From positions 1 to 46,892 of the forward strand of contig JAAYDG010000017.1 of the NCBI GenBank assembly GCA_012729355.1: DNA of 46,892 bases, in the 5' to 3' direction. Origin of the DNA: Clostridiales bacterium. GTDB taxonomy: Bacteria; Bacillota; Clostridia; Peptostreptococcales; Anaerovoracaceae. This document shows positions 1 to 46,892 of this stretch, piece after piece (position 1 is the stretch's first letter; each line of letters begins with the position of its first letter). A program made the translations under genes and the position numbers. Under the pieces are notes generated by a model. It was not told the DNA's origin, did no database searches, and worked only from the letters and a program-made list of their open reading frames with translations.

Positions 1-485
1 ATAGCCATCAGGCACAGAAGCGTGGCAGATGCATTGTTGTTCACCACCATCGCCGCTTCGGCGCCGGTGATCCGGGCGATCAGGCTGCTCACGTGATCGT
101 GGCGGCTGCCCCGTTGTCCCGTCATGAGATCATATTCCAGTGTGGAATAGCCTTTGGCCACCTCTGTCACCTGAACGGCAGCGCTGTCGGCCAGTCTTGC
201 TCTTCCCAGGTTTGTATGAAGCAAAATGCCGGTCCCGTTGATCACACGCCGCAGATTTCTCCGCTCGGACGTTGTCAATATCCGCCGAGCCAACGCAATG
301 ACGGCGTCGGAACCGGTTTCCGTCTCTTCGCCGCTCAGTAAGGCACTGCGTGTCTCGTCGATGGCCTGACGAAGCGCTTCAACGACCACCTCGCGTACGG
401 TGGTCTGCGTCCATTCAATCACATCGCAACGTTTCAAAAGTTCATCGACTTTCGGCAGATTTCTCAATTGCTCATTCGTGGTCAT
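1..485 (-). CDS. selA: L-seryl-tRNA(Sec) selenium transferase, N-terminal part (truncated by window edge)
   Basis: Not in the ORF track (open at the edge). Minus-strand ATG at 485 gives MTTNEQLRNLPKVDELLKR...LRRVINGTGILLHTNLGRARLADSA...GYSTLEYDLMTGQRGSRHDHVSSLIARITGAEAAMVVNNNASATLL, the SelA N-terminal signature. Confidence 0.93.
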   Translation of the reverse strand, partial: MTTNEQLRNLPKVDELLKRCDVIEWTQTTVREVVVEALRQAIDETRSALLSGEETETGSDAVIALARRILTTSERRNLRRVINGTGILLHTNLGRARLADSAAVQVTEVAKGYSTLEYDLMTGQRGSRHDHVSSLIARITGAEAAMVVNNNASATLLCLMA

Positions 486-582
486 AGGATCTCCTTTGCA
501 GAGAGAAAGCATAATGCTTTATCGCAACGCTTTCGTTACAGAACCATTATTGCACAATTGCAGCGAGAATCCAAGATGGTAA

Positions 583-1299
583 TTATTCGAGGATCTCGCC
601 TTCCGCTGAAATCGTCACCACCTGCCAGGGGATGAACTTCCCGCTGTCCTGCAGCGCCTTTTTACCGGCATACTCCAATCCGCCGCAGCAGGGAACCTCC
701 ATGCGAACGATCGTCACACTTTTGATGTCGTTCTGTCTTATGATTTCCGTCAATTTTTCCGAATAATCGCCTTCATCCAGCTTGGGACAGCCGATCAGTG
801 TCACTCTGTTGCGAATAAACTTGTTGTGGAAATCACCGTAAGCATAGGCAGAGCAATCTGCGGCGATGAGCAGATGAGCGCCTTGGAAATAGGGCGCGTT
901 CACCGGCGCGAGTTTGATCTGGACTGGCCACTGGCGCAGCTGACTTGCCGAGGAAGCGATGGTGGGCTGCTCGCTGCAGGAACAGGATTCCGGCTCCTTA
1001 AATAAACTTTTGCTGGCACTTCCCGGGCAACCGCAAGGCAACGGTTCCTGCACGGATTTGCCTTGCTTGGCCAAGACGGCAGCTTCGTCATAGGCAGCTG
1101 CTTCCCGCACTTCAAAGGATATGGCTCCGGTGGGACAAGCCGGCAGACAATCTCCCAGACCATCGCAGTAATCGTCCCGAAGCAGGACCGCTTTTCCATC
1201 CACCATGCCGATGGCGCCCTCGTGGCAGGCTTCCGCACAAAGGCCGCAGCCGTTGCACAATGCACTGTCTATTTTGATAATTTTTCTCTTCATTTTCAT
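583..1299 (-). CDS. 4Fe-4S dicluster ferredoxin-type protein
   Basis: Two Cys clusters: CNGCGLCAEAC and CDGLGDCLPACP, plus Cys-rich middle segment (PCGCPGS, SCSCSE). Confidence 0.85.
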   Translation of the reverse strand: MKMKRKIIKIDSALCNGCGLCAEACHEGAIGMVDGKAVLLRDDYCDGLGDCLPACPTGAISFEVREAAAYDEAAVLAKQGKSVQEPLPCGCPGSASKSLFKEPESCSCSEQPTIASSASQLRQWPVQIKLAPVNAPYFQGAHLLIAADCSAYAYGDFHNKFIRNRVTLIGCPKLDEGDYSEKLTEIIRQNDIKSVTIVRMEVPCCGGLEYAGKKALQDSGKFIPWQVVTISAEGEILE

Positions 1300-1330
1300 C
1301 TACCTCCGTGACTTTCTGGATCAAGTATAT

Positions 1331-1365
1331 TATAATAGTTGTGGAAAATATGTTGCAAATACAAC
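1331..1365 (+). promoter_or_regulatory. Candidate promoter (-10 TATAAT) with overlapping inverted-repeat operator GTTG-CAAATA-CAAC
   Basis: TATAAT at 1331-1336; inverted repeat at 1352-1365 directly upstream of the SD. Confidence 0.4.
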
Positions 1366-1375
1366 GGAGGCCCCT

Positions 1376-2035
1376 ATGGTTTTATACGATTCCGTTCTTT
1401 CAAACTCTGTTCTTTTTAAAAATATTGATTCCTATGATATCCCTGACGTGCTCCAATGTCTTTCTTCGACGCGTAAAACATATCGCAAGGGGGAGTTTAT
1501 TTTTCATATCGGCGAGAAAGACGTTCCGCTGGCCATGCTGCTGGAGGGCGAGATACATATCAATACCGAGGATTTTTGGGGAAACCAGACCATTCTGGCA
1601 GAGATCCGGCCCGGGCAGATTTTTGCGGAAACCTACGCACTGGTCCCCGATACGCCTCTTGCAGTCAACGCCTTTGCCCTCACCGACTGCAATGTGCTGT
1701 TGATGAACGCAGGCAGCATTCTGCGCGCCTGTCCGAAAGCCTGTTCCTTCCACCAGACACTCATTCAGAACCTGGCTGAAATCTTGGCTTCCAAGAATCT
1801 GATGCTGACCGGTAAGCTGGAGCACATGGCCCAGCGCACCACTCGAAATAAACTGCTTTCTTACCTTTCGGTTCAGTCTCTTCAGACAGGAAGCAACACC
1901 TTTAAGATCCCATTCAACCGGCAACAGCTGGCCGATTATCTGGCGGTGGACCGCAGCGCCATGTCCAGCGAATTATCCAAACTTCAAAAGGAAGGTTTAC
2001 TGGAATTCAGCAAAAACAGCTTCACGCTCCATTAA
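1376..2035 (+). CDS. Crp/Fnr family transcriptional regulator
   Basis: cNMP-binding fold (YRKGEFIFHIGEKDVPLAMLLEGEI) and C-terminal HTH (NRQQLADYLAVDRSAMSSELSKLQKEGLLEF). Start chosen at ATG 1376 behind CGGAGG; the ORF track start at 1205 is an upstream extension. Confidence 0.9.
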   Translation: MVLYDSVLSNSVLFKNIDSYDIPDVLQCLSSTRKTYRKGEFIFHIGEKDVPLAMLLEGEIHINTEDFWGNQTILAEIRPGQIFAETYALVPDTPLAVNAFALTDCNVLLMNAGSILRACPKACSFHQTLIQNLAEILASKNLMLTGKLEHMAQRTTRNKLLSYLSVQSLQTGSNTFKIPFNRQQLADYLAVDRSAMSSELSKLQKEGLLEFSKNSFTLH

Positions 2036-2036
2036 A

Positions 2037-2064
2037 AAACCCGCGCCGATCGGCGCGGGTCTTA
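2037..2064. terminator. Bidirectional intrinsic terminator between the Crp-like gene and tsf
   Basis: CCCGCGCCGATCGGCGCGGG hairpin with A-run upstream (U-run on the minus strand). Confidence 0.8.
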
Positions 2065-2072
2065 TCTCGAAA

Positions 2073-2987
2073 CTACTTACCCATTTGCTTCGCCACTTCT
2101 TCGGCAAAGTTTTCTTCTTTCTTTTCGATGCCTTCGCCCACTTCGTAGCGCAGCATCTCGACGATTTTCATATCCTTGCCGAGATCTTTGGCAACGGCCT
2201 CGACATAATCTTTAACGCTCATATCGTTGTTCTTGACAAATTTCTGCTCCACGAGGCAAGTTTCCTTGAGTTCTTTCTTAAGGCGTCCGATTACCATCTT
2301 TTCCACGATCTCCGCCGGCTTCCCTTCGTGAAGGGCTTGGGCGACCAAGATCTGCTTTTCGTGCTCCAGATACTCCGGATCCACTTCGGATTCATCCACA
2401 AACTGAGGTCTCATGGAAGCTGCCTGCATGGCGACATCTTTGCCCACGATACTGATCTCGTCAGCGGTAGCTTCTGTCTGAATACCGATGACCACACCGA
2501 TCTTGCCGCCACCGTGAACATAACCGGCATACTTGACACCGGCTGTATTGAACTTGACAAAGCGGCGAACGCTTAAGTTTTCGCCGATCTTAGCAATCAT
2601 GTTGTTCAGAGCGTCCTGAACCGTGCCTTCGCTCCCGTAGGGAAGTGCCATAAAGGCTTCCATGGATTCCGCCGCTCCGTTCAGAGCCATCTGAGACAGT
2701 GTTTCGACAAAGCTTACGAATGCTTCGTTCTTTGCAACGAAATCAGTCTCTGAATTGACTTCGATCGCAGCGGCCTGTGTCGCGTCTTCGTTGAACGCCA
2801 GACGGACAAGACCTTCCGAAGCCACACGACCGGCTTTTTTTGCGGCCTTGGCCAATCCATTTTCTCTGAGGTAGTCAACGGCTTTTTCCATATTGCCGTC
2901 GGTTTCTGTCAGTGCTTTCTTGCAATCCATCATGCCTGCGCCGGTCGCTTCGCGCAGTTCTTTTACCATTGCTGCTGTTACTGTCAT
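2073..2987 (-). CDS. tsf: Elongation factor Ts
   Basis: MTVTAAMVKELREATGAGMMDCKKALTETDGNMEKAVDYLRENGLAKAAKKAGR. Confidence 0.98.
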   Translation of the reverse strand: MTVTAAMVKELREATGAGMMDCKKALTETDGNMEKAVDYLRENGLAKAAKKAGRVASEGLVRLAFNEDATQAAAIEVNSETDFVAKNEAFVSFVETLSQMALNGAAESMEAFMALPYGSEGTVQDALNNMIAKIGENLSVRRFVKFNTAGVKYAGYVHGGGKIGVVIGIQTEATADEISIVGKDVAMQAASMRPQFVDESEVDPEYLEHEKQILVAQALHEGKPAEIVEKMVIGRLKKELKETCLVEQKFVKNNDMSVKDYVEAVAKDLGKDMKIVEMLRYEVGEGIEKKEENFAEEVAKQMGK

Positions 2988-3058
2988 ATCTGTTCTCCTT
3001 ATTACTGTATTACTGTCATGCGCAAGGATGCGCCAAATTTCACTTTGCTGTTGTATGT

Positions 3059-3880
<822 letters not shown>

Positions 3881-3976
3881 GTTTTTTTCCTCCCGGTTTT
3901 TCCTCCATTTTCGGTCTCCCGGCACAGACTTCTCTCGAAGCACCGCTGAGCCGGCACGAAAATGTGTGTATTTTGA

Positions 3977-4040
3977 AATCGTATGCGATGGTGCATACCT
4001 TAGGTATATTACACTATCGATCCGGTCTTGGCAAGTTTTT
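3977..4040 (-). promoter_or_regulatory. Candidate rpsB promoter and start of structured leader
   Basis: Minus strand TTGCCA-N17-TAATAT followed by perfect hairpin GTATGC-ACCATC-GCATAC (3981-3998). Confidence 0.5.
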
Positions 4041-4098
4041 TTTCCTGTGCTACAATCAGGTGAATCATTACAGTCGACAAACGAAAGGTGCGTAAATC

Positions 4099-5214
4099 AT
4101 GGCCATCCTCCCCAACAACGAAGCAATGATCCACGAGATCGCTCAGGAGCCGGATCTCTTTCGGCATGTCCTCCGAAACCGGAAGCGCTACACAGAAGAC
4201 TTTGTGAAGATCTTTCGTAAAAAACCGATCAAGAGGATCTATCTTGTGGGAAGCGGATCTCCATCTCATCTTTCGGAAACACTGCGGTGCGCGGCCATTT
4301 CCATGTTGGGTGTCGAAGCCAGCGCGCCTCTGCCTTCCCTGTTTCTTTACCACGATGCGTTCAACGCTTCCGGCGCCTATCGGCCGGAGGAGATGCTGCT
4401 CATCTGCCCCGTGGAATCCGGCAAAACCAAAGGTCCTGTCATTGCGGCACAAAAAGCCAACGAACTGAGGATCCCCGTCGTCTGCACAACCCTGGACGAA
4501 ACCGGCATCCTGGCCGGCCTTTCCGACGTGGTGATCAAGAAACCATCGGGTGCGGAAAAAGCGCCGCCCACAACAAAAGGCCACTCGATCGGTCTGTTTA
4601 TCCTTCTTTTGTGCTTCTTGGAGGCGGCTCGCGAGACCGGGCGCATGTCTGCCGAAGCCTATGCTGCCTACGACGCCGGCTTTCAGCAAATGGCCGGTAA
4701 CGTGAACGCAAACCGCCTGCAAGTGCAGGAATGGTACCGCAGGCGTCAGAGTGACGTGATGGCCTCGGAACGCTATTGGTTTTTAGCCTACGGCGCCAAC
4801 TACGGCACCGCCACGGAAGCGGTTCTGAAATTCATCGAATCCCATCAAAAGCCCACCTTTGCCTATGAATTGGAAGAATTCCTCCACGGTCCGCTGTGCG
4901 CAGTTCGGCCGGAGGATGTTGTTTTCTTTCTTGCGGCGGAGGATTGCCAAGAAAAAGAACGGATGCTTCAGTTGTATCATGCCATGAAGCCGGACTATCC
5001 AAACTGCACGCTGGTTCGTTCCTCGAAGGATGCTCCCGCCGACGACTGGGACCTGCCCCTGGACACCTGCGGCCTGCCCTTTCTGAACGCACTGGAATAT
5101 CTGATCCCTGTTCAAGTACTGGCCTACGAGATAGCAGACGCCGCCGGGATCGATGTGACCGTGTGGACGACACAGAAGATCCGCAGCCAGATGAAGCCGG
5201 GATTCGACCGCTGA
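4099..5214 (+). CDS. SIS-domain sugar-phosphate isomerase/deaminase-like protein
   Basis: IKRIYLVGSGSPSHLSETLRCAAISML and second SIS half (RYWFLAYGANYGTATEAVLKFIESHQKPTFAYELEEFLHGP), GlmS/FrlB-like architecture. Confidence 0.8.
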   Translation: MAILPNNEAMIHEIAQEPDLFRHVLRNRKRYTEDFVKIFRKKPIKRIYLVGSGSPSHLSETLRCAAISMLGVEASAPLPSLFLYHDAFNASGAYRPEEMLLICPVESGKTKGPVIAAQKANELRIPVVCTTLDETGILAGLSDVVIKKPSGAEKAPPTTKGHSIGLFILLLCFLEAARETGRMSAEAYAAYDAGFQQMAGNVNANRLQVQEWYRRRQSDVMASERYWFLAYGANYGTATEAVLKFIESHQKPTFAYELEEFLHGPLCAVRPEDVVFFLAAEDCQEKERMLQLYHAMKPDYPNCTLVRSSKDAPADDWDLPLDTCGLPFLNALEYLIPVQVLAYEIADAAGIDVTVWTTQKIRSQMKPGFDR

Positions 5215-5241
5215 ACAGCTGAACAAAAGGAAGGCATTGCT

Positions 5242-6165
5242 ATGAAAGAAGCGATCCTGGCCGTGGACATCGGCGGATCCAAGTATATGACCGGGCTGAT
5301 CCGGCCCGACGGAACTCTTCTTGCAAAGGAACGAAAGACGTGGACGGAGTATACACAGCCGCTCATTCGAAGCCAGTTGCTGGAGGCCGTCAGCGACATG
5401 CTGGGAGCACATCCGGATGTCCGGGTTATCGGGGGAGGCGTAACCATTCCGGGCCTTGCAGACCCGCAAAGCGGCGTCTGGGTGAGCACGGAATTCATGG
5501 GGATCAAGAACTATCCCATCGCAAGAGATCTGGAGAAGGTTTTCGGCCTGCCGTTTTATATCGAAAATGACGGGCGGGCCTGCGTGCTGGCCGAACGATA
5601 TTTCGGCGCCGGGCGGGATTGCGATGATTATCTTTATATCACCGTGAGCAACGGCATCGGCGGCGGATTGTTTCTGAACGGTAAACTTCACCGGGGCGCT
5701 ACCGGAAATGCAGGCGAGATCGGGCAGTGTGTGGTAGTGGAAAACGGACGCGTGTCCGAGGACGGGACTGCCGGGACGCTGGAAATGTATGCCGCAGCCG
5801 CCGGCCTGGTGCAAAACTATCTGGAGGCCGGCGGGCGCCGGCGCATCGACGGCAAAGCGCCCGATGGCGCCTCGATCGCCGCCATGGCCGCCGAAGGCGA
5901 CCCTGCGGCCCTGGAAACCTTCCGCCTGGAAGGCTGTTACCTGGGCAAAGCCATCGCTGCGCTGCACAACGTGCTGGATCTGAAAAAAGTGATCCTGGGC
6001 GGCGGCCTTTCATTAGCCTTCGACCTATATCGGGATACACTGCTCGAGACGGTCCGTGCCCAAACCTACAAGCGACCCTATCCGAGCCCGGAGATCCTCG
6101 CCACTCCCCTCGGGTACGAAGGCGCCCTGTACGGCGCCGCCGCCCTGGTTCTTCACTGCGAATGA
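5242..6165 (+). CDS. ROK family kinase/regulator-like protein
   Basis: ILAVDIGGSKYMTGLIRPDG, FYIENDGRACVLAERYFGAG, SNGIGGGLFLNGKLHRGATGNAGEIG. Confidence 0.85.
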   Translation: MKEAILAVDIGGSKYMTGLIRPDGTLLAKERKTWTEYTQPLIRSQLLEAVSDMLGAHPDVRVIGGGVTIPGLADPQSGVWVSTEFMGIKNYPIARDLEKVFGLPFYIENDGRACVLAERYFGAGRDCDDYLYITVSNGIGGGLFLNGKLHRGATGNAGEIGQCVVVENGRVSEDGTAGTLEMYAAAAGLVQNYLEAGGRRRIDGKAPDGASIAAMAAEGDPAALETFRLEGCYLGKAIAALHNVLDLKKVILGGGLSLAFDLYRDTLLETVRAQTYKRPYPSPEILATPLGYEGALYGAAALVLHCE

Positions 6166-6166
6166 A

Positions 6167-6197
6167 AAACTCCGCATCTGCGGAGTTTCATTTTTTG
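6167..6197 (+). terminator. Intrinsic terminator
   Basis: AAACTCCGCATCTGCGGAGTTT followed by CATTTTTTG. Confidence 0.75.
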
Positions 6198-6883
6198 ATC
6201 AGGTCCATCAGGATCCTGCCGGCAATCAACGAACCGGCAACGGCCGGCATATAAGAAATGCTTGCCGTGACTCCGGTTGTTTCTGCCTCGTCTCGCTCCG
6301 GCGGCACTTCGTCGGAAAAAAGAACCGGCACATCCGAAAGCCCCACAGAACGCAGCTCCTTTCTCAAGACCCTTGCCAGGGGACAGGTATGCGTTGCGCC
6401 GACGGAAGCGATCCGGAACCGGGTCGGATCGGTTTTATTTCCCGCACCCATGGCACTGATCACCGGAATGCCCCGTTGAGACGCCTCGCGGATCAAAAGG
6501 ATTTTCGCGCCTACATCGTCGATGGCATCGGCAATGTAATCGTAGGATTCCACCTGCAGTTCCGGCAGCGTTTTTTCCGTCAGCCGGAAGGGGTGCTCGC
6601 GCAGGATCAAATCCCCGTTGATGGACAAGAACCGCTGTGCAGCGGCACGCGTTTTGTACATGCCCAACGTGTGAGAAACCGCCAAAATCTGGCGGTTCAT
6701 GTTGCTTTCTTCGATTCGGTCGCAATCGCACAGGCCCAGGGTCCCGACACCCGCTCGTACCAGGTTTTCGGCCAGGTGACCGCCCACACCGCCCAGTCCT
6801 ACCACCAGAACGGCTGCCTTTCGGAGTCTTTCCATGGCGCCGACGCCGATCAAACGACGCGTTCTGTCATAAAAATCTTCCAT
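6188..6883 (-). CDS. tcdA: tRNA threonylcarbamoyladenosine dehydratase (ThiF/E1-like)
   Basis: MEDFYDRTRRLIGVGAMERLRKAAVLVVGLGGVGGHLAENLVRAGVG...DCDRIEESNMNRQI. Confidence 0.85.
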   Translation of the reverse strand: MEDFYDRTRRLIGVGAMERLRKAAVLVVGLGGVGGHLAENLVRAGVGTLGLCDCDRIEESNMNRQILAVSHTLGMYKTRAAAQRFLSINGDLILREHPFRLTEKTLPELQVESYDYIADAIDDVGAKILLIREASQRGIPVISAMGAGNKTDPTRFRIASVGATHTCPLARVLRKELRSVGLSDVPVLFSDEVPPERDEAETTGVTASISYMPAVAGSLIAGRILMDLIKK

Positions 6884-6890
6884 GGATGTG

Positions 6891-7115
6891 CTAGTCTCTC
6901 TCCGGTTCGTCTGCGACAGACGTCTGGGCCCGGGTATAACTGATCAGGTCATCGGAAATTTCGTAGGTGGCGATCGACACCGGCTTATTGCTCTCCATGA
7001 GTGTGAGCTTTGGTTTTCCGTCCACCAGATCCCTGGCGCGCTTTGCGGCCATCACGACCAGTGTGTAGCGGCTGTCCACCTTTGTTTTCAACAAATTGAT
7101 CGATGGGTACAACAT
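6891..7115 (-). CDS. rpoZ: DNA-directed RNA polymerase subunit omega
   Basis: MLYPSINLLKTKVDSRYTLVVMAAKRARDLVDGKP. Confidence 0.9.
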   Translation of the reverse strand: MLYPSINLLKTKVDSRYTLVVMAAKRARDLVDGKPKLTLMESNKPVSIATYEISDDLISYTRAQTSVADEPERD

Positions 7116-7724
7116 CTATAATTCCTCCTCGTATTTCCGGATCAATCGATCCACGTTCTTGTCTACTTTGCTGTGCTCGGCCTTGATGATTGACCGGACT
7201 TTGTCCACGGCTTGCTCCAGTTCATCGTTGATCACATAGTAATCGTAATCGTGGATCAAAGCGATTTCGTTCAGTGTAGCCTGCTGGCGGATCAGAATAT
7301 CCTCTTCGTCTTCGGTGCCCCGGGCAATGAGACGCTTTCTCAATTCGGCAAGAGATGGCGGAAGAACGAAGATGAGGATTCCTTCGGGGTACACGTTTTT
7401 TACCTGAAACGCTCCCTGCATCTCGATTTCAAGAATGATGTCCTTTCCCTTGGACAACTGGCCCAATACGAGTTTCTTGGGCGTTCCGTAGCTGTGTCCG
7501 TAAATCTTTGCATATTCCAGAAATCCGCCTTCATCGATGTTTTTCTGAAATTCTTCCTCGGAAACAAAATAATAACTCTTCCCATGCTTCTCTTCGCCTC
7601 TGGGGGCTCTGGTCGTCATGGAAACCGATAGTCCGATCTTCTCTCTGCGAACGATTTCTTTGCAAATGGTGCCTTTCCCTGCCCCGGAGGGACCGGAAAG
7701 CACAAACAGTTTGCCCTGCTCCAT
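7116..7724 (-). CDS. gmk: Guanylate kinase
   Basis: KLFVLSGPSGAGKGTICKEIVRR...SVSMTTRAPRGEEKHGKSYYFVSEEEF. Confidence 0.97.
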   Translation of the reverse strand: MEQGKLFVLSGPSGAGKGTICKEIVRREKIGLSVSMTTRAPRGEEKHGKSYYFVSEEEFQKNIDEGGFLEYAKIYGHSYGTPKKLVLGQLSKGKDIILEIEMQGAFQVKNVYPEGILIFVLPPSLAELRKRLIARGTEDEEDILIRQQATLNEIALIHDYDYYVINDELEQAVDKVRSIIKAEHSKVDKNVDRLIRKYEEEL

Positions 7725-7810
7725 ATAAGCTCCTCACCTCTTTTGTCCGAATCGTTGTGCAGTTAATAAGAATACATCAAATGATCGGAATATTCAAGCG
7801 AAATATCCGG

Positions 7811-8695
7811 TCATTCGATATTCTGGATCTGCTCCCTGATTTTTTCGATTTCACTCTTCAGGTTGAGAACTTTGTTGGTAATGGCGATATCGTTGGCCTT
7901 CGAGCCCATGGTATTGGCTTCCCGGTTCATTTCCTGAACCAAAAAGTCCAACTTCTTGCCCACCGGCTCCCGCGCTGAAGCGATGATATTGCGCAGCTGC
8001 GCGATATGGCTCTTCAGCCGGACCAACTCCTCCGTAATGTTCGATTTGTCGGCGAAGATCGCCGCTTCCAGGAGGATCCGGTCTTCCGTAGCTCCGGAAC
8101 CGCTTCCCAACAGTTCGATGATACGTTCTTTCATCTTTGCCGTGTAGTTTTCCGCGACGGAGGGGGCATATGCTTCGATTTCTTCGGCGGTATCCGCAAT
8201 CAATCCGCCCCGGTACAGAATGTCTTCCGTCAGCCGGGCGCCTTCTTCCATGCGCATGGCATCCAGATTTTCCGCGGCCCGGGTCACCGGTTCCGAGAGA
8301 CTCTTCAGGATCGCCTGTTCGTCCTCCACTTCCGCCACGGATCGAATCACGTCGGGCATGCCGGCCAGGAGAGAAAGCGACACTTCCCCTTGAAGGTTCA
8401 GTTCGTTCTTAAGGCGCAGCAGGTTATCGTGATACTGTCTGGCGACCGGTAGATTCAGCCTGACACGGGTCTCGTCTTCTCCCACGCTGTCCACCTGAAT
8501 GGACACATCGATCTTGCCTCTGGGCGCCACGTTTTTGACCAGCGCTTTGATGGGTTCTTCCGCAAAAGAATATCTTCTGGGCATCTTGACATTGATATCG
8601 CTGTAGCGATGATTCACCGCGCGAATCTCCACGACGACGCCTCGCTTATCGTCTGCATATTCGCCCCGGCCGAAGCCGGTCATGCTTTTGATCAT
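7811..8695 (-). CDS. yicC: YicC family endoribonuclease-like protein
   Basis: MIKSMTGFGRGEYADDKRGVVVEIRAVNHRYSDINVKMPRR; C-terminal KLDFLVQEMNREANTMGSKANDIAITNKVLNLKSEIEKIREQIQNIE. Start corrected to 8695. Confidence 0.95.
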   Translation of the reverse strand: MIKSMTGFGRGEYADDKRGVVVEIRAVNHRYSDINVKMPRRYSFAEEPIKALVKNVAPRGKIDVSIQVDSVGEDETRVRLNLPVARQYHDNLLRLKNELNLQGEVSLSLLAGMPDVIRSVAEVEDEQAILKSLSEPVTRAAENLDAMRMEEGARLTEDILYRGGLIADTAEEIEAYAPSVAENYTAKMKERIIELLGSGSGATEDRILLEAAIFADKSNITEELVRLKSHIAQLRNIIASAREPVGKKLDFLVQEMNREANTMGSKANDIAITNKVLNLKSEIEKIREQIQNIE

Positions 8696-8805
8696 GTTCA
8701 TCCTCTTTTCGTTCACATGCAATCTTCTTGTTGATCGAACGCAGTTCATGTTATCATTGAGGAGATTTTATCACAAAGCAAACTTCAATACCACAGAGGT
8801 TTTCC

Positions 8806-10497
8806 ATGAGCTATGACGGATTGTTCGCCGGCGTAACGGCCAGACAACTGAATCGACTGCTGGTCGGCGCAAAGATCGAAAAAATATATCAGCCGGAGCC
8901 GGATGAGATCCTGATGCAATTATATACCGGTGACGGAAGGAAAAAACTGCTGCTGAGCACCCATCCGGGCAGCGCTGCAGTATATCTGACGGAGAGGTCG
9001 TTTGAAAACCCCTCCGTTGCCCCTCCCTTTTGCATGCTTCTCCGAAAACACATCCAGGGCGGGCGGATCGTTCGGGTCCTTCAGCCCCGGACGGAGCGCA
9101 TCCTCGAATTCCACATCGAAACCGTCAATGAAATGGGCTATTCCGTCAACAAATGCTTACTGGCCGAAACCATGGGGAAACACAGCAATCTCATGCTTCT
9201 GAACCGGGACACGGGATTGATTGTCGACAGCATCAAACGGATTTCGATCGATGTCAACCGATACCGTCAGATCCTGCCCGGACTCCCTTATGCTCCGCCG
9301 CCGGCGCAGGATAAGTTGGATTTCTGGACAGCGACGGAGGAAGAGATCCGTCGACACATCGCTCTGCACGAATCGGAAGGATCCAAGGTTGTCATGAACG
9401 CCGTGCAAGGCTTTGGCCCCACCGCAGCGGAGGAACTTTGGCTGTCCGGGCCGAAGGAAGAACTGCCCGAACGCATCGTTCGTCTCAAGGATATGCTGGA
9501 TCGGGAAGCGGGACTGATTCCCGCCGTGTACGTGAGTGAGGCCAATACTCCGCAGGATGTTCATATCATCCCGTTGACCCACGTTTTCCCCGAACATCGG
9601 ACGATGCGCTTCGACCGGCCCGGCCAGGCACTGGACTATTTTTTTCAAAACAGGCTTCAAAGCAACCGGGTCGCACAAAGAAGCATCAGCCTGCAACGTC
9701 TCGTCCAAAGCGTTATGGACAAGCTTCTTCTGAAAAAACAACGCCTCCTGGAAGAACAGAAAGAATCGGAACAGGCCGAACAGCTTCGCCTTCGGGCGGA
9801 ACTCCTCACGGCAGGTCTTCATAAAGTCGAAGCGGGAAGTGCCCGGGTGACTGTGGACAATTACTATGACGGAACCACGATGACCATCGATCTGGATCCA
9901 CGCCTGTCTCCCGCAAAAAATGCGCAGACGTACTACAAAAAGTATGGGAAAGCCAAAACTGCGGGAAAAGAAAAACGCCTGCAGTTGAAGGAAACGGAAA
10001 AGGACATACGATACATCGAGTCCGTCCTCTCTGCCGTGACGTTGGCCGAAGACTATGAAACACTGGAACAGATCCGGCAGGAACTGTCCGAAGCCGGTTA
10101 TCTCCGCATTCGGAAAGCAGCACACAGAAAAACCCCGAAATCGAAGCCCCACCGTTATCGAACCGCCGGAGGGATGGAACTGCTGGCAGGAAAAAGCAAC
10201 ACGGAAAACGATTACGTTACTTTTTCCCTGGCGAAAAAGTCCGATCTGTGGTTTCACGCCAAGGATATCCCCGGTTCTCACGTGGTCTTGCTGTGCCGAG
10301 ACCGGGAACCGGACGAAGGAGATATTCGCGAAGCTGCGGCGTTGGCTGCCCACTACTCCAAAGCGAGCCTGTCGGAAAATGTTCCTGTGGATTATACACA
10401 GATCCGCCATGTCCGGAAACCCGCCGGGGCCAAGCCGGGGATGGTCCTCTATAGTTCACAAAAAACAATTTATGTTAGACCGAGTATCCCGAAATAG
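8806..10497 (+). CDS. rqcH: NFACT/RqcH family (fibronectin-binding-like) protein
   Basis: MSYDGLFAGVTARQLNRLLVGAKIEKIYQPEPDEI... and C-terminal NFACT-R (NDYVTFSLAKKSDLWFHAKDIPGSHVVLL). Confidence 0.92.
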   Translation: MSYDGLFAGVTARQLNRLLVGAKIEKIYQPEPDEILMQLYTGDGRKKLLLSTHPGSAAVYLTERSFENPSVAPPFCMLLRKHIQGGRIVRVLQPRTERILEFHIETVNEMGYSVNKCLLAETMGKHSNLMLLNRDTGLIVDSIKRISIDVNRYRQILPGLPYAPPPAQDKLDFWTATEEEIRRHIALHESEGSKVVMNAVQGFGPTAAEELWLSGPKEELPERIVRLKDMLDREAGLIPAVYVSEANTPQDVHIIPLTHVFPEHRTMRFDRPGQALDYFFQNRLQSNRVAQRSISLQRLVQSVMDKLLLKKQRLLEEQKESEQAEQLRLRAELLTAGLHKVEAGSARVTVDNYYDGTTMTIDLDPRLSPAKNAQTYYKKYGKAKTAGKEKRLQLKETEKDIRYIESVLSAVTLAEDYETLEQIRQELSEAGYLRIRKAAHRKTPKSKPHRYRTAGGMELLAGKSNTENDYVTFSLAKKSDLWFHAKDIPGSHVVLLCRDREPDEGDIREAAALAAHYSKASLSENVPVDYTQIRHVRKPAGAKPGMVLYSSQKTIYVRPSIPK

Positions 10498-10536
10498 ATG
10501 TTTGTGTGATTTTTCTCCATATTTTACATAATTTAG

Positions 10537-10565
10537 TTGATTTTTGCCGCGTCGTGTGCTACTCT
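10537..10565 (+). promoter_or_regulatory. Candidate promoter for intergenic ncRNA
   Basis: TTGATT-N17-TACTCT with extended -10 TGC; predicted +1 about 10572, exactly where the closing stem begins. Confidence 0.45.
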
Positions 10566-10571
10566 GTATCC

Positions 10572-10768
10572 AGGACAGAACTCTTGCTGCAGAACAGTGT
10601 ACATGCAGCGCACGACAGGTGTTGCGTTGCGTGTCGGACATAACATCCGCATGATCCTATGAAATTGACGCTCCCGTTCCCCAAGCCAATCACTGAATAT
10701 GCTTGCAAACTGCGGCAATCGAGACTGTCCCCCAAGAAAAAGAACCGCTTTTCGGCGGTTCTTTTATC
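10572..10768 (+). ncRNA. Structured small RNA candidate, 6S-like rod architecture with intrinsic terminator
   Basis: Closing helix GGACAG(AA)CTC/TTGCTGCAG (10573-10592) pairs with CTGCGGCAA(TC)GAG(A)CTGTCC (10710-10730); apical hairpin CGTG-T-CGGA[CATAACA]TCCGCATG (10630-10653); terminator AGAACCGCTTTTCGGCGGTTCTTTT (10741-10765). No convincing CDS. Confidence 0.5.
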
Positions 10769-10777
10769 GTCAAAAAT

Positions 10778-10807
10778 GCCTGTCTGCCGGACGGCCGGCA
10801 GACAGGC
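10778..10807 (-). terminator. Intrinsic terminator of the flavin reductase gene
   Basis: Perfect 13-bp stem GCCTGTCTGCCGG/CCGGCAGACAGGC followed on the minus strand by ATTTTTG. Confidence 0.7.
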
Positions 10808-10812
10808 GTATG

Positions 10813-11424
10813 TTATTTCTTATTCTTTGCTTCCTGCTGTTTTCTTTTTTTTGTGGATGGTTTCATCACGGAAAAGCCGAAACCGCCAAGGACTTCTTCT
10901 CCTACCGCCATGTATTCTCCGTGGTTGAAGCAGATCAAACCGGCTTTGTCCAAGCGAAGCTTCCCGCTTTTGTCCATCAGTTCTTCCCGGACCTGCACGG
11001 CAACGATCTCCGCAAGAAACATATCATGCGTGGGGAATTCATGAACCGATCGTACTTTGCATTCCAACGAGACCGGCGACTCTGCAACCATGGGGCAGCC
11101 CACGATGGAGGAAGGCTCTTTCGTCAGCCCCGCTTCCCGGAACTTGTCTACCGAAGCGCCGCTCTTGACGCCGCAGAAATCCGTGGCATACAGAAGGTCT
11201 TTCGTCGTCAGATTGATCACAAATTCTTTTTCCTTCGAGAGGATCCCGTGAGAATGACGATCTTTTCGCACAGATACATACGTGTAAGGGGGCTCCGAAT
11301 TGACCGTGCCCGTCCAAGCGATCGTGATCAGGTTGGCTTCTTCTCCGCGGCCGCAGCTGACAAGCACCACGGGGACGGGATTCAGCATCGTCCCGGGATT
11401 CAATTTGATTTTTCCCATAGTCAT
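10813..11424 (-). CDS. Flavin reductase / flavoredoxin family protein
   Basis: LNPGTMLNPVPVVLVSCGRGEEANLITIAWTGTVNSEPPYTYVSVRKDRHSHGIL. Confidence 0.88.
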   Translation of the reverse strand: MTMGKIKLNPGTMLNPVPVVLVSCGRGEEANLITIAWTGTVNSEPPYTYVSVRKDRHSHGILSKEKEFVINLTTKDLLYATDFCGVKSGASVDKFREAGLTKEPSSIVGCPMVAESPVSLECKVRSVHEFPTHDMFLAEIVAVQVREELMDKSGKLRLDKAGLICFNHGEYMAVGEEVLGGFGFSVMKPSTKKRKQQEAKNKK

Positions 11425-12341
11425 CTCCTTAACTTTTCCAAGATATTCTGAAACTCTGCCGGAGGATCTGCCTGAAAGCGCATCTCCCGACCCTTCGTCG
11501 GATGGGTGAAGCCCAGAACGCCTGCGTGAAGGACTTGTCCGGTCAGGCCGAAAGGCTGCTTTCGCGGCCCGTAGAGCACGTCTCCCAGCAGCGGGTGTTT
11601 CACATGAGCCATATGGACCCGGATCTGATGCGTCCGCCCGGTTTCAAGCACCACTTCGATCAGCGTAAAAGAAGAGAGTCGTTCCTTTACTTTATAGTGC
11701 GTGACAGCGGTCTTTCCGTCGGGAACCACCGCACGTTTCAGGCGGTTCTTCGGATCTCTTCCGAGAGGGGCGTCGATTCGCCCTTCCTCGTGGTTGAATC
11801 CGAACCAGACGACGGATACATATTGCCGTTCCATCGTGTGCTCCGCCAGCTGGCGGGACAGTTCGCGATGTGCAACGTCCGTCTTGGCCACCACCAGCAG
11901 GCCTGTGGTATCTTTGTCGATCCGGTGCACGATCCCCGGCCGCCGGACACCGTTGATGACGGACAGATTTTTGCAGTGGTACAGCAACCCGTTGACCAGT
12001 GTTCCGTCGGGATTTCCGGCCGCCGGATGCACGACCAGCCCTTTCGGCTTATTGACCAGCAGCAGGTCTTCATCCTCGTATACGATGTCCAAGTCCATTT
12101 TCTGGGGCAGGATTTCCAGGGAAGCCGGCGCCGGAAACACTACGTCAATGCGTTGTCCTTCCCGCAGCTTTTCCTTCTTGGATCTTTGAGGGGTTCCGTC
12201 CAAAAAAACAGAACCGTCTTCAATCAATTTCTGAAGATAGCTCCTGGAGGCTTCTTCGATCAGTTCGGCCAGCACCGCATCCATGCGGCGTCCTTCATGA
12301 ACCCATTCCGTATAGACCGTAACGATTTGCTCATTGCTCAT
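11421..12341 (-). CDS. RluA family 23S rRNA pseudouridine synthase
   Basis: S4-like N-terminus; PGIVHRIDKDTTGLLVVAKTD, LETGRTHQIRVHMAHVKHPLLGDVLYG. Confidence 0.95.
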   Translation of the reverse strand: MSNEQIVTVYTEWVHEGRRMDAVLAELIEEASRSYLQKLIEDGSVFLDGTPQRSKKEKLREGQRIDVVFPAPASLEILPQKMDLDIVYEDEDLLLVNKPKGLVVHPAAGNPDGTLVNGLLYHCKNLSVINGVRRPGIVHRIDKDTTGLLVVAKTDVAHRELSRQLAEHTMERQYVSVVWFGFNHEEGRIDAPLGRDPKNRLKRAVVPDGKTAVTHYKVKERLSSFTLIEVVLETGRTHQIRVHMAHVKHPLLGDVLYGPRKQPFGLTGQVLHAGVLGFTHPTKGREMRFQADPPAEFQNILEKLRR

Positions 12342-12795
12342 TGGAAGAATCTTTTCTGAGCCGCGGCTCCAGTACGACTACACTGTATACCAGCAAAGCA
12401 CTCCCCGCACACACCGCCATGTCCGCAACGTTGAACACGGGAAGAATGTATATATTGAGAAAATCCACCACGTAGCCCCGCATCACCCGATCCACCAGAT
12501 TGCCCAGGCCGCCGGCGACGATCAGACCCAGCGCCGCCACCTCCGCACGAGGAAGCTTATTTCCCTGCCTGATCACATACAGAATGATTGCAACCATGGC
12601 GATGCCGGTGAACGTGATCAAAAATGTCTGTTTGTTTTGAAGAATGCTGAACGCCGCCCCGTAGTTGTGGATGTATGTCAAATCCAGAAGACCGCTGAAA
12701 ACGTGGACAGTCTGATTCAGTTCCACGGTGGAACGGATCAGATATTTCGTAAGCTGATCGGAGACGACTACGGTTCCGATGATCCACCAGAACAC
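12331..12795 (-). CDS. lspA: Lipoprotein signal peptidase (signal peptidase II)
   Basis: VVSDQLTKYLIRSTVELNQTVHVF...NYGAAFSILQNKQ...GGLGNLVDRVMRGYVVDFLNIY...FNVADMAVCAG. Confidence 0.96.
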   Translation of the reverse strand: MFWWIIGTVVVSDQLTKYLIRSTVELNQTVHVFSGLLDLTYIHNYGAAFSILQNKQTFLITFTGIAMVAIILYVIRQGNKLPRAEVAALGLIVAGGLGNLVDRVMRGYVVDFLNIYILPVFNVADMAVCAGSALLVYSVVVLEPRLRKDSSNEQ

Positions 12796-13367
12796 TAGTC
12801 TTCGCTCCTGAAATTCGAGACGGTCTTGAAAAGATCCTCCTCTTTGATCGGCTGTCCTTTCAACGGCCGGGTCCTCGATTCCGAGACTTCGGTAAAAGAA
12901 GTCGTCCCGGGGGTGCCGAAGAGTTCTTCACTCAGGACGTCGAACCGGTCCAGCTCGGATTCCAGCATGCTCTTGAAACGGCTGCGAACGGAGGCGACGC
13001 GCTGGGAGAGGGCCAGTTCCTCCTCTTTCAGACGCTCAACGGATTCACGGGCCTGCCGCTGGAGCAGTTCCGCATCCAGTTCTGCGTTTTTTACCAGGAT
13101 CTCCGCTCTCTTTTCGGCACTGACGGAAATATCGTTCATCAGTGCCTTGGCAGCCTCCAGTGTTTTCAAAACACTTTCCTCCGTGGTTTTATACTCTTCC
13201 AGTCGGTCCTGCAGATCGGTGAGCTGCTTTCTCAGGTTTTCGTTGTCATCGATCACACGTTCGTAATCTACCGTCAGCAGATCCAGGAAACTGTCGACTT
13301 CCTCTTCCTTGTACCCTCTCACAGCACGGGCAAAGACTTTGTTTTGGATATCCAGTGGTGTAATCAT
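12795..13367 (-). CDS. divIVA: DivIVA domain protein
   Basis: MITPLDIQNKVFARAVRGYKEEEVDSFLDLLTVDYERVI followed by coiled coil. Confidence 0.95.
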   Translation of the reverse strand: MITPLDIQNKVFARAVRGYKEEEVDSFLDLLTVDYERVIDDNENLRKQLTDLQDRLEEYKTTEESVLKTLEAAKALMNDISVSAEKRAEILVKNAELDAELLQRQARESVERLKEEELALSQRVASVRSRFKSMLESELDRFDVLSEELFGTPGTTSFTEVSESRTRPLKGQPIKEEDLFKTVSNFRSED

Positions 13368-13379
13368 ACGACACTCCTT

Positions 13380-13667
13380 TTACAAAACGAAACCGGAAGC
13401 CACGGCGAAAATCAGTCGATAGATCATGGATACGGCAATGATGGTGACGAAGGGCGTAAAATCCAGCCCGGTACGCATGGCGATCCCCCCGGTAAGCCGT
13501 CGGAACGGGATGAACAGAGGTTCCAGGATCTCACCCAATTTCTGATAGAACCGGTATGTCTGCCCTCCGGGTCTCGAAAACCAGGACAACACCACGTAAG
13601 CCAGTATCATATACTGGATGACCAGGGTGAAATAATGAAGTGCCAGTAATAATTTCGTGCCGATCAT
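13380..13667 (-). CDS. YggT family membrane protein
   Basis: YMILAYVVLSWF...YRFYQKLGEILEPLFIPFRRL; location between divIVA and sepF. Confidence 0.88.
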   Translation of the reverse strand: MIGTKLLLALHYFTLVIQYMILAYVVLSWFSRPGGQTYRFYQKLGEILEPLFIPFRRLTGGIAMRTGLDFTPFVTIIAVSMIYRLIFAVASGFVL

Positions 13668-13675
13668 GCGATCTC

Positions 13676-14161
13676 CTATTTCCAGGGGCTTTTGATGCCG
13701 CCTTCCGCCAAATTGACCTTTGAATCCGTATTATAAGCCACATCCACATTTTCGGGAACGAACACAAAAATATTGTTGGCAACTTTCTGCACATTGCCGT
13801 TGAGCGCATAGGTCGCTCCACTCAGAAAGTCAAAGATCTTTCTGGCCGTGTCGGTCTCCAGGTTCTCCAAATTGATGATCACCGGTTTTTTGGCTTTGAG
13901 ATTGTCCACCAGCCTCGGACTGTCCTCAAATCCGGAGGGCTCTACGACGACCATCTTAAACTGGTCTGTCCTCCGTCCTCCCGGAAGTGTGGGCGAACGC
14001 ATCTCCACAGGTTTGGACGGTTCCGAATAACTGCTCTTTGCAGAAGGCCTGGATTCGATCGGTTTCCGTTCCGGCACCGCAGGTTTTTTTGCCGTTTCCA
14101 GTTCATCATCGTCGATCTCTTCGATCCCGACCATCTCTTTCATTTTGTTGAATAAACCCAT
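13676..14161 (-). CDS. sepF: Cell division protein SepF
   Basis: KMVVVEPSGFEDSPRLVDNLKAKKPVIINLENLETDTARKIFDFLSGATYALNGNVQKVANNIFVFVPENVDV. Confidence 0.96.
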   Translation of the reverse strand: MGLFNKMKEMVGIEEIDDDELETAKKPAVPERKPIESRPSAKSSYSEPSKPVEMRSPTLPGGRRTDQFKMVVVEPSGFEDSPRLVDNLKAKKPVIINLENLETDTARKIFDFLSGATYALNGNVQKVANNIFVFVPENVDVAYNTDSKVNLAEGGIKSPWK

Positions 14162-14184
14162 CGTCTTTTCCTCTTTCCGGCAGG

Positions 14185-14886
14185 CTACTGCTTCGAATAG
14201 TCCCGCGCACCGAATATGGATGTGCCGACGCGAACGGCGTTGGCGCCTTCCTCGATCGCCACGCCGAAATCATTGGACATGCCCATGGACAAAGTGGAAA
14301 AGTCCAGTCCGGGATGACGGATCTCGGCGAGTTGATCGTACAATTTTTTGACTTCTTTGAAATAAGGCCGTACTGCCTCGGGCTCTTCGGCAAAAGGAGC
14401 AATGTGCATCAATCCTTTGATGCGGATATGTTCACATTCCACCAGTATTTGATCGACCAGCGACCGCACCTGTTCGGGCGCCACGCCGAACTTGCTTTCC
14501 TCTCCGGCAGCATTCACCTGTATGAGTATATTGACAACGATACCGGACGCAGATGCCCTCTTCTCGATTTCCCGGGCCAGTCGGATGGAATCTACGGAAT
14601 GGATCATGTGTACTTTATCGATGATGTACTTGACCTTGTTCGTCTGAAGATGACCGATGAGATGCCATCGCACCGGCACATCTATCTTGTCGTATTTCGC
14701 CTGGATCTCCTGCACTTTATTCTCTCCGATGTCCGTAATGCCCCGGGAGAGCGCTTCCAGAATCTCTTCCGGCGAGCGGGTCTTCGTGACTGCGATCAGC
14801 TGTATGTCCCGTCCGTTCTTTCCGACCTTTCGGGCATAGGTATCGATCTGTTTTACGATTTCTTCGATATTCTTTTGAATGCCCAT
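14185..14886 (-). CDS. YggS/PLPBP family PLP homeostasis protein
   Basis: IQLIAVTKTRSPEEILEALSRGITDIGENKVQEIQAKYDK...WHLIGHLQTNKVKYI...LSMGMSNDFGVAIEEGANAVRVGTSIFGARDY. Confidence 0.95.
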   Translation of the reverse strand: MGIQKNIEEIVKQIDTYARKVGKNGRDIQLIAVTKTRSPEEILEALSRGITDIGENKVQEIQAKYDKIDVPVRWHLIGHLQTNKVKYIIDKVHMIHSVDSIRLAREIEKRASASGIVVNILIQVNAAGEESKFGVAPEQVRSLVDQILVECEHIRIKGLMHIAPFAEEPEAVRPYFKEVKKLYDQLAEIRHPGLDFSTLSMGMSNDFGVAIEEGANAVRVGTSIFGARDYSKQ

Positions 14887-15849
14887 TCAATGACTCTCCG
14901 ATCCTTGCTCCGGCTCGATATGCCTTAATATTTCATCGTATATTTCCACCGTATTGACTTTGGTCTGCTGGCCGTCGCTGTCGGTTTCGTTGAAAGAACC
15001 GGAATAAACCAAAGAATCTTTTCCGTCGGTGGTGATCACACGGATACGTGTGAAGTGGAATTCCCCTGTCAAGTCTCTGACATAAACGCCCTGTACGCCT
15101 TCTTCCTCTGCAATGGCAGTGTTTGGAATGATCAAGCCTTGATAATCTTCGGTAACGACCCGCAGGGGTGTTTTTCGGATCGTTGCGAAGGGTTCGTAAT
15201 ACTTGTCCGTTCGAATAACGACGAGCCAGCCTTCTTCTTTCGGAAGCAGTTCCGTCGTATATGCCGGAACGGAATCATCACCGAATTCCAGCGTTACCGC
15301 CGCACCGGTCGTGTACTTGAACAGCCGATCTTCGGAAACGGTGATCACCGCATACCACACGTCATCCAGTACAATTTTGTACAGTGGCTCCCCGGCATGC
15401 ACCGTTTCTCTGTGGGTGTTTTCGGGGATGATGCTGATGTCGTCGAACTCGGCAGGATCCAGTTCCGTCAACCGTTCCGGCGAAAAGTATGCCTCATATC
15501 CGTCAATATAATAACTGACGACACCGGTGTACCCGCTGTAATACCCCGTCACACTTCCGTTCGGAGGATAGATATCCAGCACTTTGGTGCCTTTTCTGGT
15601 TTTGGCTCCTTCGTTTACGTAATAGCTGACCGTGCCGGTCTGTCCGGCGGACAAAACCACCTCGTTCCGAATCAAATAAGCCTCCGTTTCGTCGGTGACC
15701 CGAAGGTTGCCGTAGGAAACGATCACGGTTCTCGTCAGGGCGCCGGATATGCCGGGGATCACATAAATGAACGCATAAAGCCCGACGCACGCCGCCAGAA
15801 AAACGGCAGTCGCAACGATGATGCGACTCCTTCTTTTGTCTTTTTTCAT
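14887..15849 (-). CDS. HlyD-like membrane-anchored protein
   Basis: Single N-terminal TM plus biotinyl/lipoyl-like beta-barrel segments (AGQTGTVSYYVNEGAKTRKGTKVLDIYP). Confidence 0.65.
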   Translation of the reverse strand: MKKDKRRSRIIVATAVFLAACVGLYAFIYVIPGISGALTRTVIVSYGNLRVTDETEAYLIRNEVVLSAGQTGTVSYYVNEGAKTRKGTKVLDIYPPNGSVTGYYSGYTGVVSYYIDGYEAYFSPERLTELDPAEFDDISIIPENTHRETVHAGEPLYKIVLDDVWYAVITVSEDRLFKYTTGAAVTLEFGDDSVPAYTTELLPKEEGWLVVIRTDKYYEPFATIRKTPLRVVTEDYQGLIIPNTAIAEEEGVQGVYVRDLTGEFHFTRIRVITTDGKDSLVYSGSFNETDSDGQQTKVNTVEIYDEILRHIEPEQGSESH

Positions 15850-15867
15850 GCCTCTATTCTATCAGAA

Positions 15868-16629
15868 TCATTCCTCTTCTTCAAGAAGAGGCTCCCGGGC
15901 AAGCACGCTGTCCAAAATCTTCTTTTCCTCTTTCGTCAGGGGGGGGGCCTTCTTTAAAAACGCACGAAGCAGATCCGGTCGACGCTGCTGTGTCAGGCGA
16001 AGAGAGGATTCCCACTGCCAAAGGCGGATCATTTTGTGATTTCCGCCGAACAGGACCTCCGGTACCGCCCATCCTTCGTATTTTCTGGGTTTCGTGTACT
16101 GATCGTATTCCAGAAGTCCGGAATAGATCGATTCCTCCAGATGTGCGCTTTCATTGCCCAAAACACCGGGAATCATTCTGGCTACTGTGTCGATCAGCAC
16201 CATGCAGGCAAGTTCCCCTCCCGTTAGGATATAATCGCCGATGGATACTTCCTCCATCTCCCAGGCATCCAGGATCCGCTGGTCGACGCCCTCATAATGG
16301 CCGCACAGAATGACCAGTTCGTCTTCTCCGGCCAGTTCTCTGATGTACGTCTGGTCCAACTGCCGCCCTCTCGGAGACATGTATATTTTTCTCCGATGCT
16401 GTGCCCCGATGGCTGTGATCGCGTCAAATACCGGCTGGGGCGTCAGGATCATGCCGGCGCCGCCGCCGTAAGGTGTGTCGTCCGTTTTTTTGTGTTTGTC
16501 CGCCGAGTGGTCTCGGATGTTCGTGATCCCAATGTCGATCAAGCCGTTTTCAACAGCCCGGCCCAGGATACTTTGCCCGATCCACGGCAGGATCATATCC
16601 GGAAACAGTGTGAGGATATGGATCTTCAT
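15868..16629 (-). CDS. trmD: tRNA (guanine37-N1)-methyltransferase
   Basis: MKIHILTLFPDMILPWIGQSILGRAVENGLIDI...DDTPYGGGAGMILTPQPVFDAI...GHYEGVDQRI...SIGDYILTGGELA. Confidence 0.97.
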   Translation of the reverse strand: MKIHILTLFPDMILPWIGQSILGRAVENGLIDIGITNIRDHSADKHKKTDDTPYGGGAGMILTPQPVFDAITAIGAQHRRKIYMSPRGRQLDQTYIRELAGEDELVILCGHYEGVDQRILDAWEMEEVSIGDYILTGGELACMVLIDTVARMIPGVLGNESAHLEESIYSGLLEYDQYTKPRKYEGWAVPEVLFGGNHKMIRLWQWESSLRLTQQRRPDLLRAFLKKAPPLTKEEKKILDSVLAREPLLEEEE

Positions 16630-17123
16630 GACTCCGTCATCCCTTCGATCAGCCGCACCGTCATCGTCCGTGCGGGCAGATTTACATCCAGCACAAAAGC
16701 GCCTACGGCCGGCAGTAAAAACGGATGTCCTGAACGATCCGTGATCTCATAGAGGTCCTGATGGGCATGATGGATCACGTCGGTAAGCTCTCCGACGAGC
16801 GTCCCCTCTTGGGTCCGAACCGTCATCCCGATGAGATCGCGCACAAAATACGTATCCTCCGGGATGTCCCACAAGGATTCTTCCGGCAAAAACAATTCTT
16901 GCCCGCGCAGACTTTCAGCTGTATTGCGATCATCCACTTCCGACAGCTTGAGAATGACCTTATCCTTTTGGTATCGCACATTCTGCAGTTCATGACAGCG
17001 CTTTTCGATCAGGACTGCGGAAATCTGGGAAAACCGCGTCGTTTCATCCGTAAACGGATAAACACGAACTTCCCCGCGGATCCCCACCGGTGCGGTGATC
17101 TTTCCGATCTTTACAGTCTTCAT
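16626..17123 (-). CDS. rimM: 16S rRNA processing protein RimM
   Basis: VKIGKITAPVGIRGEVRVYPFTDETTRF; PRC-barrel C-terminus; next to trmD. Confidence 0.93.
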   Translation of the reverse strand: MKTVKIGKITAPVGIRGEVRVYPFTDETTRFSQISAVLIEKRCHELQNVRYQKDKVILKLSEVDDRNTAESLRGQELFLPEESLWDIPEDTYFVRDLIGMTVRTQEGTLVGELTDVIHHAHQDLYEITDRSGHPFLLPAVGAFVLDVNLPARTMTVRLIEGMTES

Positions 17124-17138
17124 AAGACCTCCGCGCCC

Positions 17139-17372
17139 CTAGGAAACGATCTCCACATTGACCTTTTTGTTTTGTTTGACCGCAGCTGCCTTGACCACAG
17201 TCCGCATCGCTTTGGCGATGCGTCCCTGCTTCCCGATCACTTTGCCCATATCCTGACTGGATACGCGGAGCTCGATGACGGTGGAATCTCCGTCGCTGGC
17301 GACTTCACGAACCCGAACTTCCTCCGGCGCATCCACCAGGGACTTGGCGATGGTTTCTACCAATAACAACAT
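17139..17372 (-). CDS. khpA: KH-domain RNA-binding protein (KhpA/YlqC)
   Basis: LVETIAKSLVDAPEEVRV...MGKVIGKQGRIAKAMRTVVKAAA. Confidence 0.93.
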   Translation of the reverse strand: MLLLVETIAKSLVDAPEEVRVREVASDGDSTVIELRVSSQDMGKVIGKQGRIAKAMRTVVKAAAVKQNKKVNVEIVS

Positions 17373-17387
17373 TATCTCACCGCTTTC

Positions 17388-17633
17388 TTACTCGATAATA
17401 CCCGATTTTTTAAAGAGTGCCCGCACCGTATCGGTGGGCGCTGCGCCCGTGGAGAGCCATTTCTTTGCTTTTTCGGGATCGATTTTGATGTCTGCCGGAT
17501 CCGTCAGCGGATTGTAGTACCCGATCTCTTCGATGAATCTTCCGTCTCTCGGAGAGCGGGAATCTGCCACGACGACTCTGTAGAAAGGCCTTTTGTGCGC
17601 GCCCATTCTTTTCAATCTGATTTTAACTGCCAT
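17388..17633 (-). CDS. rpsP: 30S ribosomal protein S16
   Basis: [43 protein letters not shown]. Confidence 0.98.
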
Positions 17634-17721
17634 TTTTTCCTCCTGATCAATAACTGTTTACTGCTTTCTATATGTGAACGCCACATCGCTGCAGCGGTTC
17701 GCCCGATCATCGAAACACCCG

Positions 17722-19059
17722 TTAGAATCCCTGAAACATCCGTCGGGCTTTCTTCCCCGGCTTCCCTCCGGAAAACTGCTTCATCAGCTTTCTGGTTTCT
17801 TCGTAGCGCTTGATCAGACTGTTGACCCGGGTAACGGTAACCCCGGCGCCGGCAGCGATCCGCTTTCGCCTGCTCGCATTGAGGAGCTGGGGATTCCTGC
17901 GCTCTTCTATCGTCATGGACTGTATAATGGCTTCCATGGAACGAAATTCTTGTTCGCCTTTGTCCAACTGTTCTTCGTCGGGCTTCGCCCCGCCGCCGGG
18001 CAGCATGTCCATGATCTTGGCCAATCCGCCCATGCCGCGGATTTGAGAGAACTGATCCAGAAAATCTTCCAGGGTGAACTGGTTCTTTTTCATTTTCTTT
18101 TCCAGTTCCCTGGACTTCTCTTCGTCGTAGGATTCCTGCGCTTTCTCGATCAGGCTCATCATGTCGCCCATGCCCAGGATCCTGGAAGCCATGCGTTGCG
18201 GATGAAAGGCCTCCAACGCATCGTTCTTTTCTCCCACACCCACGAATTTTATGGGTTTTCCCGTAACGCTTTTGACGGACAGCGCCGCTCCGCCCCGGGT
18301 GTCTCCGTCCAGCTTTGTCATGATAATGCCATCGATGCCCAACCTCTCGTGAAACGCCTGCGCTGCGGTCACAGCATCCTGGCCGGTCATGGCATCCACC
18401 ACCAAAAGGATCTCGTGAGGTTTGACGGCCTTTCTGATGCGGACCAGTTCGTCCATAAGATCTTCGTCCACATGGAGTCTTCCTGCCGTGTCGACGATCA
18501 GCGTATCGAATCCTTTATATTCCGCGATTTTTCTTGCCGCCTGTGCGATCACTACCGGATCCCGGGCTTCCCGATCCGCATAGACCGGGATCTCCACGGA
18601 TGTTCCGAGAATTTCCAGCTGCTCGATGGCTGCAGGCCGATACACGTCACAAGCGGCCATCATCGGTTTTTTCCCGTTCTTCTTAAGGTGGGATGCCAGC
18701 TTGGCACAAGTCGTGGTCTTCCCTGTCCCCTGCAGTCCCACTAAAAGAAGCGTTGTAAAGCCGCTGGAAGAAAAGGTCAGCTTGCTGTTGCTTCCGCCCA
18801 TCAGCGCAGCCAGTTCATCATTGACGATCTTGATGACCTGTTGACCCGGCGTCAGACTGTTCATCACTTCTTCGCCCAGCGATTTCTCCTTGACGGCGGC
18901 GACAAATTCCTTGACGACCTTGAAATGGACGTCCGCCTCCAGCAGCGCCAACTTGACTTCACGCATGGCTTCCTGGATGTCCGCCTCGGTGAGCACGCCT
19001 TTGCCTTTCAATTTCTTGAATATTCCGTTGAGTTTTTCGGATAAACCTTCGAAGGCCAT
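17722..19059 (-). CDS. ffh: Signal recognition particle protein Ffh
   Basis: MAFEGLSEKLNGIFKKLKGKGVLTEADI...LLVGLQGTGKTTTCAKLASHLKK...DTAGRLHVDEDLMDEL; M-domain. Confidence 0.98.
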   Translation of the reverse strand: MAFEGLSEKLNGIFKKLKGKGVLTEADIQEAMREVKLALLEADVHFKVVKEFVAAVKEKSLGEEVMNSLTPGQQVIKIVNDELAALMGGSNSKLTFSSSGFTTLLLVGLQGTGKTTTCAKLASHLKKNGKKPMMAACDVYRPAAIEQLEILGTSVEIPVYADREARDPVVIAQAARKIAEYKGFDTLIVDTAGRLHVDEDLMDELVRIRKAVKPHEILLVVDAMTGQDAVTAAQAFHERLGIDGIIMTKLDGDTRGGAALSVKSVTGKPIKFVGVGEKNDALEAFHPQRMASRILGMGDMMSLIEKAQESYDEEKSRELEKKMKKNQFTLEDFLDQFSQIRGMGGLAKIMDMLPGGGAKPDEEQLDKGEQEFRSMEAIIQSMTIEERRNPQLLNASRRKRIAAGAGVTVTRVNSLIKRYEETRKLMKQFSGGKPGKKARRMFQGF

Positions 19060-19060
19060 A

Positions 19061-19456
19061 CTATTCTCCCAATGCGTCCGCTGTATTCTTGATCCGTCTG
19101 AGCTGCACCGCCAACGCAGTATCCTCTCCGCTCTGCTCGATCAGCTGTGTCAAGGCCCGGTCGATGTTCCTGAGAGCCTGCTCCGTCTTCCGAAAGCGTT
19201 CCATGAGTTTCAGCTTGCTTTCGTATTCGTACAGCGCTTTTTCCGCTTTTCGGACGCTGTCGTACACGCCCTGCCGCGTCAATCCGAATTCTTCGGCGAT
19301 TTCCGACAGAGACCAATTCTCCTCCCGGTACAGCCGTACAAATTCTCTCTGTCGCTGAGGCAGAAGATTTCCGTAGAAATCATACAGCATATTGATCGTG
19401 AAAATGTCTTCCAGCATTGCGTTCCGCTCCCTTGCCCACGCTGGGTACTGTACCAT
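19061..19456 (-). CDS. ylxM: YlxM family DNA-binding/SRP-associated protein
   Basis: INMLYDFYGNLLPQRQREFVRLYREENWSLSEIAEEFGLTRQGVYDSVRKAEKAL, adjacent to ffh. Confidence 0.9.
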   Translation of the reverse strand: MVQYPAWARERNAMLEDIFTINMLYDFYGNLLPQRQREFVRLYREENWSLSEIAEEFGLTRQGVYDSVRKAEKALYEYESKLKLMERFRKTEQALRNIDRALTQLIEQSGEDTALAVQLRRIKNTADALGE

Positions 19457-19493
19457 AAAAACAGGAGGGTGTCAAGCATTTTGCTTAACACCC
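19447..19493 (-). promoter_or_regulatory. Overlapping terminator (decarboxylase) and promoter (ylxM-ffh)
   Basis: Hairpin GGGTGTTAAGCAAAATGCTTGACACCC (19467-19493) + TCCTGTTTTT; nested TTGACA (19470-19475)-N17-TACAGT (19447-19452). Confidence 0.6.
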
Positions 19494-19498
19494 TTGTG

Positions 19499-21016
19499 CT
19501 ATCTGACCACGACGTACGTGGATAATTTTCCGTCCGAAGGACCGTGAAGATGGCCGTTTCTCTGTCGAAAAGCTTCCACATACTCCCACACTTCATCCGA
19601 CATTCTTTCTCCCGGATAAATGACCGGGATCCCCGGCGGATAAGGCGCAATCATTTCTGCCGCGATCCGGCCTCTGGCATCCATCCAAGGGATCCGTTCC
19701 CGATCGGAGAAGTAAGCTTGCCGCGGAGAAAGGACGTATTCGGGTTGTTCCGGAAGTTTTTTTGCCAGCGGGAGCAGCGATCCGTCCTGATTTTTTTCGG
19801 CGATATCTTCCAATGCGTCCACCAGTCGATCCAGATCTTCTTTTTCATTGGCAAAGGTCACAATGGCCAGCGTGTTCCGATAGTCCGCCAGTTCCATGTC
19901 CACATTGTAATCGTAGAACAGCATTTTTTTCAGATCGAATCCGGTGATTCCGATATCGTCTGCGCTCACGACCAGCCTTGTGATGTCGTAATCGTGGATC
20001 CCTGCTCTGCCGATGAGCTCTCTCCCGGCACAGGTCATGCCCGGAATGGCGTTGATCCGTTCTCTGGCATCGATTGCCAGGCCGGCGGCTTTATCGATCA
20101 TTTCCTTGCCTCTGGCGGCCATGTCCTGGCGCGCCACATCCAAAGATGTCATGAGCAGATAGGAAGGGCTGGTGCTTTGCACCAGTGTGAGATTGGATTC
20201 CAGGCGACTCTTTTTGATCCGGTCGGATTTCACGTGGAGCATGGAACTCTGGGTCAGGGATCCGGTCACTTTGTGAATGCTCTGCACACACATGTCCGCC
20301 CCCAGTTCCAGAGCGCCCTGGGGCAGGCGGTCGCTGAAATAGCAGTGGGCGCCGTGGGCTTCGTCCACCATGAGGATCGCGCCGTGTTGATGGCATACGT
20401 CCGCAATGCCTTTAATATCGCTGGCAATCCCGTAATAGGTCGGACTTACGACCATCACGCCCTTGCAATCCGGGTTGTCCCGGAACATATCCTCTACGGC
20501 TTGTGGCGTGATTCCTCCGTGAAGCCCCCATTCCCGCTCCAACTCGGGCATGATGTACACCGGGTTTCCACCACCGATGATCAAGCCCATCAGTGCGGAT
20601 TTATGGGCATTCCTGGGGATCGCCACCTTTCCGCCGCCATGGGTGGCCGTGATGATCATCGCTTCGTTGCCCGAGGTGCTTCCGTTCACGAGGAAATGGG
20701 TATAATCGGCACCCCACAGCTCCGCAGCCAGCTGTTCGGCTTCCATGATCGCGCCGGAAGCATGGTGCAGATCGTCCGTGAGCGGTGTTTCCGTCAAATC
20801 AAAAGAAAAAATCGCATCCCCCACCGCTTCACGCCAGATGGGACTGATGCCTTTTTCATAACGATGCCCGGGTATGCAAAAATAAGCAGGCTTCCTCGTA
20901 TTATATTCCACAATTGCGTCAAACAAGGGGGTTCTGTTTTGGTCGTTCATTGCCGTTATCAGCTCCTCTTTCATCCGTGTCGTCGTCGGGCAGGCCATGC
21001 CGGACGCAAGTATCAT
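19499..21016 (-). CDS. Orn/Lys/Arg decarboxylase family protein (PLP fold type I)
   Basis: TPLFDAIVEYNTRKPAYFCIPGHRYEKGISP...FLVNGSTSGNEAMI...MVDEAHGAHCYF...QSIHKVTGSLTQSSMLHV. Actual start may be ATG 20974 or 20950. Confidence 0.93.
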   Translation of the reverse strand: MILASGMACPTTTRMKEELITAMNDQNRTPLFDAIVEYNTRKPAYFCIPGHRYEKGISPIWREAVGDAIFSFDLTETPLTDDLHHASGAIMEAEQLAAELWGADYTHFLVNGSTSGNEAMIITATHGGGKVAIPRNAHKSALMGLIIGGGNPVYIMPELEREWGLHGGITPQAVEDMFRDNPDCKGVMVVSPTYYGIASDIKGIADVCHQHGAILMVDEAHGAHCYFSDRLPQGALELGADMCVQSIHKVTGSLTQSSMLHVKSDRIKKSRLESNLTLVQSTSPSYLLMTSLDVARQDMAARGKEMIDKAAGLAIDARERINAIPGMTCAGRELIGRAGIHDYDITRLVVSADDIGITGFDLKKMLFYDYNVDMELADYRNTLAIVTFANEKEDLDRLVDALEDIAEKNQDGSLLPLAKKLPEQPEYVLSPRQAYFSDRERIPWMDARGRIAAEMIAPYPPGIPVIYPGERMSDEVWEYVEAFRQRNGHLHGPSDGKLSTYVVVR

Positions 21017-21048
21017 TATGTCAGTAATTTCGGAAATGTCAATAAAAA

Positions 21049-21071
21049 TGTCCGGCGCGATGCGCCGGACA
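21049..21071 (-). terminator. Intrinsic terminator after the ABC permease
   Basis: GTCCGGCGCATCGCGCCGGAC followed by ATTTTTATT on the minus strand. Confidence 0.65.
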
Positions 21072-21088
21072 AACCCCCTTTTGAGCTT

Positions 21089-23230
21089 CTATTCGCTCAG
21101 ATATCGGTCTGCTTCTGCCCGTATCACCTCGGGCAGATCCGCTTCGTTCAAATAATAACGCATTGCCGCCTCAAACATGCCGTAGCCTTTATCCTCCGAC
21201 CGATGATACACGGTAAGACACAGGGCATCCTCTTCCGCGGGAAAGTGCCGCAGATCTCTGTAGGCGTGATCCCGGATCAGCATCGTGATTGCTTCCGGGT
21301 CCTCCAGAACCAGACTGCCCGGCTCGGATTGATGTTTCACATCGACGGATGTAAATCGATCGTAGTCGACAGGATGCGTGACTCCTTCTTCTTCTTCCGC
21401 CTCGCAGTTCCGGCGGATCACCGCAAAATCGCCGGTGCCGATTGCTGTCAAAAGGTGCTCGTACCCGTTTTCGGTGATCCAGCGCAGCGTATGTTCGTAT
21501 TCTGCCGTGATCCCGTATCCGAAGAATTCATACCTGTAGTTGCTGTCTTCTTTTCCCGTCATGTACGGATAGGTTTCCGATGTGGCATCGGCATTCTTGC
21601 CACCGGCCTCTGTCCTGTGCTGGATCTGCAACTGAAGGATGGCAGCCCGCCCGGAAACGAGCCGGCGGAACGTCATTTCCTTCAGGTCCCGGCTCAACGC
21701 ATCCAGGAGCAACCGCTTTGCGCTGTTGGACAGAACATCATCCGAATAGTGCATCGTCAGCTGTTCCGATTCGTAGTTGTTTCCGGAAAACAGGACGATT
21801 TCCGTATCCGACATCTGCAGTTGCGACAGCATCTCCGCAGGCTTGTCAGCCTCATCGGATTCGTACAACTTCCGAAGCGATTCCGATTCCATGACCGCCT
21901 CATACGGCAGATGATACCGCCTGGACATCTGATTTCCGCTGTCTAAATCGTAGGTGAGCGTCATCCCGAATCCGAAGCCTTGATGGTCTCTGTATGCTTC
22001 TCTGCGATCGATGACAAACTGATGAAAATCGGTCAGCGCCCTTACGTTTTCCGTTTCCTGAAAAACCAAAGGCCGATTTCCCTGCATCAAATCATAGGAG
22101 TCGATCGTAACCGTTTCCACAGATCCGAGCTGCGGGATTCTCCGTTCATAGCCCAGCGCGTCTTTGTTGAATCCGACGATGACCACTGCCATGATGCCCG
22201 CAAACACCACGAACGTCTTCAGGTTTTCTAGGTCGAAGATCTTCAAGGTCTTCTTGACGATCATCTGGCCGACCAGGAAGCCCAGGATCCCGCCAAGCAC
22301 ATATCCTGCATATCCGTAATCGTTCTCATAAAACACCATTCCGGTAAGGCTGGATCCGAAGAACACGATCAGGAACGATAGAAAGTGCTCCATGAAACGA
22401 AAGACCGTACTCTCCGTCGCTTTTTCCAGCGGCCGTTTTTTGTAGATGAAGTACGTCCCGGCAGCAATCAACACAGCCGCGACCATGTACATCGGCCACG
22501 CAGACGCCCGTAGGTCTCCTTCGGCTTGAAATACATACGTATACGGGCTGAGTTTCAGTGTGATGTCGCTGATCAGCCGATTGTAGGTAAAGCCGAAGAA
22601 ATAGATCTCGGAATAACCCAAAAATGTGGCATACAGGGCAGTGAGCAGAAAGTTGAAGCCCAGTGCCGTGAGTGCATGCAGCACCATCGATCCGGTGACC
22701 ATTCCCGCAAATACCCCTATGGAATAGACAAAAGTGATGATCACCAAAACTTCGGCCATCCATCCAAGTACGTTGGCTGCGGTATAGATATCCGTCTGGA
22801 TCGGCAGATTGTCCACATAGACCGTCTGGTAGACCGGCGTCTTCAGGACCAGCAGGACCAGCCCGTTGATGAAAGCCGGCAAATAAGCCAGCGTCAGACC
22901 CGAAGCGTACGAAGAAAGATACAGGCTTTTTCGCGAGAACGGCATGGCGTGCATCACACCGGCACTTCCCGTATTCTGCAGATAGCGGAACACCGCCACC
23001 GCTGCCGAGATCGCCAAAAACAGATGGGCCGCCATGTAGCCCGGGTTGTGATTGCTCAGCATCGTCTCGATCATGTACGGGCGGATTCTGTCGTAGGACA
23101 AAACCAGGGGAAACGCGCCGGAAAGCAGATAGATCAACAATCCGACAGTACCGATAGCCCAGAATCTTTTCAGATTTTCCAGAGCGAGAGGCAGAGAGAA
23201 AACGTTAGAATAAAATGCTTTGGATCTCAC
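21089..23230 (-). CDS. ABC-2 type transporter permease (large)
   Basis: Multiple TMs, follows ATPase gene. Probable GTG start at 23230 preceded by GGGAGGTGAGAACA; track start 23251 overlaps the ATPase gene. Confidence 0.75.
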   Translation of the reverse strand: MRSKAFYSNVFSLPLALENLKRFWAIGTVGLLIYLLSGAFPLVLSYDRIRPYMIETMLSNHNPGYMAAHLFLAISAAVAVFRYLQNTGSAGVMHAMPFSRKSLYLSSYASGLTLAYLPAFINGLVLLVLKTPVYQTVYVDNLPIQTDIYTAANVLGWMAEVLVIITFVYSIGVFAGMVTGSMVLHALTALGFNFLLTALYATFLGYSEIYFFGFTYNRLISDITLKLSPYTYVFQAEGDLRASAWPMYMVAAVLIAAGTYFIYKKRPLEKATESTVFRFMEHFLSFLIVFFGSSLTGMVFYENDYGYAGYVLGGILGFLVGQMIVKKTLKIFDLENLKTFVVFAGIMAVVIVGFNKDALGYERRIPQLGSVETVTIDSYDLMQGNRPLVFQETENVRALTDFHQFVIDRREAYRDHQGFGFGMTLTYDLDSGNQMSRRYHLPYEAVMESESLRKLYESDEADKPAEMLSQLQMSDTEIVLFSGNNYESEQLTMHYSDDVLSNSAKRLLLDALSRDLKEMTFRRLVSGRAAILQLQIQHRTEAGGKNADATSETYPYMTGKEDSNYRYEFFGYGITAEYEHTLRWITENGYEHLLTAIGTGDFAVIRRNCEAEEEEGVTHPVDYDRFTSVDVKHQSEPGSLVLEDPEAITMLIRDHAYRDLRHFPAEEDALCLTVYHRSEDKGYGMFEAAMRYYLNEADLPEVIRAEADRYLSE

Positions 23231-24101
23231 TGTTCTCACCTCCCATCTCATAAATAAAAATTTCCTCCAGCGACAGGGGAAGCATATCCAAGATCGCAGG
23301 ATCTTCTTTTTCCAGTTCGGATTTCACGAGATTCCCCGCGTTCCGCACGATCAAGAGTTCCACACTGCCTCTTTTTTCTCTGTGCAAAATATTCAGGTTG
23401 GACAGCGGCCGCTCCTTTTCCTCCTTAAAAGCAACCTGGATTTTGTGGATGTCCGTTTTCAACTCTTCCAGGTCTCTTTCGATCATCATTCGGCCTTCGG
23501 ACAAGATGCCGATCGAATCGCAAATTCCCTCCATTTCCCGTAAATTGTGGGAGGATACCAGGACCGTCATCTGTCTTTCTGCCACATCGGACACCACATA
23601 ACGCCATACGCGCTTTCGTATGAGCGGATCCAAGCCGTCGATGGGTTCGTCCAGAATCAGGTAATCCGGCATCGTGCTCATCACCAGGATGAATGCCGCT
23701 TGTTTTTGCATGCCTTTGGAAAATTTGCTGATCTTACGCACGGCCGGAAGCCCGAATTCCCGGAGCATATCCCGGTACCGCTGTTCGTTCCATGCCGGAT
23801 AGATCTTTCGGTAAAAACTTGCCATATCTCGAATGCTATATGAATTGAAAAAATACAGATCGTCGGGAATGTATCCCAAACGTTCCTTCAAAACGGTGTT
23901 TTCGTAGATATCTTCTCCGTCGAAGGTCACCTGACCGGCATCCGGCATATATACGCCGGTCAAATGTTTGATCAATGTGGTCTTTCCGGATCCGTTCACC
24001 CCGATGAGCCCGTATATCGAACCGGTCTCCACGTGTACATTCAATCCTGAAAGAGCCGAAAAACCGTCAAAGCATTTACTGAGTTCCGTTACCTGTATCA
24101 A
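23205..24101 (-). CDS. ABC transporter ATP-binding protein
   Basis: GLIGVNGSGKTTLIKHLTGVYMPDAG...FSKGMQKQAAFILVMSTMPDYLILDEPIDGLDP. TTG start overlapping the GntR stop. Confidence 0.92.
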   Translation of the reverse strand: MIQVTELSKCFDGFSALSGLNVHVETGSIYGLIGVNGSGKTTLIKHLTGVYMPDAGQVTFDGEDIYENTVLKERLGYIPDDLYFFNSYSIRDMASFYRKIYPAWNEQRYRDMLREFGLPAVRKISKFSKGMQKQAAFILVMSTMPDYLILDEPIDGLDPLIRKRVWRYVVSDVAERQMTVLVSSHNLREMEGICDSIGILSEGRMMIERDLEELKTDIHKIQVAFKEEKERPLSNLNILHREKRGSVELLIVRNAGNLVKSELEKEDPAILDMLPLSLEEIFIYEMGGENSEIQSILF

Positions 24102-24478
24102 CGACTGCCCCCCCCTTTTCGAATCATCTTGTCCAATGCCTGCCTGATGCTTTCTGCCGGAACGCCCAGGAACAGCAATTCCCGGACCAACGGCTCGATT
24201 TTATCCAGAAGAGCACGAATCTGCAAGGGATCCGGAGCATGTCGTGATTCACTGACAAAACATCCCAATCCGGAGACGGTGTATATCCAACCGCTCTGTT
24301 CCAGCTCCCGATAGGCCTTTTGTATGGTATTGGGATTGACAGTCAGCATGGCTGAAAGTTCCCGCACCGAAGGCAGCTTATCATTGGGTGCAAGGACGCC
24401 GGCTATGATCAACTCTTTGCAGTTGTCCACGATTTGTTCGTATATCGACTTTCTGCTCTTTACATCCAGTTGAAACAT
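24098..24478 (-). CDS. GntR family (YtrA-type) transcriptional regulator
   Basis: MFQLDVKSRKSIYEQIVDNCKELIIAGVLAPNDKLPSVRELSAMLTVNPNTIQKAYRELEQSGWIYTVSGLGCFV. Confidence 0.93.
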   Translation of the reverse strand: MFQLDVKSRKSIYEQIVDNCKELIIAGVLAPNDKLPSVRELSAMLTVNPNTIQKAYRELEQSGWIYTVSGLGCFVSESRHAPDPLQIRALLDKIEPLVRELLFLGVPAESIRQALDKMIRKGGGSR

Positions 24479-24545
24479 CGCTCCCCCCTCCTTTGTTTGA
24501 TCCAAGTGTACCATGTGTACTAATACAGTGTCAATCCCCCAACAG

Positions 24546-24577
24546 AAAAAGGTTTCCGTTCTGTCGGAAACCTTTTT
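24546..24577 (-). terminator. Intrinsic terminator after amino-acid ABC permease
   Basis: AAAAAGGTTTCCG-TTCTGT-CGGAAACCTTTTTT. Confidence 0.7.
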
Positions 24578-24615
24578 TCACCTCTGCTTGCAGACAAATT
24601 GCCCGGAGATCTGTT

Positions 24616-25305
24616 TCAGTTGTACGCCTTTTGCAGTTTCCGCTCCCAGACGCGGATCCCCCGGGTGGAAACGATGTTCAGTGCCAGATAGATGAGAGCC
24701 GCCACGTAATAAGACGGCAAGATCGAATACGTGATGGTGGCCACTGTGTTCCTGGCATACATGATGTCGGCAATCCCCAAATATTGGATGATGGCCGTCT
24801 CCTTGATCATCGTCACCAATTCGTTGCCGATGGCGGGAAGGATCGTGCGAATTGCCTGGGGCAGAATGACCAATCGCATGGACATCCAATGGTTCATGCC
24901 CAGGCTCCTGGCCGCTTCCGTCTGCCCTTTTTCCACGGACTGGATACCGCCCCGGATGATCTCGGCCACATAGGCGCCGCTGTTCATGGTCAATGCGATC
25001 AGGCAGGGCAAATAGCGCGTCATATCCACCCCGCCGATGATGACATCAGGAAAAGCGATCAGTTTGGACAACTGGAGGTAAACGATCCAGAGCTGTACGA
25101 TCAACGGCGTGCCGCGAATCACATCGATATAAACTGCCGCTGCTTTACTGATGATCTTATAGCGGGACATTTTCATGAACGCCAGAGCAGCCGCCAGAGC
25201 GGCGCCCAGGACGACTGCATTGAGCGATAGAAGCAGCGTGACTTTGGTACCTTTCCAAAAGTACGGTGCGTAATTGATCAACATATCGAAGACTTTAACT
25301 GCCAA
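24616..25305 (-). CDS. Polar amino acid ABC transporter permease
   Basis: HisM/GlnP-type: IDVIRGTPLIVQLWIVYLQL...GAYVAEIIRGGIQSVEKGQTEAARSLGM...ILPQAIRTILPAIGNELVTMIKETAII. Confidence 0.95.
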   Translation of the reverse strand: MAVKVFDMLINYAPYFWKGTKVTLLLSLNAVVLGAALAAALAFMKMSRYKIISKAAAVYIDVIRGTPLIVQLWIVYLQLSKLIAFPDVIIGGVDMTRYLPCLIALTMNSGAYVAEIIRGGIQSVEKGQTEAARSLGMNHWMSMRLVILPQAIRTILPAIGNELVTMIKETAIIQYLGIADIMYARNTVATITYSILPSYYVAALIYLALNIVSTRGIRVWERKLQKAYN

Positions 25306-25350
25306 TGGGATCCTCCGTCTCTGGCGTGCACACCGGGTACATCATGCCGA

Positions 25351-26130
25351 TTACTCGGCGGCAAGCTCTTCCTGCAAAGCTTTGGCGTCGGCCATCAGCT
25401 GATCGATGGTGCCGTCTTCCTTCAGCTCTGCCAGGATCGCATTCACCTGATCGCAGAGCTCATCGTTTCCGAGTTGGAACGCGATGGCCACTGCATCGTT
25501 TTCGTACGGAATGGTGAAGGGCGCCAGTTCCAGGTCGCTGTTTGTTGCCACAAATCCTTCGGCCACGTCACTGTCGGAAACGATCCCGTCCAGCTGCCCC
25601 CCCTGGAGCATCATGATCATATCGTTGAAATTCTGTACTGCGATGGCCGATTCACCGGCGTACTCGATGGCCAGCGTCTCCTGAACCGTTCCGGTCTGGC
25701 CTGCGATCTTCAGGCCGGCCATGTCTTCCACGGACTGGATCGTCCCGGCCGAGGCGCTGTTGATGATGCAAACCTGATTCCGGGCAAAATAATTGTCAGA
25801 AAACAACACTTCACGTTCCGGATCGTTCGTCAGTCCTGCAATCACGCAGTCGAACTGGCCTTCCGCCAGGCTTCCCAACAAACCGTCGAAACTCATATTC
25901 GTGATCTTCAGTTCTTTCCCCAGCTTTTCCGCCAGGATCTTGGCCAGTTCGATATCCGCCCCAACCAGGACTTCGTTGTTGTTTTCATCGATCTGAATAA
26001 ACTCGTAAGGTGGATAATCGGCCGAAGTTCCGACATGGAATGTCTCGATTTGTGTTTCTTCTCCGCCGCCGCATGCAGTCATGCCGAACAGGAGTGCCGT
26101 TGCGAGAAGCAGGGTCAGTGTTTTTTTCAT
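25351..26130 (-). CDS. Amino acid ABC transporter substrate-binding lipoprotein
   Basis: Lipobox-like LLFGMTACGGGE; FHVGTSADYPPYEFIQIDENNNEVLVGADIELAKILAEKLGKELKITNMSFDGLLGSLAEGQFDCVIAGLT. Confidence 0.95.
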   Translation of the reverse strand: MKKTLTLLLATALLFGMTACGGGEETQIETFHVGTSADYPPYEFIQIDENNNEVLVGADIELAKILAEKLGKELKITNMSFDGLLGSLAEGQFDCVIAGLTNDPEREVLFSDNYFARNQVCIINSASAGTIQSVEDMAGLKIAGQTGTVQETLAIEYAGESAIAVQNFNDMIMMLQGGQLDGIVSDSDVAEGFVATNSDLELAPFTIPYENDAVAIAFQLGNDELCDQVNAILAELKEDGTIDQLMADAKALQEELAAE

Positions 26131-26195
26131 TTGAAGTTACTTCCTTTCTTTTGTATCACGATCGCTATTTTGTGATTCGACTCAATATACCGCAC

Positions 26196-26260
26196 AATAT
26201 ACTCGCATAAATATTCATTGTCAAGAGTAAATATTGAATATTATCTCCAAAATATTCGTT
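26196..26260 (-). promoter_or_regulatory. Promoter of amino-acid ABC genes with AATATTCA-type operator repeats
   Basis: Minus strand TTGACA-N17-TATATT (26196-26224); repeats GAATATT...AATATTC and TGAATATTTATG within and upstream of it. Confidence 0.55.
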
Positions 26261-26309
26261 CATCAGCTTTCAACACCGATTTATGTGCATATTTTAGATT
26301 TTATGCATT

Positions 26310-26341
26310 AAAAATCCCTCCTCCGGAAAACAGAGGAGGGG
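26310..26341 (-). terminator. thrS intrinsic terminator
   Basis: CCCTCCTC-TGTTTTCC-GGAGGAGGG-ATTTTT on the minus strand. Confidence 0.75.
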
Positions 26342-26361
26342 CAGTGGCTGATTCTGCGGAA

Positions 26362-28101
26362 TCAGTACATTTTTTCGTCGATCTCATCGTGCAATCGCTG
26401 AATGAGTTCCGGCAATGCCATAGGCGCCAGTTCTCCTTCCTTGCTGGAACGGACCGGATACAATCCGGATTCCATTTCCTTTTCACCGAGGACGATGATG
26501 TAGGCATCTCTCGCATTGCGCGCTTCTCTGATCTTATAGCCGATCTTCTCGTTCCGGCCGTCCAGTTCCGCGCGAAATCCTTCGGCAACGAATTTTTCTT
26601 TTAACTCTTCCGCAAAATCGTTAAACTTCTCCGTCACGGTGAGCAGTTTCACTTGAGTGGGCGCAAGCCAAAGCGGGAATTTTCCCTCGAAGTGTTCGAT
26701 CAGGATCCCGATAAACCGTTCCATGCTGCCGAAGATCGTCCTGTGGATCATCCCCGGCCGATGCTTTTCCCCATCCGGCCCCACATAAGTGATGTCAAAA
26801 CGCTGAGGCATCTGGAAATCCAGTTGGATCGTCCCGCATTGCCAGGTTCTGCCGATGCTGTCTTCCAGATGAAAGTCCAGTTTCGGACCGTAGAAAGCGC
26901 CGTCCCCCTCGTTTACTTTGTAAGGCAGTTTCAATTCATCCATCGCTTCTTGTAGCGCCTGCTCCGCACGGGCCCATTCTTCGGCAGACCCCATGGAATT
27001 CTCTGGGCGGGTCGAAAGTTCGATGCGGTAATTGAATCCGAAAACACCGTAGATATAGCCGATGAATTCAATCACACCCTTCAGCTCGTCCTTCGTCTGC
27101 TCCGGCAGCATATAGATGTGCGCATCATCCTGTGTAAAGGTCCGTACCCGCATGAGTCCGTGGAGCGCACCGGACAGTTCGTGGCGGTGCACCTGGCCCA
27201 ATTCGGCCACCCGCATGGGAAAGTCCCGGTAACTGTACATCTTGCGCTTGTAGGCCAGCAACGATCCCGGACAGTTCATGGGCTTGATGGCATAGTCTAT
27301 GTCGTCGATCCTGGTGAAATACATGTTCTCTTTGTAATGGTCCCAGTGCCCGGAGGTATGCCACAGTTCCTCGTTGAGAATCAGGGGTGTCTTGATCTCG
27401 TCGTATCCTCTCTCTGCGTGGGCTTTCCGCCAAAACGCTTCCAGCTCGTTCCGGATAATCATCCCTCTTGGCAGGAAGAACGGAAATCCGGGCCCTTCGT
27501 CCATGATGGCAAACAGGTCCATTTCCCTGCCGATTTTCCGGTGATCTCTTCGTTTGGCTTCTTCCAGCTTCTGCAGGTATTCGTCCAGCATGGATTTCTT
27601 GGGAAACGTGATACCGTAAATCCTTTGCAGCATCTTGTTTTTCTCGCTCCCGCGCCAATAGGCACCGGCTACGCTCAGCAGTTTGATCGCCTTGATACCG
27701 CCTGTGGAAGGCAAATGAGGGCCGGCGCAAAGGTCCGTGAAATCTCCCTGCTCATAAAACGTGATCCGGGCGTCTGCGGGGAGATCGTTGATCAGTTCGA
27801 CTTTGTACGCCTCGCCCCGCTCTTCCATAAACTGCACTGCGTCTTCCCTGCTGAGCTCTCTGCATACCAGCGGAAGGTTTTCCTTGACGATCGCCGCCAT
27901 CTCTTTTTCAATCGACAAAAGATCTTCTTCCGTAAACTTATGATCCAGATCGATGTCGTAATAAAACCCGTTGTCGATGGCCGGTCCGATGCCGAATTTC
28001 GCATCGGGGAACAATCGCTGAACGGCATGGGCCATAATATGTGACGATGTATGCCACAAGGCTTTCCTTTCTTCTTCTGTTTCAAAACGTAAATTTGCCA
28101 T
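26362..28101 (-). CDS. thrS: Threonyl-tRNA synthetase lacking the N-terminal TGS domain
   Basis: Begins directly with editing domain (HTSSHIMAHAVQRLFPDAKFGIGPAIDNGFYYD); catalytic MNCPGSLLAYK...GALHGLMRVRTFTQDDAHIY; C-terminal anticodon domain. Confidence 0.96.
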   Translation of the reverse strand: MANLRFETEEERKALWHTSSHIMAHAVQRLFPDAKFGIGPAIDNGFYYDIDLDHKFTEEDLLSIEKEMAAIVKENLPLVCRELSREDAVQFMEERGEAYKVELINDLPADARITFYEQGDFTDLCAGPHLPSTGGIKAIKLLSVAGAYWRGSEKNKMLQRIYGITFPKKSMLDEYLQKLEEAKRRDHRKIGREMDLFAIMDEGPGFPFFLPRGMIIRNELEAFWRKAHAERGYDEIKTPLILNEELWHTSGHWDHYKENMYFTRIDDIDYAIKPMNCPGSLLAYKRKMYSYRDFPMRVAELGQVHRHELSGALHGLMRVRTFTQDDAHIYMLPEQTKDELKGVIEFIGYIYGVFGFNYRIELSTRPENSMGSAEEWARAEQALQEAMDELKLPYKVNEGDGAFYGPKLDFHLEDSIGRTWQCGTIQLDFQMPQRFDITYVGPDGEKHRPGMIHRTIFGSMERFIGILIEHFEGKFPLWLAPTQVKLLTVTEKFNDFAEELKEKFVAEGFRAELDGRNEKIGYKIREARNARDAYIIVLGEKEMESGLYPVRSSKEGELAPMALPELIQRLHDEIDEKMY

Positions 28102-28119
28102 GTTGCTTCCTCCTGTAAT

Positions 28120-28346
28120 CAAAAGCCCCGAACACCTGACGGTGTTCGGGGCAAAAATGCGGTTCCACCCAAACGGAATACTTCATTTCCCTAACGACAG
28201 ATCCTGCCGGCGACCCTCATCGGGTGCAGCTCGGAGATGGTGGGCTTGTGCACTACCTGCAGACTCTTCCAGCCAAGGGAGTCCTTCTCTTGTGCAAGTC
28301 GTATGCGGCCTTTCTCGTCAATGCTTTTTACTGATTTGCGATAACA
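28120..28346 (-). ncRNA. T-box riboswitch upstream of thrS, probable ACC (Thr) specifier at 28239-28241
   Basis: T-box motif TTGGGTGGAACCGC (about 28159-28173) followed by terminator GCCCCGAACACCGTCAGGTGTTCGGGGC (28125-28152); stem I base GACGAGA/TCTCC with ...CCCACCATCTCCGAGCTGC; promoter TTGACA-N16-TATAAT (28352-28379). Confidence 0.93.
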
Positions 28347-28361
28347 AGGCTATTATACCGA

Positions 28362-28850
28362 TCAGAATGAACTTGTCAAGCCTCCCGCCCATTCATACAC
28401 GGCCGTCCGCCGAATCTCCGTCACGGACAGGAACGGAAGCCGGAACAAATCGCGGCCCTGATAGGAAAGAACTACTACCGCTGCAGGTTCGCCGGTTCCG
28501 ACTCCATGCGCTTCGGCTCCGCAATACCCTTTCACATCGTCAAATAAAATCAACTCCGCCGCAAGCTGCCCCGAAAGACCGAAATACGGACCGTCTTCCG
28601 CTTCCGCCAAAACATGCTCCACATAAGCTTCGGCGGAAGCGGAATCGATGCATATCCTGCCGAAAGAATATTCCGTTTCATCCCGAAGGAGGGCGGCCCC
28701 GGAGGCAGCCTCTTCCGCCAGTATTTTCAGTTGCTTCTGCAGAACCGCATAGCGATCCATATCGCTCCATTGGCACAGGAAGCTGATGTTGAGAATCAAA
28801 ATGGCAAAGAAAACAAGAAAAACTTTCAAACCCAGTCCTCTCCATGACAT
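28362..28850 (-). CDS. Predicted membrane-anchored TadE/G-like pseudopilin (last gene of Tad locus)
   Basis: N-terminal single TM (LGLKVFLVFFAILILNISFL) followed by a soluble domain; position in Tad locus. Confidence 0.5.
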   Translation of the reverse strand: MSWRGLGLKVFLVFFAILILNISFLCQWSDMDRYAVLQKQLKILAEEAASGAALLRDETEYSFGRICIDSASAEAYVEHVLAEAEDGPYFGLSGQLAAELILFDDVKGYCGAEAHGVGTGEPAAVVVLSYQGRDLFRLPFLSVTEIRRTAVYEWAGGLTSSF

Positions 28851-28868
28851 ATAGAGGCATCCATGGTG

Positions 28869-29300
28869 TCAAGGAAGCAGCTCGCTGGCAGTCCGGCTTT
28901 CGACGGTGAACATCAGACGGTTATCCTCCTCCCGAATGCCGAACAGCCTGGGCCCTGCCATGATCTGGCCCATGGGAACAGAAATCTTATAATAGATCAG
29001 ACCCCGCTCAAAGCCCGTTCCGTCGAAAACAGCATTCCCCTTGATTCGATATTGGGGTGAGTCGGTGGCTTCGATCAGCACCGATTCCGGGTCCAAATCC
29101 AGGATCTTCGAGATGTTGTCCCGCAGTTCGCTGCGAATCTGTTGAGTAAAGCAACCCTTTTGCCTGGCCTGCTCCCTGGCCACATAGACGCAATCCGACA
29201 GCAACCCGATCCGGGCGTGATTGATTTGATCCAAAGCGAATTGCATAAGAAAAATCAGGAGCAGAGGGAGAACAGCCAGCAACACGAGAAACTGTTTCAT
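28869..29300 (-). CDS. TadE-like minor pilin candidate
   Basis: MKQFLVLLAVLPLLLIFLMQFALDQINHARIGLLSDCVYVAREQARQKG; start corrected to 29300. Confidence 0.55.
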   Translation of the reverse strand: MKQFLVLLAVLPLLLIFLMQFALDQINHARIGLLSDCVYVAREQARQKGCFTQQIRSELRDNISKILDLDPESVLIEATDSPQYRIKGNAVFDGTGFERGLIYYKISVPMGQIMAGPRLFGIREEDNRLMFTVESRTASELLP

Positions 29301-29461
29301 GGGACGACCTCCGGAGAATCCTCCAGGCGGCGCACCTCGATCTCCTGCAGCCAAACTTGACGCAGCGTTGAGGCGACACTGCCGTGTCCCGATCCGGCGA
29401 TCATGGTAAAGAGCTGAAGCCCGAGGCACACGGCCGCAACGAGTACGATCAACTGTTTCAT
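29297..29461 (-). CDS. Small (54 aa) pilin-like membrane protein, absent from ORF track
   Basis: Own translation: MKQLIVLVAAVCLGLQLFTMIAGSGHGSVASTLRQVWLQEIEVRRLEDSPEVVP*; ATGA overlap with next gene. Confidence 0.6.
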   Translation of the reverse strand: MKQLIVLVAAVCLGLQLFTMIAGSGHGSVASTLRQVWLQEIEVRRLEDSPEVVP

Positions 29462-29476
29462 CGGATCTTTCCGTTC

Positions 29477-29632
29477 TTACTCGCCGGCGGCTTCGAATTC
29501 ACCGATAACGTTTCCGAGTTTACTGTCCACACTTTCTTTCATTTCACTGGCTTCTCCACCGAACCCCATCACGACGGTGCCAATGGCAATGCCGAGTATC
29601 ACTGTAGCGATCATTACGATCAATTGCTTCAT
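29477..29632 (-). CDS. Small (51 aa) pilin-like protein, candidate major pilin, absent from ORF track
   Basis: Own translation: MKQLIVMIATVILGIAIGTVVMGFGGEASEMKESVDSKLGNVIGEFEAAGE*; good SD (AGGAG upstream). Confidence 0.65.
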   Translation of the reverse strand: MKQLIVMIATVILGIAIGTVVMGFGGEASEMKESVDSKLGNVIGEFEAAGE

Positions 29633-29651
29633 GTTTTCTCCTTTCCGGCAA

Positions 29652-30299
29652 TCAAAGAATACCCATCAACAGCTCTCGCTGCTCTATAAAATAAGCCACA
29701 TAGATGAAATTCAGCAGAACGACCATACAGTTGAGGACGACAGGGAAATAGGCCAGATCGCTGATCCACTCGTCCTTCTTTTTCTGAAGCGTGCGCCGTT
29801 TTTGAAAAAGCAGATCCCGGTATGCTTCCACCGTGCTGAGCATTTCCCGGGGAGGGATCCGCTCCCATTCGGTAAAGAGCTTTGCCACGTCCCGCGCATA
29901 GTCCAGACCGAATGCGGCGTAAAATATCTCACCTGCCGCTTCATCTTCGCACAAACGCAGCCGATGAGCCATTTCCCAGAATACCTTTTGCAGATTATCC
30001 GACAGATCCGCCAATTCTTCCAGTAGCAATTCCCGGCTCATGGTTCTGTCCCTTCCCAAGGTGACGATGTTTTGCACATAAGCCAACGCTTCCGAAAGCT
30101 CTCGCTCGCGGAGAGCTCGCTTCCTCAACTCCGTATATTTTCCGAACAGCTGACACAATCGACTGCCGGCGACCCTTCGGCAAACGGATCCACCGTACGC
30201 AACACTCCTGCCGACGAGCCGGACCGGCTCCTTTCGGATCAGAGGAAAACATCCCGTCCAGAAAAGCGTATACGCAAATAAGAGTACCCGGAAGCTCAC
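29652..30299 (-). CDS. TadC-like membrane protein
   Basis: C-terminal T2SSF-like TM region; follows TadB-like gene. Confidence 0.55.
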   Translation of the reverse strand: MSFRVLLFAYTLFWTGCFPLIRKEPVRLVGRSVAYGGSVCRRVAGSRLCQLFGKYTELRKRALRERELSEALAYVQNIVTLGRDRTMSRELLLEELADLSDNLQKVFWEMAHRLRLCEDEAAGEIFYAAFGLDYARDVAKLFTEWERIPPREMLSTVEAYRDLLFQKRRTLQKKKDEWISDLAYFPVVLNCMVVLLNFIYVAYFIEQRELLMGIL

Positions 30300-30312
30300 A
30301 TCTTCCTCCTCG

Positions 30313-31260
30313 TCAATAATCGATCTTCTGGTTCCGGAGCAATTCCAAAGCGGCCAGATTGATCACAAAAAGAACCAGTGATGCCGTAAAAAACAAAAAC
30401 CCCTCCGGTGTGGTGAACTGATTCCGAAGCAACTCTGCCGGAGCCAACCCCAGGTAGAGAACTGAAATTCCCAGCGTCCCGATGTAAAGAACCGGCACAA
30501 GAAACAGTGTCATGCGGGCAGATTCGCTGTTCAGCCGGTCGCGTTCCTGGGCTCTGGTGTTGGCTTCGCTCAACTGGGCCGATATATCCCGAAGCCCTCC
30601 GGATACATCGATACCTTTTTCCGCGGCAAGCCGGATGCATACGCCGAGCATCTTTCCCCACACGGTACCGGCGGCAAAGGCGAATTGATCCACAGCTTCT
30701 CTCACCTCCGCCGGACTGCCGGTACTGCGCAGTTTCAGAAGCAGACGGTAAAGGAGTTTTCTGAATACAGGATAGTCTCCCTCTCCGTTCAAAACCGATT
30801 CGATCGCCACATAGATATTCTTATGATTCGTCCAGTAGTGGCGGTATAACTCCGACACTAAAGACAGCCCTTCCCGACTTCCCTTTTTCTGTTGCAGCTC
30901 CAGTTTGACGACCCAAAGAAGCAGGGGCAGAGACGTGGCAACACACGATAAGAAGAGGGATGCCGGCCATGAAAAAATACGCAGGGACAACAACATCATC
31001 AATGCAAACAAAAGGGCGAGGCCCGTAAAAATTACCCGTTCGTCCGGCGCATGGTGAAAGCTGGCGCTCAACACGTTTCGCACGTAGCGAACCATCGGCG
31101 TTATCTGGCCCTTTTGCCTGCGGGCTGCACGAAGCCGGTGTCGCATCGCACAACCAAGATGAAGCAGGCGAATGTGCTCTCGAAAAACACACAGCCATCC
31201 CGCCGCGAAGAGCAGGGTGATCAGCACGGTCGCGATCCATTCGATCCATCGGCTGCTCAT
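30313..31260 (-). CDS. TadB-like type II secretion system F domain protein
   Basis: T2SSF-like segment (VWGKMLGVCIRLAAEKGIDVSGGLRDISAQLSEANTRAQERDRLNSESARMTLFLVPVLYIGTLG); ATGA overlap with preceding gene. Confidence 0.7.
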   Translation of the reverse strand: MSSRWIEWIATVLITLLFAAGWLCVFREHIRLLHLGCAMRHRLRAARRQKGQITPMVRYVRNVLSASFHHAPDERVIFTGLALLFALMMLLSLRIFSWPASLFLSCVATSLPLLLWVVKLELQQKKGSREGLSLVSELYRHYWTNHKNIYVAIESVLNGEGDYPVFRKLLYRLLLKLRSTGSPAEVREAVDQFAFAAGTVWGKMLGVCIRLAAEKGIDVSGGLRDISAQLSEANTRAQERDRLNSESARMTLFLVPVLYIGTLGISVLYLGLAPAELLRNQFTTPEGFLFFTASLVLFVINLAALELLRNQKIDY

Positions 31261-32678
31261 ACCGTTCCGCATCCCTCTTCGTCGGCGTTTGGGTTGGCGA
31301 TCGGAGAAGCCACGATCAATTCTCGGAGGGACGACTGCATCTTATGCCAGGAGGCCGGATCAGACTCTGATGCGTAAGTCTGTTGACGAATCCCTTCTGT
31401 TTCGAAAAACGTCCAACTGTCTTCGACCACATCGTACGTACAAACCGTTCTCATGCGAATGATTCCTTTCTCGTCGCAGTTCATTTCATTGATGCTCTTC
31501 AACCGTTTTTCCCGCTTGTCCGTCAATTGGATGAAATGGAACAAATAATCGAATCCGGAGGCGACTCTTCGCATGGTCATGGTCAAATCGCCTCCGGTGG
31601 CCTGAACGATTTCGTCGGCCGCTTCCAGGGGAAACTGATTCGGATCACCGGAATGAAACGTCAGTTTCATACGTTTCGTGCCTTTCCCGGCGATCTTCAC
31701 AGCCGTGTTCAAAGCGATGCCGTCTCTTGCTTCCGCCAGGATGAAGTAGTCCGCATCGCTTCGAAGCAGGCTTTTGGATATCCTTAACAACTCCTGCCCA
31801 TCGGCAAGAAGTTGAAGAATAGGCGCTTCGGGCAAAATCATATGAAGAGGTATTTCCGGGTCGGTTTCCACCATGACCCCTTCCAGCGCAGGATCTTCGT
31901 AGCTTTGCCACGTCGTGAGAAAAGTGGTTTTCGCCGTCCGGACCGCCCCGAGAAACACCACATTGAATCCGATGCGCACCATGTGCCGAAACAGAGGAAT
32001 CGCTTCTTTCGGAATGGTCCTTCGACGGGCTTGTTCCTCAAAACTCAGGATCGGAATGATGTAGCGGCGAAACACGATGGCATCCTGCCCTTTTTTCGCC
32101 ATAGGTTCGGCAAAGATCGTCACACGGGTACCGTCCAGCAAATAAGTTTCGTGGTACGTTTTATCCAGTCTCTCCTCCGGATTCAGGAGCAGAAACGCGC
32201 GTATCAGTTGTTCTTTTCTTGCTTTTGCGATACGCTGGGGCTTGAGAACCATCCGCCCTTCCTCCATGAAATAGATCCGTTCTCCGATGATCTTGGCGGA
32301 ACTGCTGTGGGCGTATCCCGGTCCGAACCACTCGCCGACCCCTGCCAGTCCCCAGTTTTCGTGATAGATTCCATCCACCAGATCGCTGTACCATTCCGGG
32401 AAAGGGGTTCTTTCCGCACCCTTCCCACGGACAAGAGTCTCGATTCTGTCTTTGAAATAAGCTGTTTCTTTTTGATAGCCGATGATCGCTCTCTTTTGTA
32501 TGTCCAGAACGGATTTGGCATTTTCCTCTTCCTCCCATTCCGAGAAAAAGGCAGTTTTGATTTGATCGCATAATCCGACGAAATCCGTTGACTCGAACAA
32601 GGCGGAAGAATCGGAGCAACAACCATCCTTTTTTACGCTTCTGTTTTTGATGTATTCCTGAATTTCAAAAGATTCCAT
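31257..32678 (-). CDS. Divergent CpaF/TadA-type secretion ATPase
   Basis: FRHMVRIGFNVVFLGAVRTAKTTFLTTWQ (P-loop variant), DADYFILAEARDGIALNTAVKIAGKGTKRMKLTFHSGDPNQFP (Walker B/His-box region). Confidence 0.8.
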   Translation of the reverse strand: MESFEIQEYIKNRSVKKDGCCSDSSALFESTDFVGLCDQIKTAFFSEWEEEENAKSVLDIQKRAIIGYQKETAYFKDRIETLVRGKGAERTPFPEWYSDLVDGIYHENWGLAGVGEWFGPGYAHSSSAKIIGERIYFMEEGRMVLKPQRIAKARKEQLIRAFLLLNPEERLDKTYHETYLLDGTRVTIFAEPMAKKGQDAIVFRRYIIPILSFEEQARRRTIPKEAIPLFRHMVRIGFNVVFLGAVRTAKTTFLTTWQSYEDPALEGVMVETDPEIPLHMILPEAPILQLLADGQELLRISKSLLRSDADYFILAEARDGIALNTAVKIAGKGTKRMKLTFHSGDPNQFPLEAADEIVQATGGDLTMTMRRVASGFDYLFHFIQLTDKREKRLKSINEMNCDEKGIIRMRTVCTYDVVEDSWTFFETEGIRQQTYASESDPASWHKMQSSLRELIVASPIANPNADEEGCGTV

Positions 32679-33436
32679 GGACTCCGACTCCCTTCTGTGA
32701 TCGGCGCCGCACCGGCGTTGCGCAGAATCAAATTCGCCGTGCTTCGGACATCTTTTCCGAAATTTTTATCCCGATAGTGGATCAGCGAGCGCCCTTCCGC
32801 CTCAGCGACAAGCCCGAGGGGTGATTCCGAAACGACGAAGAAATCGCTCCAAAATCGATCCAATCGTTTGCGAAGATATCCCAAGGTGTAAGGATTTTCA
32901 TCCTGGTATCGATTGATCAGACATCCAAGTGTCGAAACATTGAGTTTCTGATATAAGGGCATCAGACGTTCAAACCGTCGGACCGCGCTTTCGGATTGTG
33001 TCATCACCAGAAAGATGCCGTCCGCCGCAAACAGGGATCCCAACGCAAGTCCGTGGCCGATCTGGCTTCCGCTGTCGCAGAGGATCAGATCAAAATAATG
33101 GCGCAACTGTTTCAGGAGCTGATCGGACAGATTCGGATGATATTTCCCGTCTCCGTCCAAAGGATCCGCCCCTAAAATATAATAGAGGTTATCCTGCCAT
33201 TTGGAGCGGGCCATGATCTCCTGGGGGTCGATCAATCCTTCGGCCAGTTCGGGCCGAATCCTGTCCATCGACTCCCCGGCACCCGAAGCATAATCGTTCC
33301 CGGAAGCACCTTCCGTATGAATGACAAGTACTTTCCAGTCGGGAATCTCTTTCGCAATGAACTCTGCGACTGACTGGCACAGCATGGATGTGCCGCACTT
33401 GTGATCCACGCCGAAAAAAGTATAGATCCCGCTCAT
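32633..33436 (-). CDS. CpaE/TadZ-like MinD-superfamily protein with degenerate P-loop
   Basis: MSGIYTFFGVDHKCGTSMLCQSVAEFIAKEIPDWKVLVIHTEG...YFDLILCDSGSQIGHGLALGSLFAADGIFLVMTQSESAVRRFERL. Confidence 0.75.
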   Translation of the reverse strand: MSGIYTFFGVDHKCGTSMLCQSVAEFIAKEIPDWKVLVIHTEGASGNDYASGAGESMDRIRPELAEGLIDPQEIMARSKWQDNLYYILGADPLDGDGKYHPNLSDQLLKQLRHYFDLILCDSGSQIGHGLALGSLFAADGIFLVMTQSESAVRRFERLMPLYQKLNVSTLGCLINRYQDENPYTLGYLRKRLDRFWSDFFVVSESPLGLVAEAEGRSLIHYRDKNFGKDVRSTANLILRNAGAAPITEGSRSPWNLLKFRNTSKTEA

Positions 33437-34071
33437 AATCCGCCCTCCATATACACGATCAGATCTCCCGGAACAGCTGAATGTTGACTTTGATAGATCT
33501 TCATATATTCCTCTGCAGTGCAGACGATCTCCAAACTGGCAGCGGGATCTGCATCCTCGTGTCGCTCTAGCAAATCGACGCTTCCTGAGTCAAAAGCCGG
33601 CAGTGATCTGCCTCCGCGATCTATTACATAGGCTACCCGATGAATGCCCATATCCTGCTCTGTGGACACCGAGAAAAGCCGCACAGCGTCCCCGGGTCTG
33701 ACTACGCTGCTCATCGCGCCGATCCATTGCTCGCAGATGGGGAAAATCGATTGATTGTGTTTGACGGTATTTCTTTCGCTTCGAAAGCAGCCGGAAGAAA
33801 GTTGTTGGTTGGCACACAGCGGAATCACAGCGATACATCCGACGACCTGCGTGGACGACTCTGGCATGAGCGCACCAGTCATCCTGTTTTCCGGCAAAAC
33901 GTGTATCGTGGTCAAATCTTGCGCCAGAACGGATTCCCCTGCGGCAATATCTCTCGAAGCAGCCAGTACGGGGGTCAACAAAAGCGCATCACGGCCGCGG
34001 ACTTCCCAAAAGACCATCACACCCAAACTGAAGATCATCAAGAACAATCCCAGTACGGTTTTCCGTTTCAT
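33433..34071 (-). CDS. CpaB/RcpC-like SAF-domain protein
   Basis: N-terminal TM then VLAASRDIAAGESVLAQDLTTIHVLPENRMTGALMPESSTQVVGCIAVIPLCANQQL; start 34071 with GGAGGTGCT SD. Confidence 0.75.
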   Translation of the reverse strand: MKRKTVLGLFLMIFSLGVMVFWEVRGRDALLLTPVLAASRDIAAGESVLAQDLTTIHVLPENRMTGALMPESSTQVVGCIAVIPLCANQQLSSGCFRSERNTVKHNQSIFPICEQWIGAMSSVVRPGDAVRLFSVSTEQDMGIHRVAYVIDRGGRSLPAFDSGSVDLLERHEDADPAASLEIVCTAEEYMKIYQSQHSAVPGDLIVYMEGGL

Positions 34072-34081
34072 AGCACCTCCG

Positions 34082-34152
34082 TTTCCATTATTTGTCATTA
34101 TCATACTGCCGGCGCGCCGTTTTGTCAAGTTATATTTTCCATTTTTGTCATT
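34082..34152. repeat. Near-identical direct repeats flanking the Tad promoter
   Basis: TTTCCATTATTTGTCATT (34082-34099) and TTTCCATTTTTGTCATT (34136-34152), 54 bp apart. Confidence 0.7.
34100..34128 (-). promoter_or_regulatory. Tad-locus promoter
   Basis: Minus strand TTGACA (34123-34128)-N17-TATGAT (34100-34105). Confidence 0.7.
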
Positions 34153-34270
34153 TATTAACATATATAAAGGGTTCCAGTCTTTTCCATGATATGATATAAT
34201 AATTTAATTCGTTTTCCCGGCCTCACAGAAAAGCGATACGTCGGGGAAAAATCGTAAGGAGGATCGAACC

Positions 34271-35113
34271 GTGTACAAAATCTTAAAGAAGGTGAACCTG
34301 AATCCCACTGTGACGCTGATGGAGATCGACGCACCTCTCATCGCAGCAAAAGCCGAACCCGGACAGTTCGTCATTTTACGCGTCAACGAAGAAGGAGAAA
34401 GAATTCCTTTGACCGTAGCCGATTTTGATCGATCGAAGGGATCGATCACCATCATTTTCCAAATCGTCGGAGCAACGACCGAACTGCTGAACCTGAAACA
34501 GGAAGGCGATTCTCTGCAGGATCTTGTGGGTCCGCTGGGCGTGCCGTCCCATACGGAAGGGCTTAAGAAAGTCGCTGTCGTCGGCGGCGGCGTTGGCTGT
34601 GCGATCGCATACCCCATCGCCAAGAAACTCCACGAACAAGGAACCGTCGTCCATGCTGTCGTCGGATTCAAAACGAAGGATCTGGTGATCCTCGAAGATG
34701 AATTCAAAAAGGTCAGCGACCGAATGATCATGATGACGGACGACGGAAGCTACGGAGAAAAAGGACTCGTGACCGATGCGCTGAAAGCGCTGCTGGATGC
34801 CGGCGAACAATACGACGAAGTGATTGCCATCGGCCCGGTCATCATGATGAAATTCGTCAGCCTGCTGACAAAACAATACGAGATCAAAACCGTCGTGAGC
34901 ATGAACTCCATCATGATCGACGGAACAGGCATGTGTGGCTGCTGCCGCCTGACCGTAGGCGGCGAAACGAAGTTTGCCTGCGTGGACGGACCGGATTTTG
35001 ACGGCCATCAGGTCAACTTTGATGAAGCGATGCAGAGAGGTGTCATGTACAGGGACTTTGAACAGAAATGCCACCAGGATGTCTGCAATCTCTACAAGAT
35101 GGAGGTGAAATAA
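34271..35113 (+). CDS. nfnA: NADH-dependent ferredoxin:NADP+ oxidoreductase subunit A (sulfide/DHOD-like FAD/NAD-binding protein)
   Basis: VGPLGVPSHTEGLKKVAVVGGGVGCAIAYPIAKKL; C-terminal 2Fe-2S CGCCRLTVGGETKFACVDGPDFDGHQV. Confidence 0.9.
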   Translation: MYKILKKVNLNPTVTLMEIDAPLIAAKAEPGQFVILRVNEEGERIPLTVADFDRSKGSITIIFQIVGATTELLNLKQEGDSLQDLVGPLGVPSHTEGLKKVAVVGGGVGCAIAYPIAKKLHEQGTVVHAVVGFKTKDLVILEDEFKKVSDRMIMMTDDGSYGEKGLVTDALKALLDAGEQYDEVIAIGPVIMMKFVSLLTKQYEIKTVVSMNSIMIDGTGMCGCCRLTVGGETKFACVDGPDFDGHQVNFDEAMQRGVMYRDFEQKCHQDVCNLYKMEVK

Positions 35114-35114
35114 T

Positions 35115-36509
35115 ATGGCCAACATGTCTTTGAAGAAAAATGAAATGCCCGCCCAGGATCCTCACGTGAGAAACTGCAACTTCCAGGAAGTTGCGCTGGG
35201 ATACACGGAAGCCATGGCGCTGGACGAAGCGACCCGCTGTCTCAACTGCAAGCACAGCCCTTGCATTGCCGGTTGTCCGGTGGAGATTAATATCCCCGCA
35301 TTCATCATGAAAACAGCGCAAGGGGAATTTGAAGAAGCGTATCAGATCATTGCCAAAGACAGCTCGCTGCCCGCTGTGTGCGGCAGAGTCTGCCCCCAGG
35401 AATCCCAGTGCGAGCTTGTCTGTGTCCGGGGAATCAAAGGCGAGCCGGTGGGCATCGGAAGACTGGAACGTTATGTTGCCGACCGGCATATCGAGAACGT
35501 AAAAGAAAAGCCGGTGAAACCGGAACCCAACGGGCATAAAGTGGCTGTGATCGGATCGGGCCCCGCAGGACTCACCTGCGCCGGTGACCTGGCAAAGAGA
35601 GGATACGATGTCACCATATTCGAAGCGCTTCATACCCCGGGCGGCGTTCTGGTATACGGCATACCGGAATTCCGGCTGCCCAAGGCCATCGTTAAGAAAG
35701 AGATCGATGGGCTCAAAGAACTCGGCGTTACGATCCGGACCAACATGGTCATCGGACGATCCGTAAGCGTGGATGAACTGTTGACCGAACACGGATTCGA
35801 GGCGATCTTTATCGGTTCGGGTGCCGGGCTCCCCATGTTCATGCACATCCCCGGAGAGAATCTGAAAGGTGTTTATTCCGCCAACGAGTATCTGACTCGC
35901 GTAAATCTGATGAAAGCCTACCGGTCGGACACGGCTACGCCGATCAAGAAAAGCAACAGAGTCGCCGTCGTCGGCGGGGGCAACGTGGCAATGGACGCTG
36001 CGCGCTGTGCCAAGCGCCTGGGCGCGGAAGAAGTATACATCGTCTACCGTCGTTCGGAAGAAGAGCTTCCCGCCAGAGCGGAGGAAGTGGAACACGCGAA
36101 GGAAGAGGGAATCATATTCAAGCTACTCAATAATCCGGTCCGGATCCTGGGAGACGAACAGCTTTGCGTAACCGGAATCGAATGTCTGGAAATGAAGCTG
36201 GGAGAACCCGACGATTCGGGAAGAAGACGCCCGATCCCCGTGGAAGGCTCCGAGTGGACCCTCCCTGTCGATACGGTGATCATGGCCATCGGGACCTCTC
36301 CAAACCCGCTGATCAAGTCCACGACCCAAGGACTTGAAACACAAAAATGGGGCGGAATCATCGCAGAAGAACCGTCGGGCAAGACCAGCAGAGAGCACAT
36401 CTATGCCGGCGGAGACGCCGTGACGGGCGCCGCCACTGTAATTCTGGCCATGGGTGCAGGGAAATGCGCAGCCAGAGCCATCGACGAAGAATTGAATCCG
36501 AAGCAATAG
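35115..36509 (+). CDS. nfnB: NfnB / GltA-type NADPH-dependent glutamate synthase-like oxidoreductase
   Basis: CLNCKHSPCIAGCPVEINIPAFI...CGRVCPQESQCELVCVRG...KVAVIGSGPAGLTCAGDLAKRGYDVTIFEALHTPGGVLVYGIPEFRLPK. Confidence 0.93.
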   Translation: MANMSLKKNEMPAQDPHVRNCNFQEVALGYTEAMALDEATRCLNCKHSPCIAGCPVEINIPAFIMKTAQGEFEEAYQIIAKDSSLPAVCGRVCPQESQCELVCVRGIKGEPVGIGRLERYVADRHIENVKEKPVKPEPNGHKVAVIGSGPAGLTCAGDLAKRGYDVTIFEALHTPGGVLVYGIPEFRLPKAIVKKEIDGLKELGVTIRTNMVIGRSVSVDELLTEHGFEAIFIGSGAGLPMFMHIPGENLKGVYSANEYLTRVNLMKAYRSDTATPIKKSNRVAVVGGGNVAMDAARCAKRLGAEEVYIVYRRSEEELPARAEEVEHAKEEGIIFKLLNNPVRILGDEQLCVTGIECLEMKLGEPDDSGRRRPIPVEGSEWTLPVDTVIMAIGTSPNPLIKSTTQGLETQKWGGIIAEEPSGKTSREHIYAGGDAVTGAATVILAMGAGKCAARAIDEELNPKQ

Positions 36510-36513
36510 ATAT

Positions 36514-36555
36514 GCAATAAAAAAATCCCGGGTTCCCGGGATTTTTTTTATTGCG
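36514..36555. terminator. Bidirectional intrinsic terminator (nfnB / ridA)
   Basis: GCAATAAAAAAATCCCGGGTTCCCGGGATTTTTTTTATTGC. Confidence 0.85.
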
Positions 36556-36556
36556 A

Positions 36557-36949
36557 TCACTCTTCGATGCCGGCGATCACGTCGATTTCCACATCCAGTC
36601 CGTCGTAAATCTCCGATCCAAACGTCGTTACTCTGGCCGGATAACCATCTTCCTCGTTGAAATAAGATCCGTACACACTGTTCATTTCGGAAAAATATTC
36701 CGGCCGCGTCATGTGGATGCTGCACTTGAGCACCAACCGCATGCTGCTGCCCACATCCTCCAGGATCGCTTTGATGTTCTTCATGATGTTCTCGGTCTGT
36801 TCGGTCACCGTCCCGTGGAGGATCTCGCCCGTTACGGCATCCTCGGACGCCATACCGGAAATAAACAACAGGTTTCCGTACTTGACAACGTTTGAATACG
36901 GGCCGACCGGCGCAGGCGCCTTCGCGGTCGGTATGATCTCTCTTTTCAT
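36557..36949 (-). CDS. ridA: RidA family reactive intermediate deaminase
   Basis: MKREIIPTAKAPAPVGPYSNVVKYGNLLFISGMASEDAVTGEI...TRPEYFSEMNSVYGSYF. Confidence 0.92.
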   Translation of the reverse strand: MKREIIPTAKAPAPVGPYSNVVKYGNLLFISGMASEDAVTGEILHGTVTEQTENIMKNIKAILEDVGSSMRLVLKCSIHMTRPEYFSEMNSVYGSYFNEEDGYPARVTTFGSEIYDGLDVEIDVIAGIEE

Positions 36950-37007
36950 AACTTCACCCTCCTTTGCACAACGGAATTTTTCTTACTTCTTCGGATCCGG
37001 ATTGTTC

Positions 37008-38423
37008 CTATACCGGATAAGCGCCGTTCTCCGTATCCGCCAGGGACAGATCGATCCCGTCCTGCTGCGCTTTCCGATATTTGAAATAATCCAACGCAAC
37101 CTGGGGGAACAGCGCATAGGACAACACGTCTTCGTCCTGCTGTTTCCATTCGGCCATCTCCTGTTCCAGCTTCTCCAACTCCGGTTTCAGGTCGTCGGCC
37201 GGCCTGTATGTCTTGGGGGTTGCATCGCCGATGACTTTTTTCTGTATCTCCGGATCGAAGGGTTTGACAGTCTGTCCGTAATCCCCCATGAATACGGCTT
37301 TCGTTTCCTTCGTGACCATCTTGTAACGCTCCCCTGTCAGCACGTTGAAGAGCGCCTGGGTGCCCACGATCTGCGACGAAGGGGTCACCAGAGGCGGCTC
37401 ACCCAGTTCCCTGCGAACTCGCGGGATCTCGGCCAGCACTTCATAATATTTATCGGAAGCATTCTGTTCGGCCAACTGGGAAACCAAGTTGGACAGCATG
37501 CCTCCCGGGACCTGATACAAGAGGGTTTTGATATCCACGCCCATCATTTTGGGATTCAGGAGCCCTGTATCCAGGGCATGCTCCTGGAAAGGCCTGAAAT
37601 AATCGGCGATCTCGGCCAAAAGGACTTGATCCAGCCCCGTATCGTAGGGCGTTCCCTTCAATGTCTCGACCATGATCTCCGTAGCAGGCTGGCTGGTGCC
37701 CATGGCAAAAGGTGAAATGGCCGTATCGATGATGTCACACCCGGCCTCGATCGCTTTCAAGTACGAAATGGGGGCCACGCCGCTGGTGCAATGGCAATGG
37801 ACATCGATCGGAATGTCCGAAGTTTGCTTCAATGCCTCAACCAGCTCCTGCGCGGCATAGGGAAGCAGCAGTCCTGCCATATCCTTGATGCATAGGGAAT
37901 CCGCGCCCATGTCGCCGATACGGCGGACGAGGTCCTTCCAATAATCCAGCGTATAGGCATCGCCCAGCGTGTAGGACACGGCGATCTGTGCGTGAGCGCC
38001 TTCTTTTTTTGTGGTCCGCACCGCAGTCTCCAGATTCCGAAGGTCGTTGAACGCGTCAAAAATACGCATGATATCGATCCCGTTGGCGATTGATCTCTGC
38101 ACGAAGTACTCCACTACGTCATCGGCATAGTGCCGGTAGCCCAATATATTCTGTCCTCTCAACAGCATCTGCAGTTTCGTGTTCTTGAATCCCTTTCGCA
38201 GCATCCGCAGCCGATCCCAGGGATCCTCTTTCAGAAAGCGCAGGGAGGCGTCAAACGTGGCTCCCCCCCAGCATTCCACGGAATAATACCCTACTTTATC
38301 CAATTTTTCCATGATTGGAAGCATCTCTTCCGTGCTCATGCGCGTAGCGATGAGCGACTGGTGCGCATCCCGCAATATGGTTTCGGTGATTTTGACCGGT
38401 TTCTTTTCTGCTTGATTCATCAT
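37008..38423 (-). CDS. oadA: Oxaloacetate decarboxylase alpha / pyruvate carboxylase CT-type (5S-like) subunit without biotin domain
   Basis: PVKITETILRDAHQSLIATRMSTEEMLPI...YSVECWGGATFDASLRFLKEDPWDRL...VHCHCTSGVAPISYLKAIEAGCDIIDTAISPFAMGTSQP; ends without an AMKM biotin motif. Confidence 0.92.
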   Translation of the reverse strand: MMNQAEKKPVKITETILRDAHQSLIATRMSTEEMLPIMEKLDKVGYYSVECWGGATFDASLRFLKEDPWDRLRMLRKGFKNTKLQMLLRGQNILGYRHYADDVVEYFVQRSIANGIDIMRIFDAFNDLRNLETAVRTTKKEGAHAQIAVSYTLGDAYTLDYWKDLVRRIGDMGADSLCIKDMAGLLLPYAAQELVEALKQTSDIPIDVHCHCTSGVAPISYLKAIEAGCDIIDTAISPFAMGTSQPATEIMVETLKGTPYDTGLDQVLLAEIADYFRPFQEHALDTGLLNPKMMGVDIKTLLYQVPGGMLSNLVSQLAEQNASDKYYEVLAEIPRVRRELGEPPLVTPSSQIVGTQALFNVLTGERYKMVTKETKAVFMGDYGQTVKPFDPEIQKKVIGDATPKTYRPADDLKPELEKLEQEMAEWKQQDEDVLSYALFPQVALDYFKYRKAQQDGIDLSLADTENGAYPV

Positions 38424-38436
38424 TTTCTCCTCTACA

Positions 38437-39564
38437 CTACCGAACGCCGAAAATGGCCATGAACGTACCGGCTGCAACGGCCGTTCCGATAACACCCGCT
38501 ACGTTGGGGCCCATCGCATGCATGAGTAAAAAGTTTGTGGGATCCGCCTCTGCGCCGACTTTCTGCGATACTCTGGCCGCCATGGGAACCGCCGAAACTC
38601 CGGCAGATCCGATGAGCGGATTGACTTTGCCTCCGCTGAACTTGCACATGATCTTTCCGAAGAGGACTCCCGCCGCCGTACCGAAGGAAAACGCCACCAG
38701 CCCCAGGATGACGATCTTGATCGTCGACCAGTTCAGGAACGCTTCCGCGGAAGTGGTGGCGCCTACGGAAGTACCCAACAGAATCACGACGATGTACATG
38801 AGGGCATTGGAGGCAGTCTCCGTGAGTTGGCGCACGACGCCGCTCTCCCGGAACAGATTCCCCAGCATCAGCATGCCCACCAGGGGTGCGGTGGAGGGTA
38901 AAATGGAACACACGACCATGGTGACCACAATGGGGAAACAGATCCGTTCCACTTTGCTCACATGCCGGAGCTGATCCATTTTGATCATGCGCTCTTCCTT
39001 CGTGGTCAGGGCTTTCATGATGGGGGGTTGAATGATCGGCACCAGCGCCATGTACGAATACGCCGCTACGGCGATCGGTCCCATCAGCGCAACCTGGCCC
39101 AGTTTGCTGGCCAGGAAGATGGAAGTAGGACCGTCTGCGCCGCCGATGATGGATATGGCTGCGGCGGCTCTGTCGTCAAAGCCCAACAACATGGCGCCGA
39201 TATACGCCGCATAGATCCCGAATTGCGCTGCGGCGCCCAACAGAAAACTCTTCGGATTGGCGATGAGCGGGCCGAAATCCGTCAATGCACCGACGCCCAT
39301 GAAAATCAATGACGGCAGGATGGCCCATTCGTCCAACAGGTAAAAATAGTGGAGCAAACCCCCTTCATCCATGATGGGGGGATAGATGTTTACCAGAAGC
39401 ATCCCGAAAGCGATGGGAACCAGAAGCAGTGGTTCGTATCCTTTGGCAATGGCCAGATACAGAAACCCGCACGCCACAAGGATCATCACCAGATTCCCCA
39501 CGCTCAGGTTGAGGAAAGCCGTCTGCTGCAGCAGATTGCTCAGTGTTTCACTGATATAACTCAC
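38437..39564 (-). CDS. Na+-translocating decarboxylase beta subunit
   Basis: [86 protein letters not shown]. Confidence 0.96.
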
Positions 39565-39606
39565 AATTGTCCTCCGTTATACGGTAAAAGCCGATCACTG
39601 GCTGCA

Positions 39607-39978
39607 TCAGTTGATGATGGCCAACGAGTCTCCGGCCTCCACCGGGCTCCCTTCGGATATGACGATTTGTTCGATCACACCGTCTCTCGGCGCTACGACC
39701 GGGATTTCCATTTTCATGGCTTCCAGAATCACCACCGTGTCGCCCTTGCTGACTTTCTGGCCCGCTTTTACGACGATCTTCCACACTTTGCCGGCCGCCC
39801 CGGCTGTGATCGCTTCCCCTTCGACCGACCCTGCCCCGGGCTTTTTCCCTTCCTGCGGGCTCGGCGACACCGCAACCGGCGCCGGTTGCGAAGCCGGGAC
39901 AGAAGTGCCCGTGCTTCCCTTCTTTTCCACCTGCACTTCGTAGGTGATGCCGTTGACTGTTACTGAATACGTTTCCAT
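39607..39978 (-). CDS. Biotin carboxyl carrier (gamma/1.3S-like) protein
   Basis: METYSVTVNGITYEVQVEKK, Ala/Pro linker, KGDTVVILEAMKMEIPVVAPRDGVI biotinylation motif; start at 39978. Confidence 0.95.
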   Translation of the reverse strand: METYSVTVNGITYEVQVEKKGSTGTSVPASQPAPVAVSPSPQEGKKPGAGSVEGEAITAGAAGKVWKIVVKAGQKVSKGDTVVILEAMKMEIPVVAPRDGVIEQIVISEGSPVEAGDSLAIIN

Positions 39979-40021
39979 CGCTATCTCCTTTGAATAAAAA
40001 CTGCCTGTATCCTGTTGAGGG

Positions 40022-40342
40022 TCAGCTGCGTCGGATCGACCGGACCACATACGAATCTGCTATGTCGGTTTCCTGCGATACGCATGCGCAGACTGCCGCT
40101 GTGATGACGGCCACCAGGATCGAATCGATCCTCTCAGAACTCTCTTGGGTCGGTTTCGGTCCACGTTCTTCGTTTTTGATTGCCTCAAACCCTGTCTTTT
40201 GGGCTACTCTTTGTTCCAGCAACCCGGGCAGGTATTTGAACAAGGAAATGATAAACGATATGAAGATGAGCACCGAAAAAACCACGCCCATTCCCAATAT
40301 CGTGTGCATGACCGCTTTGGTGAAGATCTCCGCAAGTGTCAT
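40022..40342 (-). CDS. OadG family sodium pump decarboxylase small subunit
   Basis: MTLAEIFTKAVMHTILGMGVVFSVLIFISFIISLFKYLP; operon position. Confidence 0.8.
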   Translation of the reverse strand: MTLAEIFTKAVMHTILGMGVVFSVLIFISFIISLFKYLPGLLEQRVAQKTGFEAIKNEERGPKPTQESSERIDSILVAVITAAVCACVSQETDIADSYVVRSIRRS

Positions 40343-40358
40343 CCCTTCGCCTCCTCCG

Positions 40359-41750
40359 CTATCCTCTTTTATCCGAAAGCATTTCCAGCGCGCCGATCAC
40401 ATACTTCCGTGTATCCACGGGCGCGATGACTTTATCCACATAGCCTCGCGCAACGAAAGCGGCCGTACCGGCCTTCTCCTCGTACGCTGCTGTTTTTTCC
40501 GCCAGAAATCCATTTTTGGCGGTCGATTCGGACAATTCCCTGCTGTACAGGATACGGACAGCATCCTCTCCGGGCATCACCTGAATCTGTGCACCGCTCC
40601 AGGCAAAGACAAAATCCGCCCCCAATCCTTTGCTGTTCATGACGGTATAAGCATTTCCCAGGGCTTTTCCCGTGATAAGATTGATCCTGGGGACCTCGGA
40701 CGACGCCCAGACGCTGAGCAAATATGCCGCTGCCGCAGGAAGTACCGATTCCTGGCCGCAGTCGGGTGAAAAGCCTCGGGTGTCGGTGAGCGTCAGGACC
40801 GGAATCCCGAATGCGCTGCAGAAATCAACAAAATCTGCCATGATCTCGCAAGCCTCCGCTGTCAGGTATCCCTCTCCGGCGTTGCCGGCAACGCCTACGG
40901 TTTTGCCGTTGAAACGGGCAAAGCAAGTCATGACCGCCGAACAACCGGGCCGAACAAGCTCAAAAACCGATTCGGCATCTGCGATCTCCCGGATCAAAAG
41001 ACCTGCTTCCGCAGCACCGATCCCCACCCCTGCAGCCGGACGGTTCAGGTCGTCGTTCGTTGCCGCCTGAGGAATCAAATCTTCGTTGGAGAGAGGCAGA
41101 TATCCGATCAGCCTTCTGATCATACCGCAAATCTCTTCTTCCGTACCGGTTCCGGAAGATATCCGTTGTCCGCCGGTATTGTCACTCAAAACCGCTGCCA
41201 TGTCGCACCGTCTTGCATCCGTGGTTCTGACAGCCGGCGGATTGATGAACAGTTCGGCATTGTTTTCCGTAAAGATAAAATCACAGAGGGAGGCGATCAA
41301 TGCGCTGCCTCCGCCGCATCGGTTGAAGACTCCTGCAATCTGGGGAATGCGACCTTTGGCTTTCGTCTGCGCCCGATACAGGCGTCCGAAAGCATCCAAA
41401 GCGTCGGCTCCTTCTCTGATTCGCAGACCCGTGCTGTCCAGCAATGCGATCACGGGGGCACCCGTTTTGAGCGCCATATCGTACACGCGAAGGATCTTTT
41501 CGGCATGCATCTCCCCTAACGATCCTCCCAGCACATCGGGATCCTGACTGTAAATATAAATAGGACGGCCTTCTACCGTACCGTATCCGGTAAGAACGCC
41601 GTCCGAATATTCTCTCTTTCCCCCTTGCGTAAAATCGGTGTTTCTCGCAAGGATCTTTTCCCCCATCTCCATAAAACTTCCGGCATCCAGAACGGACTCG
41701 ATCCTTTCTTTTGCCGATGCGGATGTTCCCATAATGCTTTCCTCCCTCAT
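40359..41750 (-). CDS. Acyl-CoA carboxyltransferase (PCC-beta/MmdA/12S-like) subunit
   Basis: FTQGGKREYSDGVLTGYGTVEGRPIYIYSQDPDVLGGSLGEMHAEKI...GIPVLTLTDTRGFSPDCGQE. Start 41750 or 41732. Confidence 0.85.
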   Translation of the reverse strand: MREESIMGTSASAKERIESVLDAGSFMEMGEKILARNTDFTQGGKREYSDGVLTGYGTVEGRPIYIYSQDPDVLGGSLGEMHAEKILRVYDMALKTGAPVIALLDSTGLRIREGADALDAFGRLYRAQTKAKGRIPQIAGVFNRCGGGSALIASLCDFIFTENNAELFINPPAVRTTDARRCDMAAVLSDNTGGQRISSGTGTEEEICGMIRRLIGYLPLSNEDLIPQAATNDDLNRPAAGVGIGAAEAGLLIREIADAESVFELVRPGCSAVMTCFARFNGKTVGVAGNAGEGYLTAEACEIMADFVDFCSAFGIPVLTLTDTRGFSPDCGQESVLPAAAAYLLSVWASSEVPRINLITGKALGNAYTVMNSKGLGADFVFAWSGAQIQVMPGEDAVRILYSRELSESTAKNGFLAEKTAAYEEKAGTAAFVARGYVDKVIAPVDTRKYVIGALEMLSDKRG

Positions 41751-41922
41751 TCCGGGTTTAGGCAACAAAAACACGTACCTCTGCGCTCAGGCAGTTTGTC
41801 ACGCTCAAATGGTATTATACTTGAAGTTGTGCTCTTATTCAAACCATTTTTGTCAAAAAGCCATGCGGATTATGATATACTCCTATTCAAGATCGATCAT
41901 CAACAAAATGAAGGAGGAGCAT

Positions 41923-43092
41923 ATGAACGGTTATCCAATCGATTCTTACGTGGAAGCGCATAAAAATGAAATGCTGGAGAAGTTCGAACAGTTGGTGCGG
42001 CTGGAAAGTCATTTCGAAGAAAAGGAGAATGTTCTGAAAGCCATGGCTTGGGTGCAGAAGGAATTCGAAGCGGAGGGATTCACTTGCCGCATCGAGGGGA
42101 CCACCGACAAACGGGCAGGTTTGCTCATCGGAATGCTGGGCGCAGAACGACCCGCATCTCCTGTCATTCTCTCCGGACACATCGATACGGTACACCGCCA
42201 GGGAAGTTTCGGAGAAGGACTCTGGCGCGTGGACGGCGACAAAGTGTACGGTGCGGGCGTCAACGACATGAAAGGCGGGATCATCGAAGCGCTTTACATC
42301 GTCAAAGCACTCAATGCGCAGGGGTACGACCGCACACCGCTCAAGATCCTGTTCGCCGGAGACGAAGAAGGCGATCACATCGGCACCGACACCAATCTGC
42401 TCTACACAAGGGAAAGTCGGGGCGCTCTGGCCGCGTTCAACATGGAAACCGGAGTGGAAGGTGTTTTTACCGTGGCCAGAAAATCCTGCCACATCTTTCA
42501 TTTGACCGTGGAAGGTCAAGGCGGCCACGCAGGAAACGATTTTAACACTTCGCACAACGCGGTGGAAGAAGCCATGCACAAAGCGCAGGAAATCGTCCGT
42601 CTGACGGATATCGACAAGGGCACCACCGTAGCGACGACCGTCATTCGCGGCGGAGATCACCCCAGCGCCATCCCCGCGTCCTGCGAAGTGACGCTGGATG
42701 CCCGAGTCTCGTCGCCGGAAGAAAAAGAGCGGATCTACCGCTCTGTCCGCGAGATCTGCGGTAAAGCAGTCATTCCGGGAACAAAGACCGCCTATGACTG
42801 TTATGCCGCCAAATATGAAGGATATACGGAAAATGACAAAATCAGGAAGCTGCACAGCTTCGTGAACGAGATCGCCGAAGAATTGGGGCAACCGGCCTAC
42901 GGCAAGTGCTACAGAGGCGGTGCAGCAGACTCGGGGAACATGGCTATTGCCGACATTCCCGTCCTGTGCTCCTGCGGTATCGTGGGGGATTTTTCACACG
43001 ATCGGAAAGAGTTTGCGTTGCTCCACACGCTGTATGACCGCACGAAACTCTTCGCTTCGGTCATTGCGGAAATCGACAGGTTTAGCTGCTGA
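41923..43092 (+). CDS. M20 family metallopeptidase
   Basis: VILSGHIDTVHRQGSFGEGLWRVDGDKVYGAGVNDMKGGIIEALYIVKAL; start ATG 41923 behind GGAGGAG. Confidence 0.92.
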   Translation: MNGYPIDSYVEAHKNEMLEKFEQLVRLESHFEEKENVLKAMAWVQKEFEAEGFTCRIEGTTDKRAGLLIGMLGAERPASPVILSGHIDTVHRQGSFGEGLWRVDGDKVYGAGVNDMKGGIIEALYIVKALNAQGYDRTPLKILFAGDEEGDHIGTDTNLLYTRESRGALAAFNMETGVEGVFTVARKSCHIFHLTVEGQGGHAGNDFNTSHNAVEEAMHKAQEIVRLTDIDKGTTVATTVIRGGDHPSAIPASCEVTLDARVSSPEEKERIYRSVREICGKAVIPGTKTAYDCYAAKYEGYTENDKIRKLHSFVNEIAEELGQPAYGKCYRGGAADSGNMAIADIPVLCSCGIVGDFSHDRKEFALLHTLYDRTKLFASVIAEIDRFSC

Positions 43093-43095
43093 CCC

Positions 43096-44172
43096 TTATA
43101 CGACCAGTTCTTTGGAGGCCTCGCCGCCTTCCAGAAAATAACGGGCCAGATCCAGCGGAGCAAAGATCCCAAGATCCGTTACGACACCGCTGACCAGATG
43201 GGGCGGCGTAATGTCAAAACTGGGATAGTAGCCTTTGACCCCTTCTGCCGCCGTTCGTACCCCCATGGCTTGAAGAACGAATTCCGGATCCCTCAGTTCA
43301 ATGTGGACGGTGTCTACAGTCGGATGACCGACATCCGGTGCGCCGGTCACAAAATACGGAATACCGTGGTGATGCGCCGCGATAGCGATTTGATACGTGC
43401 CGATCTTGTTGACCACGTGTCCGTCCAGACAGATGGCATCCGCCGCCGAAGTAAAGACATCCACCCGCTCTTTTTTCATGACGTAGGCAGGCATATTATC
43501 AGTGATCACCGTCACATCGAAGCCCATATCCCGCACCACGGTTGCGGTCAGCCTTGCTCCCTGAAAATAGGGCCTGGTCTCGGGACAGAACACCCGAAGG
43601 ACTTTACCGCGTTCCCGGCTTTCCCGAAGCATCATGCCCACAATCGTCTCTCCGAAACATTGAGTCATGATCGTTCCGTGGGCGGGAAACATCTCGGTCA
43701 GGTAGGATGCGATCCGGGCCACTCTGCTGTATCGTCTGTCATTGATGGCCAATGCCTCCGCGCGGACGGCTTCGTCGACGCGGATCCCCCGATCCAGCGC
43801 GATCTGCGCAGCCGAAAGACAGCGGTTTACGACCTGTTGCATCCGCAGCCTGGTCGTCGGTCTGGCGTTTACCATTGTATCTGCCGCACCGGCCAGATAA
43901 CGCCTCTGCCCTTCCGCATCCGATGTGCGGCATTCCCAGGCCGCCAGGGCCATGCCCATGGCAGCGGCACTGAACGGGCCCGCACTCTGGGTCACCATGT
44001 CTGTAATTGCCTTGGCGACTTCATTGTGTGTCCGGCAAGTGACGAATTCCACTTTCCCCGGATAGATCCTTCGGTCGAGGATCCGAACGGCTCCGGCCTC
44101 GTACCAGGCAATATTCTCGTACTGCAGCATAAAAGCCAGATCATGGTCCGGCCGTTCTTTATGATTTGTCAT
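43096..44172 (-). CDS. MtnA/eIF-2B alpha-like sugar-phosphate isomerase (methylthioribose-1-phosphate isomerase-like)
   Basis: VRILDRRIYPGKVEFVTCRTHNEVAKAITDM...VNARPTTRLRMQQVV...VFCPETRPYFQGARLTA...VVNKIGTYQIAIAAHHHGIPYFV...FDITPPHLVSGVVTDLGIF. Confidence 0.85.
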   Translation of the reverse strand: MTNHKERPDHDLAFMLQYENIAWYEAGAVRILDRRIYPGKVEFVTCRTHNEVAKAITDMVTQSAGPFSAAAMGMALAAWECRTSDAEGQRRYLAGAADTMVNARPTTRLRMQQVVNRCLSAAQIALDRGIRVDEAVRAEALAINDRRYSRVARIASYLTEMFPAHGTIMTQCFGETIVGMMLRESRERGKVLRVFCPETRPYFQGARLTATVVRDMGFDVTVITDNMPAYVMKKERVDVFTSAADAICLDGHVVNKIGTYQIAIAAHHHGIPYFVTGAPDVGHPTVDTVHIELRDPEFVLQAMGVRTAAEGVKGYYPSFDITPPHLVSGVVTDLGIFAPLDLARYFLEGGEASKELVV

Positions 44173-44233
44173 ATTATGTCCTCCGAGTTTTATTATAGAT
44201 GGAAATCCTTTGTTTTTCAATCACGCGGCATGG

Positions 44234-44239
44234 TATAAT
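44234..44239 (+). promoter_or_regulatory. Candidate -10 box of the barnase-like gene
   Basis: TATAAT ending 6 nt before the ATG; weak -35 TTGTTT at about 44210-44215. Confidence 0.45.
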
Positions 44240-44245
44240 GCACCC

Positions 44246-44692
44246 ATGAAAGTGCTACGAACAATCGTATTGCTCCTGCTGGCAGTGCTGGTCCTGTGGG
44301 CCGGAATCCGGCAGACTGTACCGCCAGAACTGCCGGAACAGGAACTCGACGAAACCGGATGGTATTATTCCGTCGAGGATGTATCCTTGTACCTGCATCT
44401 TTACGGCACACTGCCCTCCAACTATATCACGAAGGAGGAAGCCGAAGAGATGGGCTGGTCCGGCGGATCGCCGGATGTGGACTTCCCCGGCTATGCCATA
44501 GGCGGTGATGTATTCGGCAACTACGAAGGCCTGCTGCCGCGGAGCGAAGGACGGACCTACCGGGAGTGTGACATCGATACGCTCGGCCGGGAATCCCGGG
44601 GTCCCAACCGGCTGGTCTATTCCGATGACGGCCTCATTTTCTATACGGAAGACCACTACAACAGTTTTCTTCAACTCTATCCAAGCCGGTGA
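44246..44692 (+). CDS. Barnase-family (N1/T1/U2) ribonuclease, secreted or membrane-anchored
   Basis: Signal/TM MKVLRTIVLLLLAVLVLWAGI then VEDVSLYLHLYGTLPSNYITKEEAEEMGW...GYAIGGDVFGNYEGLLPRSEGRTYRECDIDTLGRESRGPNRLVYSDDGLIFYTEDHYNSFLQL, colinear with barnase. Confidence 0.92.
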   Translation: MKVLRTIVLLLLAVLVLWAGIRQTVPPELPEQELDETGWYYSVEDVSLYLHLYGTLPSNYITKEEAEEMGWSGGSPDVDFPGYAIGGDVFGNYEGLLPRSEGRTYRECDIDTLGRESRGPNRLVYSDDGLIFYTEDHYNSFLQLYPSR

Positions 44693-44705
44693 TCGTTGAA
44701 AGAGC

Positions 44706-44752
44706 AAAGCAACAGGCAGCCCGATGGCCGCCTGTTGCTTTTATTTTTCTTA
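44706..44752 (+). terminator. Intrinsic terminator of the barnase-like gene
   Basis: AAAGCAACAGGC-AGCCCGATGGCC-GCCTGTTGCTTT followed by TATTTTTC. Confidence 0.7.
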
Positions 44753-44755
44753 TCT

Positions 44756-46054
44756 TCAGCCCAGGAGGCGGCGCACAGATCGGCCCACATGGTATCGGAC
44801 CTGTTCCGCATCCAGCGTCAGATATGAAGAGTTGTCATATAATATGTTACCGTCAACAATTGTGGTTTGCACATCGCCGGCTTGGACTGCATACGTGAGC
44901 ATGGGCAGGATGTCCGGCGCAGGGTACATATGGGGGGCGTCAAAGGAAACCGCTGCGATATCCGCCTTGTTCCCCACCATCAATTCCCCGGTATCGCTGC
45001 GCCCCTGGGCTTTCGCACCGGCGGTGGTGGCCATGCGTATCACGGCGCCGGGCGGGACCACTGTCGCATCTCTGTGATAGCCGTTGTGGATCACGGCAGC
45101 CAGGTGCATTTCTTCCAACATGTTTAAATTGTTGTTGCTGGCCGCGCCGTCGGTGCCGAGCACCACGTTCACGCCCTTTTGCAGCGCCTTGACGACGGGG
45201 GCGAAGCCGCTGCCCAGTTTCATGTTGCTGGAAGGATTGTGGATGAAACTCGTCTTTTTTTCCGCAAGGATGTCCAGATCCGTGTCTTCGCAGTGTACAC
45301 AGTGGGCTGCCAGCACAGGAGAATCCAATGTCCCCAGATCGCGGAACCATTCCGTCGGCGTCTTTCCGTATCGCTCCTTGCACTCTTTGTGTTCCCGCAG
45401 GGTCTCGGAAAGATGCAGGTGAATGCGTCCCCCCTCCTGCCTGCAAAGCGCTGAAAAGTATTCCACGGTACGGGGCGTCGTCAGGTATTCGGAATGGATG
45501 CCGAAATCCACCAGGAGTCTTGCGTCGGCTTTTCCGTTGAACGCTTTGTAAAACGCCATGGCGTCGGTGATGCGCTGACAGTCTTCGCCCTTCATCTCCG
45601 GATCCTGACAGGTCAGAGGCAAACAGAGGTTCGCTTTGATCCCGCTGTCGATCACCACTTGCGCCGTCTGGTCCGGGTAATAATACATATCCGTAAACGA
45701 CGTGATCCCGCAGGCCAGCATTTCCAGGATGGCCAGTTGGGAGCCGGCAACGATATCCTCCTCGTTCAAATTCGCCTCGACGGGCATGATTTTGCCGAAG
45801 AGCCATTCCTGAAGGGGCAGGTCGCTGCCTACGCCGCGGAGAAGCACCATCGGTGCGTGGCAATGGCAGTTGACGAGTCCGGGAATCAGCAGGCAGCCTT
45901 TCATATCCTTGGCCTCATCGTATCCGTCCGTCGGCATTTCGGCGCCGATATACGTGATCGTCGGACCGTCGATCCCGAGGTAACCGTTTCGGATTACCTT
46001 CCCCTCCGCCGGCGATCCTGCCAGGATATCACAGTTTTTCAACAGTCTTTTCAC
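44756..46054 (-). CDS. Amidohydrolase, 5'-methylthioadenosine/S-adenosylhomocysteine deaminase type
   Basis: CLLIPGLVNCHCHAPMVLLRGVGSDLPLQEWLFGKIMPVEANLNEEDI...HLHLSETLREHKEC...LAAHCVHCEDTDLDIL...NPSSNMKLGSGFAPV...LGTDGAASNNNLNMLEEM. Confidence 0.92.
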   Translation of the reverse strand: MKRLLKNCDILAGSPAEGKVIRNGYLGIDGPTITYIGAEMPTDGYDEAKDMKGCLLIPGLVNCHCHAPMVLLRGVGSDLPLQEWLFGKIMPVEANLNEEDIVAGSQLAILEMLACGITSFTDMYYYPDQTAQVVIDSGIKANLCLPLTCQDPEMKGEDCQRITDAMAFYKAFNGKADARLLVDFGIHSEYLTTPRTVEYFSALCRQEGGRIHLHLSETLREHKECKERYGKTPTEWFRDLGTLDSPVLAAHCVHCEDTDLDILAEKKTSFIHNPSSNMKLGSGFAPVVKALQKGVNVVLGTDGAASNNNLNMLEEMHLAAVIHNGYHRDATVVPPGAVIRMATTAGAKAQGRSDTGELMVGNKADIAAVSFDAPHMYPAPDILPMLTYAVQAGDVQTTIVDGNILYDNSSYLTLDAEQVRYHVGRSVRRLLG

Positions 46055-46878
46055 GATATCCTCCTGAGTATTTCTGTAAAGTACTTCTCGAATTCCCCGG
46101 CGATGCGAAGGGATGTTTCGGTGACTTCCTCGCTGGTCAGAGGCTGATCCAAAACGCCGGCAGCCATGTTGGTCATCACGGACAGGCCCAGGACAGGAAT
46201 CCTGCAGTGGGCCGCTGTCAGCGCTTCCGTGACCGTGGACATGCCCGCTGCATCACCGCCCAGGATCCTGGCCGCGCGAATTTCCGCCGGACTTTCGTAC
46301 TGCGGTCCGCCAAAGAAGAAGTATACGCCTTCGTGGACATTGAGTGTCGTTTGACCGGCGCAATCCAGGGCGAGCTTTCGCAGATCCCGGTCATACATGT
46401 TCCCCGTGTCGAAGAACCGCGGGCCGAACTCGGCAATATTCGGACCGACCATGGGAGAGAGCCCCATGAATTTGATGTGGTCTTTGATGACCATGATATC
46501 CCCCACCTGGTAGGAAGTATTGATGGCGCCGGCTGCATTGGTGAGGATCAGCTTTTGGATCCCGAGGATCTTCAGGACCCGGACCGGAGCGGCCAGTTCT
46601 TGGAAGGTATAGCCCTCGTACGAATGAAACCGTCCGGACATGCAGCATACTTTGTGTCCTTCGATCGTACCGAGTATCAGCTTGCCGGCGTGATCCGGCG
46701 CTGTCGACACCAGAAAATTCGGGATATCTTTGTAAGGAATTTCGATGGGATCCCGGACATTTCGGTCATATTCTCCCAGGCCGGTCCCGAGAACGATCCC
46801 CAGTTCCGGCTGGAATCCGCCGGATACCTCACGGATGTATTCGGCACTCTCCCGGTAGTATTCATAGGTGTATTCCAC
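46051..46878 (-). CDS. Purine nucleoside phosphorylase
   Basis: PELGIVLGTGLGEYDRNV...GRFHSYEGYTFQELAAPVRVLKILGIQKLILTNAAGAIN...PNIAEFGPRFFDTGNMYDRDLRKLA...STVTEALTAAHCRIPVLGLSVMTNMAAG. Confidence 0.95.
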   Translation of the reverse strand: MEYTYEYYRESAEYIREVSGGFQPELGIVLGTGLGEYDRNVRDPIEIPYKDIPNFLVSTAPDHAGKLILGTIEGHKVCCMSGRFHSYEGYTFQELAAPVRVLKILGIQKLILTNAAGAINTSYQVGDIMVIKDHIKFMGLSPMVGPNIAEFGPRFFDTGNMYDRDLRKLALDCAGQTTLNVHEGVYFFFGGPQYESPAEIRAARILGGDAAGMSTVTEALTAAHCRIPVLGLSVMTNMAAGVLDQPLTSEEVTETSLRIAGEFEKYFTEILRRIS

Positions 46879-46892
46879 AGTTCGCTCCTTTC

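Follow-up and report, generated by a model that had tools for sequence, protein, structure and literature searches.

Cleavage of a leader peptide by a prepilin peptidase is, to our knowledge, held to be universal for type IV pilins, and it is also how software recognises pilins. A locus in a Clostridiales bacterium raises the question of whether a Tad-type machine can work with subunits that are made without a leader. In the window (the whole 46,892-nucleotide stretch of DNA that was analysed), nine open reading frames occupy positions 28362-34071 of the minus strand, in the order CpaB/SAF, TadZ, TadA-like ATPase, TadB, TadC, pep1, pep2, TadE1 and TadE2. The features are as follows, in the direction of transcription:

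34100..34128, minus strand: promoter-like sequence TTGACA-17-TATGAT on the 5' side of the operon (11/12 matches, from a scan that as a whole gave no more sites than shuffled sequences)
33433..34071, minus strand: CpaB/RcpC-like protein with SAF domain (weak TIGR03177; SAF in orthologues; ribosome site)
32633..33436, minus strand: TadZ/CpaE-like protein of the MinD/ParA family (MinD model; ParA/MinD structure matches)
31257..32678, minus strand: TadA/CpaF-like ATPase with altered P-loop GAVRTAKTT (TIGR03819; CpaF structures)
30313..31272, minus strand: TadB-like membrane platform protein (AlphaFold, fold neighbours, weak T2SSF)
29652..30299, minus strand: TadC-like membrane platform protein, GTG start (position; weak T2SSF)
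29477..29632, minus strand: pep1, pilin-like peptide of 51 aa without a leader, candidate major pilin (conserved start; ribosome sites)
29297..29461, minus strand: pep2, pilin-like peptide of 54 aa without a leader, candidate major pilin (conserved start residue; alignment)
28869..29300, minus strand: TadE1, leaderless TadE-like pseudopilin (conserved start; AlphaFold; profile register)
28362..28829, minus strand: TadE2, leaderless TadE/TadF-like pseudopilin, TTG start (conserved start; AGAGG; N-terminal profile)

A preliminary description of this DNA had reported a Tad-type run of nine genes on the minus strand, and all of these reading frames were found in the order it gave. Of the ATGA overlaps that it placed at several junctions, those between cpaB and tadZ (33433-33436) and between pep2 and tadE1 (29297-29300) are present, whereas the tadZ/tadA and tadA/tadB overlaps are longer, at 46 and 16 nt. 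The cpaB start most likely lies at 34071, behind a good ribosome site; a longer frame, from 34161, is possible. For tadE2, TTG 28829, which has AGAGG ahead of it, is most likely the start rather than ATG 28850. The nine-gene order is repeated in dozens of independent genomes, which places the feature far beyond chance. The window was also correctly described as having neither a TadV peptidase nor a secretin: the sole A24 peptidase over cut-off in the genome lies on another contig, and no RcpA/CpaC secretin, a diderm-only component not expected in a monoderm, reaches the Pfam cut-off genome-wide. The labels 'minimal' and 'compact' were wrong, since the locus has an ATPase, TadZ and CpaB as well as two platform-like proteins and pilin-like subunits, and the absence of a secretin is normal in monoderms.

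Several lines of evidence tie the CpaB-like and TadZ-like proteins and the ATPase to Tad systems. The CpaB-like protein matches TIGR03177 only weakly (E-value 1.7e-4, well short of that model's cut-off), and a SAF domain was recognised in 24 of its 31 orthologues, with 3e-9 as the best value. The TadZ-like protein matches the MinD model (5.9e-7) and its profile matches ParA/MinD structures (1e-7), so that both the TadZ/CpaE and the CpaB/RcpC components of a Tad system are represented. A TadA/CpaF family ATPase is likewise indicated, by TIGR03819 in 18/20 members, by profile matches to CpaF structures (about 1e-5) and by a score of 28.8 bits against the canonical CpaF of the same genome, obtained with an ATPase model containing no canonical CpaF sequence. 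Its P-loop follows the pattern GxVR[TS]AKTT, and the catalytic residues K250, T251 and E316 and the arginine R306 are invariant; the roles of the CpaF catalytic residues have been described (PMC12019362). The TadB-like and TadC-like proteins may be GspF-type platform proteins. The AlphaFold model of the TadB-like protein (pLDDT 91) has as its best fold neighbours the cytoplasmic domains of EpsF and OutF, with a probability of 0.98-0.99 but E-values above 0.5. T2SSF was found weakly in 3/34 TadB-like and 5/31 TadC-like members, and two of the TadB copies on plasmids carry the annotation 'type II secretion system F'. SpoIIIAB is also among the fold neighbours of the TadB-like protein. The SpoIIIA channel of sporulating Firmicutes (SpoIIIAA/AB) combines a type II/IV secretion-type ATPase with a GspF-like protein; it has no pilin-like subunits, TadZ or CpaB and is encoded by a different operon.

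The subunits themselves are where the locus departs from known Tad systems. In every copy of all four pilin-like proteins (about 197 distinct chromosomal and 67 plasmid), a start codon lies immediately 5' of the hydrophobic helix. The MKQ-type start of pep1 and the start residue of pep2 are each kept in 52/52 rows, TadE1 starts directly ahead of its helix in 56/56, and TadE2 keeps its start position in 45/45. M1, K2, L13 and G14 are invariant in a joint alignment of pep1 and pep2. Ribosome (Shine-Dalgarno) sites accompany 69-94% of these short starts, compared with 22-31% in controls; for pep1 the figures are 94% and 22%. In a class III signal peptide, the leader has Gly or Ala as its last residue and is followed by a hydrophobic helix (PMC10191384); in the chromosomal and plasmid copies the helix is present and the leader absent. 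Flp pilins have a leader that is cleaved off at a G|xxxxE(Y) site, which no small peptide, chromosomal or plasmid, shares, and the TadE-like proteins have neither the leader nor the Glu5 of TadE/TadF class III processing. With a start codon directly before the helix, a prepilin peptidase has nothing to cut, and the subunits would be 'born mature'. The proposal of a divergent Tad-type locus with unprocessed subunits is thereby strongly supported, as a leader is found in no copy of the four proteins. Its companion, processing by signal peptidase, fared poorly: the alignments contain no conserved A-x-A-like site after the helix, and the TadE1 helix is continuous over 47 residues in the AlphaFold model.

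That model (pLDDT 88) has one long N-terminal helix and a small beta domain, resembling a 'lollipop'. Foldseek returned no significant match for TadE1, and neither TadE1 nor TadB had a fold match that was significant by E-value. TadE1 has no match to Pfam TadE; its profile register aligns M1 with the cleavage-site glycine of canonical TadE, although with a weak score (hhalign probability 24%). An N-terminal profile is common to TadE2 and TadE1.

Like the Tad/Flp (type IVc) pilus of Caulobacter (Cpa) and Aggregatibacter (Tad), the module comprises CpaB, TadZ, TadA/CpaF, TadB, TadC, small single-helix pilins and TadE-type pseudopilins in an operon. It differs in lacking the leader, the Gly|xxxxGlu site, an in-locus TadV and a secretin, in its altered P-loop and in having sequences that Pfam models for the most part do not cover. 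A conserved Glu-Tyr pair, retained in mature Flp pilins (PMC11067988), is absent from the module peptides. The module therefore resembles a Tad machine yet lacks the pilin features by which Tad is defined. Its leaderless starts explain how the family escaped pilin finders and Pfam, and no description of such a module was found in the open literature.

We consider it probable that this Tad-type machine assembles leaderless subunits into a thin filament on the cell surface or into a short pseudopilus. The subunits would insert in the membrane via the N-terminal helix, N-in with K2 inside, and a hexameric TadA-like ATPase with TadB/TadC would extract and stack them. The two ~50-aa peptides would be the major subunits, TadE1/TadE2 may initiate or tip the fibre, and TadZ and CpaB may position and align it. 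In the clostridial family of the window, the module would be a resident chromosomal surface organelle. More tentatively, it may represent a lineage within the type IV filament superfamily that is independent of prepilin peptidase, its pilins having lost the leader as well as Glu5 and entering assembly just as they are translated. Such a lineage could have become fixed on chromosomes in a single clostridial family and have spread among Bacilli on plasmids, there serving as a filament for mating-pair adhesion. A machine of wide occurrence that dispenses with leader cleavage tests the real need for leader removal, a free N-terminus and Glu5 in pilus assembly, and points to an unstudied surface system in gut Clostridia and on Bacillus-type plasmids.

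Far more diverged copies of the module are found on 59 Bacillota plasmids, where the ~50-aa peptides occur in 1-5 tandem copies. These modules often adjoin VirD4 and relaxation genes; the gene for the conjugative coupling protein (VirD4) lies just upstream in 12 of the 16 plasmids inspected, which suggests a filament for adhesion or mating. On the 3' side are genes for large PKD/SLH/CARDB/LPXTG surface proteins. These point to adhesion, on plasmids probably to mating partners. An adhesion or mating function is thus suggested by association only. For comparison, Cutibacterium acnes has a Tad/Flp locus adjoining conjugation genes on a Gram-positive plasmid, with a subunit seen on the surface and a non-signal-peptide N-terminus reported for 3/4 TadE-like proteins (PMC5696575). 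Unlike in the module, a prepilin site is still predicted in one subunit there, and another subunit is matched by Pfam TadE; C. acnes also belongs to another phylum, and the link of Tad to conjugation is unproven there too (PMC5696575).

The plasmid copies also bear on a rather unlikely alternative, a membrane complex with no filament: either a pseudopilus-driven secretion or wall-remodelling device, or a plasmid T4SS auxiliary with the ATPase acting as VirB11. On a Cytobacillus plasmid the module sits between VirD4 and VirB4-like/TrbL/lysozyme genes, and an M23 wall hydrolase is fused to some plasmid TadE2 proteins. Glu5, which canonical pilins use to assemble and known pili need for packing, is absent from the module subunits, which favours this alternative and counts against a filament. 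However, two platform-like proteins, tandem pilin-like peptides and TadE-like subunits make up a Tad kit, not a VirB kit, and the module also occurs on chromosomes without adjoining transfer genes.

On chromosomes, the module was detected in 85 of 325 genomes of the window's order. Sinanaerobacter chloroacetimidivorans BAD-6 (locus L013) is a carrier that has been cultured. The window copy keeps its place beside thrS in related genomes (a cluster of 14 loci), indicating a stable chromosomal locus there and ruling out a surrounding mobile element. Regarding a phage origin, there was no match in an annotated phage collection. Canonical clostridial-type CpaF is present in 85/85 genomes of the order with the module, compared with 143/240 without it, and in seven module genomes of three further families and that of Paenibacillus tyrfis; in a single Bacillota genome the module follows on directly from a canonical Tad locus. 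This could make the module an accessory to the cell's canonical Tad pilus, for instance a second motor or base loading leaderless minor subunits. We regard this as unlikely. Canonical CpaF is in any case present in nearly all genomes of the window's family, so phylogeny accounts for most of the link; one module genome (of L024) has no canonical CpaF; and the module owns a complete motor, platform and subunit set, usually far from the canonical locus. Dependence on canonical Tad is therefore suggestive but confounded.

To return to the preferred reading, assembly from unprocessed subunits, the preliminary description had named a TadV and canonical Flp pilin elsewhere in the genome, dedicated to this locus, as telling against it. 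An A24 peptidase (contig C115, between the fba and gap genes) and a canonical Tad locus with leader-bearing pilins (contig C72) do exist, and neither is linked to the module. No dedicated TadV is found at the locus, and in none of the loci and plasmids inspected does the module contain an A24 peptidase. Co-occurrence is uninformative here, because 79/80 module-bearing genomes have an A24 peptidase, and the one without it is a fragmented and highly contaminated assembly. To judge from the sequences alone, the subunits would be independent of this enzyme. The genome's single A24 peptidase could process them only if leaders exist and the starts were misread, a highly improbable explanation that appears already nearly refuted by the absence of any possible upstream start codon in 167/205 chromosomal rows, the conservation of M1-K2 across distant chromosomal copies, the ribosome sites at the short starts, and the recovery by the same procedure of leader-G|xxxxE/D in canonical TadE proteins of the same genomes. 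The C72 Tad locus (L030), a machine of the same type in the same cell, illustrates the difference: its CpaF has the classic P-loop GGTSSGKTT where the module ATPase has the altered motif, Gly is the last residue of the leader on its small pilin (KEG|MELVQ), and its TadE-like proteins keep leader-G|xxxxE/D (TG|SATVEA, RG|SLIVDA).

The module under study encodes pilin-like subunits that lack a leader, is conserved in gene content and order, and occurs on plasmids as well as on chromosomes. In the window it comprises nine genes in a single run:

33433-34071, minus strand, CpaB/SAF protein (weak NCBIfam CpaB match; SAF in 24/31 orthologues)
32633-33436, minus strand, TadZ (weak NCBIfam MinD match; firm across orthologues)
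31257-32678, minus strand, TadA-like ATPase (weak NCBIfam TadA-family match; TIGR03819 in 18/20 members)
30313-31272, minus strand, TadB, membrane protein
29652-30299, minus strand, TadC, membrane protein
29477-29632, minus strand, pep1, 51 aa
29297-29461, minus strand, pep2, 54 aa
28869-29300, minus strand, TadE1
28362-28829, minus strand, TadE2

Hardly any of the nine proteins is recognised by Pfam, and NCBIfam gives weak matches for CpaB, MinD and the TadA family; the CpaB, TadZ and ATPase identities turn firm once orthologues are included. Directly after tadE2, eight chromosomal loci (L037, 2247-3191, and related ones) encode a ~300-aa protein, secreted or membrane-bound, that could be a further member of the operon.

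In all four pilin-like proteins, at every chromosomal locus examined, the start codon lies immediately before the hydrophobic helix. N-termini were tabulated in 205 rows (52 pep1, 52 pep2, 56 TadE1 and 45 TadE2), corresponding to ~197 distinct genes once four rows of a duplicated genome entry (L034 = L013) and four peptides matching both peptide models are discounted. No in-frame upstream ATG, GTG or TTG exists in 167 of these rows, so a leader cannot be encoded there. Shine-Dalgarno-like sites precede the short starts in 94, 71, 79 and 69% of rows, compared with 22-31% in shifted controls. As a positive control, canonical TadE proteins of the same genomes showed leader-Gly|xxxxGlu/Asp in every case that the pattern picked correctly. 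The same holds for TadE-like proteins of the ordinary Tad locus in the window's own genome (contig C72), where the leader of the small pilin terminates in Gly (KEG|MELVQ). The leaderless proteins lack a Glu at position 5. When TadE1 and canonical TadE profiles are aligned on their shared LP motif, the start methionine falls at the cleavage glycine, a register that is suggestive only because the alignment score is weak (probability 24%).

Type IV pilins are defined by a leader whose last residue is invariably Gly or Ala and which a prepilin peptidase removes (2023 review, PMC10191384). The window's genome has one A24 (prepilin) peptidase, whose gene on contig C115 is flanked by those for fructose-bisphosphate aldolase and glyceraldehyde-3-phosphate dehydrogenase; C45 encodes a GspE-type ATPase. 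Since A24 genes occur in 79/80 module carriers, their presence or absence is uninformative about the need for a peptidase, and substrate sequences serve as the test instead. Contig C79 (1674-1790) holds a below-cut-off match to a secretin C-terminus, with a still weaker A24-like match nearby.

The ATPase profile matches CpaF structures at ~1e-5, and K250, T251, E316 and R306 are invariant; the ten-residue step from R306 to E316 equals that from the arginine finger (R347) to the Walker B glutamate (E357) of CpaF (PMC12019362). The P-loop of the ATPase reads GxV[RK][ST][AGS]K[TS][TS], and as distant members have the classic GxxxxGK[ST], the change to Ala is derived. The confidently predicted TadB structure (pLDDT 91) has as best neighbours the EpsF and OutF platform domains and SpoIIIAB, with poor E-values. 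TadE1 is predicted to form a single helix of 47 residues and a small beta domain; no solved-structure neighbour was found for the protein. That the module works like a Tad machine is well supported. It differs from a Tad pilus in having no leader, cleavage site or dedicated peptidase, and for this reason is not classed as one. We infer that it builds a filament, which may serve in adhesion and mating.

On chromosomes, a scan of GTDB representative genomes yielded 25 loci, nearly all in Clostridia and one in Paenibacillus tyrfis, with identical gene order wherever the contig was long enough. The ATPase occurs in 85/325 genomes and 44/133 genera of the window's order; wider samplings, each including the window's own genome, were positive in 3/399 (phylum) and 9/393 (class). 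Decaying or interrupted copies were also seen, with middle genes deleted (L078) or, on plasmids, a transposase cassette between the ATPase and TadB genes (L115) or an IS66 element among the peptides (L114).

Canonical CpaF is present in 85/85 carriers of the order versus 143/240 non-carriers, and outside the order in eight carriers but not a ninth (the genome of L024). In one Bacillota genome the module follows straight on from a canonical Tad locus. These findings hint that the module and canonical Tad cooperate, although phylogeny may account for the co-occurrence, canonical CpaF being nearly universal in the main family. At L080 (11465-20000), canonical Tad genes, TadE and a TadV-like A24 peptidase among them, lead into the module on one strand, and the intervening FHA, PP2C and Ser/Thr kinase-MinD genes suggest a double system under phosphorylation control.

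A protein search placed the ATPase on 59 plasmids (identity below 60% for all, 23-32% among the matches listed) and found no match in a phage collection. Sixteen plasmids were opened for gene order, which is that of the chromosomes: SAF, ParA/TadZ, ATPase, two membrane proteins, peptides, TadE1 and TadE2. The peptides (about 44-70 aa) number one to five in tandem, and such near-identical repeats are the pattern expected of major subunits. None of 67 plasmid pilin-like proteins has a leader; the pattern matched once, by chance. On most plasmids opened, large SLH, PKD, CARDB, Ig-like or LPXTG surface proteins follow TadE2. A VirD4/TraM-recognition coupling protein lies within about 12 kb upstream in 12/16, and on a Cytobacillus plasmid the module has VirD4 on one side and VirB4-like, TrbL and lysozyme genes on the other. 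Some plasmids (Bacillus thuringiensis pHT77, Planococcus) carry TadE2 fused to an M23 wall hydrolase. Such a fusion, or an annotation of TadE2 as an M23 peptidoglycan hydrolase, is seen in L099 (13689-14606), L102 (12144-13043) and L111 (16292-17218); it links a domain that cuts the wall with a helix of pilin type. Large Bacilli plasmids (L107-L116) share a block of replication-relaxation, VirD4-like and MinD-like proteins, the leaderless module and giant PKD/SLH proteins, and most are typed non-mobilizable by MOB-suite despite their coupling proteins.

No published account of this family was found in the open-access literature, the scope of the search. Related cases include MSH loci without a peptidase gene, supposed in a large survey of the superfamily to borrow one (PMC6668835), and a Tad locus reported from a Cutibacterium acnes plasmid, in which three TadE-like proteins have N-termini that are not signal peptides (PMC5696575).

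Next to the module, the region upstream of thrS (28125-28379, minus strand) gave no T-box match in Rfam. It carries a perfect TTGACA-16-TATAAT promoter (28379-28352), the sequence GGGTGGAACCGC and a strong terminator (28152-28125), which together look like a T-box leader.
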